A stretch of 64,000 nucleotides of DNA, from the NCBI RefSeq assembly GCF_000217815.1, contig NC_015707.1:806001-870000 (forward strand), in the 5' to 3' direction. The notes below the pieces were generated by a model that made no database searches, had not been told where the DNA came from, and was given only the letters and a program-made list of their open reading frames with translations. Positions 1-64,000 of the stretch are shown in pieces. This DNA comes from Pseudothermotoga thermarum DSM 5069. GTDB taxonomy: Bacteria; Thermotogota; Thermotogae; Thermotogales; DSM-5069. The position numbers were made by a program, and so were the translations under genes. Positions within the stretch are counted from its first letter, which is position 1; every line of letters begins with the position of its first letter.

Positions 1-303
1 TTTTTTGTTTTTTTGCTCTTTCGAACAAATGCGTCTATCGAATTTGTCGAAGTGTTAAAAGACGGAAAACTAATTATGCGGATTCATCATCCAGGAGTTT
101 ACGAAGTTTTTGATGATGGAAGATATGTTATGAAAGTGGTTTTTGAAAATGGAAAAGTTTGGGTGGAAGAAGCCGATTGTCCAAACAAGTTGTGCGAAAA
201 AATCGGCAAAATTGGTGCAGGTGGAGTGATAGTTTGCCTGCCCAATAAACTGATCATCAAAGCCATGGGTGGAAAGAGCAAAGTGGATGTCATAACATGG
301 TGA
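1..303 (+). CDS. NusG domain II-containing protein (5' end cut by window)
   Basis: The reading frame is open to the left edge, so the gene is partial. The first residues (FFVFLLF) look like the end of an N-terminal membrane helix. The rest, with VEEADCPNKLC and GGVIVCLPNKLII, fits the small NusG domain II family, single-domain proteins usually anchored in the membrane and facing outward. A TTG at 13 could act as a start but would remove the helix. The stop overlaps the ATG of the next gene (ATGGTGA). This family is often paired with the Gx-type transporter found downstream, so the two probably work together. The biochemical role is unknown. Confidence 0.7.
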   Translation, partial: FFVFLLFRTNASIEFVEVLKDGKLIMRIHHPGVYEVFDDGRYVMKVVFENGKVWVEEADCPNKLCEKIGKIGAGGVIVCLPNKLIIKAMGGKSKVDVITW

Positions 304-881
304 AAGTAAAGAAGTTGGTTTATGCTTCCGTTTTAATAGCGTTAGGTTCGATGATGTATATTTTCGAAAGTATAATCCCATTTCCTATTCCTTTTGGAAA
401 ATGGGGTTTTTCAAATTTTGTGGTATTGTTTTCAGCCACTGTGTTCGATTTGAAAACAACTTTGCTTGTTGCAATTGGAAAAAGTGTTTTTGGGAATTTG
501 ATCGCAGGTCACGTGTTTGACCCAGTTTTTGTGTTGAGTTTTTGTGGCTCTTTATCAGCTGCTTTCATTCAGTTTGCAGCTTGGAGGATAAAATTCTTTG
601 GTTTAGCTGGGGTTAGTTTACTTGGCAGCATCGGTAACAATTTAACCCAAGCTTTAGTCGGAATGGCTGTGCTTAAGTCTTCTGCATTTTTAATCTTACT
701 TCCTTGGATGTTGATACTTGGTATCCCAGGGGCTTTTGCCAACGCAATGATAGTTAAGAAGGTGAAAGAATATGCAACCGAGGTTGATTTTGGCTTCAAC
801 TTCTCCAAGGAGAAGAAAGCTTTTGAAAATTTTTCTCAAGGAATTCGAAATTGTCGATCCACAAATTCCAGAGATACCTGA
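297..881 (+). CDS. Gx transporter / heptaprenyl diphosphate synthase component I-like membrane protein
   Basis: This is a 194-residue hydrophobic protein with about five membrane segments, starting with a basic MVKVKK and a long helix. Glycine-rich stretches such as FVVLFSATVFD and LGSIGNNLTQALVG fit the family annotated either as Gx transporter or as heptaprenyl diphosphate synthase component I. The family has an ECF-S-like look, and its substrate is not established. The ATG overlaps the stop of the NusG-domain-II gene. The last 30 or so residues (after KKVKEYATE) are hydrophilic and are encoded over the start of maf, giving an unusual overlap of 110 nt. That tail may be a recent extension. 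Confidence 0.65.
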   Translation: MVKVKKLVYASVLIALGSMMYIFESIIPFPIPFGKWGFSNFVVLFSATVFDLKTTLLVAIGKSVFGNLIAGHVFDPVFVLSFCGSLSAAFIQFAAWRIKFFGLAGVSLLGSIGNNLTQALVGMAVLKSSAFLILLPWMLILGIPGAFANAMIVKKVKEYATEVDFGFNFSKEKKAFENFSQGIRNCRSTNSRDT

Positions 882-1368
882 ATCTTCCGCAGAAGAAACA
901 GCAAGAAAACTTTCCTTGTTGAAAGCTTTGAGTGTGTTTGAGAGAAACCCAGATGCAATTGTCATCGGGGCTGATACAGTTGTAGAAATAGATGGAAAGA
1001 TACTTGGTAAGCCTGAAAATCCAAACGAAGCCAAGCAGCAGCTTTTAACTTTAAGTGGCCGATGGCATACCGTTCACACAGCCGTTGCTGTTGTAAACAA
1101 ATTGGAGGTTTGGCAAAAACATTTTGTTGCAAAGGTGAAATTCAGAAAGGTTCCCAATGACTTCATCGATTTTTATGCGAATAACTTTTCAGTTGGAAAA
1201 GCTGGTTCTTACGGTCTTCAAGATCTTGGAGCCGTCTTTGTTGAACACATTGTAGGAGATCCATACGTTGTAATTGGCTTACCGATAGGTGAACTGGCGC
1301 TTTATCTTAAAAAGAAGGGATGGTGGAATTTTGAAACCACGCGAGAGGATGATCAAAGCTGGTTCTGA
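772..1368 (+). CDS. maf: Maf-family nucleoside triphosphate pyrophosphatase
   Basis: This house-cleaning pyrophosphatase hydrolyses dTTP/UTP or modified nucleotides to monophosphates. The protein has 198 residues, the usual size. The N-terminal signature LILASTSPRRRKLL begins at residue 5, and the family motifs GADTVV (about residue 64) and DPYVVIGLP near the C-terminus are present. The ATG at 772 is fixed by this N-terminal motif, even though it lies 110 nt inside the preceding transporter gene. The 3' end overlaps radC. Maf beside radC is a common bacterial arrangement. Confidence 0.93.
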   Translation: MQPRLILASTSPRRRKLLKIFLKEFEIVDPQIPEIPESSAEETARKLSLLKALSVFERNPDAIVIGADTVVEIDGKILGKPENPNEAKQQLLTLSGRWHTVHTAVAVVNKLEVWQKHFVAKVKFRKVPNDFIDFYANNFSVGKAGSYGLQDLGAVFVEHIVGDPYVVIGLPIGELALYLKKKGWWNFETTREDDQSWF

Positions 1369-2044
1369 AGCTCTTTCTGAGGAAGAGTTACTCGCTATAA
1401 TCCTTAGAACTGGAAGCCAAGATCTTAACGTAATGGATCTTGCCAAAGAACTTTGGGAAACATTTGGAAAATCTTTGAGAACGTTGTTCAACGCTTCTTT
1501 ACAAGAAATTGCTTCAATCAAGGGAATTGGAATAGCAAAAGCGACTTCTATAAAAGCTTCCTTAGAGCTTGGCAAGCGTCTTTACGAAGAGCTTTCAGAG
1601 AACAAGTTGGTGTTCACCAACCCGGAATCAATTTATCAATTCTGTCATGACATGAGATTTTACGAGAAAGAGGTGTTGAGGGTTATTTGTCTTGATAGTA
1701 AGTTAAAGATGGTTTTTCACCGTGATTTAACGGAAGGAACAAATAATCAAACGCTTTTTCATCCGCGTGAAGTATTTAGAATTGCGATTAGATCCAATTG
1801 CAACTTCATAGTGTTGGTTCACAACCATCCTTCGGGAGATCCCACTCCCAGTTTTGAGGATAGAATTTCAACTGATAAAATTGTCGCGGCAGGGGAGATC
1901 ATAGGCATCCCGGTTTTGGATCACGTTGTAGTTGGATCTGAGAGTTTTTTCAGTTTCAGAGAAAACGGTTTGCTTGATTCTTTTGGGAAATCTACTGGCA
2001 AAATCAACAAGGAAAAAAGGGAAAGAAAGCTTCGAAAATCTTGA
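1331..2044 (+). CDS. radC: RadC family (JAB/MPN) protein
   Basis: RadC-family protein of about 237 residues with an N-terminal UPF0758/helix-hairpin-helix region (IASIKGIGIAKA) and a C-terminal JAB/MPN+ metal site, HNHPSGDPTPSFED, which carries the His-x-His and downstream Ser/Asp ligands. The family was once called a DNA repair protein; its function is unresolved. I chose TTG at 1331 because GGTGG lies just upstream and the product then begins MKPRERMIKAG, as in homologues. A GTG at 1289 would add 14 residues but has a poor ribosome site. The gene overlaps maf by 38 nt with the chosen start. Confidence 0.9.
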   Translation: MKPRERMIKAGSEALSEEELLAIILRTGSQDLNVMDLAKELWETFGKSLRTLFNASLQEIASIKGIGIAKATSIKASLELGKRLYEELSENKLVFTNPESIYQFCHDMRFYEKEVLRVICLDSKLKMVFHRDLTEGTNNQTLFHPREVFRIAIRSNCNFIVLVHNHPSGDPTPSFEDRISTDKIVAAGEIIGIPVLDHVVVGSESFFSFRENGLLDSFGKSTGKINKEKRERKLRKS

Positions 2045-2071
2045 GTAAAAATATCTGGGAGGGTTTGGAAC

Positions 2072-2620
2072 ATGATAAGCAGAGAACAAGCGTATGAATT
2101 GTTGCAAAAACATTTGTCATCGAGGAATTTGCTTAAACATTGTCTGGCTGTTGAAGTTGTGATGAGAGCACTGGCAAGAAAATTGAACGAGGATGAAGAT
2201 ACATGGGGTTTGGCTGGTTTGCTACACGATCTTGATTACGACTACACCAAGGATTCTCCCGATCAACATGGCTTTAAGACTGTGGAAATATTGGAAGAAT
2301 ACGATGTACCAAAAACCGTTTTAGATGCAATACTGGCCCATTGCGAAAAAAAGCCGATTGAAACCAAGATGGAAAGAGCGATTTACTGTTCAGATCCAGT
2401 CACAGGCTTCATAGTCGCAGCTGCTTTGATTACACCCGAGAAATCGCTAAGATCGATTGATACGGATTTCCTACTGAGAAGATTCAAGGAAAAAGCTTTT
2501 GCAAAAGGTGCAAACAGAGATCAAATGAAAAGTTGCGAAAATCTAGGATTATCGTTGCAGGAGTTTCTTGATTTATCCTTGAATGCAATGAGAGAAATAA
2601 GCGAAATCTTGGGGCTTTGA
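2072..2620 (+). CDS. HD domain metal-dependent phosphohydrolase
   Basis: 182-residue protein with an HD-domain arrangement: His in LLKHCLAVE near residue 24, the HD pair in LAGLLHDLDYD near residue 52, then an Asp in IYCSDPVTG. This is the metal-binding layout of HD phosphohydrolases acting on nucleotides or phosphoesters. The substrate cannot be told from sequence. The start ATG follows GGGAGGG at a normal distance. The gene sits between radC and deoC on the same strand with short gaps, so it is probably co-transcribed. Its neighbours suggest nucleotide metabolism, but that is inference. Confidence 0.8.
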   Translation: MISREQAYELLQKHLSSRNLLKHCLAVEVVMRALARKLNEDEDTWGLAGLLHDLDYDYTKDSPDQHGFKTVEILEEYDVPKTVLDAILAHCEKKPIETKMERAIYCSDPVTGFIVAAALITPEKSLRSIDTDFLLRRFKEKAFAKGANRDQMKSCENLGLSLQEFLDLSLNAMREISEILGL

Positions 2621-2631
2621 GGTGATTTTGG

Positions 2632-3366
2632 ATGAATTTTGAAAAAATGATTGAGGAAAAGTTGGAGGCTTACAGAACAAATTACAAGTTTGAGATTGAG
2701 CAGGATAAGATTGTATCGAAAGATCAAATAAGATCGAAGATTGAGCACACACTTTTAAAGCCAACGGCTTCTCCTGAAGATGTGGAGCGTTTGTGCAATG
2801 AAGCTTTAGAACACAAATTTTTTGGTGTTTGTGTGAATCCTTGTTATGCAGAACTAACCGTTGAAAAATTGCGGGGTACGGGAATCAAAGTTGTCAGCGT
2901 TGTTGGATTTCCACTTGGAGCAAGTACTCCGAGTATTAAGGCAAAAGAAGCAGAAGAATTAGTGAAAATTGGTGTTGATGAAATAGATATGGTTTTAAAC
3001 ATTGGTATGTTAAAATCAAAAAAGTGGGAGTATGTTTACGAAGAAATTTCGCAGGTTGTTGAGGCTTCAAAGCCCGCACCTGTGAAGGTCATAATAGAAA
3101 CTTGCTATTTAACTTTAGAGGAAAAAATAGCAGCTTGCCTTATAAGTGAACTTGCGAAGGCAGCTTTCGTGAAAACTTCCACTGGGTTTGGACCGGAAGG
3201 AGCAAAGGTTGAGGACGTGCATTTGATGAAGTGGTGTGTACCAAACTTGGGCGTCAAAGCTTCAGGTGGCATAAGAACTTTCAAGCAAGCTTGTCAAATG
3301 GTGCTTGCAGGTGCAGATAGGATAGGAACCAGCCAAGGAGTACAACTTATCTTGCAGGAGGTGTAA
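2632..3366 (+). CDS. deoC: Deoxyribose-phosphate aldolase
   Basis: Cleaves 2-deoxyribose 5-phosphate to glyceraldehyde 3-phosphate and acetaldehyde in deoxynucleoside breakdown. It is 244 residues long, with an extra N-terminal segment of about 30 residues before the TIM barrel (IEHTLLKPTAS), as in the Thermotoga enzyme. Barrel motifs seen: FGVCVNP, VVGFPLGAST, EIDMVLNIGMLKS, and the Schiff-base lysine in AFVKTSTGFGPEGA, followed by VKASGGIRT. The start ATG follows GAGGTGATTTTGG. Spacing to the next gene is 3 nt after the stop, so the two are probably coupled. Confidence 0.95.
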   Translation: MNFEKMIEEKLEAYRTNYKFEIEQDKIVSKDQIRSKIEHTLLKPTASPEDVERLCNEALEHKFFGVCVNPCYAELTVEKLRGTGIKVVSVVGFPLGASTPSIKAKEAEELVKIGVDEIDMVLNIGMLKSKKWEYVYEEISQVVEASKPAPVKVIIETCYLTLEEKIAACLISELAKAAFVKTSTGFGPEGAKVEDVHLMKWCVPNLGVKASGGIRTFKQACQMVLAGADRIGTSQGVQLILQEV

Positions 3367-3369
3367 AAA

Positions 3370-4008
3370 ATGGCTTGGGACAAGCTTTCTTTAAGGGAAT
3401 TCATCGAAAAGGTTGCGGATAAGAATCCAACACCGGGTGGAGGAGCTGTAAGCGCACTGGTGTGTGCTTTGGCAGCGGCGCTTAATGAAATGGTTTCAAA
3501 TCTAACCCTTGCAAGAAATGATTATTCTGATTGGCACGCCGAGATGGAAAGAACACTTGAAAATATGAAAGAGATACGCCTCAAGATGTTGGAACACATT
3601 GAACTTGATATAAAAGCCTTTGATGAAGTAATTGAGGCTTACAAAATGCCAAAGGAAACGGAAGAACAAAAGGAAGCAAGAAAAACGGCTATCCAGGAAG
3701 CACTTAAAAAAGCGGCAAAGGTACCTTACGAGGTGTGTCGTTATTCAAGAGAGGTTCTAAGGTTTGCCGAAATTGTTGCAAGATGGGGAAATATTAACGC
3801 CATTTCCGATGCAGTTAGTGCGGCAGAATTAGCCTTTGGAGCGTTTCAAGCGGCTAAGGCAAATGTGCTCATCAATTTGAATTCCATAAAAGACGAACAG
3901 TTTGTTGAGTATATGAAGCATGAGCTTAGAACTTTGACCGGTGAAGCTGAAGGAGCTTTGAAAGCGGTCAAGGAGGTTGCAAAAGAACGTGGAAAGCTTG
4001 GGCTTTGA
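3370..4008 (+). CDS. Formiminotetrahydrofolate cyclodeaminase-like protein
   Basis: 212-residue helical protein of the cyclodeaminase family (FTCD_C). The signature TPGGGAVSALVCALAAAL lies near residue 21, followed by long amphipathic helices typical of the fold. Family members convert 5-formimino-THF to methenyl-THF with release of ammonia. A compact stand-alone form next to deoC and tgt is, from memory, also found in Thermotoga maritima. ATG at 3370 follows GGAGGTG. The 3' end overlaps the start of tgt. The true substrate in this organism is not proven. Confidence 0.85.
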   Translation: MAWDKLSLREFIEKVADKNPTPGGGAVSALVCALAAALNEMVSNLTLARNDYSDWHAEMERTLENMKEIRLKMLEHIELDIKAFDEVIEAYKMPKETEEQKEARKTAIQEALKKAAKVPYEVCRYSREVLRFAEIVARWGNINAISDAVSAAELAFGAFQAAKANVLINLNSIKDEQFVEYMKHELRTLTGEAEGALKAVKEVAKERGKLGL

Positions 4009-5084
4009 GATTGTAAAGGAATGCGGTTCTGCCAGAGTTGGAAAACTCAAAACAGCTCACGGTGTTTATGAAACACCTATTTTCATGCCGGTTGGAACCA
4101 ATGCAAATGTCAAGTTGATGAGATCTGAAGACCTTAAAGAAATAGGTGTTGGTATTTTGCTTGGAAATTCTTACCATCTAGCAGTTCGACCTGGTCTTGA
4201 GGTGATAGAACTTCACGGTGGGCTTCACCAATTTATGAATTGGGATGGAGCAATTTTAACAGACAGTGGAGGTTTTCAGGTTTTCAGTTTGAAGAAGCTG
4301 ATAAAAATATCGGATGAAGGTGTACTCATAACATCTCCTGTTGACGGTTCAAAAATCTTTTTGACTCCTGAGCTTTCCATGAAAATTCAAAGAACGTTGA
4401 ATTCGGATATCGTGATGGTTTTGGATCATTGCCCATCTCCTGCAGATGGTTACAAAGAAGTCCTTGAGGCGACAAAGAGAACTTACAGATGGGCTCTCAA
4501 ATGTCTTAAAGAAGGTGTTCAAAAGCATCAGCTGCTTTTTGCGATCGCACAAGGTGGAACGTACGAAGATCTCAGAATTGAGAGTGCCAAAAGTTTGTCA
4601 GAGCTACCTTTTGATGGATTTGCAATAGGTGGATTGAGTTTGGGTGAAGAGTACGAAAAAACGCTTTATATGTCTGAAGTCAGCGTTTCGTGTTTGCCAA
4701 AGCACAAACCGAGGTATTTCATGGGTGGGGGTTCCCCTGCGCTTATAGTAAGACTGGTTGAAATTGGTGTGGATATGTTCGACAGCGTTTTTCCAACGAG
4801 ATTAGCCCGACATGGTACGGCTTTGACGTGGGAAGGAAGGTTGAACGTAAAGGCGTCAAGGTATAAAATGGATAAAAGGCCAATCGATGAAAAATGTTCA
4901 TGCAAAGTATGTAGAAACTACACTAGATCTTATATACATCATCTCATTGATCGTGAGGAAACACTGGGAGGAATTTTGTTAACTTATCACAACCTGTACT
5001 TCATGATGGACTTTATGAAACGATTAAGAGAAAGCATCCTTCAAGGGACCTTTGGTTCGTTCAAAGAGGAGGTGTTGAAGGCTT

Positions 5085-6471
<1,387 letters not shown>

Positions 6472-6474
6472 ACC

Positions 6475-6696
6475 ATGGATTATGCCAGGTATATCAAGGC
6501 CATAGAGAGAGCCGTTAACAACATTGCGACGAAAATGGAAAAAACCGAGATAAGTATCGACGAGATTTGGATTGAAACTTCTATTCCTGAGGATCTCATT
6601 GTTGAATTGATCCAAAATTTTCCTGTGGAATTTCCCCCAAATGTGACTCTCATAACCTCAAAAAAAGGCATCGTTTGGAAACGTAAAGAAACTTGA
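6475..6696 (+). CDS. Small hypothetical protein between pyrR and priA
   Basis: 73-residue protein that I do not recognise. It has an N-terminal amphipathic helix (YIKAIERAVNNIATKMEKT), then ISIDEIWIETSIPEDLIVELIQNF, which resembles a small helix-turn-helix-like unit, and a short basic C-terminus ending KRKET. It has no signal peptide and no cysteines. It is supported as a real gene by GGAGGA upstream of the ATG and by tight spacing, 3 nt on each side, between pyrR and priA on the same strand. A DNA-binding or PriA-accessory role is only a guess from position. Confidence 0.6.
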   Translation: MDYARYIKAIERAVNNIATKMEKTEISIDEIWIETSIPEDLIVELIQNFPVEFPPNVTLITSKKGIVWKRKET

Positions 6697-6699
6697 AGA

Positions 6700-8895
6700 A
6701 TGTTTTACCGCGTAGCCATTTCCAAAATTTCCGTTGATGAAACTTTTGTCTATAGTTCGGATGTAAAGTTGGAAATAGGTGAAAGAGTAATCGTTGATTT
6801 TCATGGAAGAAAGGTTAAAGGCTACGTTGTGGAAGAATCCGAAGCACCAGGTCGAAAAATAAAGCCAATTTTGGAGCGTTTGGATGGATTCAGTTTTCTT
6901 TCCGAAAACGATGTTTTGCTCGCAAAATGGATATCCGAACAATATCTTGTTCCAATCGGTAAGGTATTTGATTTGCTTCTCCCTTCTTATATCGACAAAT
7001 ACTTGGAAACTTTTGTTGAACCGACAACAGAATTGATAGGATTAAAAAGAACAAAGCTTCAAGATTTTTTGAAGACAAGATCAGAAGAAGATTTGAAGAT
7101 GCTCCTGAAAAAGGGATACGTAAGGTTGAGTAAATCAAAGGAAGCAATTAAAATGCCAAGAATACCAGCAGAGAAGACATTTGTGATTTTAACTGACGAT
7201 CTGTCAAAGCTTTTGCACAAAGTTGAGAATGAGATCGAGTACGATGTGTTGAATTATCTTTCACTTGCAAAAGTGTCAAAAACAGAAGACTTGATAAACG
7301 CCCTTGGAATCAGCATGAAAGAACTTGAAAAAATGGTTTTAAAAGGCATCATTCGTTTTTCAAGCTTGGCCCTTCCGGTAGAAAGCATTGCTAGTCGTGA
7401 AGGTTCTTTGCGCTTTCATCTTGAAAATAACGCGATTTTGATATTCGGGCAGGATGACATAGCAAGGTTCAAGTTTGTAATCCCGAAAATTTCCGAGGTA
7501 CTCAGCCAAGGTAAGTCTATTTTGTTCCTTTCGCCATATGTTTCACAAGCCGTTAAACTTGCCGGAATTGCAAACGTCGTTTTCGAGCAAAGATCAATAG
7601 TTTTTCACGCGAACCTTACCGATGCCAGGAAAACTTTCGCTTGGTTGAGTGCTTACACAGGAAAACCAGCGATATTCTTTGCAACGCGTGCAGGGGTTTT
7701 TTTACCGATAAAAAATTTAGGATTGATTGTGATTGAGAGTGAAGAGGAAGAATCTTATTATCAAATGCATGAACCCATTTATGATGCAGTGGAAATCGCC
7801 TGGAAAAAAGCCGAGTTTTTTAAAGTACCGCTGATTGCGCTTTCTGCTTCTGGTAGGCTGAAAACTTTTGTAAGAGTTGAAAAAAATAGCAGATACGATA
7901 TATCGGTGAAAAACACCAATGTGATCATTGAAAAACTCCGTGAAAAACAAATAGTTTCACCTAAAATGCTGGAAGAAATAGACAGAAAACTTCGTGAAGG
8001 TTACGGAGCGCTGATCATAACCAGAAGAAAAGGGTATGCACCATACGTTATTTGTTTTGTTTGTGAAACTTTGGTTAAATGCCCAAATTGCGATGTTCCT
8101 TTATCGTATCACAAACTGAAACATACGTTGAAGTGTCATTTGTGTGGTTGGGAGGAGCAAGCCGTTAGAAATTGCCCAAAATGTGGTGCCCCAGCCTTGT
8201 ATCCTATAGGTTTTGGTGGAGAACGATTGGAAAGAGTTTTGAAGTATCACATACCGGAAGCTGTGATACGATTTTTAGATGTTGAAGAATACGATGAAAA
8301 ATCATTGTTGGAATCTTTGATCAAATTCGAAGTTGGTCAAACTGATGTTTTGATCGTAACTCAACCAATCGCACATCTTGTGAGTTTATCGCGGGTTGGC
8401 TTTGTTGGAATTACAAACATTGACAGCTTCTTAAATCAACCGGATTATTCCTCCACAGAACGCATGATTCAGTTTGTTAGAAAGATCACTCAACTTGGTG
8501 CAAAAGTAACTGTATTAATTCAAGTTCGAAATATCGATCCAGGGATTATAACATCATACATCAATGAGCCTTTAGAAAATCTTTACGAATCGGAGCTACT
8601 TCGCAGGAAAGAAAGCAAATATCCGCCTTATTGTGATATTGTTCAAGTGATCTTGGAATCGCACGATGCAGCTATCGGGTGGGAAATCATTCAAGATTTT
8701 GCGGCAAAATTGCAAATGGCAGAAATACTTGGACCAGTTGAACATCCAATGTTTAAGGTGGGGGGAAAGTACAGATATCATTTCATTGCCAAAACTCAGC
8801 AACTTAAGTTAACGCTTGAAGAAATAAGGCGACAGTACAAACTTGTTGGAAAACACGGGATAAAAGTTCTTGTGAATCCACCTAGATTGGTGTAA
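6700..8895 (+). CDS. priA: PriA-like primosomal protein with degenerate ATPase motifs
   Basis: 731 residues, close to normal PriA length. The N-terminal 3'-DNA-binding domain is recognisable (to about residue 105), and eight zinc-ligand cysteines are intact: CFVC, CPNC, CHLC and CPKC at about residues 450-500. The C-terminal PriA domain (KESKYPPYCDIVQ) is also present. The helicase motifs are lost: Walker A is GQDDIAR at residues 250-256 instead of a GSGKT type, the DEEH box reads ESEE, and the motif VI RAGR region reads KITQLGA. It therefore probably loads replication proteins at stalled forks without helicase activity, as proposed for actinobacterial PriA. No frameshift is visible. Confidence 0.85.
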   Translation: MFYRVAISKISVDETFVYSSDVKLEIGERVIVDFHGRKVKGYVVEESEAPGRKIKPILERLDGFSFLSENDVLLAKWISEQYLVPIGKVFDLLLPSYIDKYLETFVEPTTELIGLKRTKLQDFLKTRSEEDLKMLLKKGYVRLSKSKEAIKMPRIPAEKTFVILTDDLSKLLHKVENEIEYDVLNYLSLAKVSKTEDLINALGISMKELEKMVLKGIIRFSSLALPVESIASREGSLRFHLENNAILIFGQDDIARFKFVIPKISEVLSQGKSILFLSPYVSQAVKLAGIANVVFEQRSIVFHANLTDARKTFAWLSAYTGKPAIFFATRAGVFLPIKNLGLIVIESEEEESYYQMHEPIYDAVEIAWKKAEFFKVPLIALSASGRLKTFVRVEKNSRYDISVKNTNVIIEKLREKQIVSPKMLEEIDRKLREGYGALIITRRKGYAPYVICFVCETLVKCPNCDVPLSYHKLKHTLKCHLCGWEEQAVRNCPKCGAPALYPIGFGGERLERVLKYHIPEAVIRFLDVEEYDEKSLLESLIKFEVGQTDVLIVTQPIAHLVSLSRVGFVGITNIDSFLNQPDYSSTERMIQFVRKITQLGAKVTVLIQVRNIDPGIITSYINEPLENLYESELLRRKESKYPPYCDIVQVILESHDAAIGWEIIQDFAAKLQMAEILGPVEHPMFKVGGKYRYHFIAKTQQLKLTLEEIRRQYKLVGKHGIKVLVNPPRLV

Positions 8896-8915
8896 AAAAT
8901 GAAAGGGGGGAAAGT

Positions 8916-10265
8916 ATGAAAACTCTTATTCTTGCGGCCGGGTTAGGAACTAGAATGAACTCGAAGTATCCAAAGGTAACACACAAAATCTGCGGTAAAC
9001 CCATGATCAATTGGGTTGTTGATACTGCCAAGCAAGTGTCGGATGAAATAGCCGTTGTACTGGGATATGGAGCAGAAATGGTCAAACCTCTTTTGCCTGA
9101 AGATGTCAAGATATTCTTTCAGGAAAAACAACTTGGTACAGCTCACGCCGTGATGTCTGCAGTTGATTTCATCAAAACAGCGAAAGAAGTTTTGATACTC
9201 TACGGTGACATGCCTCTGATCGATGTGGAAACGTTGAGGAAGCTTGTTTTTACCCACACTCAAGGAAAATTCGACGCCACCATAGTTAGCACCGAACTTG
9301 CCGATCCGACAGGTTACGGAAGAATTGTCAGGGATAGTGACGGACGATTTTTGAAGATAGTAGAAGAAGCAGACGCTGTTGAAGAAAAAAACATCAAAGA
9401 AATAAATACGGGTGTTTATGTTTTCAACGCCCAAAAGCTTCTTGAAGCTTTACCTAAGGTTAAACCAAACAACAAGAAGAATGAGTACTATCTTACGGAC
9501 GTTTTAGCGTTTCTTGATAAGGTCTCAATTTTCAAGGTAGATAACTTTGAGCAATTTCTTGGAATTAACAACAGAGTTCATTTAGCACAGGCGGAGAAAA
9601 TAAAACGCAGGCAAATTTTGGAAAAGTTAATGCTGTCTGGCGTTACAATAATCGATCCAGACACAACTTACGTAGAAGCCGACGTTGTGATAGGAAAGGA
9701 CACAGTGATTTATCCCATGACGTTCATAGAAGGAAAAACAGAGATAGGAGAAGATTGTGTGATTGGTCCAATGACCAGATTGGTAAATTGCAAAATAGGG
9801 AACCGCGTGAGTGTGGTTAGATCAGAATGTGTTGGAGTAACTATTTTTGATGAAGTATCGGTTGGTCCATTCAGTCGATTGAGGGAAGGCACCGTTTTGC
9901 ATTCAAACGTCAAAATTGGTAATTTTGTTGAGGTTAAGAATTCTGTTATCGGTTTTGGAACAAAAGCTCAACATCTTTCTTACCTAGGTGATGCCACAAT
10001 TGGCAGGGAAGTGAACATAGGAGCTGGTACGATAACCTGTAATTTCGATGGTAGGAAGAAGAATCCAACTTACATTGAGGACGAAGCTTTTATAGGAAGT
10101 AACAGTTGTCTTGTAGCGCCAGTGACTGTAAAGAAAGGTGCTTTTGTGGCAGCCGGTTCGGTGATCACACAGGATGTTCCAGAATGGAGCCTTGGAATAG
10201 CCCGTGCAAGACAGGAAAATAAAATAGGATGGGTACTTCGAAAGTTTCAAAAGAAGGAGGAATAA
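8916..10265 (+). CDS. glmU: Bifunctional GlmU: GlcN-1-P acetyltransferase / UDP-GlcNAc pyrophosphorylase
   Basis: 449 residues. The N-terminal uridylyltransferase domain has LAAGLGTRMNSKYPK at the start and YGDMPLI near residue 100. From about residue 250 a left-handed beta-helix of hexapeptide repeats follows (IGEDCVIGPMTRL, VKIGNFVEVKNSVIG, INIGAG-like turns), ending with the acetyltransferase region (FIGSNSCLVAPV). It makes UDP-GlcNAc for peptidoglycan. The ATG follows AAAGGGGGG. Only 2 nt separate it from prs, whose ribosome site is inside the glmU end; glmU-prs is a common pairing. Confidence 0.96.
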   Translation: MKTLILAAGLGTRMNSKYPKVTHKICGKPMINWVVDTAKQVSDEIAVVLGYGAEMVKPLLPEDVKIFFQEKQLGTAHAVMSAVDFIKTAKEVLILYGDMPLIDVETLRKLVFTHTQGKFDATIVSTELADPTGYGRIVRDSDGRFLKIVEEADAVEEKNIKEINTGVYVFNAQKLLEALPKVKPNNKKNEYYLTDVLAFLDKVSIFKVDNFEQFLGINNRVHLAQAEKIKRRQILEKLMLSGVTIIDPDTTYVEADVVIGKDTVIYPMTFIEGKTEIGEDCVIGPMTRLVNCKIGNRVSVVRSECVGVTIFDEVSVGPFSRLREGTVLHSNVKIGNFVEVKNSVIGFGTKAQHLSYLGDATIGREVNIGAGTITCNFDGRKKNPTYIEDEAFIGSNSCLVAPVTVKKGAFVAAGSVITQDVPEWSLGIARARQENKIGWVLRKFQKKEE

Positions 10266-10267
10266 AA

Positions 10268-11218
10268 ATGCCTCTTTTGAAAAACGAGTTCAAGTTGTTT
10301 GCCGGTAACTCAAATTTACCTTTAGCAAAAAAAGTAGCAGAATACCTTGGAGTGAGATTAGGAGATTGCCAGGTTTCAAGATTTTCAGACGGCGAGATCA
10401 ACGTTAGAATAAACGAGACGGTGAGAGGTCACGACATTTTTCTCATTCAGTCGACTTCTCCACCCGTCAACGAGAATTTGATGGAACTGTTGGTTATGAT
10501 AGATGCGTTCAAGAGAGCTTCAGCCAGCAGCATAGCGGTTGTCATCCCATATTATGGCTATGCAAGGCAAGATAGAAAAGCCAAAGGTAGAGATCCTATA
10601 ACTGCCAAGCTGGTTGCGAATTTGATAACTGTAGCTGGGGCGACGAGAGTACTTACGATCGACTTGCATGCTGATCAAATTCAAGGGTTTTTCGATATAC
10701 CAGTTGACAATCTTTACAGTTTTCCTGTTTTTGTGGAGGTAATTCAAAAAGAATTTAAAGAAGAAAAGCAAGATTTGGTGATTGTTTCACCCGATGTTGG
10801 AGCCGTTAGAAGGGCAAGTAAATTTGCAGAAAAATTGCAAGTTCCATTGGCAATTTTAGATAAAAGACGCCCAGCTGACAACATGGCAGAAGTGGTTAAC
10901 GTGATAGGTGATGTCAAAGGAAAGATAGCTTTGATGTTTGACGATATAATAGACACAGGTGGAACGATTGTCCAGGGTGCTGAGATCTTGAAAAAATCCG
11001 GCGCAAGGCGTATACTTGCTTTTGCAACACACGGTGTTTTGTCTGGAAAAGCTGTGGAAAGAATTGTTCAAAGCGAAGTTGAAAAAGTTTATATAACAGA
11101 TACGATTCATCACGAAAATCTTCCAGAAAAGTTTCAAGTGGTGAGTGTCGCTTCATTGTTAGGTGAGGCAATAATAAGAATTCGCAGGAATCTTTCTGTT
11201 AGTATACTATTTAGATAA
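10268..11218 (+). CDS. prs: Ribose-phosphate pyrophosphokinase
   Basis: Makes PRPP from ribose 5-phosphate and ATP, feeding nucleotide, His and Trp synthesis. 316 residues. Seen: FSDGEINVRI, IPYYGYARQDRKAKGR, the metal/flexible-loop region DLHADQIQGFFD, IVSPDVGAVRRA, and the PRPP loop MFDDIIDTGGTI. ATG at 10268 follows AAGGAGG; an upstream in-frame start at 10229 lies within glmU and was rejected. The C-terminus (IRRNLSVSILFR) is close to the usual end. It is likely co-transcribed with glmU. Confidence 0.96.
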   Translation: MPLLKNEFKLFAGNSNLPLAKKVAEYLGVRLGDCQVSRFSDGEINVRINETVRGHDIFLIQSTSPPVNENLMELLVMIDAFKRASASSIAVVIPYYGYARQDRKAKGRDPITAKLVANLITVAGATRVLTIDLHADQIQGFFDIPVDNLYSFPVFVEVIQKEFKEEKQDLVIVSPDVGAVRRASKFAEKLQVPLAILDKRRPADNMAEVVNVIGDVKGKIALMFDDIIDTGGTIVQGAEILKKSGARRILAFATHGVLSGKAVERIVQSEVEKVYITDTIHHENLPEKFQVVSVASLLGEAIIRIRRNLSVSILFR

Positions 11219-11241
11219 GATTCGCAAGGGAGGTTGTAAAA

Positions 11242-11889
11242 ATGGAGATCAAAGCAGCTGTTAGAGAGGTAACGGGCAAAAGACCGGTAAGGCGCCTGAG
11301 AAAACAAGGCTTCATACCTGGGGTTGTCTATGGACCGGATGTAGAACCCATCAATATAGTTTTAGAAGCAAACCAATTCAAAAAACTCGTAGGTAAAATC
11401 TCCGAATCTGTACCTATAAAACTCGTTCTTGAGCGCGAAGGGAAAACTGAGGTTTTTGACGTGTTCATGAAAAAAGTGCAAATCGATAAGGTAACCGACG
11501 AGATACTGCATATAGATTTCTACAAGCCAGCTGCTGGTCGAACAATGAAGATCAACATACCTGTTAAGATTGTCGGTAAAGCTATCGGAGTCGAAAAGGG
11601 AGGAATTCTAGAAGTAATGAGAAACGAAATACCAGTTGAAACACTTCCAACCGCTGTTTTGGAATACATAGAAGTCGATGTGAGCAACTTAGATGTAGGA
11701 GATTCTTTACACGTTGGTGATCTCAAGTTGCCTGAGGGAATGAAAACCTTGTTGTCAAAAGATGAGGTAGTTGTAACTGTACTCTCGCCTGCTGGTGAGG
11801 AAGAGGAAACAAGCGTTTCTCAAGCAGCTCCAACAGAACCTGAGGTTATAAAGAAAGGTAAGAAAGAAGAAGAGGAGGAAGAAGAATAA
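11242..11889 (+). CDS. rplY: 50S ribosomal protein L25/CTC (long form)
   Basis: 215-residue long form of L25 (general stress/CTC type). The N-terminal 5S-rRNA-binding domain includes TGKRPVRRLRKQGFIPGVVYG, and the TL5-like C-terminal domain has LPTAVLEYIEVDVSNLDVGD. It ends in a Lys/Glu run (KKGKKEEEEEEE), a low-complexity acidic tail. The ATG follows GGGAGG. A TATACT box at 11203-11208, at the end of prs, could drive it, but no good -35 was found. pth follows, the usual rplY-pth pairing. Confidence 0.95.
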   Translation: MEIKAAVREVTGKRPVRRLRKQGFIPGVVYGPDVEPINIVLEANQFKKLVGKISESVPIKLVLEREGKTEVFDVFMKKVQIDKVTDEILHIDFYKPAAGRTMKINIPVKIVGKAIGVEKGGILEVMRNEIPVETLPTAVLEYIEVDVSNLDVGDSLHVGDLKLPEGMKTLLSKDEVVVTVLSPAGEEEETSVSQAAPTEPEVIKKGKKEEEEEEE

Positions 11890-11900
11890 CCACGTTACCT

Positions 11901-12458
11901 TTGGTAGTAGTTGGCCTAGGAAATCCTGGGCCAAAATATGCTTTTAACAGGCACAACGTTGGTTTCATGGTTGTTGATAGATTTGCAGAAATAAATCGTT
12001 GCAAGTGGGTTTTGCAGAAATTGTATGCAGAAAGTTGTTGTGGAAATTTTTGGCTTCTGAAACCTTTAACGTATATGAACGCAAGCGGGGTCGCGGTAAG
12101 GGAATTTTTGACCTCCGCTTGCTTATCTGTAAACAACTTGATAGTTGTTTATGACGATGTAGATTTACCGTGTGGTAAGCTTCGTATAAGGCCAAAAGGT
12201 AGCAGTGGTGGTCACAAGGGTTTGGAATCAATAATAAAAGAACTTGGAACGCCGGACTTTATAAGAATACGTATAGGAATAGGTCCAAAGCCGCGTGATT
12301 TATCTTTGGCGGACTTTGTCCTTCAAGATTTTACAAAAGAAGAACTTTTGATAATCGATAAGGTAATTGACTTAGCCATAAAAGCCATATTTGTAATTGC
12401 AAATGAAGGTATACAAAAAGCTATGACTTTTTTCAATTCCCATGAGGTGGTTGCGTGA
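11901..12458 (+). CDS. pth: Peptidyl-tRNA hydrolase
   Basis: Releases tRNA from peptidyl-tRNAs dropped by ribosomes. 185 residues. Motifs: VVVGLGNPGPKYAFNRHNVGF with the catalytic His at about residue 20, KPLTYMNASG, VVYDDVDLPCGKLRIRPKGSSGGHKGLESI. The start is TTG at 11901, giving MVVVGLGNPG; no ATG or GTG is available between the rplY stop and the motif. The Glu-rich end of rplY upstream supplies GAGGAGGAAGAAG, a distant ribosome site. The stop overlaps the GTG of the next gene (GTGA). Confidence 0.95.
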   Translation: MVVVGLGNPGPKYAFNRHNVGFMVVDRFAEINRCKWVLQKLYAESCCGNFWLLKPLTYMNASGVAVREFLTSACLSVNNLIVVYDDVDLPCGKLRIRPKGSSGGHKGLESIIKELGTPDFIRIRIGIGPKPRDLSLADFVLQDFTKEELLIIDKVIDLAIKAIFVIANEGIQKAMTFFNSHEVVA

Positions 12459-12886
12459 GTTGTTCATCTTGCGGCGGTTCAGCTGATAAGGTTTACAAAT
12501 TTTTATCCGATGGGATGGTAAAGGAAGTATCCTATTGTTCCAAATGCTTGAAAAAAGTGCTCGTTGGATCTGAAGAGTTTTCAAAATCTGGGCTTCGTTA
12601 TTTGGCAAGTCACTCCGAGATTGTCCAAGACTCTGACCTTGGTGAAATTTCTGTCGATTTGGTCCCGACGGATATCATTTTTTCCATAGCTCCTGTGGCT
12701 GTTCTTCGTATTTTGTTCGACAAAGGACAAAATTTCAACGATCTAGAGGAAAAAGAGGTTTTCAGAAGGAGGATTTTTTTACTTCGCTATAAACTCAACA
12801 AAGCTTTGGAAAATGAAGATTATAAAACAGCGAACAAGTTGAAAAATCAAATTGCGGCTATAGAAAAACGTATTGCGGAGAAATGA
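12455..12886 (+). CDS. UVR-motif, zinc-ribbon protein (McsA-like)
   Basis: 143 residues. A short N-terminal Cys cluster (CSSCGG at residues 3-8, CSKC near residue 28) is suited to bind a metal. The C-terminus carries a UVR motif (about residues 105-140: LNKALENEDYKTANKLKNQI), the helical hairpin of UvrB/UvrC and McsA. McsA-type proteins act with McsB/ClpC in Firmicutes, but no clp or mcsB gene is nearby. GTG start with GAGGTGG upstream, overlapping the pth stop. The exact role is unknown. Confidence 0.7.
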   Translation: MSCSSCGGSADKVYKFLSDGMVKEVSYCSKCLKKVLVGSEEFSKSGLRYLASHSEIVQDSDLGEISVDLVPTDIIFSIAPVAVLRILFDKGQNFNDLEEKEVFRRRIFLLRYKLNKALENEDYKTANKLKNQIAAIEKRIAEK

Positions 12887-12889
12887 CCT

Positions 12890-13743
12890 ATGGTTTTTCT
12901 TATCACGTTGATTGGTGCAAGTATAATTAGCTCGTTTCTCGCAATTTATTACGTTTTTTCGGGAAAAGTAATACTTTCTCCTGTTCTTGCCAGGTTTGGT
13001 GCATTTGAGATCAGATATTATTCGCTTTTTGCTTTAGCCGGTATATTGCTTGCTTATATTTTGGCAAGAAAGGAAGCAAAAAAAGAGGGGATAAATCTTG
13101 AGCTATTTGACGAAATGATTTTCTTTGGTATTTTAATGGGAATAGTTGGGGCAAGGGTCTTTTACGTCATTTTCAATCTCAATTATTACGCTAAAAATCC
13201 ACTTGAGGTGTTCATGATTTGGCGTGGAGGCTTGTCCATATACGGTGCTTTGATCTTTGGTGTATTAACTGTGGTTATTTATTTGAAAGTGAAAAAGCCT
13301 GTAAATTTCAATGTTTGGCAGATTCTTGACATTGGTGCTACTTTCTTTCCGCTGGGACAAGCGATAGGTAGATGGGGTAATTTCTTCAATTACGAAGCAT
13401 ACGGGGCGCCGACAAACCTTGTTTGGAAAATGTATGTGCCAGCAAGGTTCAGACTCTATGGATATGAGAACTACGAGTTTTTCCATCCAACCTTTTTGTA
13501 CGAATTTTTATGGAATTTGTTTGTGTTTCTATTGCTCAAAAATTTTTACGACAAATATAAAAAATCACACGGGGAAGTTTTTGGCTTGTATCTAGCTTTG
13601 TACTCGCTTGGACGGATTTGTATAGAACGAATCAGACTGGATAACCTGTTGATCGGGCAAATAAGGGCTTCGCAGCTTATAGCTGCCATCACTATGATAT
13701 GCGGTAGTTTGATTTTTCTTTACAGGCGCAGGGAGTTGAAAAC

Positions 13744-13747
<4 letters not shown>
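12890..13747 (+). CDS. lgt: Prolipoprotein diacylglyceryl transferase
   Basis: Transfers diacylglyceryl from phosphatidylglycerol to the lipobox Cys of prolipoproteins in the inner membrane. 285 residues with about seven helices. Signature: QAIGRWGNFFNYEAYG at about residue 160, with the conserved Arg, Asn and Glu; HPTFLYE follows, and IRYYSLFALAGIL carries the N-terminal Tyr. An additional leading helix (MVFLITLIGASIISSFLAIYYV) precedes the core, as in some Thermotogae. The ATG lies 3 nt after the previous stop. The gene overlaps the phosphatase start by 4 nt (ATGA). Confidence 0.94.
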
Positions 13748-14843
<1,096 letters not shown>

Positions 14844-14846
<3 letters not shown>

Positions 14847-14852
14847 TATAAT
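14844..14852 (+). promoter_or_regulatory. Extended -10 promoter of tsf
   Basis: TGATATAAT at 14844-14852 is a perfect extended -10 element (TGnTATAAT) that includes the coaD stop codon. A weak -35 (TGAAAA, 14824-14829) lies 17 nt upstream. The predicted start near 14859 gives a leader of about 39 nt before the tsf ATG. Prediction from sequence only. Confidence 0.6.
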
Positions 14853-14897
14853 AACTTGGATGCTTTCGAAAACTTTGAAAAAGGAGGGCAACTTGAA

Positions 14898-15494
14898 ATG
14901 GAAATAAGTGCAGAAATGGTCAAAAAGCTCAGGGAAATGACAGGATCTGGTGTTATGGAGTGTAAAACAGCTTTGCAAGAAGCGAACGGAGACTTCGAAA
15001 AGGCTGTGGAAATTCTTAGAAAAAGAGGAGCAGCTATAGCGGCTAAGAAAAGTGGTAGAGCCGTAAAAGAAGGTATAATTGTCTCTTACATTCATTTCAC
15101 AGGAAAAGTTGGGGTTCTTTTGGAGCTAGGTTGTGAAACAGATTTTGTAGCAAGAATGCCAGAGTTCAAAGAATTGGCTTACAACCTGGCTAAGCATGTT
15201 GCAGCGATGTCTCCAAAGTATGTGACAAGGGAGGATGTTCCACAGGAGGTTATAGAAAAGGAAAAAGAAATATATCGAGCCCAGTTGAAAGATTCTGGTA
15301 AACCAGAAAGCGTAGTGGAAAAAATCGTGGAAGGAAAATTGGAAAAATTCTTCGAAGACAACTGCTTGTACGACCAAAAATACGTTTTTGACGAGAAGAA
15401 AACCGTTAAAGAATTGATCGACGAGTTCATTGGAAAGATCAAAGAGAACATTCGAGTAACACGTTTTGTAAGAATGGAAGTTGGGGTTGAATGA
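14898..15494 (+). CDS. tsf: Elongation factor Ts
   Basis: Nucleotide-exchange factor for EF-Tu. 198 residues, the short form seen in Thermotoga. It has the N-terminal UBA-like domain ([19 protein letters not shown]), the TDFVAR motif near residue 81 that inserts into EF-Tu, and a reduced core domain ending in the C-terminal module ([12 protein letters not shown]). ATG at 14898 follows GGAGGG; an upstream in-frame start at 14856 falls in the promoter/leader and was rejected. rpsB, the usual partner, is absent here. A strong terminator overlaps the stop codon. Confidence 0.95.
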
Positions 15495-15520
15495 GGCGCT
15501 ACACTTAGCGCCTCATTTTT
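15492..15520 (+). terminator. Intrinsic terminator of tsf
   Basis: Perfect 10-bp stem TGAGGCGCTA / TAGCGCCTCA with loop CACT (15492-15515), followed by TTTTT. The stem includes the tsf TGA stop and, on the other strand, the stop of the convergent NurA-like gene. Only the plus strand has a T run, so it terminates tsf. Confidence 0.88.
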
Positions 15521-16499
15521 GTATTATCGAGCTTTTGCTTTGAGCCAAGGCTTTGACAACATTCCAATGAACGTAATCTCGGTCATAGAAAAATTTTTCC
15601 AAGCATTTTTCTAAATAGCTAACTGGAAAGATGTTTTCCGGCATTCGGGCAATGAATGAAGCATCAGCGGTGAGGTTTGGTAGAGTTTTAGCAAGTTGAT
15701 CGAAAAGTTCAAAGATCTTTTCACTTGAGCTTTCAAAAACATCCACTTCCACAACTGCTTCCAATCTGACCAGTCCTTTTAAACCCGGTGAGTCCACGAG
15801 TTTTAAGTATGTCATTACCCTTTCGTAATCCGGCTCGGATAGTTTAACCTTTATACTTCTTGATCTTTCGCCACGCTTCATTTGTCCAAGCGACAAAAAG
15901 GTTTTCATGTCCAAATAGGCTTTTTCGATGTTTTTGACCAATCCAAAAGGTCCAAACGGTAGTCTAAAGGCTGGCGTTGTAAAGTCAATTGAACCATCCT
16001 TTATTACTATCGCTTGGTCCAAGTATTTTTCCACCTCATTTTTCTCTGCTCTTTGCATATAGGAATCAAGGGCATTTTCTGCAGAAGCCCCAATTTCAAC
16101 TTGTGCTAAGATCTCTCCGATCCAAATCCTTTGGCTTTCCTCAAGGCCAAGGAGTTGAGCTAAAGCTTGCGGTACCGCCAAAATGAATTTGCTTTCAGGT
16201 GGATTTGTGTCTGGGGAAAAAAGCGGGGTACACAAACTATTCGAATATCTCAAAGCACCTGTGACCACTTGGCACAAAAGCATGACAAAACCTTCAACCG
16301 TGATGGATTCAAATGTTCTTCGACGGCTGTCTACAAAAATGATGTTTTCGCATTCTCGATCGATAAAGTTTGGTTTATCGTTTTCCACAAAGGTTCCTGA
16401 ACTACTGTAAGTTATATCCAATGGTACAAAAGAAGCTTCTTCGCGAATCTGAAGAACTCTTGGGTTCAATTTTGAAATCAAGTTTCCCAGTTCGTTCAT
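15513..16499 (-). CDS. NurA-like nuclease domain protein
   Basis: 328 residues. The order of weak motifs fits the NurA 5'-to-3' nuclease fold: an acidic strand NIIFVDSRRR near residue 55, a second Asp-Gly-Ser strand (VIKDGSIDF) near 168, GLVKNIEKA, a SIKVKLSEPD strand, GLVRLEA, and a C-terminal PVSYLEKCLEKF helix where NurA has its conserved Pro/His helix. The two Asp residues would bind Mn. NurA normally works with the HerA ATPase in end resection, but no HerA is in this window. The family call is tentative. The start overlaps the yfcE stop (ATGA), so it is operonic. Confidence 0.5.
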   Translation of the reverse strand: MNELGNLISKLNPRVLQIREEASFVPLDITYSSSGTFVENDKPNFIDRECENIIFVDSRRRTFESITVEGFVMLLCQVVTGALRYSNSLCTPLFSPDTNPPESKFILAVPQALAQLLGLEESQRIWIGEILAQVEIGASAENALDSYMQRAEKNEVEKYLDQAIVIKDGSIDFTTPAFRLPFGPFGLVKNIEKAYLDMKTFLSLGQMKRGERSRSIKVKLSEPDYERVMTYLKLVDSPGLKGLVRLEAVVEVDVFESSSEKIFELFDQLAKTLPNLTADASFIARMPENIFPVSYLEKCLEKFFYDRDYVHWNVVKALAQSKSSIIQK

Positions 16500-17050
16500 A
16501 AGTTAACCTCCGCGACAAGTTTTCCAGAGAGGGTAAAAAGAGAGATCTTTAAATATTCGTTATCGAAGTCGATCAGAGCAAAACTTGGCGGATTGTTCTT
16601 TTTAGGCAAGGATGGGCTACCTGGATTTAAGATAACGCCGGCTTCTTTCTTTTCAAGTCTTGGTATGTGCGTATGACCAAATGCCACAATGCAAGCTTCA
16701 TAGTTTTTAAGAAGCTGTATGAGATCTTCATCACTCTTTATATTTTCACCGTGCAAACAAACCATTTTGTACTTACCAAAGGTTAAGATCATAAATTTAG
16801 CCATATCCTCGATTCCAAGCAGCATAAGGTCAACGTCGGCATCGCAATTTCCGCGTACCGCCATTAAGTTCTCCGATTTCAAAGCTTCTGCTAAAGCTAA
16901 AGGATCATACCCGGTTGGTATGGGATTGCGTGGACCATGGTAAAGAAAATCTCCTAGATGGACTATTTGATCAACAACCCCAGATTGTTCTCTGAGTTTT
17001 TTCCAACTTTCAAAATCTCCATGTGTGTCGGAAACAACCAATATTCTAAT
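16496..17050 (-). CDS. YfcE/MJ0936-type metallophosphodiesterase, probable ATT start
   Basis: About 185 residues with the complete phosphoesterase motif set: RILVVSDTHGD at the N-terminus, VHLGDF, VRGNCD, CLHGE and AFGHTH. It hydrolyses phosphodiesters in vitro in characterised relatives; the physiological substrate is uncertain. The only canonical upstream start (TTG at 17071) has no ribosome site and adds seven odd residues. AGGAGG at 17066-17061 points instead to ATT at 17050, giving MRILVVSDTH exactly as in homologues. A TTG at 17041 would cut the first strand. It lies in a five-gene minus-strand group. Confidence 0.85.
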   Translation of the reverse strand: MRILVVSDTHGDFESWKKLREQSGVVDQIVHLGDFLYHGPRNPIPTGYDPLALAEALKSENLMAVRGNCDADVDLMLLGIEDMAKFMILTFGKYKMVCLHGENIKSDEDLIQLLKNYEACIVAFGHTHIPRLEKKEAGVILNPGSPSLPKKNNPPSFALIDFDNEYLKISLFTLSGKLVAEVNL

Positions 17051-17057
17051 GGCAAGT

Positions 17058-18167
17058 TCACCTCCTAACAAATTGCTTTTTTATCACCAAAATGGCCGAC
17101 AAAATTAGAATAATCGCTTCAACCGTGAGGATAAAAATGCCGTTAAAATCAGGTTTGTTGTACATTTGAGCTTTTCTCAAGATACCTGTTTCAAGAAACA
17201 AGGGATTGTAGAGAGCAAAGATTCTTAAAGCTTTTGGAATAGAGGTTACTGGAACCGCTATTCCGCTGAACAGGAATATGAGTATAACAAAGCATATTCC
17301 GATTAAACTCGCAAAATTTTCGTTGTTTGACAAAGCTGAAATCATAATTCCAAGGGATGCATGTACCAAACTGTTGATTAAAAGCAAGTTCAAAGTGAGA
17401 TTCAACGGAACGTCAACTTTAAGAATTAATTCGAAAATGAGTGCGACACAGGATACAAGAATTCCAACCATCGAAATGGCTAAAACTTTTGCAAGGCTGT
17501 ACTTTAAACTTCCAAAATTTGCGGAAACGTAGTATTCGATCAACCCAAAATTTTTGTCTCTGACGACTGTTTGAATGGAAAGTACAAAAACGATCAGTGC
17601 AGACGTAAGAAACAAAGCCACAGGGGCAAGAACCGAGGGAATGGAAAACAAGTTTTCTTTTGCCGCTATGTCCAACTGTGGGGCTGGATAACCAGGTGAA
17701 GTGAAAAGATACCTTATCACTTGGGGGTCAAAAAATGGGCTACCATTTAGATCTTTAAACATCGAGTTGAAAACATGATACGTGACTGTGGACAGTTGGA
17801 AATCAATAGGACTTGGAATGAACTTTATAACCGTTGGTTTTCCAGAATAAAGGTTTTTTGTAAAGTCTTCGGGAATTACGACAACCGCGTTGAGTTCACC
17901 ACTCAAAAGTTTCTGCAAATAGTTTTGATCAACGTACGACAAGGTTCCACCGCGAAACATGGACATTACAATGCCAACGGTGAGCCGAGAAAGAGGATCT
18001 TTGTCGAGGTTTAAAACACCGATCTTCATGTTAATTTCGGTAAAGCTGTTGAAAAGAAAGATCGAAATGATCATCAGCGCAATTGGTATCAAGAAAGTGA
18101 CAAAAAGTGAAAAACGGCTGCGGAACACCCTTTTCAATTCTACGATTATCAGATGGAAAAAGCCCAC
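17058..18167 (-). CDS. ABC-2 type transporter permease
   Basis: 369-residue membrane protein of the ABC-2 permease class: one N-terminal helix (LFVTFLIPIALMIISIFLF), an extracytoplasmic domain of about 150 residues, then five or six helices from about residue 175 (VLAPVALFLTSALIVFVLSIQTVV). No ATP-binding partner gene is adjacent; the nearest ABC-2-style ATPase is at 42249-43094. GTG start with AGAGGTG upstream. The substrate is unknown; related exporters move drugs or cell-envelope components. The 3' end provides the ribosome site for the yfcE-like gene. Confidence 0.78.
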   Translation of the reverse strand: MGFFHLIIVELKRVFRSRFSLFVTFLIPIALMIISIFLFNSFTEINMKIGVLNLDKDPLSRLTVGIVMSMFRGGTLSYVDQNYLQKLLSGELNAVVVIPEDFTKNLYSGKPTVIKFIPSPIDFQLSTVTYHVFNSMFKDLNGSPFFDPQVIRYLFTSPGYPAPQLDIAAKENLFSIPSVLAPVALFLTSALIVFVLSIQTVVRDKNFGLIEYYVSANFGSLKYSLAKVLAISMVGILVSCVALIFELILKVDVPLNLTLNLLLINSLVHASLGIMISALSNNENFASLIGICFVILIFLFSGIAVPVTSIPKALRIFALYNPLFLETGILRKAQMYNKPDFNGIFILTVEAIILILSAILVIKKQFVRR

Positions 18168-18200
18168 TTGCTTTCACCTCTGTTTAAATTGACTAGATGC

Positions 18201-18806
18201 TTAAAGGCTTTTTGAACGTTTTTCAAATATTTCAACGATTTCAGCGTGTATTTCATCGATATTTCTCTCACCATTTATCACAACAACTCTATTAGGTTCT
18301 TTTTGTGCTATCATTAGATATGCTTCTCTAACTTTATTTAAAAATTCTATCCCATTTTTCTCCATCCTATCTTTAATCATCTTGCGTTTCAACGACGTTT
18401 CGGGAGTTATATCAAGATAAAATGTCAAATCAGGTTTTACATCAGAAGTGGCAAATCGATTGAGTTCTTCAACCAATTCAAACCCAATACCCCTACCAAC
18501 TCCTTGGTATGCAACACTTGAGTCTATGAATCTATCTGAGATCACGGTTTTTCCTGCCCTCAAAGCTGGTAAAATTACTTCATCAACAATTTGCGCACGA
18601 CTTGCAAGAAACAAAAGTAGTTCTGTTCTTGGATATATCTTTAAATCGCTGTTAAGAAGTAAACTTCTTATGAGCTCCCCAACCTCAGTGCCACCAGGTT
18701 CACGAACGATAACAAAGTCAATCCCCTTTTTTTGAAGGTATTCCGCAAAAAGCTTTATCTGTGTTCCTTTTCCGCTCCCGTCGATTCCTTCAAAACTTAT
18801 AAACAT
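18201..18806 (-). CDS. tmk: Thymidylate kinase
   Basis: Phosphorylates dTMP to dTDP. 201 residues. P-loop FEGIDGSGKGTQ at residues 5-16, the DR(F/Y) motif ISDRFIDSSVAYQGVGRG near residue 91, and the lid region (LKRKMIKDRMEK). The preceding gene on this strand, acyP, ends 15 nt upstream with AAAGGATC between, so the two are likely co-transcribed. Confidence 0.95.
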   Translation of the reverse strand: MFISFEGIDGSGKGTQIKLFAEYLQKKGIDFVIVREPGGTEVGELIRSLLLNSDLKIYPRTELLLFLASRAQIVDEVILPALRAGKTVISDRFIDSSVAYQGVGRGIGFELVEELNRFATSDVKPDLTFYLDITPETSLKRKMIKDRMEKNGIEFLNKVREAYLMIAQKEPNRVVVINGERNIDEIHAEIVEIFEKRSKSL

Positions 18807-18821
18807 AGAATCGGGATCCTT

Positions 18822-19091
18822 TTAACGAGTTATTGTAAAATCCTCAAAGCCTTGATATGTTGTGGGATTACATTCAACCTTTGTAATTATTGCGCTGCTT
18901 GGACCGCGAGAAACTTCTTTCACAAACTGTTCCAAGCTCGATTTGTCGCCTTCAGCGTGAATTTCAACAGTCCCATCTTCGGCGTTTCTCACATACCCTT
19001 TTACGCCTAACCTGTGTGCTATACGATAAGTGAAGTACCTGAAGCCAACCCCTTGAACATGACCGTATATCTTCAGAAAAACAGCCTCCAT
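18822..19091 (-). CDS. acyP: Acylphosphatase
   Basis: Hydrolyses carboxyl-phosphate bonds of acyl phosphates. 89 residues. The signature GHVQGVGFRYFTYRIAHRLG contains the catalytic Arg, and GYVRNAEDGTVEIHAEG contains the catalytic Asn. ATG at 19091 is placed after AGGGGTG; the GTG at 19103 adds four residues and overlaps the ribosome site. It is first in the minus-strand operon acyP-tmk-permease-yfcE-nurA and diverges from guaB. Confidence 0.93.
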   Translation of the reverse strand: MEAVFLKIYGHVQGVGFRYFTYRIAHRLGVKGYVRNAEDGTVEIHAEGDKSSLEQFVKEVSRGPSSAIITKVECNPTTYQGFEDFTITR

Positions 19092-19144
19092 TGGGGTGGT
19101 CACCCCTGTACAACAATTCTCGAAAACATGATACCATATTTTAA

Positions 19145-20648
<1,504 letters not shown>

Positions 20649-20660
<12 letters not shown>

Positions 20661-22667
20661 CACAAGTTGTGAAAGATCTCCAAGCAACATAAACAAATCA
20701 TCTATATTTTTTAGAAAACCGAGCCTATTTTGTCTAATATCTTCTCGATCCACCATGACAAAAACATCATCGAAGTACTTGTCAATGTAAGGTTTGAGAG
20801 CTATAAGACTTTGCAACGCTTTATCATAGTCAAGCTTTTCCAAAAACTTTGTTACTTCGCTTTTTGCCTTCAAGAAGTTGTTTAAAAGTTCTCTTTCCGC
20901 ATCCTCTGTGAAAAGCGCCCCATCGTAATGTCTACTGGTGTGATTCTTGGTTATGTTGTGAACCCTTTCAAAAGCTATCGCCAAGTCTGTGAAATCTTTC
21001 CTATCAACGATGTTCATTATAGCATTTGCAGCCAAAATTCCTCTCAATGGAGTTGTCCAGAGATGGTTAACAGCCCTTGCCACATCGTATCTCACGCCGT
21101 TGTTAACCATGTAGGAATAAAATCTCAAGGAAAAGAATTCCTCAAATGAATTGCTGGTACAACTTATGGAAAGAAGTTCGCACGAATAATTCAGCAGATC
21201 TTTCAGGTTTAAATCCCATCTGTTGAATTCTATCAACCAATAAATGGTTTCGGCTTTTGACCTTAAACCAAATGGATCCTTTGACCCTGATGGTATGTTA
21301 CCTATGCAAATGTTTCCAACGATTGTGTCCACCCTATCAGCCAAGCCAATCACGCCAGCTATCGTGGTTTTTGGCCTCAAGGAATATTGTTCTTCTATGG
21401 CCATGGCAATCTCTTTGCTTTCTCCCTTCATAAGTGCATAGATTCTTCCCATTGTTCCTTGAAGTTCTGGAAATTCAAAAACGACATGACTGGCAATGTC
21501 AAACTTTGACAGTTTCGCTGCACGCACAATAGGCTCTTTCAAATGCTGCAATTTTACCTTTTCGCAAATGTACTCCGATAGTTTCACAATTCTTTCAACT
21601 TTATCGTACAATGTCCCCAATTCTTTTTGAAAGACCATTCCTTTGAGTTTGTTGTTGAAGTATTCAAAATCTTTTTTAATGTCAATTTCAAAGTAGTATC
21701 TGGCATCCTCCAAGCGAGCGTTAACAACGTTTTTGTAACCTTCTACAACTTTTGTCATATTTCCACCAGGTCTGTCAGCAAATGCAACAAAAATCGACGA
21801 AATTTTGCCATCCTTGTAGGTTGTAAAAGCTCTCAAATGATGCTTGATTGTTACAGTTATCAATTCTTCCGGTAGACTTAGGTATTTTTCATCAAATTGG
21901 CCAACGATAGCAATGGGATATTCAGCGATCTTTGATATTTCCTTAATCAAAGCCTCGTCTTTGTCGCAGGTTAATTGGTGCGTTCTCTCGATTTCTTCTA
22001 TTTGTTGTTTTATTTTTTCAATTCTCTCGTTTTCGTCGACCAAAACGAAATTTTCCCTTAGAAGATTCACATAGTCAGCTGGATGGGTTATTTGCACAAA
22101 TCTGTCAAAGTATGGATGTGCTCGTGTGGCGTTGGATGCCGTTTTTCCAAAAATTTGTAAGGGTAACACCTTTTCATCGTAAAGTGCTACAACCCATTTA
22201 ACAGGTCGAACGAATTCAAAAGAGCCATCGCCCCATCTCATTGGTTTTGAAAAATTGAGGTTGGACAGGATATCTTTAAAGATTTTCGGTAAAATAGCCT
22301 CAGTTGATTGGCCTTCGATTTCTTTACAAAGGTAGACGTAACCATCTTTGATTAGTACATCTTTTTCAGTGGCGTTGTTTGCCTTTAGAAAACCGATTAA
22401 AGCTTGGGTTGGTTGACCTTGTGAATATGCTACACTTTCCGAAGGACCACGTTTTTGAACAAGCACTTTTTCTTGTTTTTCCGCTAAATCCTCGATGATG
22501 ATCGCAAATCTACGATTTGTTGCATAGCATCGAATGTTAGAGAATGTTAAACGTTCTTCTTTCAACTTCTGCTGAGATAAGCTTGAAAGCTGTTGTAAAA
22601 GATTTTCAATTTCACTTGCCGGCATTTCCTCCACACCTATTTCCAGCAATGCCATGTGCCTGCTCAT
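20649..22667 (-). CDS. glyS: Glycyl-tRNA synthetase beta subunit
   Basis: 672-residue beta chain of the heterotetrameric (alpha2beta2) bacterial GlyRS; it supplies tRNA binding while the alpha chain is catalytic. Motifs: [13 protein letters not shown] at the N-terminus, [25 protein letters not shown], an HD-like region, and [12 protein letters not shown] near residue 476. The C-terminal anticodon-binding part ends in [18 protein letters not shown]. The ATG overlaps the glyQ stop (ATGA). Its 3' end lies in the terminator shared with guaB. Confidence 0.95.
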
Positions 22668-23509
22668 GATTTGATTCCTCCTTGAAATGCTTCAGCGCAC
22701 CTTTTTGCCATAGATCTTATTGATCTTATGTATTGCTGCCTTTGCGCAACACTTATAGCACCTCTTGCGTCCAACAAGTTAAACACATGTGAACATTTCA
22801 CCATGTAGTCGTATGCAACAAGAAAGTTGTTCGCCTGAATTTGGGATTCAAATTCGGCGGCGTAAAGATCGTAAAGTGTAAACAACTTTTGAGGATCGGA
22901 CATCTCGAAGTTGTACTTTGAAAACTGCCTTTCATTTTCAAGGTAAAGTTCTCCGTAACTGATTTTTTCGTTCCACATCACGTCAAAAATGTTGTTTTTT
23001 CCTTGCAGGTACATCGCTATTCTTTCAAGCCCGTATGTGATTTCAAGAGGTATTTCTTTCAAGGTTATCCCACCAATTTGCTGGAAATACGTAAATTGAG
23101 TTATCTCCATACCATCCAGCCAAACTTCCCAACCAACCCCCCATGCTCCAAGAGTCGGTGATTCCCAGTTATCCTCGATGAACCTCACATCGTGCTCGCT
23201 CAAATCAATGTTCAAAGCTTTGAGTGAATCAAGATACAGTCGCTGGGAATCCTCGGGAGAAGGTTTTATTATGACTTGGTATTGGAAATACCTCTGAAGA
23301 CGATTAGGATTTTCACCGTATCGACCATCTGTCGGTCTTCTACTTGGTTGAACGTATGCCACCATCCATGGACCTTTTCTGAGACAACCGAAAAAAGTCG
23401 CTGGATGAAACGTTCCTGCACCAACTTCTAAATCGTACGGTTGATCGATCATGCATCCAACTTTTGCCCAATAATCGTTAAGTCTTTGGATGATCTCCTG
23501 TAGGTACAT
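22664..23509 (-). CDS. glyQ: Glycyl-tRNA synthetase alpha subunit
   Basis: 281-residue catalytic alpha chain of class II GlyRS. Family motifs seen: [71 protein letters not shown], and the helical C-terminal domain. ATG follows GGAGGTG. It is the first gene of glyQ-glyS, reading away from the AOR gene. Confidence 0.96.
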
Positions 23510-23535
23510 TTTTAAACACCTCCATTCTTTAAGAA

Positions 23536-23541
23536 ATTATA
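23536..23541 (-). promoter_or_regulatory. Putative -10 box of glyQS
   Basis: On the minus strand TATAAT reads from 23541 to 23536, about 27 nt before the glyQ ATG and just before its ribosome site. The -35 candidate 17 nt upstream (TGTGCG) is poor. No T-box-like leader fits in the short space. Confidence 0.4.
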
Positions 23542-23578
23542 CATTCTAAAACGCCACCCGCACATAGTTTAAAAGTAA

Positions 23579-23606
23579 TCTTTTACGAAAAACTTTTTGT
23601 TATACT
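23579..23606 (+). promoter_or_regulatory. Putative promoter of the AOR gene
   Basis: TATACT at 23601-23606 lies about 30 nt before the AGGAGGGG ribosome site of the oxidoreductase gene. A weak -35 (ATCTTT, 23579-23584) is 16 nt upstream. The intergenic space is shared with the divergent glyQS promoter. Confidence 0.4.
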
Positions 23607-23641
23607 TTATTTTGAAAGCATTCAACAAGGAGGGGTCAACG

Positions 23642-25453
23642 TTGATTTTAAGGGTTAATCTGAATAATCGAAAGGTAACTGTAGAACCTGTTGCTGAGGA
23701 TGTGTTGAAGCTTTTTATAGGTGGTAGGGGATTGGCCGCAAAGATACTTTGGGATGAGGTCAAGGATGTCGATCCACTTTCAGCTGAAAACAAATTGGTA
23801 ATCGCAGCTGGTCCCTTCAACGGTTTGAGAACTCCCAGTGGTGGAAAGCTAGTTCTTGCAGCTAAAAGTCCTTTAACAGGTGGATATGGGGATGGAAACA
23901 TAGGGACTTTGGCATCTGTTCATCTGAGAAAAGCTGGGTACATGGCTTTGATTATCGAGGGAGCTTCGGAAAAACCAGTTTATCTTTATATAGAAGATGA
24001 TAACGTAAGCATTCTAAGCGCAGAAGGGCTTTGGGGGCTTGACACCTTTGAAACAGAACGAAGACTTAAACAAATTTACGGTGAAAATGTTGGAGTTCTT
24101 TCCATAGGACCAGCGGGAGAAAACTTGGTGCGCTTTGCCGTTGTTATTTCCCAAGAAGGTAGAGCAGGTGGTAGACCTGGTATAGGTGCCGTTATGGGAA
24201 GTAAGAAACTCAAAGCCATAGTGATAAAGGGAACCAAGGAGGTTCCTGTTGCAGACAAGCCTGCTTTCGATAAACTTACGCAAGAAGTTTTCCTAAGGAT
24301 ACCAAAACTTGCGGGCTATCAATTTTGGATGAGACAAGGTACAATGGCAACTTTGGAATGGGCTAACAAAAATAAAGCTTTGCCTGTTCGCAATTTCCTC
24401 CAAACGAAGTTTGAATACTCAAGAACTGTCGATGGATATGCGATGGAGGCAATGAAAGTTAAAAAACGCGGTTGTCCAAACTGCAACATGATTTGTGGCA
24501 ACATCGTTCTAGACAAAGAAGGAAAAGAAAGCGAACTCGACTATGAAAATGTCGCAATGTTGGGTCCGAATATTGGTATACCATTCTTGAATCAAGTGGC
24601 TGTTGTCAATAGATTGGCGGATCAGTATGGCATGGATACAATTTCGCTTGGAGCAGTTTTGGCTTTCGCTATGGAGGCTGCTGAAAAGGGATACATAAAG
24701 GATGCTCCAAAATTCGGCGACTACGAAAAAACAATTGACTTGGTCACGAGGATAGCCTACAGGAAAGATGAATTGGCAGATATTCTTGCCGACGGTGTGA
24801 AAATAGCTTCTGAAAAGTTGAATTTGCAGGATTTGGCGATGCACGTAAAAGGTCTTGAAGTTTCCGCTTACAATTGTTACATTTACCCAGCCATGGCCCT
24901 TGCGTACGCCACTTGTTGTATTGGAGCTCATCACAAGGATGCTTGGGTGATAGCTTGGGAGATTGGTACATCACCATTGGAGGAATCTTCTGAAAGTAAG
25001 TATGAGATAAGTTACTCTCCACAAAAAGCTTTGAAGGTCGTCGAACTTCAGAGAATACGTGGTGGGCTTTTTGAAATGCTAACTGCCTGCAGACTTCCTT
25101 GGGTGGAATTGGGGCTTGAGCTAGATTGGTATGTGAAAATACTCAATGCCATAACTGGTTGGAATTATTCGATGGAGGATATTTACAACGCAGCAGACAG
25201 GGTATATTCTTTGATCAGATGCTACTGGGTCAGAGAATACAAAGGAAACTGGGACAGGAAGATGGATTATCCGCCGGAAAGATGGTTCACGTTGGATGTT
25301 GAGGGTAAAAAGTTGGATAAAGCAGAATACGACAAATTGCTTGGTGAGTATTACAAAATAAGAGGTTGGAATGAACGTGGCATTCCAACGAAACAAACCC
25401 TTCAAATGCAAAAGTTGGATTTCGTAATACCTGAAATCGAAAAATATCTTTGA
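23642..25453 (+). CDS. Aldehyde:ferredoxin oxidoreductase (tungsten-pterin enzyme)
   Basis: 603 residues, normal for the family. It oxidises aldehydes to acids with ferredoxin, using a tungstopterin and a [4Fe-4S] cluster. The N-terminal pterin-binding domain has [24 protein letters not shown] and [22 protein letters not shown]. Cluster ligands are Cys of [11 protein letters not shown] at about 278, 281 and 285 plus a distal Cys (TACRLPW, about 483). TTG at 23642 is set by AGGAGGGG upstream; an ATA/ATG-poor extension from 23597 runs into the promoter and was rejected. No cofactor genes or electron-transfer partner are adjacent. The substrate class (AOR, FOR or GAPOR type) is not resolved. Confidence 0.9.
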
Positions 25454-25535
25454 GTTTTCGAGGAAGTAACATGAGCTTAACTCAGCGTAGAAAAGAGTAT
25501 TGTATCTTTTTCTCTGCCGATTGGTTATAGGGTTA

Positions 25536-25564
25536 TTGACATTCGCTTCTTGGTAGCGTATAAT
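25536..25564 (+). promoter_or_regulatory. Consensus sigma-70-type promoter of the tRNA-rpmG-secE-nusG-rpl operon
   Basis: TTGACA at 25536-25541, a 17-nt spacer, and TATAAT at 25559-25564: an exact consensus match. The expected start is near 25571, just before tRNA-Thr at 25579. This is the strongest promoter read in the window and is well placed to drive the tRNA/ribosomal protein block. Confidence 0.85.
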
Positions 25565-25578
25565 TTTTGAGGCTGTGG

Positions 25579-25654
25579 GCCAGCGTAGCTCAATCGGCAG
25601 AGCGGCTGACTTGTAATCAGCAGGTTGGGGGTTCGAGTCCCTTCGCTGGCTCCA
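25579..25654 (+). tRNA. tRNA-Thr(TGT)
   Basis: 76 nt cloverleaf: acceptor GCCAGCG/CGCTGGC, D arm with GCTC...GAGC, anticodon stem GCTGA/TCAGC with loop CTTGTAA giving anticodon TGT, T loop GTTCGAGTC. CCA is encoded (25652-25654). It is first in the operon after the consensus promoter. Confidence 0.96.
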
Positions 25655-25667
25655 GCATAATTAAAGT

Positions 25668-25754
25668 GGTGAGGTGCCCGAGCGGCCAAAGGGGGCGGAC
25701 TGTAAATCCGCTGGCGGAACGCCTACGGAGGTTCAAATCCTCCCCTCACCACCA
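25668..25754 (+). tRNA. tRNA-Tyr(GTA)
   Basis: 87 nt with a long variable arm, as expected for a class II tRNA: acceptor GGTGAGG/CCTCACC, anticodon stem GCGGA/TCCGC with loop CTGTAAA giving GTA, T loop GTTCAAATC, CCA encoded. It lies 13 nt after tRNA-Thr, so both come from one precursor. Confidence 0.96.
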
Positions 25755-25771
25755 GAAGAGAGGTGTAAACT

Positions 25772-25918
25772 GTGAAAATCAAAGTTGCTTTGAAATGCTC
25801 TGAATGCGGCAGAAGGAATTACTACAAAGACAAAAACAAAAACTCGAAAGTGAAGTTAAGCCTTAGGAAATATTGCCCGTTTTGCAACAAACATACTGTT
25901 CATAACGAAGTGAAATAA
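25772..25918 (+). CDS. rpmG: 50S ribosomal protein L33
   Basis: A 48-residue protein. GTG start after GAGGTG; the product begins [18 protein letters not shown]. Four cysteines in two CxxC pairs (CSEC at residues 9-12, CPFC at 35-38) make it the zinc-binding C+ form of L33. It ends HTVHNEVK. It is located between tRNA-Tyr and tRNA-Trp, a known bacterial arrangement before secE-nusG. Confidence 0.94.
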
Positions 25919-25923
25919 CGCGC

Positions 25924-25999
25924 AGGGCCGTAGCTCAATTGGTAGAGCACCGGTCTCCAAAATCGGGGGTTGCGGGTTCGAGTCCTGCCGGCCCTGCCA
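25924..25999 (+). tRNA. tRNA-Trp(CCA)
   Basis: 76 nt: acceptor AGGGCCG/CGGCCCT, D arm GCTC...GAGC, anticodon loop TCTCCAAAA with anticodon CCA, T loop GTTCGAGTC, discriminator G and encoded CCA. It starts 5 nt after the rpmG stop, so processing must separate tRNA from mRNA. Confidence 0.95.
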
Positions 26000-26029
26000 A
26001 TTTGTTTAAAATCGCGGAGGGAATAAACA

Positions 26030-26227
26030 ATGGAGAAGATCAAGAAATTTTTCCGAGAAGTATTCGCTGAAGCGAAAAAAACAAAATGGCCCACCAGGAA
26101 GGAGCTCGTTACTTCCACGTCGGTTGTTTTAGTTATCCTCCTTGTAATGGGAGTTTATTTTTTTGTACTTGATTTGCTGCTATCAGGAGCGATAAGAGCT
26201 CTTTTAACTGCACTTGGCATAAGGTGA
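26030..26227 (+). CDS. secE: Preprotein translocase subunit SecE
   Basis: 65-residue single-span SecE. The amphipathic N-terminal helix (KIKKFFREVFAEAKKTKWPTRKEL) has the family KxTWP-like KKTKWPT motif, followed by one membrane helix (SVVLVILLVMGVYFFVLDLLL). It clamps SecY in the membrane. ATG follows GGAGG. The gene overlaps the GTG region before nusG; secE-nusG is the standard pairing. Confidence 0.95.
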   Translation: MEKIKKFFREVFAEAKKTKWPTRKELVTSTSVVLVILLVMGVYFFVLDLLLSGAIRALLTALGIR

Positions 26228-26232
26228 TAGCC

Positions 26233-27297
26233 GTGAGAAAAAAGTGGTACGTGCTTTGGACAATGGCAGGTTTAGAACAAGCGGCAAAGGAACATCTCGA
26301 AGCTAAAATAAAGTCTGCGAAAGCAGAAAGATTGTTTGGTAGGATCGTGATCCCAGAGGAAGTTATAATTGATGCCACGTCAAAATCGCTTAAGCGAATC
26401 ACTGTTTCGCCAAACGCCAAACTTTATGTGAAAAATGGTTCTGACGTTAACAAAGGAGACTTACTTGCTGAAGAACCGCCAATTCATGCCAGACACAGTG
26501 GAACCATAGTTTCCGTGAGAAACTATCGAAAAGTCACAATTGAAACGATAGACAAAAAGTATTCGAAGACTTATTATCTTCCGGAAGGTTCAAAACTCGA
26601 AAGCGGAATAAAAGTTGGCGCTAGAATACGTCAAGGCATGCCCTTAACCAAGGATTTAGAAGTTATTTCTGAGATAGATGGAAAAATTGTTGAAAATGAA
26701 CGAGTAAAAAGGGTTGAAATTCAGCAGGAAAACGGTGAAATAGATGTTTATCACATCCCAATTCAAGTTTTTGATAGCGAAAAGGTTTATAAAGGAAAAC
26801 ACGTTAGAAATGGTGAGCTTCTTGCTGAGGGTAGGAAAATTTACGCTCCATCAAGCGGAAGAGTTGAAATAGCAGACCTTGGTACCAGAAAAGAAATAAG
26901 GATTGCAAAAACTCAACGAAGAAGGCTTTTTCCAGGTTATATATTTGTTGAAATGATAATGAACGACGAAACTTGGCAATTTGCCAGATCTGTACCTAAC
27001 ATCATCGACTTTGTTTCATCGGGTGGACAGCCTTTGGAACTCAAACCTAAGGAAGTTAGAGCTATTTTAAGATTAGCAGGTTTGGAATCCTATGAAGAAC
27101 GTGCTAAACCTTCCAAGGTCGAAATCGATTTCCAAGTTGGAGATGTGGTGAAAATAATTTCTGGTCCATTCGAAGATTTTGCTGGTGTTGTTAGAGAAGT
27201 TGATCCCGAGAAACAAGAGCTGAAAGTTGCTGTTACCATATTTGGAAGAGAAACACCGGTTGTTGTCAAAACATCTGAAGTTGAGAAAATAACGTAA
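26233..27297 (+). CDS. nusG: Transcription factor NusG with large internal insert domain
   Basis: 354 residues, about twice the usual bacterial size. The NGN domain (RKKWYVLWTMAGLEQAAKEHL) is interrupted after RIVIPEEVI (about residue 40) by an insert of about 185 residues, then resumes with RRLFPGYIFVEMIM near residue 234. The C-terminal KOW domain (FQVGDVVKIISGPFEDFAG) begins near residue 298. Thermotoga NusG has the same extra domain. The insert holds repeated VKNG-type/KG-LLAE motifs resembling those in the RpoC insert below. GTG at 26233 is placed after AAGGTGAT; the GTG at 26224 lies in that site. NusG controls pausing and couples RNA polymerase to ribosomes or Rho. Confidence 0.95.
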   Translation: MRKKWYVLWTMAGLEQAAKEHLEAKIKSAKAERLFGRIVIPEEVIIDATSKSLKRITVSPNAKLYVKNGSDVNKGDLLAEEPPIHARHSGTIVSVRNYRKVTIETIDKKYSKTYYLPEGSKLESGIKVGARIRQGMPLTKDLEVISEIDGKIVENERVKRVEIQQENGEIDVYHIPIQVFDSEKVYKGKHVRNGELLAEGRKIYAPSSGRVEIADLGTRKEIRIAKTQRRRLFPGYIFVEMIMNDETWQFARSVPNIIDFVSSGGQPLELKPKEVRAILRLAGLESYEERAKPSKVEIDFQVGDVVKIISGPFEDFAGVVREVDPEKQELKVAVTIFGRETPVVVKTSEVEKIT

Positions 27298-27340
27298 GTG
27301 GGAGGGGCTTTCCCATACCACACAAGGAGGTTAGTTCAAG

Positions 27341-27766
27341 ATGGCGAAGAAAGTGGTAGCTGAGGTTAGGTTACAGCTTCCAGCTGGTAAAGCTACACCA
27401 GCACCACCAGTTGGACCAGCTTTAGGTCAGCGTGGAGTAAACATAATGGAATTTTGCAAAAGATTCAACGCAGAAACAGCTGACAAAGCCGGAATGATCT
27501 TGCCTGTCATAGTCACAGTCTATGAAGATCGTTCATTCACGTTTGTTGTAAAAACCCCGCCGGCATCATTTTTGCTGAAGAAAGCTGCGGGTATTGAAAA
27601 GGGGTCTGGTGAAACGAAGAGAAAAACCGTTGGTAAGGTTACCAGAAAGCAAATAGAAGAAATAGCAAAAATAAAGATGCCTGATTTAACGGCAAATGAT
27701 TTGGAAGCAGCAATGAGGATAATTGAAGGTACTGCAAAAAGTATGGGCATAGAAATCGTAGACTAA
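27341..27766 (+). CDS. rplK: 50S ribosomal protein L11
   Basis: 141 residues. Signature regions: [24 protein letters not shown] at the N-terminus (the Pro-rich linker region) and the C-terminal rRNA-binding domain with [11 protein letters not shown] and [16 protein letters not shown]. It binds the GTPase-associated centre of 23S rRNA. ATG follows AAGGAGG. Confidence 0.97.
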
Positions 27767-27796
27767 GGATTTCAGCTTCTGAGAGGAGGAGGCACA

Positions 27797-28513
27797 ATGC
27801 CGAAACACTCCAAAAGGTACGAGGAGATCAGGAAAAAAGTTGATAGAAACAAATACTATAAACTGGATGAGGCCATAAAGCTCGTGAAGGAAACTGCGAC
27901 TGCAAAATTTGATGAAACAATAGAGCTTCATTTAGTTACAAACATTGATCCAAAGAAAACAGAACAACAGGTTCGTGGTACCATAGTGTTACCGCACGGT
28001 ACGGGTAAACCAGTTAGAGTTTTGGTCTTTGCAAAGGGTGAAAAAGCAGAGGAAGCAAAAAGAGCTGGTGCTGATTATGTTGGCGGCGAAGAACTTGTTG
28101 AAAAAATTGCCAACGAAAACTTCACAGATTTTGATGTGGCAATTGCCACACCCGATATGATGAAGGTGATCGGTAAACTTGGAAAAATTCTGGGTCCGAA
28201 GGGTTTGATGCCGTCACCAAAATCTGGAACGGTAACGAACGATATAGAGGCAACCGTTAAAGAGTTCAAGGCTGGTAGGATAGAAATCAGGAATGATAAA
28301 ACTGGATGTATTCATCTTCCAGTTGGTAAAAAATCCTTTGATGATTCTAAACTAAAGGAAAACATAATAGCAGCTTATTCTCAGATTCTTTCGATGAGAC
28401 CTTCTGGAGTTAAGGGACAGTTCATAAAGAAAGCAACCATTTCATCGACCATGGGAGTTGGAATAAAATTGGATTTGGCGGATTTGAACGCCGCAATTAG
28501 CAAGGCGGCTTAA
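27797..28513 (+). CDS. rplA: 50S ribosomal protein L1
   Basis: 238 residues. Family motifs: [22 protein letters not shown] at the start, [32 protein letters not shown] near residue 134, and [21 protein letters not shown] near the end. Part of the L1 stalk; also a translational repressor of its own operon in many bacteria. ATG follows GAGGAGG. Confidence 0.97.
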
Positions 28514-28519
28514 TAGTAC

Positions 28520-28660
28520 AATGAAAAAGTTAATAACAGAAAGCCTGAGAAAGTAGGTTTTGTTAATGAGGGTTTTTTAAAAACCCCGCCTACAGAGGCA
28601 GTATTAGAAGCACTTTGTGGTGCGGGGTCTCGGTTTGAAAAAGAGACCCTTTTCTTTTGA
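28520..28660 (+). promoter_or_regulatory. rplJ (L10) leader with mutually exclusive hairpins
   Basis: The rplA-rplJ gap is 160 nt, far longer than its neighbours. A terminator-like hairpin GGGTCTC (28625-28631) / GAGACCC (28643-28649) is followed by TTTTCTTTT. An upstream CCCCGC (28584-28589) can pair with GCGGGG (28622-28627), which would disrupt that hairpin. This is the layout of an L10-leader autoregulatory attenuator, in which L10(L12)4 binds the leader. The assignment rests on position and pairing, not a covariance search. Confidence 0.6.
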
Positions 28661-28673
28661 AAGGAGGTGTAGG

Positions 28674-29219
28674 ATGCTAACAAAGGAGCAGAAAAAGCAG
28701 TTGGTAGAAGAGTTAACCAACGATTTTGCAGCATCGTCGCTGATCTTATTTATCAGTTTTGCTGGTTTCAACGTCGCGACGATGCGTGAAATAAGACGAA
28801 AAATTTACGCAAAATACGAGAATGCCGCAAAACTTAGAGTGGTCAAGAACACACTCGCACGCATTGCCTTAAAAAACGCGGGATACGATGAAAAATCATT
28901 TGGTTCATACCTATTTGGTCCAACTGCGGTTGTGTACGTGAAAAGTGACGATCCAATCGAAGCCATAAGAATTATGAACAACTTTGCTAAAGAAAGAAAA
29001 CAGGAAGGAATTTTCAAAGGAGGATTCTTGGAAAGGAAACCGTTCACAGGCGATCAAGTACCAGAACTAGCTAATTTGCCAAGCAAGAAAGAGCTTTACG
29101 CTATGGTTGTTGGAAGATTGCAAGCACCTATTTCTGGTTTGGTTTATGTGTTGAGTGGAACGATGAGAAAACTTTTGTATGCTTTGAAAGCAATAGAGGA
29201 AAAGAAATCTCATTCTTAA
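28674..29219 (+). CDS. rplJ: 50S ribosomal protein L10
   Basis: 181 residues. The N-terminal rRNA-binding domain contains FAGFNVATMREIRRKIY and LRVVKNTLARIAL, and GPTAVVYV follows. The C-terminal helix (LQAPISGLVYVLSGTMRKLLYALKAI) binds L7/L12 dimers. ATG at 28674 follows AAGGAGGTG; an upstream in-frame start at 28617 lies in the leader hairpin and was rejected. Confidence 0.96.
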   Translation: MLTKEQKKQLVEELTNDFAASSLILFISFAGFNVATMREIRRKIYAKYENAAKLRVVKNTLARIALKNAGYDEKSFGSYLFGPTAVVYVKSDDPIEAIRIMNNFAKERKQEGIFKGGFLERKPFTGDQVPELANLPSKKELYAMVVGRLQAPISGLVYVLSGTMRKLLYALKAIEEKKSHS

Positions 29220-29234
29220 TGGAGGTGTGAAGAA

Positions 29235-29630
29235 ATGACGATTGAACAGATTGTGGAAGCTATTGAAAAATTGACAGTAGCGGAACTTGCTCAGCTTGTT
29301 AAGGCTCTTGAGGAGAAATTTGGTGTCACCGCAGCTGCTCCGGTTGCAGTGGCAGCGGTTGCTGGTCCCGCGGCGGCTACGGCTGCACCTGAGGCTAAAG
29401 CCGAGGAAAAGACAGAATTTGACGTCATACTCAAGAGCTTCGGTGCAAACAAAGTTGGAGTTATAAAAGTTGTAAGAGAAATAACTGGTCTTGGTTTGAA
29501 AGAGGCAAAAGATTTGGTTGAAAAAGCTGGAAGTCCAGATGCGATAGTTAAGTCAGGAGTTCCAAAGAACGAAGCAGAGGAGATAAAGAAAAAGCTTGAA
29601 GAAGCAGGCGCTGAAGTTATATTGAAATAA
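29235..29630 (+). CDS. rplL: 50S ribosomal protein L7/L12
   Basis: 131 residues. N-terminal dimerisation helix ([29 protein letters not shown]), an Ala-rich hinge ([16 protein letters not shown]), and the C-terminal factor-binding domain [37 protein letters not shown]. It forms the mobile stalk that recruits translation factors. A strong terminator follows, so ribosomal protein and RNA polymerase genes are partly separated. Confidence 0.97.
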
Positions 29631-29667
29631 TGTAAATGTTTTTTCTACCTTGGAAAGGATGTGTATC

Positions 29668-29704
29668 AAAACCTATACCAGCTGTGCTGGTATAGGTTTT
29701 TCTG
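29668..29704 (+). terminator. Terminator/attenuator between rplL and rpoB
   Basis: A 15-bp perfect stem, AAAACCTATACCAGC / GCTGGTATAGGTTTT, with loop TGT (29668-29700), leads into a T run. It sits in the position of the rplL-rpoB attenuator of other bacteria and may allow partial read-through. Confidence 0.85.
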
Positions 29705-29710
29705 TGTTAT

Positions 29711-29716
29711 TATAAT
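29711..29716 (+). promoter_or_regulatory. Putative -10 box for rpoBC
   Basis: TATAAT at 29711-29716 follows the rplL terminator directly. The -35 position 17 nt upstream (TGGTAT) overlaps the terminator stem and is poor. Its predicted leader, about 70 nt to the rpoB ATG, contains a 10-nt palindrome AGGAGCTCCT at 29745-29754. Confidence 0.4.
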
Positions 29717-29793
29717 AAAGTGACCCTACATTTGTACTCTCACGAGGAGCTCCTTCTGGCAATTTTTAGCGTGAAATAAGTAGAGGTGATGCG

Positions 29794-32700
29794 ATGAAAT
29801 TGGTTCGATATGGTAGACGCGAACGTCTCAGCTTTGGTCGCATCCAGGAAGCCATACCGGTACCCGACCTTTTATCCATACAAAAGAACTCCTACAAAGA
29901 TTTCCTGGAAAATGGTTTGCTCAGAGTTTTGAAAAAATTCTCGCCGATAACTTCATTACCCCACAAAGGTGATCTAAAGCGTGGGGAAAAAGGTTTTGTA
30001 CTTGAATTTGTTTCGACACGCGTTGGCCAACCAGATCGAACTCCTGAGGAATGCAAAGAAAAGGGTTTAACTTACTCCGTACCTGTTTATGTCTTGGTTA
30101 GAGTAACTGATATGAGCACTGGGGAGATAAGAGAAGAAGAAGCTTTCCTTGGTTCTATTCCATACATGACGCCAACAGGAAGTTTCATAGTCAACGGTAC
30201 GGAGCGAGTTGTGGTAAATCAGTTGGTTAGAGCACCAGGAGTTTATTTCATAAGTGAGTCTTCGAAAACACACGTTCAAGAGCAAATTTACGTGGTCCAT
30301 TTTCTCCCAGCAAGAGGTGCGTGGTTGGAAATATTGTACAATCCATCGGAAGAATTGTTCTATGCAAGAATAGATAGAAGAAGGCGAATCAATTTGTTCT
30401 TGTTGTTCAAAGCAATAGGTTACGAATCCGACTTGGAAATATTGGATCTTTTCCCTGACTATGTAGATGCGGAGGACGAGTACAGCCTTGAAACAGCTCT
30501 GGGGTCAATAATTCTTGAAGATATAATTGTCGATGGAACAAAAATTGTGGAACGTGGTCAACCGCTGACAGCAGAAGCAATTGAAATTATAAAGAACACG
30601 AAGATTAAAACCATCAAAAGAACACATCCTGCTGCACAAAAAACTTTGGAAAAGCTCAGAGATGCTCACGGAGATGTTGATTCTAACAAAGCCTTCATAG
30701 AAATCTATAGAAAGCTCAAGCCAGGAGAAATTCCAAGGCTTGCAACTGCAAAATCCTACCTTATGGGATTGTATTTCACCAACGAGCGATTTGAGTTGAC
30801 CGAAGTTGGAAGATATAAGATTAACAAAAAGCTGACGCAAGCTTACAAAGATTATTTGGTGCAAGTCAAAAATGTTCCAAAGCGTGAAGTGGAAAAGGTA
30901 GAATACAATGTTGATCAACTTGTACTTGTGCCTTTGGATATTGTCCTTGCAACCAGGTATTTGTTGGAAGTTAGCAAAAATCCGGAAATCATGGATACAA
31001 AAGATCACCTTGGAAACAAACGTGTTAGAACTGTTGGAGAGTTGATTGAAGTCGAACTAGAAAGGGCTTTAGCAAAAGCGCAGAAAACGATACAGGAACG
31101 CTTGGCAATTTACGACTCGCTGGATAAGATCCCAATTTCAAACTTGATAAACATTAAAACAATTATTTCCGGAATACACCAGTTCTTCGCGACAAGCCCG
31201 TTGTCACAGTTCATGGAACAGGTTAATCCGCTTGCCGAGTTGACTCATAAAAGACGCTTGACAGCCGTCGGACCCGGTGGATTGAAGAGAGAGCGTGCAC
31301 GCTTTGAAGTCAGAGACGTCCATCATTCGCATTACGGAAGAATGTGTCCAATAGAAACACCCGAAGGTAGCAACATAGGTCTTATAACATCCTTGGCTGT
31401 TTACGCTGGTATTGATAAATATGGATTTTTGGTGACTCCTTACAGAAAAGTGGTCGACGGAAAAGTAACTGATGAAATAGTTTATCTAACAGCCGATGAG
31501 GAAGAACATTACAACATAGCTCCGTGTACTGTAAAATTGGATGAAAACATGAGAATTGTTGATGAAAAAGTCCCAGTTAGATACATGGAAAAGCTCCAAT
31601 ACGTTGAGAGAGAAAAAGTTCAGTTCATGGACGTTTCAACAAAACAAATTATCAGTGTTTCCACAGCTTTGATTCCATTCTTGGAGCATGACGATGCCAA
31701 CAGAGCTCTCATGGGTTCGAACATGCAAAGGCAAGCTGTACCTCTTCTGAAAACAGAAGCCCCGTTTGTTGCAACTGGCATGGAGTACGATGCAGCCAGG
31801 TATTCTGGATACGTTGTTATTGCAAAGCACGACGGAATAGTTAAAAAAGTTGACGCAAGGAGAATAATCATTCACAGAACCGATGAAAAAGGCAATCCGA
31901 TTTATCAAAACGGTAAACCAGTTTTGGATGAGTACAGATTGATGAAATTCGTCAGATCTAACCAGGATACCACCATAAATCAGCGTCCAATAGTCGACGT
32001 AGGAGACTTTGTCAAAGCAGGAGATGTCATTGCCGATGGTCCAGCAACTGATATGGGAGAACTTGCACTTGGAAGAAATGTCTTGGTTGCGTTCATGCCT
32101 TGGGAAGGATACAACTTTGAGGACGCCATATTGGTTAGCCAAGAGCTTTTGGAAGAAGATACCTTTACTTCAATTCACATTGAGGTTTACGAAACACAGG
32201 TTCGCGATACAAGATTAGGCCCAGAAGAAGTTACTGCAGACATTCCAAACGTTTCGAAAGAGCAACTTAGAAGCCTCGACGAGAATGGCATAGTCAGAAT
32301 AGGAGCTTATGTTGGGCCTCAGGACATTTTGGTTGGAAAAGTTACACCGAAGGGAGAGGGAGAAACAACACCAGAAGAGAAAATAATAAGATCCGTTTTT
32401 GGTGAACGTGGAAAAGATGTCAAAGATTCCTCTTTAAGGTTGCCGCACGGTACGGATGGAAGAGTAATAGATGTGAAAATTTTCGACAAAGAAGAGGGAA
32501 TAGATCTTGGTCCAGGCGTTAACAAACTCATCAAGGTTTACGTTGCGAGCAGGAAAACATTAGAAGTAGGAGACAAATTGGCTGGAAGACACGGAAACAA
32601 AGGTGTTGTTTCTATGATACTTCCAAAGGAAGATATGCCTTTCTTACCGGATGGTACCCCAGTTCAAGTTGTCCTTAGTCCACTTGGAGTCCCATCGAGA

Positions 32701-33312
32701 ATGAACCTTGGTCAAATTCTTGAAACTCATCTTGGATGGTTGGCAAAGCTGACCAACACTTGGTTTGTGTCGCCGGTGTTTGATGGTGCAAAGGAAGACG
32801 AAATCCTTCCGTGGCTTTACAAAGAAAGAAAAGCTGTTGGACTAGAAGCAGGAGACGATGAAAACAATCCAAGTGGTAAAGTGATATTGAGAGACGGTAG
32901 AACCGGTGAGCCTTTCGCCAATCCCGTTGTGGTAGGTTACATGTACATCATGAAGCTCATACACATCGCAAAGGATAAAATACACGCTCGATCCACTGGT
33001 CCTTACTCGTTGATACATCAACAACCTTTGGGAGGAAAGGCGCAGTTCGGTGGTCAAAGATTTGGTGAAATGGAAGTTTGGGCTCTTGAAGCTCACGGTG
33101 CTGCTCATACGCTCAACGAAATGTTGACGATTAAATCCGACGATATAAGAGGTAGAAACGAAGTTTACAAAGCCATCTTAAAGGGTAAAAACATCCCTGA
33201 ACCTGGTATTCCAGAAAGCTTCAAAGTTCTTGTGAAAGAGCTAAGGGGATTGGCACTTGACGTGAGAGTGTACGACGAAGATGGAAATGAAATCGATATT
33301 GACTCAATTTAA
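29794..33312 (+). CDS. rpoB: DNA-directed RNA polymerase beta subunit
   Basis: 1172 residues. Conserved regions in order: N-terminal GRRERLSFG, the rifampicin region [27 protein letters not shown] at about residues 471-497, [24 protein letters not shown]-type region, [21 protein letters not shown], and the C-terminal [18 protein letters not shown]. The rifampicin-pocket residues differ from E. coli at positions equivalent to 516 (Glu), 518 (Val) and 531 (Thr). ATG follows AGAGGTGAT. 25 nt separate it from rpoC. Confidence 0.98.
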
Positions 33313-33337
33313 TTGAATCTTCAGGGAGGGAAGATTG

Positions 33338-36300
33338 ATGGCGATTTCGACTTTCAAAAGAAAAATTGCCGCTGTTAAGATAGGTGTCGCCTCCCCAGAT
33401 GTCATCCGAAGCTGGTCTAGTGGAGAGGTAAAAAAACCAGAAACGATCAATTACCGTTCCTTCAAGCCGGAGAGGGACGGCTTGTTCTGTGAAAAAATAT
33501 TCGGTCCCACAAAAGACTATGAATGCGCCTGCGGAAAGTACAAAGGCAAAAAATATGAAGGTACAGTTTGCGAAAGATGTGGAGTGCGCGTCGAATCGAA
33601 AGAAGCAAGAAGAAGACGAATGGGACACATTGAATTAGCCGCACCAGTTGTTCATATATGGTACTTAAAAAGCAGTCCTAGCATAATCGCCACTTTGCTG
33701 AACATGAACATACGTGATTTGGAAAACATAACTTACTATGGAAGCAAAAGAATAATAGAAAAGTTCTACTTGGTCACAGATCCAAAGAAAACGAATTTCT
33801 CGAAGGGCGATGTGCTCTATCAATCTGAATACGAAATATACAGTAGGGCTTTAGACTTTGAAGTTGAAAGAGCAGTCAAGATTAAAAATCCAAAGGCTCC
33901 TCTTGTATCGGACATAGATGGTGAAGTCAAAATCAAGGTTGAAAAGACACACACAGGACGAGAGATAACTTGGATATATGTGAGACGTTTGCATAAAACA
34001 CCAATACAACTTCAGCCTGGAATGATTCTCCTTGTCAAGAACAATCAACAAGTTCGCAAAGGACAGCTTTTGGTTTCTGAAAAGCAGATTCCAGCCTTTT
34101 ATGCACCGTTTGATGGAACAGTTGAAATAGATGAGCTGGCCTCGGCATTGACTTTGAAACCCTTGACAACCAGTAAAGAGCAGCCTATCACAGTTACCAT
34201 TCCTTATTGCGTGAGAGTTATGGCAAAAAATGGTGCAAAAGTGAAAGCTGGTGAACAACTCTTATCCGCTGGACAAATTCAACCTATAGAGTGTCCAGAG
34301 GATGGTACGGTTGTCTTCGGAAAAGATTTGAACGTCAAGCCGCTTGAAGATGGAACATACGAAGTTTTGTCGGCAGGACAGATCTTCGTTGAATCTTTGA
34401 TTGAAGAAAGAGCCTACCCTGTTTTTGAAGGAGCTTTCATCCAGGTAAACGATGGCGACACCGTGAAGGCAGGAGACTATCTTGCAGAAAGATTTCTCTT
34501 CGAGGACGAAATTTTGACAATGACTGAATACAAAATCTTCGAGCAACATTATCCTGGACAATTTTCGATTGAAGTGGAGGAGGAAAATGACAAAGCTATA
34601 GTTGCGATTACCGAAATAGACGAGGAACTATCGAAGTTAACAGGTTTGCAAGTGGGATCTATAATCACCGAAAATGAGTATGAGGCTTACAAAGAGCTTT
34701 ATCCTGGAAAGATCGAAGCTCACTACGGTGCAGCGGCAATCAAAAAATTGCTGGAGAAAATTGATTTGGAAAAACTCAAAGCTCAAATCGAAGCAGAGTT
34801 AGCTTCCACACCAAGAAGCAGTGGAAGAGCTTTGAAGCTTTTAAGAAGGTTGAAGATCGTCAAAGATTTGATAAAATCCGGGACAAGACCCGAGTGGATG
34901 GTGCTCGAAGTTCTGCCGGTTATTCCACCAGATCTAAGACCAATGATTCAGATAGACGGTGGCAGATTTGCCACAACAGATTTGAATGACCTTTATCGTC
35001 GCGTCATCAACAGGAACAACAGATTAAGGAGGTTCTTGGAAATTGGAGCACCAGAGATAATAGTTAGAAATGAAAAAAGAATGCTACAAGAAGCTGTTGA
35101 TAGTTTGTTGTACAACGGTAGAATAGGAAAACCTGTGACTGACAGGAATGGCAGGCCGCTTAAATCACTCACTGACCTTGTCAAGGGTAAAAAAGGTAGG
35201 TTCAGAAGAAATCTTCTAGGTAAAAGGGTTGATTACTCTGGTAGAGCAGTTATCGTTGTAGGACCAAATTTGAAGATACATCAATGCGGCTTACCAAAGA
35301 AAATGGCAATGGAGCTCTTTAAACCGTTCGTGTACGCAAAACTGCTTGAAGGCGGAATAGATTCCAGTAAATCGAGAAAAATGAAGAGAAGAATAATCGA
35401 AAAAGAAATGCCGGAAGCTTGGGACGTGCTTGAGGAAGTTATAAAAGGTCAATTGGTTCTACTCAACAGAGCACCGACTTTGCACAGAATGTCAATACAA
35501 GCGTTTGAGCCAAAGTTGATAGAAGGTAACGCCATACAGTTACATCCACTTGTTTGCCCACCGTTCAACGCAGATTTTGACGGAGACCAAATGGCCGTTC
35601 ATTTGCCGTTGTCTGCTGCAGCTCAAGCTGAGGCAAGGTACCTTATGCTTTCACGTTACAACATAATTTCTCCTGCTCATGGTAAACCCATTTCGATGCC
35701 GGGTAAGGATATAATAGTTGGTCTTTATTATCTAACAGCTGTTGGAAAAGATTTTGAAAAAGTCCAACCAAAATTCAAATTCAGTTGTCCTGAAGAGGCC
35801 ATACTTGCTTATTCTTTAGGTTACGTTGGATTGCACGAACCTGTACTTGCAAAGGTAAAAATAGGTGACGAAGAAAAAATTGTCAAAACAACCGTTGGAA
35901 GAATCATCATGAACGAAGTGATCCCGCCTGATCTGCGTGATTATTCAGCAACTTTTGATAAAAAAGTGATAAAGAACGTTATTTACGATACCTTCAAGAA
36001 ACATGGTGTTGAAATGACCGCAGATCTTTTGGATGCCATGAAGGATCTTGGTTTCCACTATGCTACTTTGTCGGGTTTGACAATGTCTCTCAAAGATTTG
36101 GTCATATCTCCTTTGAAAGACAAAATAATCGAAGAGGCCAAAAAGAAAGTGGATTACATTGAACGGCAATATCAAGAAGGATTCCTTACCTACGAAGAAA
36201 GATATCAAGAAATCATCAAAGTCTGGTCGAAAGCCACAGAACAAGTTCAAAAAATAACCTATGAAGCACTAGGAGAAGATCCGTTCAATCCAGTTTTCAT

Positions 36301-38281
36301 GATGGTCAACTCTGGAGCAAGAGGTAACATTGACCAGGTAAAGCAGCTTGCTGGAATGAGAGGTTTGATGGCTGATCCAGCTGGTAGAACGATAGAAATT
36401 CCTATAATATCCAACTTCAGACAAGGATTGTCAAGCATGGAGTTCTTCATATCAACACATGGTGCAAGAAAGGGAGCTGCTGACACAGCTTTGAGAACTT
36501 CGCAAGCCGGTTATCTGACCCGCAGGTTGGTTGATGTTGCACAGGCAGTTGTGGTTTCAACGACTGATTGCGGCACAGAAGATGGCTTGAAAGCAATGGA
36601 ACTGGTTAGCATTGATAATCTCACCGTTCAAAAACTCAAGGACTTTTTGTTCGGTAGAGTTTTGGCAAAAGATGTCGTTAATCCGTTGACTGGTGAGATA
36701 GTTAAAAATCCAAAAACCGGCAAAGAGTATGTGAGAAACACCATGCTATCCGATGAAGATGCCGAATTTTTGGCCGATTACTCATTGGTTGTACCGGTTT
36801 GCGAGGAAAAAATCTTGGATTTACACAGCCTTCAATTGCCACATGCTTATGCTGAGATCGCTGAGGATATCTTTGCACCGGATGGAACACACTTTGAAGC
36901 TGGTACAGAACTTACATGGGAAGTGATCAGAGTAGCAAGGAATGCAGGCAAGAAAGAGTTGAAGGTGAAGGTTTACCCAGTGGTCGGAACAGTTTGTTTA
37001 GAAACAGTTTACGATAGCAAGAAGAGCAAGCAACTTACGGTCTATCAAGAAGAAATAGACGAAGTAATTGCGAAGGTTTTGGAAGAAAACAACGTTACGC
37101 AACTGAGAGTTAGACCTAACATTTACGTTCGCTCTCCATTGACTTGTACAGCTGAAAAAGGCGTTTGCGCTATGTGTTATGGTATGGATCTATCCAGCCA
37201 CAAGATCGTTAACGTTGGTGAAGCCGTTGGTATAATCGCAGCTCAATCGATAGGAGAACCTGGTACGCAGCTTACCATGAGAACCTTCCACACTGGTGGT
37301 ATCGCCACAGCAGCTGACATAACTCAAGGTTTGCCACGAGCAGAAGAGCTGTTCGAGGCTCGCAAAAAACTAAGAGATCCAGAAGCAGCATTCAGTTTGG
37401 TTACCGGTATCGTGAAAGACATTAAAGAAGTTGATGGCAAAAAGAAAATCTACGTTGAGGATTTCTCAGGTCAGATTCACGAATACGAAGTTCCAGAGAA
37501 AACGAAGGAACGCGTTAAACCAGGCGACAAAGTCCTGCCGGGTACTCAACTAACAACTGGATCTATAAGACTTAGAAAACTTATGGACACACTAGGTGTC
37601 GAAGCAACGGCAATGTACTTGCTTAGGGAAACCCAAAAGGTTTACGTAGAGCAAGGTGTCGAAATACACGACAAGCACTTTGAGATTATAATCAGACAAA
37701 TGCTTGGAAAAGTTGAAGTAATTTATCCGGGTGATACAGATTATCTACCTGGTCAGTTGTTACCGCTCATTGAGGTTGAAAAGATAAACAAAGCAATAAT
37801 CGAAGCCAATGCAGAAGTGCAAAACAACAGAAAACTTGTGATAGGAAAAACTCTTGCCAAGAAAATCGTTGCAAAAGTTGGAGATTCCATTGAAGAAATA
37901 GCACCTGAGGGTGCGGAGGTTACCGAAGAGATTTTGGAAAAAGCCATCAATTTTGGCGTCAAAGAAATAAGCGTCTACGAAAAAGGTCGCGTTGAGACCT
38001 ACCAGATTCTGCCCAAGGAACCTATTCAATACAGAAGAAGAGTTTTAAGGATAACAAAGGCATCTCTTGAACAAAAAGGTTGGTTGAGTGCAGCTTCGTT
38101 CCAGCAAACGCCACAGGTACTCACTGAAGCTGCAATAGAGGGTCGTATCGATTATCTAGAAGGTCTTAAAGAAAACGTGATAGTTGGTCAATTGATTCCT
38201 GCTGGAACTGGACTTGAAATCTTTGCCAACATACAAATCGAAGAAACACCCAGAGCAGCAGAAGCGGAAAAACTTGCTTGA
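33338..38281 (+). CDS. rpoC: DNA-directed RNA polymerase beta' subunit with large N-terminal insert
   Basis: 1647 residues. The zinc ribbon [20 protein letters not shown] lies near residue 62, the catalytic NADFDGDQM near 743, and the second zinc site [13 protein letters not shown] in the C-terminal third. The bridge-helix/trigger-loop regions ([39 protein letters not shown]) are intact. Between about residues 150 and 445 a 300-residue insert, as in Thermotoga, carries repeated hybrid-barrel-like motifs ([45 protein letters not shown]). ATG at 33338 follows GGGAGGG. A strong terminator ends the operon. Confidence 0.98.
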
Positions 38282-38291
38282 TTAAGATTGA

Positions 38292-38318
38292 CGGGGGCTT
38301 AAAGCCCCCGTTTTTTTT
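38292..38318 (+). terminator. Intrinsic terminator of rpoBC
   Basis: Stem CGGGGGC / GCCCCCG with loop TTAAA (38292-38310), followed by eight T residues. It lies 10 nt after the rpoC stop and just before the end of the convergent methyltransferase gene. Confidence 0.93.
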
Positions 38319-38323
38319 AGAAT

Positions 38324-39391
38324 TTAGAATATATAGCACCATGTCCAAATACCGCTGTTTTGAAAACGAAATTTTTTCCTAGGTTTTTTGCCGAAAAGCT
38401 TTTCCAAATTTTCCTTAGAGGTTATAACGCAGATGGTTGAATGTGGAAAAACAACGAAAAATCTTGCCAAATTTCTGTAGAATTTGTTGTCAATTCCCTC
38501 TATTCGTAAGCCGTACGGGGGATTCGTAACAACGTGAACAGATTGATCAAAAGGATCGAGTTTGAAAAAATCTTTCTTTTCAAAACGAATAAAATCAAGC
38601 ACACCTGCTCTTGCTGCATTTTCCTTTGCCACTTTTAAAATTGTTTCGTCAATGTCAAAACCCATCGAAACAGTTTTTGCCTTTACAATTTTTCTTTCAA
38701 ATTCATCCAATTTAAAATTTGAAAACATTGGCCATTTTTGAAAAGCAAATTCGCGTTTGTTGTTCAAAATTCCAAGAGCCATTCTTGCCGCTTCTATTGG
38801 AATTGTTCCACTTCCACAGAATGGATCTACCAGTAACTTTTTCATATCCCAACCGCTTATCAAAAGTAAAGCCGCTGCTATTGTTTCTCGCAAAGGTGCA
38901 ACGGATGTCTTAATTCTGTATCCCCTTCTGCTCAACGAATTTTCTCCTGTTGTATCCAATGCTAGCTCAACAACGTTGTTTTTGATGTACACATACAAAG
39001 GATACTTTATAGCGGCCTGGTAGGATGAGTTTATTTTTTGATATATAGCCTTTTTAACCACAGAAGCAACGGCGCCCGTTGCGGAAAGTTTTGAAGACCT
39101 TATCTTCACCTTCTCAACAACAAGTTCTGCATCTTTGTGGACAAAGTTTTCCCAAGGTAGAGAATATGTCCCATCGAACAGTTGATCAAAAGTTGTTGCC
39201 TCAAATCTTCCAACAGATATAAGCAACCTGTCGACGCTGTAAAGTGAAATGTTTAACCTAGGTATGTCCTCAAGCTTTGCGTCAAAATAAACGTGACCAG
39301 CTGTAACTTTCAAAATTTTGTATCCCATTCTTTTGAGTTCCAAGCATGGGGCTTGTTCAAGTCCAGCAGAACAAAGAGCCAACAATTCCAT
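38324..39391 (-). CDS. THUMP-domain class I RNA guanine-N2 methyltransferase (RlmL N-terminal/YpsC type)
   Basis: 355 residues. The N-terminal ferredoxin-like/THUMP region has LCSAGLEQAPCLELKRMGY and a THUMP core to about residue 160. The SAM-dependent domain (UPF0020) has VDPFCGSGTIPIEAARMA near residue 190, GFDIDETILKVAKENA, and the catalytic NPPYG near residue 290. This matches single-domain relatives of E. coli RlmL, which makes m2G2445 in 23S rRNA. The exact site is not proven. It stands alone between convergent rpoC and divergent tldD. Confidence 0.85.
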   Translation of the reverse strand: MELLALCSAGLEQAPCLELKRMGYKILKVTAGHVYFDAKLEDIPRLNISLYSVDRLLISVGRFEATTFDQLFDGTYSLPWENFVHKDAELVVEKVKIRSSKLSATGAVASVVKKAIYQKINSSYQAAIKYPLYVYIKNNVVELALDTTGENSLSRRGYRIKTSVAPLRETIAAALLLISGWDMKKLLVDPFCGSGTIPIEAARMALGILNNKREFAFQKWPMFSNFKLDEFERKIVKAKTVSMGFDIDETILKVAKENAARAGVLDFIRFEKKDFFKLDPFDQSVHVVTNPPYGLRIEGIDNKFYRNLARFFVVFPHSTICVITSKENLEKLFGKKPRKKFRFQNSGIWTWCYIF

Positions 39392-39463
39392 ATCCTGCTC
39401 ACCGTTCGTTTTTTTAATTTAAACTCTAACCCATAGAATACCATAACTTTTGCTTTCATACAG

Positions 39464-39492
39464 TTCGTTAGGCTAATTTATCATGGTACAAT
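39464..39492 (+). promoter_or_regulatory. Putative promoter of tldD-pmbA
   Basis: TTCGTT (39464-39469) and TACAAT (39487-39492) are separated by 17 nt, about 20 nt before the tldD start. The -35 is a weak match. An in-frame ATG at 39483 falls inside the -10 region and is unlikely to be used. Confidence 0.4.
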
Positions 39493-39512
39493 TTAAAACG
39501 GAGGTGATTTGC

Positions 39513-40901
39513 TTGCTTGAGCAAAGTTTGGTTGAGAAAGTTATCGATTTTGGCTTGAAAAAGGGAGCGGAGTTCGTTGAAATCTTTGTTGAAGACAAGT
39601 TTGAAACAAAAATGACCATGATCGAGGGTAGGGTGGAAGCAGCAAGTAGCGAAAGAATATACGGTTTGGGTTTGAGACTTTTTGGCGAAGATCAACAAGT
39701 TTACGCTTACACAAACGATTTCTCCGAAGACAACCTGCTCAAAATGGTCGTTAGACTAGTTGATGCTTTGAATCTCAAACCAAAAAACAACGTGACGTTG
39801 AACATGTCAAAAAGTGAGATTCAAAACAGACATGTTATTTTCTTCTACCCCAACGAAGTTTCCAAATCGGAGAAAGTGAGGATTATGAAACTTGCCCACG
39901 AGGGCGCAAAAGGTTTTTCCAATCTGATAACACAAGTTGTGGTTAGATATTGGGATTACGACCAAAAAATTTTCATCGCAAATTCAGATGGGTTGATGGT
40001 TGAAGATAGAAGAATAAAAACCCGCTTGATGGTTAGCGCAGTTGCTTTTAAAGATGGGGAACAGGAATCTGGTTTTTACGGACCCGGTGCAAGCATGGGC
40101 ATAGAATTTTTCAACTTTGTCAATCCGTTTGACATAGGAGTAGAAGCGGCGAGGATAGCCGATCGAATGGTTAGGGCTGAACATGCACCTGCAGGAAGAA
40201 TGCCTGTGGTGATAGCCAACGAGTTCGGTGGGGTGATTTTCCACGAAGCTTGTGGTCATGCTTTGGAAGCAACTTCCGTTGCAAAAGGAGCCTCTGTTTT
40301 TGCAGGCAAACTTGGTCAAAAAGTTGCAGCTGAATGTGTTTCTGCCGTTGACGATGGGACCATTCCAAACGCTTGGGGTTCATCAAACGTGGATGACGAG
40401 GGAATTCCAACTCAAAGAAATGTGTTGATAGAAAATGGTATTTTGAAAAATTATCTGGTCGATCGATTCCACGCCAAGAAGATGGGATTAAAACCAAACG
40501 GTTGTGCAAGAAGGCAAGACTATCGATTTGCTCCAACTTCAAGGATGAGCAACACTTTCATACTTCCTGGAAAATACTTGCCAGAAGAAATAATTGCGGC
40601 AACAGACTGTGGCTTGTACGCCAAGAGAATGGGGGGAGGATCGGTTCATCCAGCAACTGGTGAATTCAACTTTGCGGTCATGGAAGGATACCTGATAGAA
40701 AAAGGAAGGATAACCAAACCTGTTCGAGGTGCTACTTTGATAGGAAAAGGCATAGATGTGATAAACAAAATAGACATGGTTGCAAACGATTTGGCTCGTG
40801 GTCAAGGTATGTGTGGTTCTATCTCCGGTTCTGTTCCAGCAGATGTTGGTCAACCGACGATCCGCGTAAGTGAATTGATAGTTGGGGGGCGAAGTAAATG
40901 A
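39513..40901 (+). CDS. tldD: TldD-type metalloprotease subunit
   Basis: 462 residues, TldD family. The zinc site motif HEACGHALEATS (HExxxH) lies near residue 249. Family C-terminal motifs follow, including MGGGSVHPATGEFNF and a MCGSISGSVPADVGQPTIRVSELIVGG end. With TldE/PmbA it forms a heterodimeric protease known to degrade short or unfolded peptides. TTG at 39513 is set by GGAGGTGA. The stop overlaps the ATG of the partner gene (ATGA), supporting a fixed-stoichiometry pair. Confidence 0.93.
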   Translation: MLEQSLVEKVIDFGLKKGAEFVEIFVEDKFETKMTMIEGRVEAASSERIYGLGLRLFGEDQQVYAYTNDFSEDNLLKMVVRLVDALNLKPKNNVTLNMSKSEIQNRHVIFFYPNEVSKSEKVRIMKLAHEGAKGFSNLITQVVVRYWDYDQKIFIANSDGLMVEDRRIKTRLMVSAVAFKDGEQESGFYGPGASMGIEFFNFVNPFDIGVEAARIADRMVRAEHAPAGRMPVVIANEFGGVIFHEACGHALEATSVAKGASVFAGKLGQKVAAECVSAVDDGTIPNAWGSSNVDDEGIPTQRNVLIENGILKNYLVDRFHAKKMGLKPNGCARRQDYRFAPTSRMSNTFILPGKYLPEEIIAATDCGLYAKRMGGGSVHPATGEFNFAVMEGYLIEKGRITKPVRGATLIGKGIDVINKIDMVANDLARGQGMCGSISGSVPADVGQPTIRVSELIVGGRSK

Positions 40902-42223
40902 AGATTGAACAGTTTAAGGAAAAAGTTTTTCATTATGCTAAAAACGCCGGATTCGACGATTGTGAAATTCTCATGGTAAGATCACGGGAATTTGGAGTTA
41001 TTGTCAGCAAACAAAATATTGATAATTATACCGACGCGGAATCTATAAAAATCCATTTCAAAGGTTTAAAAGATGGCAAGGCGGCTTTTTCTTCAACCGA
41101 GGTTTTGGACGAAGAAAGCGCAAAGTTTTTGGTGGAAAGTGCGCTGGAGAATTTCATTGTAACTGATACGCTAGAGCAGGACGATATATACTTTGAAGAT
41201 CCTAAAAATTACAAAACGTTCAAATATTTTGATAAATTTGAAACCATCAGCGTAAGGGAGAAGATTGAAATAGCAAAGGAAATGGAGCAAAAAGCCCTCG
41301 CATTTGACAGCAGGATAAAATCGGTTATCATGAGTGCGTATGAACACCAAAGAAACGAAATATATTTGGCAAACACAAAGGGATTGGAATTGGAAGAAAG
41401 TTACGGCTTCGGTGGGGCTTTTGTGTATCTTTTTGCTTCGGATGGTCAAAAACCCAAACGTGGTTTTAAAGCCGTTTTTGGTGAAACACCCGAACAAATT
41501 GACGTTGAAAATGCTGTTCAAGAAGCTTGCAAGGACGCTATTTCGCAACTTGGTGCTGAAAGTGTTCCGTCGGGTAAGTACAAAGTCTTACTTCGTCGTG
41601 ACGCGCTTACGAGCTTGTTTTTTGCCTTTCTTTCGATGTTTTCAGCCGAAAACGTTCAAAAGAATCTTTCTCCGTTGAAAGGAAAGCTTGGGGAATTGAT
41701 TGCAAGTTCTAAGCTTTCTGTCAGCGAAGATCCTAACCACCCTATCATTCCGGTGAAAAGATCTTTTGACAACGAAGGAGTTCGAACGACAAGAAAAACT
41801 TTCATTGAAAACGGCAAGCTTACCACTTACTTTCATTCTTTAAAATCTGCGAAGAAAGATAACGTTAAGCCGACCGGAAACGTCTTTGCAACAAGGTGTC
41901 AGCCTTTAACTGTCGTAGTTCATGGGGGAGACAAGAATTTTGAAACCCTTATTTCGCAGATTGATCGTGGTTTACTCATAATTGGTCTTGATGGATTGCA
42001 TTCTGGGGTGAAAACCGTTTCTGGTGATTTTTCGCTTGGCGCAATTGGGTATTTAATAGAACATGGAAAGATTTCAAAACCAGTTGAGCAGATAACTGTT
42101 GCTGGTAACTTCCTTCAAATGTTGAAAGATTTGGAAGAAATCGGGTCAGATTGCGAGTTGACACAAGTGAACGCAGTTTTTCCATCCGTTTTGATTTCTT
42201 CGCTTGATATCGCTGGCTTGTAG
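40898..42223 (+). CDS. pmbA: TldE/PmbA-type protease subunit
   Basis: 441 residues, the non-catalytic partner of TldD; it lacks the HExxxH zinc motif. Family features: an N-terminal domain like TldD (FDDCEILMVRSREF), YGFGGAFVYLFASDG, and a C-terminal GLDGLHSGVKTVSGDFSLGAIGYLIEHGK segment. The 4-nt overlap with tldD and a terminator right after it make a two-gene operon. Confidence 0.92.
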   Translation: MKIEQFKEKVFHYAKNAGFDDCEILMVRSREFGVIVSKQNIDNYTDAESIKIHFKGLKDGKAAFSSTEVLDEESAKFLVESALENFIVTDTLEQDDIYFEDPKNYKTFKYFDKFETISVREKIEIAKEMEQKALAFDSRIKSVIMSAYEHQRNEIYLANTKGLELEESYGFGGAFVYLFASDGQKPKRGFKAVFGETPEQIDVENAVQEACKDAISQLGAESVPSGKYKVLLRRDALTSLFFAFLSMFSAENVQKNLSPLKGKLGELIASSKLSVSEDPNHPIIPVKRSFDNEGVRTTRKTFIENGKLTTYFHSLKSAKKDNVKPTGNVFATRCQPLTVVVHGGDKNFETLISQIDRGLLIIGLDGLHSGVKTVSGDFSLGAIGYLIEHGKISKPVEQITVAGNFLQMLKDLEEIGSDCELTQVNAVFPSVLISSLDIAGL

Positions 42224-42229
42224 CTAGAC

Positions 42230-42257
42230 ATAGCCGGCTTTTAGCCGGCTATTTTTT
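42230..42257 (+). terminator. Intrinsic terminator of tldD-pmbA
   Basis: Stem ATAGCCGGCT / AGCCGGCTAT with loop TTT (42230-42252), then TTTTT. It lies just after pmbA and overlaps the 3' end of the convergent ABC ATPase gene. Confidence 0.9.
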
Positions 42258-43094
42258 ATTCTTTAAGCTCAAGAGCTCGTACGCGAATGGTTTTCTAATA
42301 CTAATGATTTTCATTTTCCCAAGGATTTCCGCAAGGTTTGCACCGTCTACCAATATGTTTATTTTGTTGTCAAAACGGGAAAGAAAAGGTAAATTACTCA
42401 AGTGTTTTTCAGTTTCAGCCTCAAGCGTTATGACATACATGTTTGACGCAAAAAGGGTAGACATTTCTTCTTGGAAAACGACGGTACCGTCCTTCAAGCA
42501 AACAAGATAATCCGCCAACAAAATGTCATCATATCTATGAGAGGTAAATATGACTGTTTTTCCTTGATTTTTGAACCTTGAAAGTATTTCGTACAATTTT
42601 GTGCGTGAAAATTCGTCGAGTTCATCCGCGGGTTCATCCATGATCAAAATCTCAGGATTACTCAAGGTGGAAATGGCGATGCTCAACCGTTTTTTTAACC
42701 CTTTCGAAAGTTTTTTTACAGGTAAATTGTTTGGCACGTTATACTCTTCCAGAATGTCCAGAGCATTCACTTTTACATTTTTGGTCTTGGCGAAAAACTT
42801 GATGTTTTCTAAAGGTGTGAGTTCTTCGATTAAAATTGGGGTTTCGGGACAAAAACTTAAAAGTTTTCTGGCTTTTTCTGGACTACGGACAACATCTATT
42901 TCGTCGAATCTCAGCAAACCCTTGTCAGGCTTCAAAATCGTAGCCAAAATTTTCAAAAGAGTAGTCTTACCCGCACCATTTTCACCAACAACTGCAACAC
43001 ATCCCGATGCGGAAAAAGAAACCGATTTCAAAACAGTTTTTCCAGAAAAGGATTTTTGAATGTTTTCACAAATAATATTCACTTTATCCAGCAC
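42249..43094 (-). CDS. ABC transporter ATP-binding protein (ABC-2 exporter type)
   Basis: 281 residues. Walker A GENGAGKTT near residue 37, signature LSKGLKKRLSIA (the LSKG form common in ABC-2 exporters) near 130, Walker B ILIMDEPADELD near 148, and the switch His in FTSHRYDD. No permease gene is adjacent; an ABC-2 permease lacking an ATPase is at 17058-18167. The GTG start directly follows the dnaN TAG, so translation is probably coupled. The C-terminal 60 residues form a small extra domain typical of such ATPases. Confidence 0.88.
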   Translation of the reverse strand: MLDKVNIICENIQKSFSGKTVLKSVSFSASGCVAVVGENGAGKTTLLKILATILKPDKGLLRFDEIDVVRSPEKARKLLSFCPETPILIEELTPLENIKFFAKTKNVKVNALDILEEYNVPNNLPVKKLSKGLKKRLSIAISTLSNPEILIMDEPADELDEFSRTKLYEILSRFKNQGKTVIFTSHRYDDILLADYLVCLKDGTVVFQEEMSTLFASNMYVITLEAETEKHLSNLPFLSRFDNKINILVDGANLAEILGKMKIISIRKPFAYELLSLKNKK

Positions 43095-44198
43095 CTACAC
43101 TATTCTGATCGGCATTACGATGTACAAGTATCCAGAAACGTCCACTGGATTTATTTGCAGAGGACTTGTACTGTCAACAAAGTTTAGTTCCACTTCTTCA
43201 GAGTCGATGTGTCTTAGGGCTTCTATCAGGAACTTCGGGTTGAATGCTGCCAATATGTCTTCCCCATCTTTTCTCACATCTATTTCCTCTTGAGCTTCTC
43301 CGTAATCTGGGCTTCTGCTGCTTATCCTTAGAATGTCTTCTGTAACGTCAACTCTGATCGATTCAGTGCCTCTTTTTGCTATGACCAATGCTCGCTTTAA
43401 AGCCTCCACGAGTTCATCAGTACTAACTACGACTTTTGTTTTAAAAGCTTTTGGAAGGACCTTTTTGTAATCGGGGAACTCTATTTCGACGACTCTTGCA
43501 GTCATCTCAATGTCATTTGCCAGAATCGAAACGCATCTGCCATCGTACAGAATTTTCAATGTTTGTTCTTCATTTTTACTTGCCATGCTCAAAAGTTCTC
43601 GCATGCTTTTTAACGACAACAGAAAGCTAGTTTCATTGTTTGAAATCACTCTTTCTTCGGCTATAGCCAACCGAAAACCATCTGAAGCAACTAGTCTCAA
43701 AAGTTCTCTTCCAACTTCCCAGAAGACTCCGTTCAGGTTTTTCATGAACTCGTCGGTTGCAGCACAGAAAATAACCTTTTCAAGCATCGAAGCCAGTGTG
43801 CTTGCATCAATTTGGATTTCCGTTCCACCTGCAGAAGCCTCAAGGTCTGGAAATTCGGATGGATCAACTGTGGGGATTTTGAACTTGCTTCTACCGCACG
43901 TTACGGTTACACTTTCTTCCGAAAGTGTAAATTCAGCCGTGGTTTCGTCTGGGAGTGTTCGAACTATTTCGTTTAAAACCTTTGCATCAACGGCGAATTT
44001 TCCTTCTCCTTCGCTTTCACATCTCAACCTTGCTTTTATGCCAGATTCCAAATCCGTTGCGCTCAAAAACACCTCTCCGTTTGACAACTTAAACAAAATA
44101 CAAGAAAGGATTGGTTTAATTGTTTTTGAGGGTACAATTTTTGAGACAATTGAAACCTTTTCTGACAATTGCGATACATCAACAGATATTCTTGGCAA
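43095..44198 (-). CDS. dnaN: DNA polymerase III beta subunit (sliding clamp)
   Basis: 367 residues with three clamp domains. Seen: IKPILSCILFKLSNGEVFLSATDLESGIKA in domain 1, FMKNLNGVFWEVGRELLRLVASDGFRLAIAE in domain 2, and the C-terminal VDSTSPLQINPVDVSGYLYIVMPIRIV. TTG at 44198 follows AAGGAGGGATTC; an upstream TTG at 44240 is rejected for lack of a ribosome site. dnaN is not beside dnaA here but is grouped with two membrane-anchored Mrr-like genes and an ABC ATPase. Confidence 0.96.
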   Translation of the reverse strand: MPRISVDVSQLSEKVSIVSKIVPSKTIKPILSCILFKLSNGEVFLSATDLESGIKARLRCESEGEGKFAVDAKVLNEIVRTLPDETTAEFTLSEESVTVTCGRSKFKIPTVDPSEFPDLEASAGGTEIQIDASTLASMLEKVIFCAATDEFMKNLNGVFWEVGRELLRLVASDGFRLAIAEERVISNNETSFLLSLKSMRELLSMASKNEEQTLKILYDGRCVSILANDIEMTARVVEIEFPDYKKVLPKAFKTKVVVSTDELVEALKRALVIAKRGTESIRVDVTEDILRISSRSPDYGEAQEEIDVRKDGEDILAAFNPKFLIEALRHIDSEEVELNFVDSTSPLQINPVDVSGYLYIVMPIRIV

Positions 44199-44244
44199 GT
44201 TGAATCCCTCCTTTGCATAATATATATTACCAGATAACAACGTT

Positions 44245-44730
44245 TTAGATTAACCTTTCACCATTCATCACTCTTTCAAGTTCCTTTCTCCCAATGAGTA
44301 TAACTTTTTTGATAAAGGTTGTCTCTTCGATTTTCCGAGCATATTCTTTCAAACTATCGCTCAACTGTGTGTTTGTAACCAAACCGATCTCCGTTGCTCC
44401 GTATATCATTGCAGCTGCAAGAGCTTCATCCAAAGCTGTTGTCGAAGGCGTAGAGGACAAATACTTTGCTTGGAGTACCACCATAGAACCTCTTTTTTGA
44501 ACTATTATGTCCGCTCCAAAATCGTGCGTGCCTTTTGTCGTTGTAACTTTATAACCGCATTTTTTGAACAATTCAGCAACGAATTTTTCAAATTCCCATC
44601 CGTTGTTCAACCCTTTTTCCAATTTCTTTCTAAAATTTTTGATGCGCTTTTTACGCGCAAGATAAGTGGCAATTAAGATCAAGCCAAAAAGTCCCAGCAA
44701 AAATATCAAAACTATTTTTATCCAATCCAT
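44245..44730 (-). CDS. Membrane-anchored Mrr-like restriction endonuclease-fold protein
   Basis: 161 residues. One N-terminal membrane helix (VLIFLLGLFGLILIATYLA), a basic linker, then an Mrr-type PD-(D/E)XK domain: GWEFEKFVAELFKKCGY (E48), KGTHDFGADIIV (D70/D74), and VVLQAKY (Q87-x-K89). The catalytic set looks complete. Family relatives with a membrane helix are widespread; cleavage of methylated or foreign DNA is possible but unproven. It overlaps by 13 nt with an upstream, apparently degenerate paralogue and precedes dnaN. Confidence 0.8.
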   Translation of the reverse strand: MDWIKIVLIFLLGLFGLILIATYLARKKRIKNFRKKLEKGLNNGWEFEKFVAELFKKCGYKVTTTKGTHDFGADIIVQKRGSMVVLQAKYLSSTPSTTALDEALAAAMIYGATEIGLVTNTQLSDSLKEYARKIEETTFIKKVILIGRKELERVMNGERLI

Positions 44731-45107
44731 AACTTGATCTCAACTCCATGCACATGGCGGTTTTTACTGGCCAACATCAGCGCTCGGTGAGCATGAGTTT
44801 TTATATCATTGCAGTAAACGCAGAATTGCTCAGCATTGTTCAACGCCGATATTGCCAAACCTTTTTTCACTTTTTCAAAGTCAACAGATTTGTTATCAAG
44901 CAGCACTACCTTTTTTTTCGATCCTTTTTTGTAAACGGCAAGGACTGCACCATCAAGGTCAATCCTGGTTTGCTGTAACCAACCTTCTTTTGCCAACCTT
45001 TCAAGAACATTTTTTTGCAAATTCTTCCATTTTGCTATTCCATTTTTTGCTATTTTTCTCAACGTTAAGGAAAGAATTATGAAAACTACTAACTTTAACC
45101 ACACCAT
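44718..45107 (-). CDS. Hypothetical membrane-anchored protein, probable degenerate Mrr-like paralogue
   Basis: 129 residues with one N-terminal helix (VWLKLVVFIILSLTL), a basic linker and a soluble domain. By eye LDGAVLAVYKKGSKKKVVLLDNK aligns with the neighbour's GADIIVQKRGSMVVLQAKY region, and the following helix (KKGLAISALNNAEQFCVYC) aligns with its LDEALAAAMIYGATEIGLV. In this alignment the metal Asp (D74 of the neighbour) is Val55 and the Gln-x-Lys is D71-N-K73, so catalysis is probably lost. First gene of the dnaN transcription unit. Confidence 0.6.
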   Translation of the reverse strand: MVWLKLVVFIILSLTLRKIAKNGIAKWKNLQKNVLERLAKEGWLQQTRIDLDGAVLAVYKKGSKKKVVLLDNKSVDFEKVKKGLAISALNNAEQFCVYCNDIKTHAHRALMLASKNRHVHGVEIKLWIG

Positions 45108-45125
45108 CGTTACTTCACCACGTAA

Positions 45126-45153
45126 TTGATTTTACATCCAACGATGGTAAAAT
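45126..45153 (+). promoter_or_regulatory. Putative promoter of the LCP gene
   Basis: TTGATT at 45126-45131 and TAAAAT at 45148-45153 with a 16-nt spacer lie just ahead of the AAAGGAGGATG ribosome site. This stretch is also the upstream region of the divergent minus-strand dnaN group. Confidence 0.45.
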
Positions 45154-45169
45154 TTCAAAGGAGGATGTT

Positions 45170-46363
45170 ATGCGCAATACAAAAGCTTTGTTTATGTTTA
45201 TCGCTTGCATTTCCTTTCTGATGTTGCTAATATTGGCGATTTTGGCGGTTGTAAGCATAAAAAACTTGCTTTTTGTTTTGTTGCCGTCAAAGATTGAGCA
45301 AAATCCAATTGTAGTTTTGCTTGTTGGTACTGATCAGGTAATTCAAGGTACGGTGAGAACCGATGCGATAGTAATAGCAATTGTGGATCACGTGAACGCT
45401 AAGGCTGTACTTACGAATGTTCCCAGAGACCTGATTTTAGGCGGTAGCAAGATAAATTCTGTGTATCAAAAGGAAGGAATACAAGGTTTGATAAAAGTAC
45501 TTCAGCAGTTGCTGAAAATCGAGATCAACAGGTATGTGGTGGTTGATTACGAAGTGTTTAAGTACCTTGGTGATAAACTTGGTCCAATAGAAATAGTTGT
45601 AAAAGAATCGATGCACTACGAAGATTCGGTGCAAAATCTTTCAATTCATTTCGAACCTGGTGTTCACAAAATGAAAGGAGATCAATTGCTTGCTTACATA
45701 AGATATCGAAAAGACAGCATGGGAGATTTGGCAAGAATAGAAAGACAAAGGGAAGTTTTGACTAAGCTTGCCAACAAAGCGCTTTCTCTGAACTTTCAAA
45801 CCTTGCAAGAAGTAGTTGCCTACGTGCTTACAAAAGTCAAAACCGATTTTAAGCCAAGTGAGATCTTATACTTAGGTTTAGCCTTCAAAAGAAAAGGCCT
45901 TTCACTGAGTTTTGTCAACTTTCCTTACGCAATCACAGAACGCGGCGAAGTCGTTTTCGATGAGAAGAAGTTACAAAACTTCAAAGATCAGATAACTTTT
46001 GCAGAGTATCAAAAAAGTGATGAGAGAGTAAATGTACTGATTTTAAATTGCACACCCGACAAATCACGCAATTTTTTGTCGAGAACTTTGAATCTTTGGA
46101 ATGCTTCGGTTGGTTTTTCACCGGAATTTGTAATATGGGAAGATATAGGAATAAACTATCAAGAGGATGTGGTTTTGATCCTTAATGCTTCAAAAGCTTC
46201 TAAAATCGTGGACGTTCTGAAAAAAGTTTATCCTGAGAAAAACTTTAGATCAATCAAATCTGCTGATGCTTTAAAAGAATACTTCGCAATCATGGATAAA
46301 GCTAGTCAAAATCGTATTTACTTAAAGGGAAATACAGATGCAGTGGTAGTGGTGACCAAATGA
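45170..46363 (+). CDS. LytR-CpsA-Psr (LCP) family protein with LytR C-terminal domain
   Basis: 397 residues. One N-terminal helix (MFIACISFLMLLILAILAVV) anchors it with the rest outside. The LCP domain begins at IVVLLVGTDQ, with RTDAIVIAIVD, VPRDLIL near residue 85, and YIRYRKDSMGDLARIERQREVL near 177, which holds the polyprenyl-phosphate-binding Arg residues. A LytR_C-like domain follows (VNVLILNCTP). LCP enzymes attach polymers to peptidoglycan. In an organism with an outer sheath this may link sheath or glycan to the wall, which is inference. Confidence 0.87.
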   Translation: MRNTKALFMFIACISFLMLLILAILAVVSIKNLLFVLLPSKIEQNPIVVLLVGTDQVIQGTVRTDAIVIAIVDHVNAKAVLTNVPRDLILGGSKINSVYQKEGIQGLIKVLQQLLKIEINRYVVVDYEVFKYLGDKLGPIEIVVKESMHYEDSVQNLSIHFEPGVHKMKGDQLLAYIRYRKDSMGDLARIERQREVLTKLANKALSLNFQTLQEVVAYVLTKVKTDFKPSEILYLGLAFKRKGLSLSFVNFPYAITERGEVVFDEKKLQNFKDQITFAEYQKSDERVNVLILNCTPDKSRNFLSRTLNLWNASVGFSPEFVIWEDIGINYQEDVVLILNASKASKIVDVLKKVYPEKNFRSIKSADALKEYFAIMDKASQNRIYLKGNTDAVVVVTK

Positions 46364-47037
46364 AGTACGAAAAGTTGCACGAATGGAACGTTTCTGTTGA
46401 AGAAGCGATAAAAATACAAAATCAACTTCGTTCAAAGATCAAGTTGATGCCCTTGAAAGAAGAAAAGATCAGATACGTTGCAGGCGTGGATTTATCGTTT
46501 CCAGAACCAAACTTGGGATATGCGGTTATCGTAGTGATTGATCTTTTCAATATGAGTATAGTTGAGAATGTTGCAGCAAAGGAAAAGGTTGTATTCGATT
46601 ACATACCGGGTTTGCTTGCCTTTCGCGAAGGACCTGTTTTTCTAAAAGCTTGGGAAAATTTGAAAACAAAACCAAATTTGGTTGTCTTTGACGGGCACGG
46701 TATAGCTCATCCAAGGGGATTAGGTATAGCCTCCCACATGGGGCTTTGGATAAATCTTCCAACTATCGGTGTTGCAAAGTCAAAATTGTATGGTTTTTAC
46801 AAAGGTTTGCAACAAGCCAAATGGAGTGAGGTACCGCTTTTAGACCCTTCTGGAAACCAAATAGGAATAGTCATTAGAACAAAGGAAAATGCCGACCCAA
46901 TCTTTGTTTCGCCAGGACATCTATGCGATTTAGACTCCGCTTCTAAAATTGTGAAAAAGATGTGTCTTGAAAACAACAGGCTACCTGAACCAACAAGATT
47001 AGCTCATCTTCTCACCCAAAAAATTCACAGGAGGTGA
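46360..47037 (+). CDS. nfi: Endonuclease V
   Basis: Cuts DNA near deoxyinosine, repairing adenine deamination. 225 residues. Motifs: VAGVDLSFPEP near residue 41 with the first metal Asp, and VFDGHGIAHPRGLGIASHMGL near residue 108 with the second Asp and the His; GVAKSKLYG follows. It is well matched to the studied Thermotoga enzyme. ATGA overlap with the LCP gene. Confidence 0.94.
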   Translation: MKYEKLHEWNVSVEEAIKIQNQLRSKIKLMPLKEEKIRYVAGVDLSFPEPNLGYAVIVVIDLFNMSIVENVAAKEKVVFDYIPGLLAFREGPVFLKAWENLKTKPNLVVFDGHGIAHPRGLGIASHMGLWINLPTIGVAKSKLYGFYKGLQQAKWSEVPLLDPSGNQIGIVIRTKENADPIFVSPGHLCDLDSASKIVKKMCLENNRLPEPTRLAHLLTQKIHRR

Positions 47038-47043
47038 TCAACG

Positions 47044-48132
47044 ATGTGGCGATACTACATGCCAACCAAAGTTTTCTTTGGTTTGGACAGCGTCAAACAA
47101 AACTGGGAAATTTTCTCGTCTTTGGGTAAAAATGCTTTGATAGTTACGGGGAAACGATCGTCAAAGGAAAATGGTTCTCTCGATGATCTCAAAGCAACTT
47201 TGCAAAAAGCAAATGTAAATTTTGTTGTTTTCGACGATGTAGAGGAAAATCCTTCATTTAGAACCGTAAGAAAGATTGTTGAAATATACGTTGACGGAAA
47301 CTATGATTTTGTAATTGGTCTTGGTGGTGGAAGTCCTTTGGATACGGCAAAGGCTGTGGCAGTTTTGTTGAAGAACAAAAAGCTAAAAGTTGAAGATTTG
47401 TACGATCCATCGAAGTACACAGATGCTCTTCCAATTTGCGCCATACCAACGACTGCCGGTACTGGAAGTGAGGTGACTCAGTACTCTGTTCTGACAGATG
47501 ATAATGGTTTTAAACGAGGTTTTTCCAGTGATGTTGCTTTTCCAAAAGTTGCTTTCATCGATCCAAAGTACACTTTGATGATGAACGAAGGTTTGACAAG
47601 ATCAACCGGGTTGGATGCGCTTTGTCATGCGGTTGAAGGATACCTTTCTAGAAGAGCTACCCCCATTTCTGATGTTATAGCTCTTCAAGCAATAGAGTTG
47701 ATCGCGCAATATTTACCAAAGGTTTTGCAGAATCCAAATGATTTTGAGGCACGCGAAAAAATGTGTCTAGCTTCATGCCTTGCCGGTGTCGTCATAGCAC
47801 AAACTAGTACGACTTTGGCTCACGCTCTTGGTTATCCTTTAAGCACGTTTAAAGACATCAGACACGGTGATGCCACCGCTGCCTTTCTGGACGTTGTGGT
47901 TGATCAGGCTAGAAATGAAGTCCCAGAAAAAGTTGAGAAAATTGAATCAATTCTCGGTAAAATGGACGAGTTTCTCAAAAACGTCGGTTTAAACGTGTCA
48001 GTTGAAATTTCCGATGAAGAATTGGAAATTTGGGTGCAAAAGGCCATTTCGGCAAAGCATGTTCAGTGGACAAGGGGTAATTTCGATGCAAAACTGGTTC
48101 GAGAACTTTACGAAAGGGTGAGAAAGTATTAA
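47044..48132 (+). CDS. Iron-containing alcohol dehydrogenase
   Basis: 362 residues, group III (Fe) ADH family. NAD-binding GLGGGSPLDTAKAVA near residue 95, IPTTAGTGSEVTQYSVL near residue 137, and metal ligands Asp and His in TGLDALCHAVEGY plus His in HALGYPL and IRHGDATA. It may reduce aldehydes to alcohols in fermentation, complementing the aldehyde oxidoreductase at 23642, or act in butanol/1,3-propanediol-type reactions; the substrate is not defined. ATG follows GGAGGTGATC. The stop overlaps the ATT start of the next gene. Confidence 0.9.
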   Translation: MWRYYMPTKVFFGLDSVKQNWEIFSSLGKNALIVTGKRSSKENGSLDDLKATLQKANVNFVVFDDVEENPSFRTVRKIVEIYVDGNYDFVIGLGGGSPLDTAKAVAVLLKNKKLKVEDLYDPSKYTDALPICAIPTTAGTGSEVTQYSVLTDDNGFKRGFSSDVAFPKVAFIDPKYTLMMNEGLTRSTGLDALCHAVEGYLSRRATPISDVIALQAIELIAQYLPKVLQNPNDFEAREKMCLASCLAGVVIAQTSTTLAHALGYPLSTFKDIRHGDATAAFLDVVVDQARNEVPEKVEKIESILGKMDEFLKNVGLNVSVEISDEELEIWVQKAISAKHVQWTRGNFDAKLVRELYERVRKY

Positions 48133-49300
48133 AGCAAAGGTTTATCTAAAAGTTGACCGACAAAATCAGTATCATCCTTGGATTTACAAGCAAGAAATAG
48201 GAAAAATCGTTGGCGATTACGAGAACGGGGATTTAGTTGGTGTTTTTACACCATCTGGTAGATTTCGCGGCATAGGCTATATCAACGATCGCTCGAAGAT
48301 AACCGTTAGGCTTTTGTCTTTTGAGCCGATTGATGTAGATAGACTTATAAAAATGAGAATCGAAAACGCTATTCATCGAAGAAAAAGGTTACTCAAGGAT
48401 CAGGAAGCTTTAAGGTTGATCTATGCAGAGTCTGATTGGCTACCAGGACTTATAGTCGACAAATACGGTGATTATTTGGTCCTTCAGATAAACACCTTGG
48501 GTATGGAAAAGCTCAAAGAAAAAGTTGTTTCAACTCTTGTGAGTCTTTTGCCAAATGTTGTTGGAATATACGAAAAATCAGATGCCCCGGCTAGGGAAAA
48601 AGAAGGTTTGGCGCAATCGACGGGATGGCTTTACGGTTCAGGTCCTGAAATAATTTATTTTCGCTCGGATGGACTTGTTTTAGCTGCGGATCTTTTGGGG
48701 CAAAAAACAGGAGCTTTCTTGGATCAAATAAGGAATGCTCGGGTGCTTTCGCATTTTGCCGAAGGTAGTGTTTGTTTGGATGCCTTCAGCTACACCGGCA
48801 ACTTTGCTTTGCACTTGCTCAAGTATGGAGCAAAACACGTAAAATTGGTCGATTATTCAGAAAGAGCGCTGCAAATAGCCGACGATCTTTTGAAGAAAAA
48901 CGGTTTTGAAGGAAAATACGAGTTGATAAACGAAAACGCTTTCGATTGGCTTAAGAGAAACTCTGCCTACGGGGAACAATACGACATAGTTGTGTTGGAT
49001 CCACCTTCCTTTGCCAAAACAGCTAGATCGAAGGATCAAGCTATCAGAGGCCACAAGGAAATAAATTTGCGTGCCATAAGGTTGATCAAAAAACCAGGTC
49101 TGCTTGTCACATCATCTTGCACGCAGGTGATAAGTGAAATGGAGTTTGAGCAAATATTGTTGGACGCGGCAAACGATTCACACGCAGAACTTGCCGTGAT
49201 TTACAAATCAGGGCAATCTTTTGACCATCCGTATTTGCTTGGGGTTGAGGAAACAAGGTATCTGAAGTTTTTCGTATGTGAGGCAAGGAGGCGAAGTTGA
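48128..49300 (+). CDS. RlmI-type 23S rRNA cytosine-C5 methyltransferase with PUA domain, probable ATT start
   Basis: 390 residues. The PUA domain (KAKVYLKVDRQNQYHPWIY to KITVRLL) occupies residues 1-62, then the RlmI-like EEHEE region and the SAM-binding Rossmann fold (CLDAFSYTGNFALHLLKYG), catalytic VVLDPPSFAKT, and SSCTQVI. No ATG, GTG or TTG exists in frame before 48314, and a stop lies at 48119-48121. The PUA domain is complete only if translation starts at ATT (48128), which has GGGTGA 6 nt upstream and gives MKAKVYLK, the normal family start. ATT overlaps the previous TAA (ATTAA). Confidence 0.88.
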   Translation: MKAKVYLKVDRQNQYHPWIYKQEIGKIVGDYENGDLVGVFTPSGRFRGIGYINDRSKITVRLLSFEPIDVDRLIKMRIENAIHRRKRLLKDQEALRLIYAESDWLPGLIVDKYGDYLVLQINTLGMEKLKEKVVSTLVSLLPNVVGIYEKSDAPAREKEGLAQSTGWLYGSGPEIIYFRSDGLVLAADLLGQKTGAFLDQIRNARVLSHFAEGSVCLDAFSYTGNFALHLLKYGAKHVKLVDYSERALQIADDLLKKNGFEGKYELINENAFDWLKRNSAYGEQYDIVVLDPPSFAKTARSKDQAIRGHKEINLRAIRLIKKPGLLVTSSCTQVISEMEFEQILLDAANDSHAELAVIYKSGQSFDHPYLLGVEETRYLKFFVCEARRRS

Positions 49301-50496
49301 TGAACCTTTCGGGGAGAGCTTTGACAGCTCCTGCAAGTCCCATAAGAAGGATGATACCCTTTGCAGAACAAGCAATGAAAATGGGTAAGAAGATCTACTA
49401 TTTGAACATTGGACAACCCGATATTCCAACACCGCGAGTTTATTTTGAGTATGTTGAAAGGTACAAACCAAGTGTGGTTGCTTACACACATTCAGCAGGT
49501 TTGCTGGAACTTAGGGAAGCTTTTTCGCGATATTATGAAAAGTTCTCGGTGAAGGTTCTTCCCGACGAGATAATCGTCACAAACGGTGGCAGTGAAGCTG
49601 TGTTGTTTGCGATGGCTGTGGTTGCCGATCCGGGGGATGAAATACTTGTTCTTGAACCATTCTACGCCAACTATGCTGGTTTTGCAGCTCAACTTGGCAT
49701 TAAACTTGTCCCAGTTAGGACCTATCCTGAGGACGGGTATTCGGTGCCTGACAAGAAAAAGTTTCTCGAGAAAATCAGTTCAAAAACTAAAGCCATTATT
49801 TTTTCCAATCCATGCAATCCAACCGGGGCTGTTTACAATGAAAGTCAACTTAGAACCATAATAGACGTTGCTTTGGAAAAGGACTTGTTCATCATATCCG
49901 ATGAGGTATATCGCGAGTTCACCTTTGATGGTTGTAAAGCTATATCTGCTCTTTCCTTTGAGCCAATTTTAGACAGGGTGATAATGGTCGACAGCATCTC
50001 GAAACGCTACAGCGCGTGTGGTGCAAGAATCGGGGCGTTTGTGAGCAAGAATAAATCGATTTACTCGGCTGCCTTAAAGTTTGCACAAGCAAGGTTGTGT
50101 CCTCCCATGACTTCGCAGTATGGTGCTATAGGCCTTCTTTCCCTTGACGATGAGTATGTAGAATCGATCAAGAACGAATATCAAGCAAGAAGAGATGTTG
50201 TCTACGAAGAGCTGAAAAAAATCGATGGGGCTGTTTTCCAAAAGCCAAAAGGAGCTTTCTACATTTCGGCGAGGCTTCCTGTTGACAACGTTGAAGAGTT
50301 CGTAAAATTCATGCTTTTAGAATTTGACGTTGGTGGGAAAACTACTATGGTGTCACCACTTGACGGTTTTTATGCCACCCCATCGGCTGGGTTAGACGAA
50401 ATGAGGATAGCCTATGTTCTGAACTGCGATGATTTGAGGGACGCTGTTAGGATACTTGCACTAGGTGTGGAGGAGTACAAAAGAAAGGTAAGATGA
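49300..50496 (+). CDS. Class I/II pyridoxal-phosphate aminotransferase (AspB-like)
   Basis: 398 residues. Fold-type I motifs: YLNIGQPDIPTP near the N-terminus, VTNGGSEAVLFAM, FSNPCNPTGAVY, IISDEVYREFTFDG, and the PLP lysine in DSISKRYSACGARIGAF near residue 233. It probably transfers amino groups among aspartate, aromatic or other amino acids; the exact substrate is open. ATG at 49300 overlaps the preceding TGA and follows AAGGAGG; the TTG at 49297 is an alternative. Coupled to murJ by ATGA. Confidence 0.9.
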   Translation: MNLSGRALTAPASPIRRMIPFAEQAMKMGKKIYYLNIGQPDIPTPRVYFEYVERYKPSVVAYTHSAGLLELREAFSRYYEKFSVKVLPDEIIVTNGGSEAVLFAMAVVADPGDEILVLEPFYANYAGFAAQLGIKLVPVRTYPEDGYSVPDKKKFLEKISSKTKAIIFSNPCNPTGAVYNESQLRTIIDVALEKDLFIISDEVYREFTFDGCKAISALSFEPILDRVIMVDSISKRYSACGARIGAFVSKNKSIYSAALKFAQARLCPPMTSQYGAIGLLSLDDEYVESIKNEYQARRDVVYEELKKIDGAVFQKPKGAFYISARLPVDNVEEFVKFMLLEFDVGGKTTMVSPLDGFYATPSAGLDEMRIAYVLNCDDLRDAVRILALGVEEYKRKVR

Positions 50497-51935
50497 CTGA
50501 AATAGTAAAATACGGCGCACTTTTTGCGCTGGCAACGCTTATTTCAAGGTTCACAGGTTTGGTAAGGGACGTTTTATTGGCGAACAAATTTGGGGCAGGA
50601 TCGGAATTTGATGCCTACGTTATCGCTATATCCTTTCCATTCCTTTTGAGGCGAGCATTTGCCGAAGGTGCGATGACCTCTGCTTTTGTTCCGTTGTACA
50701 ACGAGAAAAAAGATAAAAACAAATTTGCTTCTGCGGTCATAACTTGCCTTGGCCTAACTACATTAACCATCGTTCTAGTAGTTGAAATTTACCCAAAGTT
50801 GGTTCCTTTGATACTCGCCACCAAGGCAAAGCCGGAAGTATTTACTTTGGCAACTTTTTTGGCGAGGATAAGCGTGCCGTTCATATTCTTCATATTCCTT
50901 TGGGCAGTACTTTATTCGATACAAAATTCGCACAACGTCTTTTTTATTCCAGCGCTTTCACCCGTCATGATGAATATAGGTATAATCTGCGGTACAATTT
51001 TTTCGAAGCTTTTTGATCCTCCCATTCTAGGTCCAACCTTGGGCTTTACCGTTGGAGGAGCTTTGATGTTTTTAACGCTTGTACCCGGTACTCTGAGGCT
51101 TGGTTTTAAGTATAAACCAACCTTTCAAGGATTTTCCGAATTTCTAAAGTTGTTTTTCCCAGCGTTGATTGCAATGACCGTATCGGAGTTCAACGTTATG
51201 ATAGATGTCAACGTTGCATCCTTCCTTGGACCTGGAAATGTTTCAATCCTTCAGTATGCCAACAGATTTTACCAACTGCCTTTTGGGGTGTTTGGAGTGG
51301 CGATGTCGACAGTAGTTTTACCACTGATGAGCTATGACAAAGAGAGGTACGATGAACATTTGAAAAATTCTTTGCAGCTTTCTTTGTTTTTAACTCTACC
51401 TTCAATGGTTGGACTGGTAGTTTTGAGCAAGCGTCTGATGATTTTGGTTTACCAACATGGAGCTTTCACCCATGAGGATGCCGTCAAAACAGGTTTTGTG
51501 TTGCTGTTCTATTCTCTCGGACTGCCAATTTATTCAATCGTTGCTGTTTTATCAAGGGCTTGCCATTCAAAAAAGAACATGAGAACACCATTTGTTGCGA
51601 CTGTTTTATCGTTTTTGGTAAACGCCATCATGGACTTCGTCCTTGGGTTGACGATTGGAATCAACGGTATAGCCGTTGCAACAACCTTGGCTGGTTTTTG
51701 TTCAATGATTTACCTTTGGTTGAAAGTCAAACCAAAAGTTGATCTTGTTCATGTAATTAAAATATCGCTTGCATCAATCATCATGGGAATTTTCGTTTTA
51801 ACGTTATCTTTCTTGAATGCCAGCAGATTGTACACAATTGTTTTGGTTTTCTGTGGAATGCTTGCTTACATGGTTTTGTCAAAGGTTTTTAAATTGCGCG
51901 AATTCGAAGAATTTTTCAAGCTGCTTCGCAGATGA
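50493..51935 (+). CDS. murJ: Lipid II flippase MurJ
   Basis: 480 residues with about 14 membrane helices, MOP-superfamily MurJ type. Typical segments: LISRFTGLVRDVLLANKFGAGSEFDAYVIA at the start, FAEGAMTSAFVPLYNE near residue 57, VLYSIQNSHNVFFIPALSPV, and YQHGAFTHEDAVKTGFVLLFYSLGLP. It flips lipid II for peptidoglycan synthesis. The 3' end overlaps by 20 nt with the convergent Memo-family gene. Confidence 0.93.
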   Translation: MTEIVKYGALFALATLISRFTGLVRDVLLANKFGAGSEFDAYVIAISFPFLLRRAFAEGAMTSAFVPLYNEKKDKNKFASAVITCLGLTTLTIVLVVEIYPKLVPLILATKAKPEVFTLATFLARISVPFIFFIFLWAVLYSIQNSHNVFFIPALSPVMMNIGIICGTIFSKLFDPPILGPTLGFTVGGALMFLTLVPGTLRLGFKYKPTFQGFSEFLKLFFPALIAMTVSEFNVMIDVNVASFLGPGNVSILQYANRFYQLPFGVFGVAMSTVVLPLMSYDKERYDEHLKNSLQLSLFLTLPSMVGLVVLSKRLMILVYQHGAFTHEDAVKTGFVLLFYSLGLPIYSIVAVLSRACHSKKNMRTPFVATVLSFLVNAIMDFVLGLTIGINGIAVATTLAGFCSMIYLWLKVKPKVDLVHVIKISLASIIMGIFVLTLSFLNASRLYTIVLVFCGMLAYMVLSKVFKLREFEEFFKLLRR

Positions 51936-52761
51936 AGCTCGCATATCCAACAACTTGCAAAAAATCTTTGCTCACATCCCCGCTGGTTGCATGGCAAAGC
52001 AGTTTCGGTTTTCCAAAGGTCTTCATGTACAAAAAGCTTGCTACTGCTGATACACCGCACATTGAAATGTCGTATTTGTCAACAACTTCAACCAATCCAA
52101 TTGGATCTTTTGCCTCAATTTTTTCTATTGCCATTTGATCTTTTTTGATTGTAACGTCTTGATTTTCGTAGTGGTTGAAATCTGTCGATACGACAAAAAG
52201 TGTGTTTTTATATTCAGAAGCTATAGCATCCAATCCTGCGGCGATTTTTTTGCACAAATCGATTGAGACCGGAAAAATGGAAATTGGCAAGATCTTGAAT
52301 TCGTCAAAGAAAAACTGCAAGAAAGGTAGCTGAACTTCTAAAGAATGCTCCAGCAGATGAGAGTCGAAATCGGCTTTGCAAACCTCGCAGTTTTCGAAAA
52401 GCAGTTTGCTCGCCTGCTCGTCAACTTCAACTTTCCCAAGCGGAGTCAGCCAACTACCTTTATCCCACACCCCAACTTTGGCTCCTCTTCCTGTGTGGTT
52501 GGGACCAATCAGGACAACCAAGTTTGGTTTTCCAAGCCTTGCAGCGGCAACGTATGCGTGTACAGCTATTGGGCCGCTGTAAACGTATCCAGCGTGTGGA
52601 ACGATTATACCGACATTTTTATTCAAAGGTTGTGTCACAGGTACTTTGAAATCCAAATTTCCTGGTCCAAGTGGTGAAGTTATCAGATCCATTATGGTTT
52701 GCCTGAGTTTTGTAGGAGAACCTGGGTAAAAGGTCCCCGCAACAACAGGATATCTAATCAT
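51916..52761 (-). CDS. Memo family protein (AmmeMemoRadiSam system protein B)
   Basis: 281 residues. Motifs: VVAGTFYPG at the start, VPHAGYVYSGPIA near residue 55, GPNHTGRGA, STDFNHYENQ near 187, and MCGVSAVASFLYM. The fold is related to non-haem iron dioxygenases and the His residues are present. Human Memo1 binds copper/iron; bacterial roles are unknown. It is coupled to the secretin gene by a 4-nt ATGA overlap, and no AMMECR1 or radical-SAM partner of the named system is adjacent. Confidence 0.87.
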   Translation of the reverse strand: MIRYPVVAGTFYPGSPTKLRQTIMDLITSPLGPGNLDFKVPVTQPLNKNVGIIVPHAGYVYSGPIAVHAYVAAARLGKPNLVVLIGPNHTGRGAKVGVWDKGSWLTPLGKVEVDEQASKLLFENCEVCKADFDSHLLEHSLEVQLPFLQFFFDEFKILPISIFPVSIDLCKKIAAGLDAIASEYKNTLFVVSTDFNHYENQDVTIKKDQMAIEKIEAKDPIGLVEVVDKYDISMCGVSAVASFLYMKTFGKPKLLCHATSGDVSKDFLQVVGYASFICEAA

Positions 52762-55700
52762 AATTCGATCACCCTCGCGGTTATGAATATAATCAGCTCT
52801 TGTTTTGTGTAATTTTCCGTTTTACTCCTAAAGAATGTACCAATGAAAGGCAGATCACCCAAAACAGGAACTTTCTCTGTCTTTTCAGTTTTCTTATCCC
52901 TCATCAATCCACCGATTACAAGTGTATCACCGTTGTTGAGTATAACTCTGGTTTCCGCTTCACGGGTGATTTCCCCAGGAACATTGACACCTGGATAATA
53001 CCTTGGTTCACTCACCTTTGTGAAAACTTTAAGATCAATGGTTCCATCTGACCTGACGAATGGAGTTATCCTCAGTTCGATTCCTGTGTCCAAGGTTTCT
53101 GGTCCAACCAAGTTTCCTTGAGGATCTACGTAGTAATACCTGATTCTTTCTCCGATTAAAATCCGAGCTTCTTGACCGCTGCTTGTCACAATCTTTGGAT
53201 TGGCAAGTAAGCTTTCAACGGTGGCTTTATCGGAAATCTCGTTGCTTATGATAACGTTACCTGTTGGAAGCAATGAAAGAAGACGCTGATAATCTAACAA
53301 ACCAATTACCGATGTGGTCAATTCCATCTTTCCAGAACTATCAAGGTTCAAGTTCAGGCCATTATCGGTCAGTTTCAAATTAAGACCGTGCTTTCTTATT
53401 AAGTCATCTATGATTGATCTATCCACAAACCTGGCTTCAATTTCAACTTGTGGAAGTGGTTTTGAAACGTTTGTTATCAAAGCTTCAACTTGTTCTTTCT
53501 TGGTTTTGTCAAGTCCAGTGACTATCAAGAGGTTCTTCACGGGGTCAATCAAAACTTTTCCACCGTAGAATTCTATTATCGGTTTTATGTTCGCCAAATT
53601 GTGAGGAACGGTATATATGAATGTTTCTTCAAAAGTTTTATCAACAACTGGTTGAGGTTTTATTAAAGCTGTTATTCCTTGAGTTTCTGCGAATCGATAA
53701 CCGTAATACTCTTCAACCATCTTTGTAAAGTTTTCCCAACTGATGGATTTGACATCGAGTGTTACCAACTCTGTTGGTTTGTCAAAGTAGACGATCGATT
53801 TACCAAGTAATGATGCAATTTTGAAAATAACTTCGTAAAGTTGCACATCGCTGCATTTGACAGAGAAATTGCCGTTTTCTAAAATAATAACTTTCACCTT
53901 TTCTTCTGCTTCCAATTTTTCTTGTTTTTGAAGCTTTTGTTTTTCTACAAGTGCTTGGCTGACTTTGATGTATTCTTCAATGGCTTCTTTGACTTCATCT
54001 TCAAGCCCAACAAAACCCACAAGTTCCAGGGTTTTGAAAAGCTTAACCTCGACGTTTTTACCAATGGTTTTTAGATATTCTTGAAATTCATCAACCGGTG
54101 TTGATCCATCGTAAGGTACAATTTTAACTGTTCTAACAGCTTCGGTTTTTTGTTCTGTCTTGACTAGAGTTTCATTTACGCTTTCAACAAGCAATTTGGA
54201 TTTTTCAAGGTTTTCTTCCGTGCCATGAATTATCAAAACATTTCCAACCAAAGCTATTTTTACGTCGAAAAATTCTTCCAGCATCTTTCTGATCTCTTCT
54301 TTGTTCAGGTTTTCATGCAGAGTGAGGATCAAGTAATCTTTGTGCTCCACACTTAAAGTTCGAATTTGTTCGATCAATTTTTCTGCTCTTTCAACGGCTT
54401 CTAAACTGCCAGCTAGAACATAGGCATTCATAACTTGCATGATTTCGATTTGCTCAAGCTGCTTCAAAAACCCTGCAAGCTTTTCAAAGTCGGTTCCAGG
54501 AATAGTCGGAACGATTTTCACAAACTTCTCTCTCAATTTTGAAATGAATTCGTATATTTTTTCGATCTCAAGGATGGCATTTTCTATGTCTTCGAGGCTT
54601 TGGGAAGTTAGAATCACCTTGCCGAGGGTTTTCAAATTCGCTTGAAGGTTGACCTTGTATTTGTTTTCGATGAGTTCACGTACTTCTTGGAAAATTTCGT
54701 CGTCAAATCTTGCATTGGCTAGCCTCACCAGTTTTTTCTTGGCAAAGAAATTGATGAAATTCTTAGCTTTGTTTATATCAGTTTCGCTTCCTTCAACTTT
54801 CAACACACTTTGAACGTAAACGCTTTCAATGCCGTATATTGTATTGAGTATCTGGGAAACTTGTTTTGCAGTTTCTTCATCTTCGAGGAAGAAAACTTCG
54901 GCCTTCTTGGTCACAGCAAGCAAATCGATCACTTTGTTTGCAAACTCAACAACTGTTTCGGCGTAATTTATCGGTGCAAAAGCTACGATTTTCACAAAAT
55001 CACGATCTTCAAGGACCAGCAATCTTGGTTCTTCCAAGGCAAAAATATCTTTGAGAATTCGAACGATGATCCCTTCCAAAGACTTTGGTACTGATATTGT
55101 TCTCAAAGAAAGCTGTTCAATTCCAAAAAATCCAAGGTCATCCAATATTCTTTCCACAAGGTTTAACAGATCAACCGTTCCTTTGACTTCCACTTGTCCA
55201 AAAGGTAACTGCTTCATCTCAACGCCGAATTCTTTAAGAATTACTTGAGCCTGCTGGGGATAGATCAAAGACCAAATTCTTTTTTCCACAACTGTTGTAT
55301 CTTTTTGCTGATCGGCTTTCTCTTTTTCAATTGGTTGTACTCTTTGTTGGTACTCGAAGATGTATCCTTTTATTCTCTCAACGATCTTCGGATCGGCTCT
55401 CAAGACAACTTTGTTCAGACCCTCAATGATCGTGTAGTCGAAAGAATATATTTTTTTCAGCGATTCCAACATCTTGACCACATTTTCAACCGGTATTGTA
55501 AACGCTATTTCTTCCATAGCTACTACAGGAGATAAGGAGATTATCTTTGATATCAATTCTTGCTCACGTACATCTCCGTACACGAAAAGCAAAGCTTTGT
55601 TGGGTAAAGAGGTTATGAAAGTAACAGGAGAAAGCATAGATTGAAGTTTTTCAGCGACCTTTTCTCTGTCAGTTACATCGTAAATCCCCCAGAATTTTCC

Positions 55701-56330
55701 AAAGCGTGCCGCGATTTCACCACTTGTTCCTATGTGTAAGGTTCCATCTGGCATATAGCTGTAAACCAACGGCTCACCTTGAACTCTAACGGTGGTTAAC
55801 AAGTTTCTCAAGGCATCCTCTGGCAGCACTTGCTGAAGCTTTAAAGAAAGTTTTTGATTCTTCACATTTTCGGAAACAACAATGTTTAATCCAAGCTCGT
55901 CAGCAAGGAATTTCAAAGCCATTTCAAGAGTAGTTTCAGCCGTCAAGACTAGGTCAATCTTTTTACTGGAGCAATGGAACGTTACTTTCACCATGTTCGA
56001 TAAAACCTCAACGGAAGGTTCTACTGGTATCAACAAATGAATCAAAACCATTGCTCCATCTTGAATTTCGAACACTCTCAGTGATTCAACAGGCCCATAA
56101 GCTATTGGCAAATAGAAACTTGGCGCGGAAATGTCCTTCAAATATAAAGACACTATAGATCCTGCTGCATTTTTGTCAACAACTACGTCATTTCGCCCTA
56201 ACTGTTTATCAACGAAGATTGAAAAAGATATCGCGTCGGGAAGAAAGCTGGGGACAATCTTCGTCAATTGCGAAGCGCTGGCAAATACAACAAAGACGAT
56301 AAGGATTAAACAACCAAGGATCTTCCTCAT
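52758..56330 (-). CDS. Long secretin (PilQ/GspD-like) with extended array of N-domains
   Basis: 1190 residues. Signal peptide MRKILGCLILIVFVVFASAS, then an STN-like region (AETTLEMALKFLADELGLNIVVS) at about 130-200. From about 265 to 850 there are seven to nine units of 55-75 residues, each a beta-alpha-beta N1/Secretin_N-type module. A second STN-like segment lies near 855-930 and the secretin pore domain at about 958-1190, with ANPKIVTSSGQEARI and VPVLGDLPFIGTFF. Secretins form an outer-membrane gate; this one is far longer than typical PilQ. It is the last pilus gene and overlaps the Memo gene. Confidence 0.88.
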   Translation of the reverse strand: MRKILGCLILIVFVVFASASQLTKIVPSFLPDAISFSIFVDKQLGRNDVVVDKNAAGSIVSLYLKDISAPSFYLPIAYGPVESLRVFEIQDGAMVLIHLLIPVEPSVEVLSNMVKVTFHCSSKKIDLVLTAETTLEMALKFLADELGLNIVVSENVKNQKLSLKLQQVLPEDALRNLLTTVRVQGEPLVYSYMPDGTLHIGTSGEIAARFGKFWGIYDVTDREKVAEKLQSMLSPVTFITSLPNKALLFVYGDVREQELISKIISLSPVVAMEEIAFTIPVENVVKMLESLKKIYSFDYTIIEGLNKVVLRADPKIVERIKGYIFEYQQRVQPIEKEKADQQKDTTVVEKRIWSLIYPQQAQVILKEFGVEMKQLPFGQVEVKGTVDLLNLVERILDDLGFFGIEQLSLRTISVPKSLEGIIVRILKDIFALEEPRLLVLEDRDFVKIVAFAPINYAETVVEFANKVIDLLAVTKKAEVFFLEDEETAKQVSQILNTIYGIESVYVQSVLKVEGSETDINKAKNFINFFAKKKLVRLANARFDDEIFQEVRELIENKYKVNLQANLKTLGKVILTSQSLEDIENAILEIEKIYEFISKLREKFVKIVPTIPGTDFEKLAGFLKQLEQIEIMQVMNAYVLAGSLEAVERAEKLIEQIRTLSVEHKDYLILTLHENLNKEEIRKMLEEFFDVKIALVGNVLIIHGTEENLEKSKLLVESVNETLVKTEQKTEAVRTVKIVPYDGSTPVDEFQEYLKTIGKNVEVKLFKTLELVGFVGLEDEVKEAIEEYIKVSQALVEKQKLQKQEKLEAEEKVKVIILENGNFSVKCSDVQLYEVIFKIASLLGKSIVYFDKPTELVTLDVKSISWENFTKMVEEYYGYRFAETQGITALIKPQPVVDKTFEETFIYTVPHNLANIKPIIEFYGGKVLIDPVKNLLIVTGLDKTKKEQVEALITNVSKPLPQVEIEARFVDRSIIDDLIRKHGLNLKLTDNGLNLNLDSSGKMELTTSVIGLLDYQRLLSLLPTGNVIISNEISDKATVESLLANPKIVTSSGQEARILIGERIRYYYVDPQGNLVGPETLDTGIELRITPFVRSDGTIDLKVFTKVSEPRYYPGVNVPGEITREAETRVILNNGDTLVIGGLMRDKKTEKTEKVPVLGDLPFIGTFFRSKTENYTKQELIIFITARVIEL

Positions 56331-56343
56331 TTGGTCTCCCTCC

Positions 56344-56823
56344 TTATTTTATTGTCAACAGCCTTCCAGTGTTAACGTCCAACACAAGAACGCCAAAACT
56401 TGTGATGTGTAAAATCAAATATCTATCATCTATTGTTTCGCCAAGATTTTTTTCAAAGACTTTTCCTTGTGAAGAAAGAAGAATACTTCTAGCTTTTTCG
56501 CCTATTAAAAAACCGGCAAACTTATAGCTTTCTAACTTATCCAAAGACGATAGAATTTGCGGATTGACCGTCTCAGGATTTATCGATAAAGTGTAAAGGT
56601 CAAAAAAGTCAAATTTTTCAACTTGCATTTGCACTAGATTTCCTATCCTTTCAAGCTCACTTTCGGATAATCTTCTGCGTAAAGGTTGGATCTGATATTC
56701 AACTTTGTTGGAAGAGGTTTGAAAAGGTTGCACATAACCTTTTCCATAGAAGAACAAATAATAAACAGCAATTCCCCAAATGCATATTAGAACTATTAAA
56801 AGCACAACCAATCTTTTTTTCAT
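56344..56823 (-). CDS. PilP/GspC-like inner-membrane protein
   Basis: 159 residues: one N-terminal helix (LVVLLIVLICIWGIAVYYLFF), a linker, and a small beta domain from about residue 95 (FAGFLIGEKARSILLSSQGKVFEKNLGETI, then LHITSFGVLVLDVNTG). This resembles the homology region of GspC/PilP, which links the inner-membrane platform to the secretin. No lipobox is seen, so it would be membrane-anchored rather than a lipoprotein. The gene order between PilO-like and secretin genes supports the call. Sequence similarity is weak. Confidence 0.55.
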   Translation of the reverse strand: MKKRLVVLLIVLICIWGIAVYYLFFYGKGYVQPFQTSSNKVEYQIQPLRRRLSESELERIGNLVQMQVEKFDFFDLYTLSINPETVNPQILSSLDKLESYKFAGFLIGEKARSILLSSQGKVFEKNLGETIDDRYLILHITSFGVLVLDVNTGRLLTIK

Positions 56824-57305
56824 CTGTCAACCACACTCCAAAATTCAAGCACAAGCAAGATTTTTAAGTCATGTGTGAGCGCAGATATTTGAAAAGGTAC
56901 TTCAACACTGCTCGAAATAGACAAAGACTTCAAGCGCAAATTTGGATTGGCAAGAAAAACTTCTAGTATCTGCTGAACATCTTTTGGATTGCATGTTCCT
57001 TCTATTCGATAACTTCCATCTTGATTTCTTATCATCTTCATTCCAAAGTTTTTTGCGACATCTTGAAACTCCATTGGGGAAATCCTTGGTTGAACCAAAC
57101 TTTCAAGCCTAGAAAGGTATCCGCGTTTTTCTGAAACATTTCTGTCTAGCTCTGTCAAAACCAGCAGTTGGGAGTCCACCTTTTGCAAAAGCCCCACAAA
57201 GCGAAAGTAATCATAAATGTTGAAATAAGCAGCGCAAGCTACGAATATCATCAAAGCTGTTATAATTGCGATTTTTCGATTAATACTCACAGGTTTTCTC
57301 GCCAT
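56820..57305 (-). CDS. PilO-like type IV pilus assembly protein
   Basis: 161 residues. A basic N-terminus (RKPVSINRK), a membrane helix (IAIITALMIFVACAAYFNIYDYF), a coiled-coil stretch with LLVLTELDRNVSEKRGYLSRLESL, and a C-terminal ferredoxin-like domain (YRIEGTCNPKDVQQILEVFL) fit PilO/GspM. It would pair with the PilN-like protein in the periplasm. The overlap with the downstream gene is 4 nt, and 3 nt separate it from pilN. Confidence 0.68.
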   Translation of the reverse strand: MARKPVSINRKIAIITALMIFVACAAYFNIYDYFRFVGLLQKVDSQLLVLTELDRNVSEKRGYLSRLESLVQPRISPMEFQDVAKNFGMKMIRNQDGSYRIEGTCNPKDVQQILEVFLANPNLRLKSLSISSSVEVPFQISALTHDLKILLVLEFWSVVDR

Positions 57306-57308
57306 GCT

Positions 57309-57887
57309 TTATCGACTCCCGTTGATGGTAACCTTTGCCAATTTTTTGTTCAAAAACGGCACAGTTGTTTCATAATCGACAGCTTTGGAAATCCGATAAT
57401 ATTGCGAAAGTAATTCAGCCAAATTGTTGTAAACGGCATTTACATTGCTCAAATAGATTTCGTGAAAATTCAAAACAAGATTTTTTTGATCCATCAACAA
57501 CCTCGTCAAGATCAACCAATTTTCATCATCTTTCTTCCAATTGTTCAACAAAGTTTTTAAAGCGGCGTTGGTGACAGCATACTCGTAAAGATGGTTTTCA
57601 AAAAGCGAGATTCGATCTTGCAACCTCTTGCTTTCGACGTGCAGTAAATCGTTCAAACGCTTGATTTCAAGGTATTGATCTTGCAAAGCAGGCAATTTGA
57701 TTGTCAATTTGTACTTTGACAAAATAACCGCGTGGCTGCTGTTCAAAGCGTTCACTGCAGTTTGTTTGTAAAATTCCACAGTAAACCTTGCCGCAAAGAC
57801 GGGTGCCAGCAAGGCGACCACCAGAATTAGAAAAGAACTCAACTTAAGAACCGGTTTTTTGTATCTGTACAAGTTTATTCTTTCCAA
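57309..57887 (-). CDS. PilN-like type IV pilus assembly protein
   Basis: 192 residues. The short N-terminal motif ERINLYRYKK resembles the PilN segment INLLPxR that docks onto PilM. One membrane helix (FLILVVALLAPVFAARF) follows and then long coiled-coil helices. TTG at 57887 is chosen because GAGGGG lies 9 nt upstream and the product then begins at the docking motif; an upstream start at 57908 overlaps that site. It overlaps the pilM 3' end by 44 nt. Confidence 0.68.
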   Translation of the reverse strand: MERINLYRYKKPVLKLSSFLILVVALLAPVFAARFTVEFYKQTAVNALNSSHAVILSKYKLTIKLPALQDQYLEIKRLNDLLHVESKRLQDRISLFENHLYEYAVTNAALKTLLNNWKKDDENWLILTRLLMDQKNLVLNFHEIYLSNVNAVYNNLAELLSQYYRISKAVDYETTVPFLNKKLAKVTINGSR

Positions 57888-58836
57888 ATTCTGCGCCCCC
57901 TCGAACAAGCATTCCAGCTAACCCTATCGGAAAATTGTTCGTTTCAAATTTAAATTGTGCTTTTTCCACCTTGCCTTGGAAAACTTCGCTTGATTCAAAT
58001 GCTTTAACAAAAGTACCTGTTAAAAATGAAGGATCACACAACAGGTAAATCTTTGCTATATCTCGTATTGAAACACCTATTTGTAATCCGCTCAACAGAA
58101 AAATCAATTCGCGCTCCACAACATATGGGATATCGCTTATCAGTGCTTCGACCATTTTTGACACTTTTTCAAAATTGTTAATTGAACTTTCCGATTGTAG
58201 TTCAAGTTTTGTGAAGCCTATCTCCTCCATGATTAAATTCAAAACTTCTTGCAAAGAATAAGGTATAGTCCTCAAGCCAACAAGTTTTTCAGATATGTAA
58301 ATACCAACAATTGAGTAATCGAACGAAAATGCACAGAGTGCAACAGTTGATGGATCTGGGATACGAACCAAAAGTAAATATTTAAAAACGTCCGGAATGA
58401 CAACATCTGGCTCTGGTATTCCTGCTTGTCTCAATCGTGTGAGAAAGGAATACAGTTCTTTCCTTTTTGCCACTGCGACTACGGCTTTGTTTACAGGTCC
58501 GACAACCGTTTCCACTACGAGTTCTTCAGGTGGCACGTTTAACAAGTGTGAAATTTCCATCGTCGCATAGTTGCTGATTTGCTTTTCCTTAAGAGTTCCT
58601 GGTACGTTTATGGTGTTGAAGAGCAAAAGATCCATAGGATAATTTAAAACAACTATGTCCTCTACATCGGTACCGATTTTTTCAAGTAAACTTTTTGCCG
58701 TTGAAAACTGTTCGGCACATTCTTGAGAAAAATAGCTCGTTATAATCAATCGTCCTCTGGATTTTTTGGCTCGCCCCACGTTTACATAACCGTTTCCAAA
58801 TTCAACGGCTGTGATCATCTTGTGAAATATTTGCAC
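57844..58836 (-). CDS. PilM-like actin-fold pilus assembly ATPase
   Basis: 330 residues. The actin/FtsA-like fold is suggested by ITAVEFGNGYVNVG at the N-terminus (phosphate-1 region), VLNYPMDLLLFNTINVP, a SHS2-like insertion, VALCAFSFDYSIVGIYISEKLVGLRTIPYS (phosphate-2) and a C-terminal IGLAGMLVRGGAEF. PilM is a cytoplasmic protein that binds PilN and connects motor and platform. GTG at 58836 is placed after GAGGTGAT. Family resemblance is clear in order but low in identity. Confidence 0.75.
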   Translation of the reverse strand: MQIFHKMITAVEFGNGYVNVGRAKKSRGRLIITSYFSQECAEQFSTAKSLLEKIGTDVEDIVVLNYPMDLLLFNTINVPGTLKEKQISNYATMEISHLLNVPPEELVVETVVGPVNKAVVAVAKRKELYSFLTRLRQAGIPEPDVVIPDVFKYLLLVRIPDPSTVALCAFSFDYSIVGIYISEKLVGLRTIPYSLQEVLNLIMEEIGFTKLELQSESSINNFEKVSKMVEALISDIPYVVERELIFLLSGLQIGVSIRDIAKIYLLCDPSFLTGTFVKAFESSEVFQGKVEKAQFKFETNNFPIGLAGMLVRGGAEFGKNKLVQIQKTGS

Positions 58837-58840
58837 GCAA

Positions 58841-59242
58841 TCACCTCTTTGGGTAAACGTTGATTTTTGTTACAACAGGTGGAAAGCTGATCATCCATTC
58901 GTTTGTTTCTATAGTTCCTGCCCTTACAACAATTGATGGACTTAAAATTATCGCCGTTCCATCATGTCTAAGATTTTTGGCGCTTTTTCCAACGGCAATT
59001 TTCACAGCTTTTGAATCCCCTCCTTGGACTGCCCTTACAATTATTTTATCCCTTTCTAAAACACCTATTACTACTTGTCCGCATCTTTCTCTTGTCACAA
59101 ACTCAAGCCCTTTGTAGACAGCACATTTGACGTAATAAGGCTGCAGATCTTGAACAATTCTCTCGCTTACAGAAAGAATGGGAATACATATTAAAGCTGC
59201 ACATAAGACAACGGATAATCCTATCAAAAATTCCAATATCAT
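58841..59242 (-). CDS. Pseudopilin-like small membrane protein (GspH/FimT-like, tentative)
   Basis: 133 residues. The N-terminus MILEFLIGLSVVLCAALICIPIL has an acidic residue early in a hydrophobic helix, like a processed pilin (E5), but lacks a clear prepilin cleavage Gly. It is followed by a beta-rich domain with two cysteines (CAVYKG, ERCGQVV) and a C-terminal strand. Its location between the platform protein and PilM, with 3 and 4 nt gaps, fits a minor pseudopilin. The family is uncertain. Confidence 0.5.
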   Translation of the reverse strand: MILEFLIGLSVVLCAALICIPILSVSERIVQDLQPYYVKCAVYKGLEFVTRERCGQVVIGVLERDKIIVRAVQGGDSKAVKIAVGKSAKNLRHDGTAIILSPSIVVRAGTIETNEWMISFPPVVTKINVYPKR

Positions 59243-59245
59243 GGT

Positions 59246-60439
59246 TTATCTTCCTATGGTTTGTTGAAGTTGGAAGATGGTGCTGTACATTGCAAAAGCC
59301 ATAAAGGCGATGAAACCACCAACTCCGGCTATCAACATAGGTTCGACCAAAGAAACCAATTTTTTCACACCAACTCTGACCTGATCTTCGTAAAATTCCG
59401 ATACTTTCGCAAGAACTTCTTCAAGTTTACCTGTTTCTTCGCCAGTACCGACAAGCTCATAAACCATTTGTGGGAAAACTCCTGATTCCAAAAGCGCTTG
59501 CTTGAGACTTGTGCCTTCACGAATCCTTTCAATTATGAACTTGCTTTTTCTGATTATCTTGGGATTGTTCGAAGCCAACGCAGCCATTTCCACGGCTTTT
59601 GTGAGAAGTACACCACTTGCTGTTAAAACGGAAAGCGTTCGGCAAAATCTTTCCACAGCCATCTCATACCTAAGTTTGGCGGCGGGTGGGAAAAGAGTGG
59701 CAAACAATTCCTTCAAATACATCGCATACCTCGTTTTCATGAACAAATACGTGCTTAGAGCAAATATTGCTCCAAAAGTTAATACACTTGTCCATTTTTC
59801 ACGTAAAAAGTTGCTCACGTTCATCAAAAATCTAACCACACCACTTGTCGGGATGTTTCCAAAAGCACTTATCAAAGTGGGTAGAATGTAAAACGAAATT
59901 ATGAATATAACGCCGATGGCGAAGACCAAAACGAAGGTTGGGTAAGCCATGGCCGATTTAACCTCATCCTGTAGTCTTTTAGTCGATTCGTAAAAATCCG
60001 CTGCTTTTTCCAAGGATTTATCGAGCACACCGCCCTCTTCCCCAGCTGCAACCAAATTGACAAAAACTGAGTCGAACACACCTTGAGCTTGCAGAGCGCT
60101 TGAAAAAGAAGAACCACTTTCAATGGCAACGATCATTCGTTCGATTATTTTTCTAAATCGCTTTGAAAACACCGCTTGGTTGCTCAATATCGTAAGGGCA
60201 TCTTTTATTCTCAAACCTGCACTGACCATCGTTGCTAGTTGCCTGGAGAATATGGAAAGTTCAGCCAATGAGATGCCGAAAATTTCCATCGGCCGTCTTG
60301 TGCCAACTTTTTTGACCTCAAGTACCGCGTAACCTTTCCTTTTAAGGATATCGTAAAGTTGTATTTCGTTTTCAGCTTCAACCACAGCTTTTACACGTTT
60401 CCCCTGGCTGTCAACGGCGGTGTATCGAAAGTAAGGCAT
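59246..60439 (-). CDS. Type II secretion/type IV pilus platform protein PilC/GspF
   Basis: 397 residues. Two GspF domains: the first with LSIFSRQLATMVSAGLRIKDALTILS and the second with VERFCRTLSVLTASGVLLTKAVEMAA, each followed by VAAGEEGGVLDKSLEKAADFYE / VGTGEETGKLEEVLAKVSEFYE. Three hydrophobic helices sit between and after them. It begins YFRYTAVDSQGKRVKAVVEAENE, a family N-terminus. It is the inner-membrane platform around which the PilB-type ATPase works; no such ATPase is in the window. ATG follows GGGGG. It is the first gene of the minus-strand pilus operon. Confidence 0.93.
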   Translation of the reverse strand: MPYFRYTAVDSQGKRVKAVVEAENEIQLYDILKRKGYAVLEVKKVGTRRPMEIFGISLAELSIFSRQLATMVSAGLRIKDALTILSNQAVFSKRFRKIIERMIVAIESGSSFSSALQAQGVFDSVFVNLVAAGEEGGVLDKSLEKAADFYESTKRLQDEVKSAMAYPTFVLVFAIGVIFIISFYILPTLISAFGNIPTSGVVRFLMNVSNFLREKWTSVLTFGAIFALSTYLFMKTRYAMYLKELFATLFPPAAKLRYEMAVERFCRTLSVLTASGVLLTKAVEMAALASNNPKIIRKSKFIIERIREGTSLKQALLESGVFPQMVYELVGTGEETGKLEEVLAKVSEFYEDQVRVGVKKLVSLVEPMLIAGVGGFIAFMAFAMYSTIFQLQQTIGR

Positions 60440-60458
60440 TCATAAACCCCCTTTTAAG

Positions 60459-60468
60459 TAGTATACTA
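60459..60468. promoter_or_regulatory. Palindromic shared -10 box of divergent pilus operon and rqcP
   Basis: TAGTATACTA at 60459-60468 is a perfect 10-nt palindrome and gives TATACT on both strands (plus 60462-60467, minus 60465-60460). Only 44 nt separate the two start codons. -35 matches are weak (TTCATA on the plus strand). The same 10-mer occurs at 11200-11209. Confidence 0.45.
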
Positions 60469-60483
60469 TAAAAGGTGGTCAAA

Positions 60484-60726
60484 ATGAGAATCGACAAGTA
60501 CTTGAAGAACACAAGGATAATAAAAAGAAGGACAGTTGCACAAGAGATGATAAACCATTCACGAGTTTTTGTTAACGACAAGCCCGTCAAACCTTCTTAC
60601 GAAGTTAAACCCGGGGATAGGATAAAAATTCTATTTCCGTTTAAAACAGTTGAAGTGATGGTTGTTTCTGAAAATGAATACAAACTGTTATCGGAATCAC
60701 GTAACGATAACATCGAGCGAGAATAG
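60484..60726 (+). CDS. rqcP: S4-domain RNA-binding protein RqcP (YabO-like)
   Basis: 80 residues, a single S4 domain: MRIDKYLKNTRIIKRRTVAQEM, then SRVFVNDKPVKPSYEVKPGDRI. This closely resembles Bacillus RqcP, which binds stalled 50S subunits and drives poly-Ala tailing with RqcH in ribosome quality control. A Hsp15-like role is the alternative. ATG at 60484 follows GGTGG; the GTG at 60475 lies within the ribosome site. The 3' end overlaps birA by 30 nt (convergent). If the -10 at 60462 is used the leader is only about 10 nt. Confidence 0.85.
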   Translation: MRIDKYLKNTRIIKRRTVAQEMINHSRVFVNDKPVKPSYEVKPGDRIKILFPFKTVEVMVVSENEYKLLSESRNDNIERE

Positions 60727-61410
60727 TTTGAGGCTTTTTCCATCTACTTCGACAACGATAAACTCATCTTCAATTTCTAAGATCTTACCGTTGACAAATT
60801 TTCCATCCAGCAAAAATCTAATTTCGTCGCCTTCTTTTTGCATCAACCTTTCTTTCCAAACCCTGGTTAAAGCCTCTGGCTTGGTAGAGTATTTCTTGAC
60901 GATGTAGTTTATCTTGGTAAGCAATAGTTTCAACAACTTCTTGAGATCGTGGGGTCTTCCAGTTATTTGCGACAAGCTCACGGCTTTGTCTGAAAGTTCT
61001 TCAGGTATTTGGTTGTTGACGTTGATGCCTATTCCGCATATTATCACCTTTGGATGTTGTCCTTCAAAGATTGTTTCCGTTAAGATACCACATAACTTTT
61101 TTGCTTTCACGTATATGTCGTTTGGCCATTTGATTTTGTTTTCCACCCCGATTTGGTTTAAAGCCTTGTTTATTGCAACACAAGCTGCTTTTGTGAAAAA
61201 CGTCGGTTTTACCTTTTTTTTAGGCTTAAACAGTATAGAAAACCACAATCCGCCTTCTGGTGAAACCCAAGTTCTGTTGTTTCTACCGCGTCCCTTTGTT
61301 TGAACTTCGGCTACGACAACCGTTCCACTTGGAAACTTGTCGAAATTTTCCTTTAGAAAATCGTTCGTCGAACCAATTATTGGAAGAAAGATGATTTTAT
61401 CACCTATCAT
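60697..61410 (-). CDS. birA: Biotin--[acetyl-CoA carboxylase] ligase
   Basis: 237 residues, the short form without the N-terminal DNA-binding domain, so not a repressor. Motifs: IGSTNDFLKE near residue 14, QTKGRGRNNRTWVSPEGGLWFSI around residue 40, KWPNDIYVKAKKLCGILTE near residue 98, and GIGINVNNQ near 125. It biotinylates carrier proteins such as carboxylase subunits. ATG at 61410 overlaps the stop of the upstream gene (ATGA), so it is coupled to the DUF3307 gene. Confidence 0.92.
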   Translation of the reverse strand: MIGDKIIFLPIIGSTNDFLKENFDKFPSGTVVVAEVQTKGRGRNNRTWVSPEGGLWFSILFKPKKKVKPTFFTKAACVAINKALNQIGVENKIKWPNDIYVKAKKLCGILTETIFEGQHPKVIICGIGINVNNQIPEELSDKAVSLSQITGRPHDLKKLLKLLLTKINYIVKKYSTKPEALTRVWKERLMQKEGDEIRFLLDGKFVNGKILEIEDEFIVVEVDGKSLKLFSLDVIVT

Positions 61411-62036
61411 CTGTAAAGTGCCATCCTCCAAATGATACTTATAATTATTCCACTCATTGGGCTGATCCACCACGTGTGATCGACTTTTTTAACGAAAAGC
61501 AACCTGTAGATCAAAGCTACGACGATCGATATAAAAACATAAAATGGTTTTGAGGCTAGAAGAAAAATGTATATTGCTAACCTTTCTGAAATTCCATCTA
61601 CATCTGCAAGATTTTCGTTACCCGGATAAAAATTTCTGAAAAAGTATGTCACACCGACCGAAACTGTGCTCATGCCAAGAAGATAAAAGACAAATTCTGC
61701 TGACAAATAAGAATTTGCAAGCAATTTCAGAGAAATACCATTGATCAAAAAAGCGAAACCTATTCCTGCAGCTTCAATTACGTCCACAATTCTTCTGCTT
61801 ACAGGATAATACTTGACTCTCAAAATGTCCAAAACTGCATGAACAAAGGCAAGTACCAAAAACAAAATCATTCCTTTCGTCGAAGAAAACACAACATCAA
61901 AGGTGAAAGCTAATATCGCCAGGATAGACCAAAGTATGTGCCCTACCAATTTTGAACCACTATATTTTCGAATCTTTGCGTTGTTTGTAAAAGCATGGTC
62001 AGCGACGATGTGACCCAGCAGAAAGTGAAACGCCAT
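61407..62036 (-). CDS. DUF3307 membrane protein
   Basis: About 209 residues with five to six hydrophobic helices. The start (MAFHFLLGHIVADHAFTNN) matches the DUF3307 family, which has a conserved His-x-x-x-Asp pattern in the first helices; FVHAVLDILRVKYY follows near residue 95. The function is unknown. ATG at 62036 and GTG at 62039 are both possible after GGAGGTG. The gene overlaps the glycosyltransferase 3' end by about 38 nt and birA by 4 nt. Confidence 0.7.
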   Translation of the reverse strand: MAFHFLLGHIVADHAFTNNAKIRKYSGSKLVGHILWSILAILAFTFDVVFSSTKGMILFLVLAFVHAVLDILRVKYYPVSRRIVDVIEAAGIGFAFLINGISLKLLANSYLSAEFVFYLLGMSTVSVGVTYFFRNFYPGNENLADVDGISERLAIYIFLLASKPFYVFISIVVALIYRLLFVKKVDHTWWISPMSGIIISIIWRMALYR

Positions 62037-63282
62037 CACCTTTAGCACCTCCTTTATCTTGGAAGATCTTGTTGTAAATCTCTTTCATCTTTTCCAACAT
62101 TACTTCCACCCATAGGTTGTTCCAAAATTCGACTTGTATTGGTCCTTCCTCTAAAGCTTTTTGATAGGTTTCAAGGAGTTCTTTAACCCTTTTTTCCATG
62201 GACCAGTTTGAAGCAACGTATTCTTTTCCCCTTTGCCTCATGTTTTCGTAAAGTGAATGATTACTGAGTATTTGTTCCACTTTTTCTGCAAAAACATGAA
62301 CATTTGGTTCATCTACCAAAAGTGCTCCTTCGTGTTCTTTCAATACATTCGCAATTCCCATTTTTTTAACTGCAACTACAGGTGTACCTGCTGCCAGTGC
62401 TTCTAGAACCACCAATCCTTGTGTCTCGGTTGTTGAGGCGAAGACAAATAAATCAGCTTGCTGATAGTAATCTGGCAGCTCATCTCTGTTAACGGCTCCG
62501 GCAAGCGTTATGAAATCATCTACGTTGATTTCGATAGCATAGTCCAAGATTTCTTCTCTAGCTGGACCGTCTCCGACGAAGAGTAGATGAACATTCAAAT
62601 GTTTTTCTCTAAGCTTTTTCAAAACATCCAAAAGGAAAAGAACGTTTTTTTCGTGTGCCAATCTTCCGACGTACAAAAGCAACTTACACGTTTTGTCTAT
62701 GTTGAATTTTTTTCTTATATCACTGGAACAAGGTTTTTGAAAGTGTTCGACATCTATCCCCGTTGGTACAACGTCTATGGGGCGTTTTACACCGTAGCTG
62801 ATCAACTCACTTTTAATTTTTTCAGTCGGTGCCACAACTCTGTTGACCATGTTGCAAAACCAACTCGAAAATTCTTCGACAGATTTTGCAGACGGTCTAA
62901 GGGGTTTTGGAATGTAGTGCCTGTATTCCACCAAAAGTGTATGGTATGTGTGAACGTGTGGCAAACCAAGGTACTTTTGGACTGCCAAAGCCCTAAAACC
63001 AAGTGCAAAAGGTGCATGGCTATGGATAACTTCAATTTTGTTTTGCTTCAGAAAGTTTATGATTGGAAGGAGTCTTCCGCTGCTGGGAACAAAGTGGTTT
63101 TTCTCCCACGGGAAAGATTTTCCACCGATTATTAGCACTTTTTCGTCTGTTTTAGCACCAAATGGGGTTACAACATACACTTCGTGGCCAAGTTTTTCCA
63201 AATATTTCTTGTACAAGTAAACAGAAACTGCCACACCGTTCGGCTGAGGATAATAAGCGTCAGTCATCATGGCGATTTTCAT
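61999..63282 (-). CDS. GT4-family glycosyltransferase (glycolipid synthase type)
   Basis: 427 residues, GT-B fold. The N-terminus KIAMMTDAYYPQPNGVAVSVYLYKK has the loop typical of diacylglycerol glucosyltransferases, with HSHAPFALGFRAL and THYHTLLVEYRHY-like segments (HTYHTLLVEYRHYIPKP). The donor-binding part holds LLYVGRLAHEKNV near residue 210, LFVGDGPAREE, and the EX7E motif in TTETQGLVVLEALAAGTPVVA near 300. It probably makes glucosyl-diacylglycerol lipids for the membrane. ATG at 63282 is set by GGAGG; the GTG at 63291 overlaps the upstream gene and the ribosome site. Confidence 0.85.
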   Translation of the reverse strand: MKIAMMTDAYYPQPNGVAVSVYLYKKYLEKLGHEVYVVTPFGAKTDEKVLIIGGKSFPWEKNHFVPSSGRLLPIINFLKQNKIEVIHSHAPFALGFRALAVQKYLGLPHVHTYHTLLVEYRHYIPKPLRPSAKSVEEFSSWFCNMVNRVVAPTEKIKSELISYGVKRPIDVVPTGIDVEHFQKPCSSDIRKKFNIDKTCKLLLYVGRLAHEKNVLFLLDVLKKLREKHLNVHLLFVGDGPAREEILDYAIEINVDDFITLAGAVNRDELPDYYQQADLFVFASTTETQGLVVLEALAAGTPVVAVKKMGIANVLKEHEGALLVDEPNVHVFAEKVEQILSNHSLYENMRQRGKEYVASNWSMEKRVKELLETYQKALEEGPIQVEFWNNLWVEVMLEKMKEIYNKIFQDKGGAKGDGVSLSAGSHRR

Positions 63283-64000
63283 CGTTGCCACCTCCTTTGT
63301 AGAAAGACGTTAAGTAAATCACTAGCAAATAGTTAACGAAAAATCCTATTGCCATTAGTGATCCAAACTCAGAGAGCAACTTACCTTGGGCTAGCGTAAA
63401 ACTCCCAAAAGCAGCTGTTGTTGTGAACGAGCTTAAAGAAATCGAATGTAACGTTTTTGATATCAAATTTTTTTCCTTTCTTTCAATAGCAAAAGTAGCA
63501 TGTACGAACCCATCCACACCTATTCCTGTTAATACTGGAAATATCAACAACGTGAGAAAAGTTGTATGAAATCCCAGAATTTTTCCAATTCCAAAAGTTG
63601 TGATGATTGAAAGAAGTAACAATGTTGTTATAAAAAGAGCTTTGCGCAAAGAGCGTAGCGTTAAAAGAACCGCTGCGAAAACTCCTAGAAAAACCAAGAT
63701 CCCAAGGAAATAGATCGTTTTTTTCATTTCCTTCATAACTTCATACAACAAAGCTGGATACCCATAAACTTTGACATTGTTTTGCTCAAAGTAGTTGAAA
63801 ACATTTTTAAGACGGTTGGCTTGATATATGTTTTCGATACCATCGGTGTAAAGAACAAAGTACGATTTGCCGTTTTGTTCGTAGAAGACCATGGGAACAT
63901 CTTTTTTCAATTCCATCACAATGTCTTCCAAGTTGTTTGTACTTCTTACAAATCTAAGCATTTCAAGTAGCTGAGGATAAATCCCTACTCTGTGAAAAAT
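63260..64000 (-). CDS. RND/MMPL-type membrane protein (5' end cut by window)
   Basis: The last 246 or so residues of a larger protein; the frame stays open to the right edge, so the N-terminus is missing and the ATG at 63961 is internal. After a soluble part (KSYFVLYTDGIENIYQANRL) it has four or five helices: IYFLGILVFLGVFAAVLLTL, ALFITTLLLLSIITTFGIGKILG, FLTLLIFPVLTGIGVDGFVHATFAIE and SSFTTTAAFGSFTLA. The GIGVDG helix is the proton-relay type helix of RND/MMPL transporters. The relation to the glycosyltransferase (lipid export?) is inference. Its 3' end overlaps the glycosyltransferase start by 23 nt. Confidence 0.72.
   Translation of the reverse strand: MFHRVGIYPQLLEMLRFVRSTNNLEDIVMELKKDVPMVFYEQNGKSYFVLYTDGIENIYQANRLKNVFNYFEQNNVKVYGYPALLYEVMKEMKKTIYFLGILVFLGVFAAVLLTLRSLRKALFITTLLLLSIITTFGIGKILGFHTTFLTLLIFPVLTGIGVDGFVHATFAIERKEKNLISKTLHSISLSSFTTTAAFGSFTLAQGKLLSEFGSLMAIGFFVNYLLVIYLTSFYKGGGNDENRHDD

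Follow-up and report, generated by a model that had tools for sequence, protein, structure and literature searches.

The PriA of Actinobacteria is said to lack helicase motifs. In Deinococcus radiodurans, PriA has been assayed as a pseudohelicase: the lysine of its P-loop is replaced with arginine, and the protein has neither ATPase nor unwinding activity, binds forks, and has evidence of binding to DnaB (PMC4504706). The same 2015 study, which showed motif logos from 100 PriA proteins of 18 phyla, described Deinococcus-Thermus as notable exceptions (PMC4504706). In E. coli PriA, the K230R substitution alone abolishes ATPase activity (PMC4504706). E. coli remains viable and assembles primosomes with an ATPase-dead PriA (PMC4504706; PMC10175261), and the ATPase activity is dispensable for PriA-PriB restart in vivo (PMC10175261). 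Fork binding reshapes E. coli PriA, in that the cysteine-rich region (CRR) and HD2 move and, together with the C-terminal domain (CTD), frame a pore around the lagging-strand ssDNA (PMC10175261). Actinobacterial PriA is smaller and very divergent (PMC1193525). As far as its accessible text goes, the literature that names PriA and Pseudothermotoga together concerns acetate-oxidising bacteria.

The window analyzed here, a 64,000-nucleotide stretch of the Pseudothermotoga thermarum DSM 5069 genome, contains a priA gene for which an initial annotation had given positions 7380-8540; these cover the helicase lobes only, and the whole gene extends beyond them on both sides (Table 1). The product has the 3' DNA-binding domain (3'BD), the PriA zinc ribbon and the C-terminal domain in order, all above the Pfam cut-offs (PriA_3primeBD, Zn_ribbon_PriA, PriA_C), and scores 282 bits with NCBIfam TIGR00595, for which the cut-off is 230. 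A single PriA is encoded in the genome, a contig of 2,039,943 bases. An intact second PriA, which the initial annotation had named as evidence against its reading, was not found in the 2.04-Mb genome, and the further matches to intact PriA were weak (E 1.6e-7 or worse) and represent other helicase-like frames. As a single-copy gene whose clade matches the grouping of the genomes, the gene of the window is a priA ortholog.

Table 1. Features of the priA locus (positions are those of the window; residues are those of the priA product).
Feature	Position	Strand	Remarks
73-aa ORF	6475..6696	+	stop 3 bases before priA; neighbour only
priA, 731 aa	6700..8895	+	predicted pseudohelicase; sole PriA of the genome
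3'BD, residues 9-95	6724..6984	+	Pfam PF17764, E 6e-19; used in rate analysis
Former Walker A, residues 250-257	7447..7470	+	GxTGSGKT replaced by GQDDIARF; P-loop Lys is R256 in all ten family members
Motif Ia, residues 279-282	7534..7545	+	PE to PY; Glu gone in 10/10 of the family, kept in 44/44 others
Former Walker B/DEEH, residues 345-349	7732..7746	+	reads IESEE; Asp is E346 and the His is gone in all ten family members
SYYQ segment adjoining motif II, residues 352-355	7753..7764	+	YYQ invariant in the family (10/10)
Motif III, residues 382-385	7843..7854	+	SATP to SASG; from alignment
CRR, eight zinc cysteines, residues 452-495	8053..8184	+	Pfam PF18319; low dN
Motif V, residues 553-562	8356..8385	+	VTQPIAH in place of GT(K/R)MxxK; Lys absent from all ten family members
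Motif VI site, residues 595-601	8482..8502	+	QxxGRxGR erased; last Arg deleted in 10/10
CTD, residues 643-715	8626..8844	+	Pfam PF18074; used in rate analysis

The initial annotation had described Walker A, DEEH, motif V and motif VI as lost and the eight zinc cysteines as kept, and this is what we see in the 731-residue frame and in an alignment. The degenerate motifs read GQDDIAR at residues 250-256, ESEE at 346-349 and VTQPIAHL at 553-560, while the GRAGR of motif VI is absent, in part by deletion; the zinc cysteines are present at residues 452, 455, 461, 464, 479, 482, 492 and 495. A search of 61 genomes of the class for the PriA zinc ribbon returned one match each in 58, with that in genome G001 below the cut-off; the G001 match had no PriA similarity, and this incomplete genome was excluded. 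The alignment comprised 54 full-length or near-full-length PriAs, 10 from the GTDB family of the window (Pseudothermotoga; f1) and 44 from other Thermotogota families.

The ATPase motifs were lost in all ten PriAs of the Pseudothermotoga family, whereas the catalytic residues were retained in 44 of 44 from the other families. The P-loop lysine was replaced with Arg throughout the family and was Lys in every sequence outside it, and the Thr of GKT (44/44 outside) was replaced with Phe, Val or Leu. At DEEH, the aspartate was Glu in 10/10 (Asp in 44/44 outside) and the His had become Glu or Asp in 10/10, and the motif V lysine (again 44/44 outside) was His or Gln. Both motif VI arginines were present in 44/44 outside; all ten family members had another residue at the first and a deletion at the second. 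All eight zinc cysteines were invariant in 54 of 54 sequences (10/10 in the family, 44/44 outside). Thus, Walker A GxxGxGK[ST], a DExH motif II and the motif VI arginines, by which active SF2 helicases are recognized, are all missing from Pseudothermotoga-family PriA. Because ten of ten family members have the motif loss and none of the 44 outside does, it is not the product of chance or sequencing error. The loss that the initial annotation had noted in this PriA is shared by the whole Pseudothermotoga family; in other Thermotogota the motor is intact. Named relatives with a PriA like that of the window are two metagenome-assembled genomes labelled Pseudothermotoga and one labelled Thermotogota. 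Within the family, only the window's PriA lacks the glycine of motif V, with VTQ in place of G[TS][RK].

The Pseudothermotoga-family PriAs form a single clade with full support. In a tree rooted on the PriAs of Bacillus, Bacteroides and Enterobacter, the family was monophyletic (100/100) inside the Thermotogales and adjoined two helicase-intact families. Since the family is nested in helicase-intact Thermotogales, the ATPase motifs were lost a single time, in the ancestor shared by the Pseudothermotoga family, and the gene was passed on vertically. The P-loop Lys to Arg change is common to Deinococcus-Thermus, as it would be had priA been acquired from a lineage with an already dead PriA (Deinococcus-Thermus or Actinobacteria), but the nesting within Thermotogales at 100/100 against non-Thermotogota outgroups makes such an acquisition extremely improbable in a tree whose sampling Deinococcus-Thermus lies outside. 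The window's PriA is the most divergent of the family, with an end branch of 1.12-1.19 compared with 0.02-0.44 for the other members.

In the two family members nearest to each other, the dN/dS of priA was 0.10, and in the second-nearest pair 0.12; it was low in every domain and similar to that of active PriAs. With catalytic motifs gone and the gene under purifying selection, the family PriA resembles, at the sequence level, the pseudohelicase of Deinococcus. The distance ratio of lobe 1 to 3'BD was 1.55 in the Pseudothermotoga family (5-95% of pairs 1.20-2.05) compared with 0.50 (upper bound 0.64) and 0.53 (upper bound 0.70) in two active sister families, ratios that, like those that follow, are descriptive, the genome pairs not being independent. 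With RecG from the same genomes as a rate yardstick, the ratio for lobe 1 was 2.92 in the Pseudothermotoga family versus 1.65 and 1.38 in the active sister families, that for 3'BD was 1.93 versus 3.35 and 2.53, and that for CTD was 1.61 versus 2.51 and 2.58; the lobe/other ratio within RecG itself was unchanged across families (0.43-0.45). Relative to RecG, the ATPase lobes have thus evolved about twice as fast in the Pseudothermotoga family as in the active families, and 3'BD and CTD more slowly. These shifts indicate that the motor was freed from constraint and that the DNA-binding parts became more constrained.

The faster ATPase lobes and the long branch of the window's PriA (1.12-1.19) could also be read as decay of priA, with restart handled by other proteins while the frame persists by inertia. 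However, the dN/dS of about 0.1, the full-length frame open in 10/10 genomes, the invariance of the eight cysteines and the slowing of 3'BD and CTD below the rates of active families speak against decay, which the selection tests disfavour and which we regard as highly improbable. The proposal in the initial annotation that selection preserved DNA and SSB binding is upheld as far as the DNA-binding and zinc domains are concerned; on residue conservation, SSB binding is putative. The SSB-pocket positions of Klebsiella PriA are only partly conserved in the window's PriA and are not conserved across the aligned Thermotogales. The SSB of the genome has an acidic tail with the end ...ENPDEPPF.

R256, which is basic, and E346, which is acidic, take the places of the P-loop lysine and the Mg-binding aspartate in 10/10 family members, so that neither of these two sites of the pocket is free to drift. 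Such fixation would suit a remodelled site that still binds, or slowly hydrolyses, ATP and acts as a conformational switch instead of a motor. This switch is nevertheless improbable, as the family has lost the GSG glycines, the Thr/Ser and the motif VI arginines, does not retain the catalytic Glu in every member, and K230R by itself is sufficient to kill the E. coli ATPase (PMC4504706). A further reading, in which restart is ATP-independent at the PriA step, PriA being a pure fork-recognition clamp that recruits DciA-DnaB directly and Arg256 and Glu346 forming a permanent structural contact in place of the ATP site, is rather unlikely. The AlphaFold model of the product (mean pLDDT 61, pTM 0.42) is too weak for pocket geometry; Foldseek with this model returned PriA as the best match and nothing beyond that confirmation.

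Among possible partners, DciA was found in 26 of 27 genomes searched, alike in families with active and dead PriA, and DnaD in none of the genomes searched, so that a gained loader or DnaD-type partner was ruled out. IstB/DnaC-type matches were weak and common to the families, except for insertion-element-like copies in two f3 genomes. The genome of the window has DciA, a RecG with intact motifs and one UvrD/PcrA/Rep-like helicase with an intact P-loop. A compensating extra UvrD-type helicase was ruled out, as there is one in f1 and f2 alike. Overall, the set examined (RecG, UvrD-type helicase, DciA, SSB and DnaD) is the same in kind as in the active sister families, the UvrD extras of f3 aside, and offers no substitute for the motor. 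These extras are long UvrD_C proteins (about 1000-1200 aa; PF13361 search) that occur in most f3 genomes searched and in none of f1 or f2, and are perhaps AddAB- or RecB-like. The RecG P-loop reads GDVGCGKT for GDVGSGKT in 6 of 10 family members (L082, L093, L099, L106, L107 and L109) and in one f2 genome.

The product of the 73-aa ORF upstream of priA had no Pfam or NCBIfam match. Of the 61 Thermotogota genomes searched, 57 have relatives, usually a single copy; these lie beside priA in the Pseudothermotoga family and at other places in most of the remaining genomes (in L127, behind dnaJ). A family-specific PriA partner was ruled out for this ORF, which occurs class-wide and mostly apart from priA.

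We propose that Pseudothermotoga PriA is very probably a vertically inherited ortholog that lost ATP hydrolysis once and has been selected since as a pseudohelicase, an ATP-independent fork-recognition scaffold that helps load DnaB. The loss of ATPase activity is strongly predicted from the motifs, and we infer that the protein keeps fork binding and hands off DnaB. Recognition of an abandoned fork or D-loop would fall to 3'BD, CRR and CTD, with the lagging-strand ssDNA held in the CRR/HD2/CTD pore. PriA would help a DciA-type loader, through a putative DciA/DnaB link, to put DnaB on ssDNA that may be pre-existing or may be exposed by another helicase (RecG or the UvrD/PcrA-like protein). Restart would accordingly either be confined to forks with lagging-side ssDNA or borrow another helicase. 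The initial annotation had expected the loss to change how restart works, but it need not change much, since ATPase-dead E. coli PriA supports primosome assembly and viability (PMC4504706; PMC10175261).

The motor loss in Pseudothermotoga is independent of that in Deinococcus, where a PriA pseudohelicase itself was already known. In a thermophile with motor-bearing close relatives, it offers a further natural experiment in which the PriA motor is dispensable and fork recognition is probably retained. Motor-bearing and motorless sister families, which have similar partner sets among the families tested, make it directly testable what the helicase of PriA is for. It also raises an annotation issue, as NCBIfam TIGR00595 labels Pseudothermotoga PriA a helicase.

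E. coli and Klebsiella PriA (PDB 4nl4, 6dgd, 8fak) are the top PDB matches of the window's PriA by sequence and fold, and share with it the order 3'BD-WH-HD1-HD2/CRR-CTD and the eight cysteines; unlike it, they are active ATPases and helicases. Actinobacterial PriA (PRK14873 type) is likewise a PriA ortholog, but is smaller; the window's PriA scores 332 bits with PRK05580 and 282 bits with TIGR00595, but 87 bits or less with the Actinobacterial-type PRK14873. The initial annotation had cited Actinobacteria as the precedent, and Deinococcus-Thermus is the better one, with an assayed pseudohelicase and the same P-loop Arg (PMC4504706). The PriA of Pseudothermotoga differs from that of Deinococcus-Thermus in belonging to a separate lineage and in having motif VI erased (partly deleted) and the motif V Lys lost. 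Like Deinococcus-Thermus PriA, it has the P-loop Lys to Arg change and a degenerate Walker B and has kept the DNA-binding parts, and the most economical reading is that it would work like D. radiodurans PriA.

Follow-up and report, generated by a model that had tools for sequence, protein, structure and literature searches.

A probable AUU start codon overlapping the stop codon of the upstream gene is conserved in an RlmI/RlmO-type methyltransferase gene of Thermotogaceae

The gene for an RlmI/RlmO-type RNA methyltransferase in Pseudothermotoga thermarum DSM 5069 appears to begin with ATT, and the last base of this codon is also the first base of the stop codon of the preceding gene. Comparison with related genomes supports the start well, and we consider it highly probable that the gene encodes a full-length enzyme, with a PUA and an S-adenosylmethionine (SAM) methyltransferase domain, translated from AUU at position 48128. 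A first-pass annotation, made from the sequence alone, had proposed the ATT start and warned that standard gene calling would lose the PUA domain. Both proposals are backed by conservation in three genera, and no ATG, GTG or TTG occurs between the in-frame stop and the ATT codon to serve instead. Two points go beyond that annotation: the ATT codon is tied to the stop of its neighbour, and within the phylum apparent near-cognate starts recur in rlmI as well as in further genes.

The window, that is, the whole 64,000-nucleotide stretch analysed, corresponds to bases 806001–870000 of a single-contig genome of 2,039,943 bases; the features of the locus are collected in Table 1. Only GAA and AGT lie between the in-frame TGA and ATT, hence no ATG, GTG or TTG is available there. 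The dehydrogenase frame ends in TAT-TAA and the methyltransferase frame opens with ATT-AAA, so that base 48130 both completes ATT and opens TAA within ATTAA. The reading frame, the closing TGA, the GGGTGA element, its spacing and the ATT codon had all been placed exactly to the base in the first-pass annotation. The reported overlap with a preceding stop is borne out by the upstream open reading frame, and the first canonical codon was correctly located; it is a TTG 62 codons past ATT, inside the PUA domain.

Table 1. Coordinates of the features discussed (window positions; locus and genome handles for orthologues)
Feature	Position or locus	Strand	Evidence
ATT start codon, methyltransferase	48128..48130	+	same in 10/10 same-family genomes
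Shine-Dalgarno GGGTGA	48116..48121	+	6 nt 5' of ATT; AGG(G/A)TGA in 10/10; -8.5 kcal/mol
In-frame TGA closing the methyltransferase frame 5'	48119..48121	+	reading-frame inspection
Dehydrogenase stop TAA, base 48130 common with ATT	48130..48132	+	TAA/TAG likewise in 10/10
Methyltransferase gene, 390 codons + stop	48128..49300	+	frame, Pfam, structure-member alignments
PUA domain (PUA_3, residues 9-65)	48152..48322	+	E 4.6e-18
TTG, first ATG/GTG/TTG in frame; probably internal Leu codon	48314..48316	+	weak Shine-Dalgarno, unconserved
Iron-containing alcohol dehydrogenase, overlapping 5' gene	47044..48132	+	Fe-ADH E 2e-52
rlmI orthologues with ATA/ATT outside the own family	L109 (G088), L161 (G087), L152 (G023), L155 (G022)		start-region reading

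The PUA domain, which the first-pass annotation had recognised in the codons preceding the TTG, matches the Pfam model PUA_3 with 65.2 bits against a cut-off of 22.6, and several methyltransferase models match the SAM domain. Near-full-length alignments were obtained with TTHA1280 of Thermus thermophilus (E 9.5e-68), YccW of Escherichia coli (E 7.5e-60) and PH1915. The architecture of a PUA domain followed by a methyltransferase domain is common to our protein, RlmI (YccW, 3c0k) and TTHA1280 (1wxw), whereas the latter two differ from our gene in the start codon. The NCBIfam equivalog cut-offs are missed, with 316.5 bits versus 575 for NF053718 (C1962 target) and 217.6 versus 712 for RlmI; thus, the modified base is left unassigned and the label stays at RlmI/RlmO-type.

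The gene was sought in 11 genomes of Thermotogaceae and is present in ten, representing three genera; the eleventh genome, 71% complete, gave no match. The ten compared loci are our own and those of nine relatives (G002–G010), with six of the ten lying on the minus strand and read as reverse complements. Conservation of ATT in related genomes had been named in the first-pass annotation as a check, and ATT indeed occupies the aligned codon in every one of the ten. Equally invariant are the sharing of its T with an upstream TAA or TAG, the AGG(G/A)TGA element six bases upstream, and a dehydrogenase open frame of at least 1086 nt that ends at the overlap. Because the Shine-Dalgarno columns are at the same time part of the dehydrogenase coding sequence, their conservation does not count as an independent argument. 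By contrast, the six spacer columns before ATT vary. The base preceding ATT takes all four letters, and the last dehydrogenase residue is accordingly Tyr, Asp, Asn or His (TAT, GAT, AAT, CAT). As far as the dehydrogenase alone goes, the middle T of ATT could be C; in four sampled genomes, NAT makes up only 33–58% of NAY codons. Codon 3 of the methyltransferase is GCN in all ten genomes, with a free third base. A TTG stands six codons downstream of ATT in five relatives (G006–G010), where it could serve as a start; it is missing in our genome and in G002–G005.

The overlap offers an explanation of why the codon is not ATG. Changing ATT to ATG would convert the TAA or TAG of the neighbour to GAA or GAG in all ten genomes, and the dehydrogenase would run on for 8, 7, 20, 42, 29, 20, 8, 27, 25 and 25 codons, respectively. 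Among NTG and ATN starts, ATT alone ends in T and is therefore the sole option in this register. With its third base barred from being G by the stop of the neighbour, the AUG codon would stay blocked for as long as the overlap lasts, and this alone suffices to explain the persistence of ATT in Thermotogaceae, with no need for regulation. A similar arrangement, in which the termination and initiation codons share bases, is found in the translationally coupled coat and lysis genes of RNA phage GA (PMC9955659); the present case differs in that the base in common is the last one of a near-cognate start, where it forbids ATG.

The rlmI-type protein has matches in 91 of 103 Thermotogota genomes. Start regions of the 79 main orthologues were read by eye, with the exclusion of 12 genomes that have weaker, probably paralogous matches. 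ATT or ATA stands at the homologous start in 17 of the 79, the other 62 having ATG, GTG or TTG. Besides the ten ATT codons of Thermotogaceae, there are seven further cases, three of them unambiguous: ATA in five of the 14 orthologues of family f3 (G087, G088, G097, G098, G099), and one ATT (G023) and one ATA (G022) in the two orthologues of family f8. In 13 of the 17, the stretch from the in-frame stop to the ATN codon contains no ATG, GTG or TTG. In G087, G097, G098 and G099, a GTG or TTG is found two to three codons upstream, near or overlapping the Shine-Dalgarno sequence, and is a possible alternative start. The start in G088 overlaps the upstream stop as in Thermotogaceae (ATAG, stop TAG). 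No overlap with a stop was seen in the start regions of G097 and G098, and hence the constraint imposed by a neighbouring stop does not account for ATN starts of rlmI in general. Weak starts recur in rlmI within the phylum, which suggests tolerance of, or even selection for, low expression. In a scan of 78 loci from outside the phylum, eight could not be anchored and one was mis-anchored, and all of the other 69 have ATG, GTG or TTG near the homologous position.

The infC gene, known for AUU, AUA or AUC starts, served as a positive control. An IF3 model matches 99 of the 103 genomes, and 24 of the 30 infC loci taken could be anchored. All 24 have ATT, ATC or ATA after a strong Shine-Dalgarno sequence at the start of the conserved protein; several also have an in-frame TTG or GTG farther upstream or within the Shine-Dalgarno sequence. 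In our genome, infC (L178, G000:C1 near 1960690) starts with ATC behind GGGAGGGG, and shares with the rlmI-type gene the combination of an ATN codon and a strong Shine-Dalgarno sequence. The control thus gave the expected result, and IF3-type start discrimination probably operates in Thermotogota.

The best reading of these data is a real, inefficient, Shine-Dalgarno-driven AUU start that is probably coupled to the upstream gene. The Shine-Dalgarno sequence would hold a 30S subunit or a terminating ribosome and bring AUU into the P site, where the initiator tRNA would read the first two bases and mismatch at the third. Ribosomes terminating one base away, at the UAA or UAG of the dehydrogenase, may help this placement, AUU lying one base from the last sense codon. 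The output of methyltransferase would be expected to be low. The AUU start of pcnB in E. coli, likewise on an RNA-modifying enzyme, limits expression. Other parallels are cvfC1, ccpN and infC of Staphylococcus aureus, where AUU or AUA starts behind extended Shine-Dalgarno sequences were shown experimentally, gave about 10% of the AUG level in poor medium, are kept among relatives and were missed by annotation (PMC13009471). Our case also has an apparent near-cognate start conserved behind a Shine-Dalgarno sequence, but it concerns another gene and phylum, and the start overlaps the upstream stop. A point against our reading comes from a reporter assay in Listeria, where ATT proved the weakest among ATG, ATA and ATT (PMC13068326). 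Shine-Dalgarno pairing in Thermotoga maritima is reported to be strong and to hold at growth temperature (PMC3636130), which fits with near-cognate starts in this phylum. The mechanism is accordingly of a known kind; new are the gene, the phylum and the locking of the start by a stop codon.

Four alternatives were weighed against this reading. The strongest, which we regard as rather unlikely, accepts ATT as the start but holds that it is kept for IF3-dependent regulation, as in infC, with the overlap being incidental. IF3 control of rlmI is in itself plausible by analogy, because infC of the same genomes starts with ATC, ATA or ATT, and rlmI has ATN codons in three families, with no overlap in two cases or more. 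However, the overlap alone would be enough to keep ATT in Thermotogaceae, and the use of near-cognate starts by several unrelated genes, in single species, points to general tolerance. Unlike infC, rlmI is not known to feed back on initiation, and autoregulation is not expected. Far less probable is that the protein begins at the TTG at 48314, or at a later canonical codon, which would leave it without the PUA domain. This TTG is the first in-frame ATG, GTG or TTG, and the form shortened to it still matches methyltransferase models, but predicted Shine-Dalgarno pairing falls from -8.5 kcal/mol at ATT to -1.8 kcal/mol at TTG, and the aligned codon is TTG in only two of the ten genomes (our own and G010). 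Moreover, the 61 codons preceding it make up the PUA domain and behave as a translated frame, with 183, 174 and 353 differences between our sequence and the nine relatives at codon positions 1, 2 and 3, respectively; the apparent coding signal reaches up to codon 2–3. Slightly less probable still is a prfB-like +1 frameshift, by which skipping the T of NAT-TAA at the end of the dehydrogenase would yield a dehydrogenase-methyltransferase fusion. The overlap of the two frames falls exactly on the stop and a Shine-Dalgarno-like sequence lies upstream, as such a mechanism would have it; yet the P-site codon varies freely among the ten genomes, leaving no conserved slippery codon, G097 and G098 have ATA and keep the two genes separate, and the spacing suits initiation, that of prfB being shorter. 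Finally, a sequencing error hiding an ATG, for which nothing was found in favour, is excluded for practical purposes, since ATT is seen in each of ten separate assemblies, in all of which ATG would abolish the stop of the neighbour.

Near-cognate starts in other genes were surveyed in the window and in the syntenic stretches of three relatives from Thermotogaceae, a comparison that covered 418 genes in 125 orthologue groups. Besides rlmI (four ATT) and infC (three ATC, read by hand, as automated picking took an upstream TTG and produced many false flags), inspection by eye gave two CTG each in genes that we take, from recognisable sequence, to be murI-like and rnz-like, two ACG in a small-protein gene, one CTG in a presumably RNA methyltransferase-like gene and one ATT in a gene assumed to be yfcE-like. 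The murI-like and rnz-like CTG codons and the ACG codons of the small-protein gene are in the stretches of G002, G003 and G005 (L193–L212), with very strong Shine-Dalgarno sequences upstream. The yfcE-like phosphoesterase frame (window 17050–16499, minus strand) has an apparent ATT start at 17050 (IRILVVSDTHG...) after AGGAGGTGAACTTGCC; in relatives, the aligned codon or one beside it is ATG or TTG, and the only near canonical alternative is a TTG three codons later. IF3 is reported to tolerate only Watson–Crick pairs at the first two bases (PMC10158994), which makes the ACG candidates doubtful. A second set from Thermotogaceae added further CTG candidates in G007 and a CTG in a uvrC-like gene of our own genome (G000:C1 near 738540, minus strand, in L274), lying behind GGGAGG, with GTG in the G007 partner. 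Family f2 contributed two groups with four genes. Among the controls, no near-cognate start was found by eye in 215 genes of gut Clostridia, and one candidate was found in 70 genes of the Caloramator family. The latter, in G114 (L268–L272), is an ATT at the aligned start behind AGGAGGGATTGG, the partner having GTG; near-cognate starts are therefore not confined to Thermotogota.

Raw machine picks do not separate Thermotogota (26/418 in Thermotogaceae, 19/344 in f2) from the controls (26/215 and 8/70). A filter chosen after seeing the data kept starts that had Shine-Dalgarno pairing of -8 kcal/mol or lower, a conservation contrast of at least 0.4 and no canonical alternative up to four codons away; the yfcE-like ATT is dropped because of the TTG three codons on. 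Near-cognate starts then remain in 11 of 281 eligible genes of Thermotogaceae (five groups) and in 4/222 of f2, versus 0/144 and 1/34 in the controls (1/178 together). The Fisher test of Thermotogaceae against both controls gives p 0.034, to be read with the post hoc filter and the non-independence of genes within groups in mind. The Shine-Dalgarno requirement itself favours Thermotogota, since these sequences are weaker in gut Clostridia (median -5.9 versus -11.7). The second Thermotogaceae set gave 9 of 329 eligible genes, including one internal artefact (G003, group 4). These counts hint that near-cognate starts may be common in Thermotogaceae. For comparison, fixed non-canonical starts were reported in six of 2265 conserved genes of Listeria (PMC13068326), and in a study of 36 genome triplets one of 61,358 ancestral AUG starts had switched to AUU (PMC5622118). 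A search of a collection of open-access papers returned nothing on point for AUU, CTG, unusual or non-canonical start codons in Thermotoga.

A wider reading that joins these observations is possible, though on balance doubtful. It holds that near-cognate starts (AUU, AUA, AUC, CUG and perhaps ACG) stand behind strong Shine-Dalgarno sequences in Thermotogota at a percent-level rate, several-fold above that in Listeria, and that rlmI and infC are the most conserved members, an IF3-sensitive set through which rRNA methylation would follow the state of the initiation machinery; gene-finding programs that accept only ATG, GTG and TTG would then truncate proteins across the phylum. For the gene described here, such programs would be expected, from its sequence, to cut the N-terminal part of the methyltransferase. 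The case adds to the short list of strongly conserved AUU starts one in a gene whose product acts on the ribosome, and ownership of its third base by the stop of the neighbour gives a plain evolutionary reason for its persistence. If the sampled rate holds genome-wide, many Thermotogota proteins may be truncated in the same way, and Thermotogota would then be well suited to studies of how a weak start codon is compensated by a strong Shine-Dalgarno sequence.
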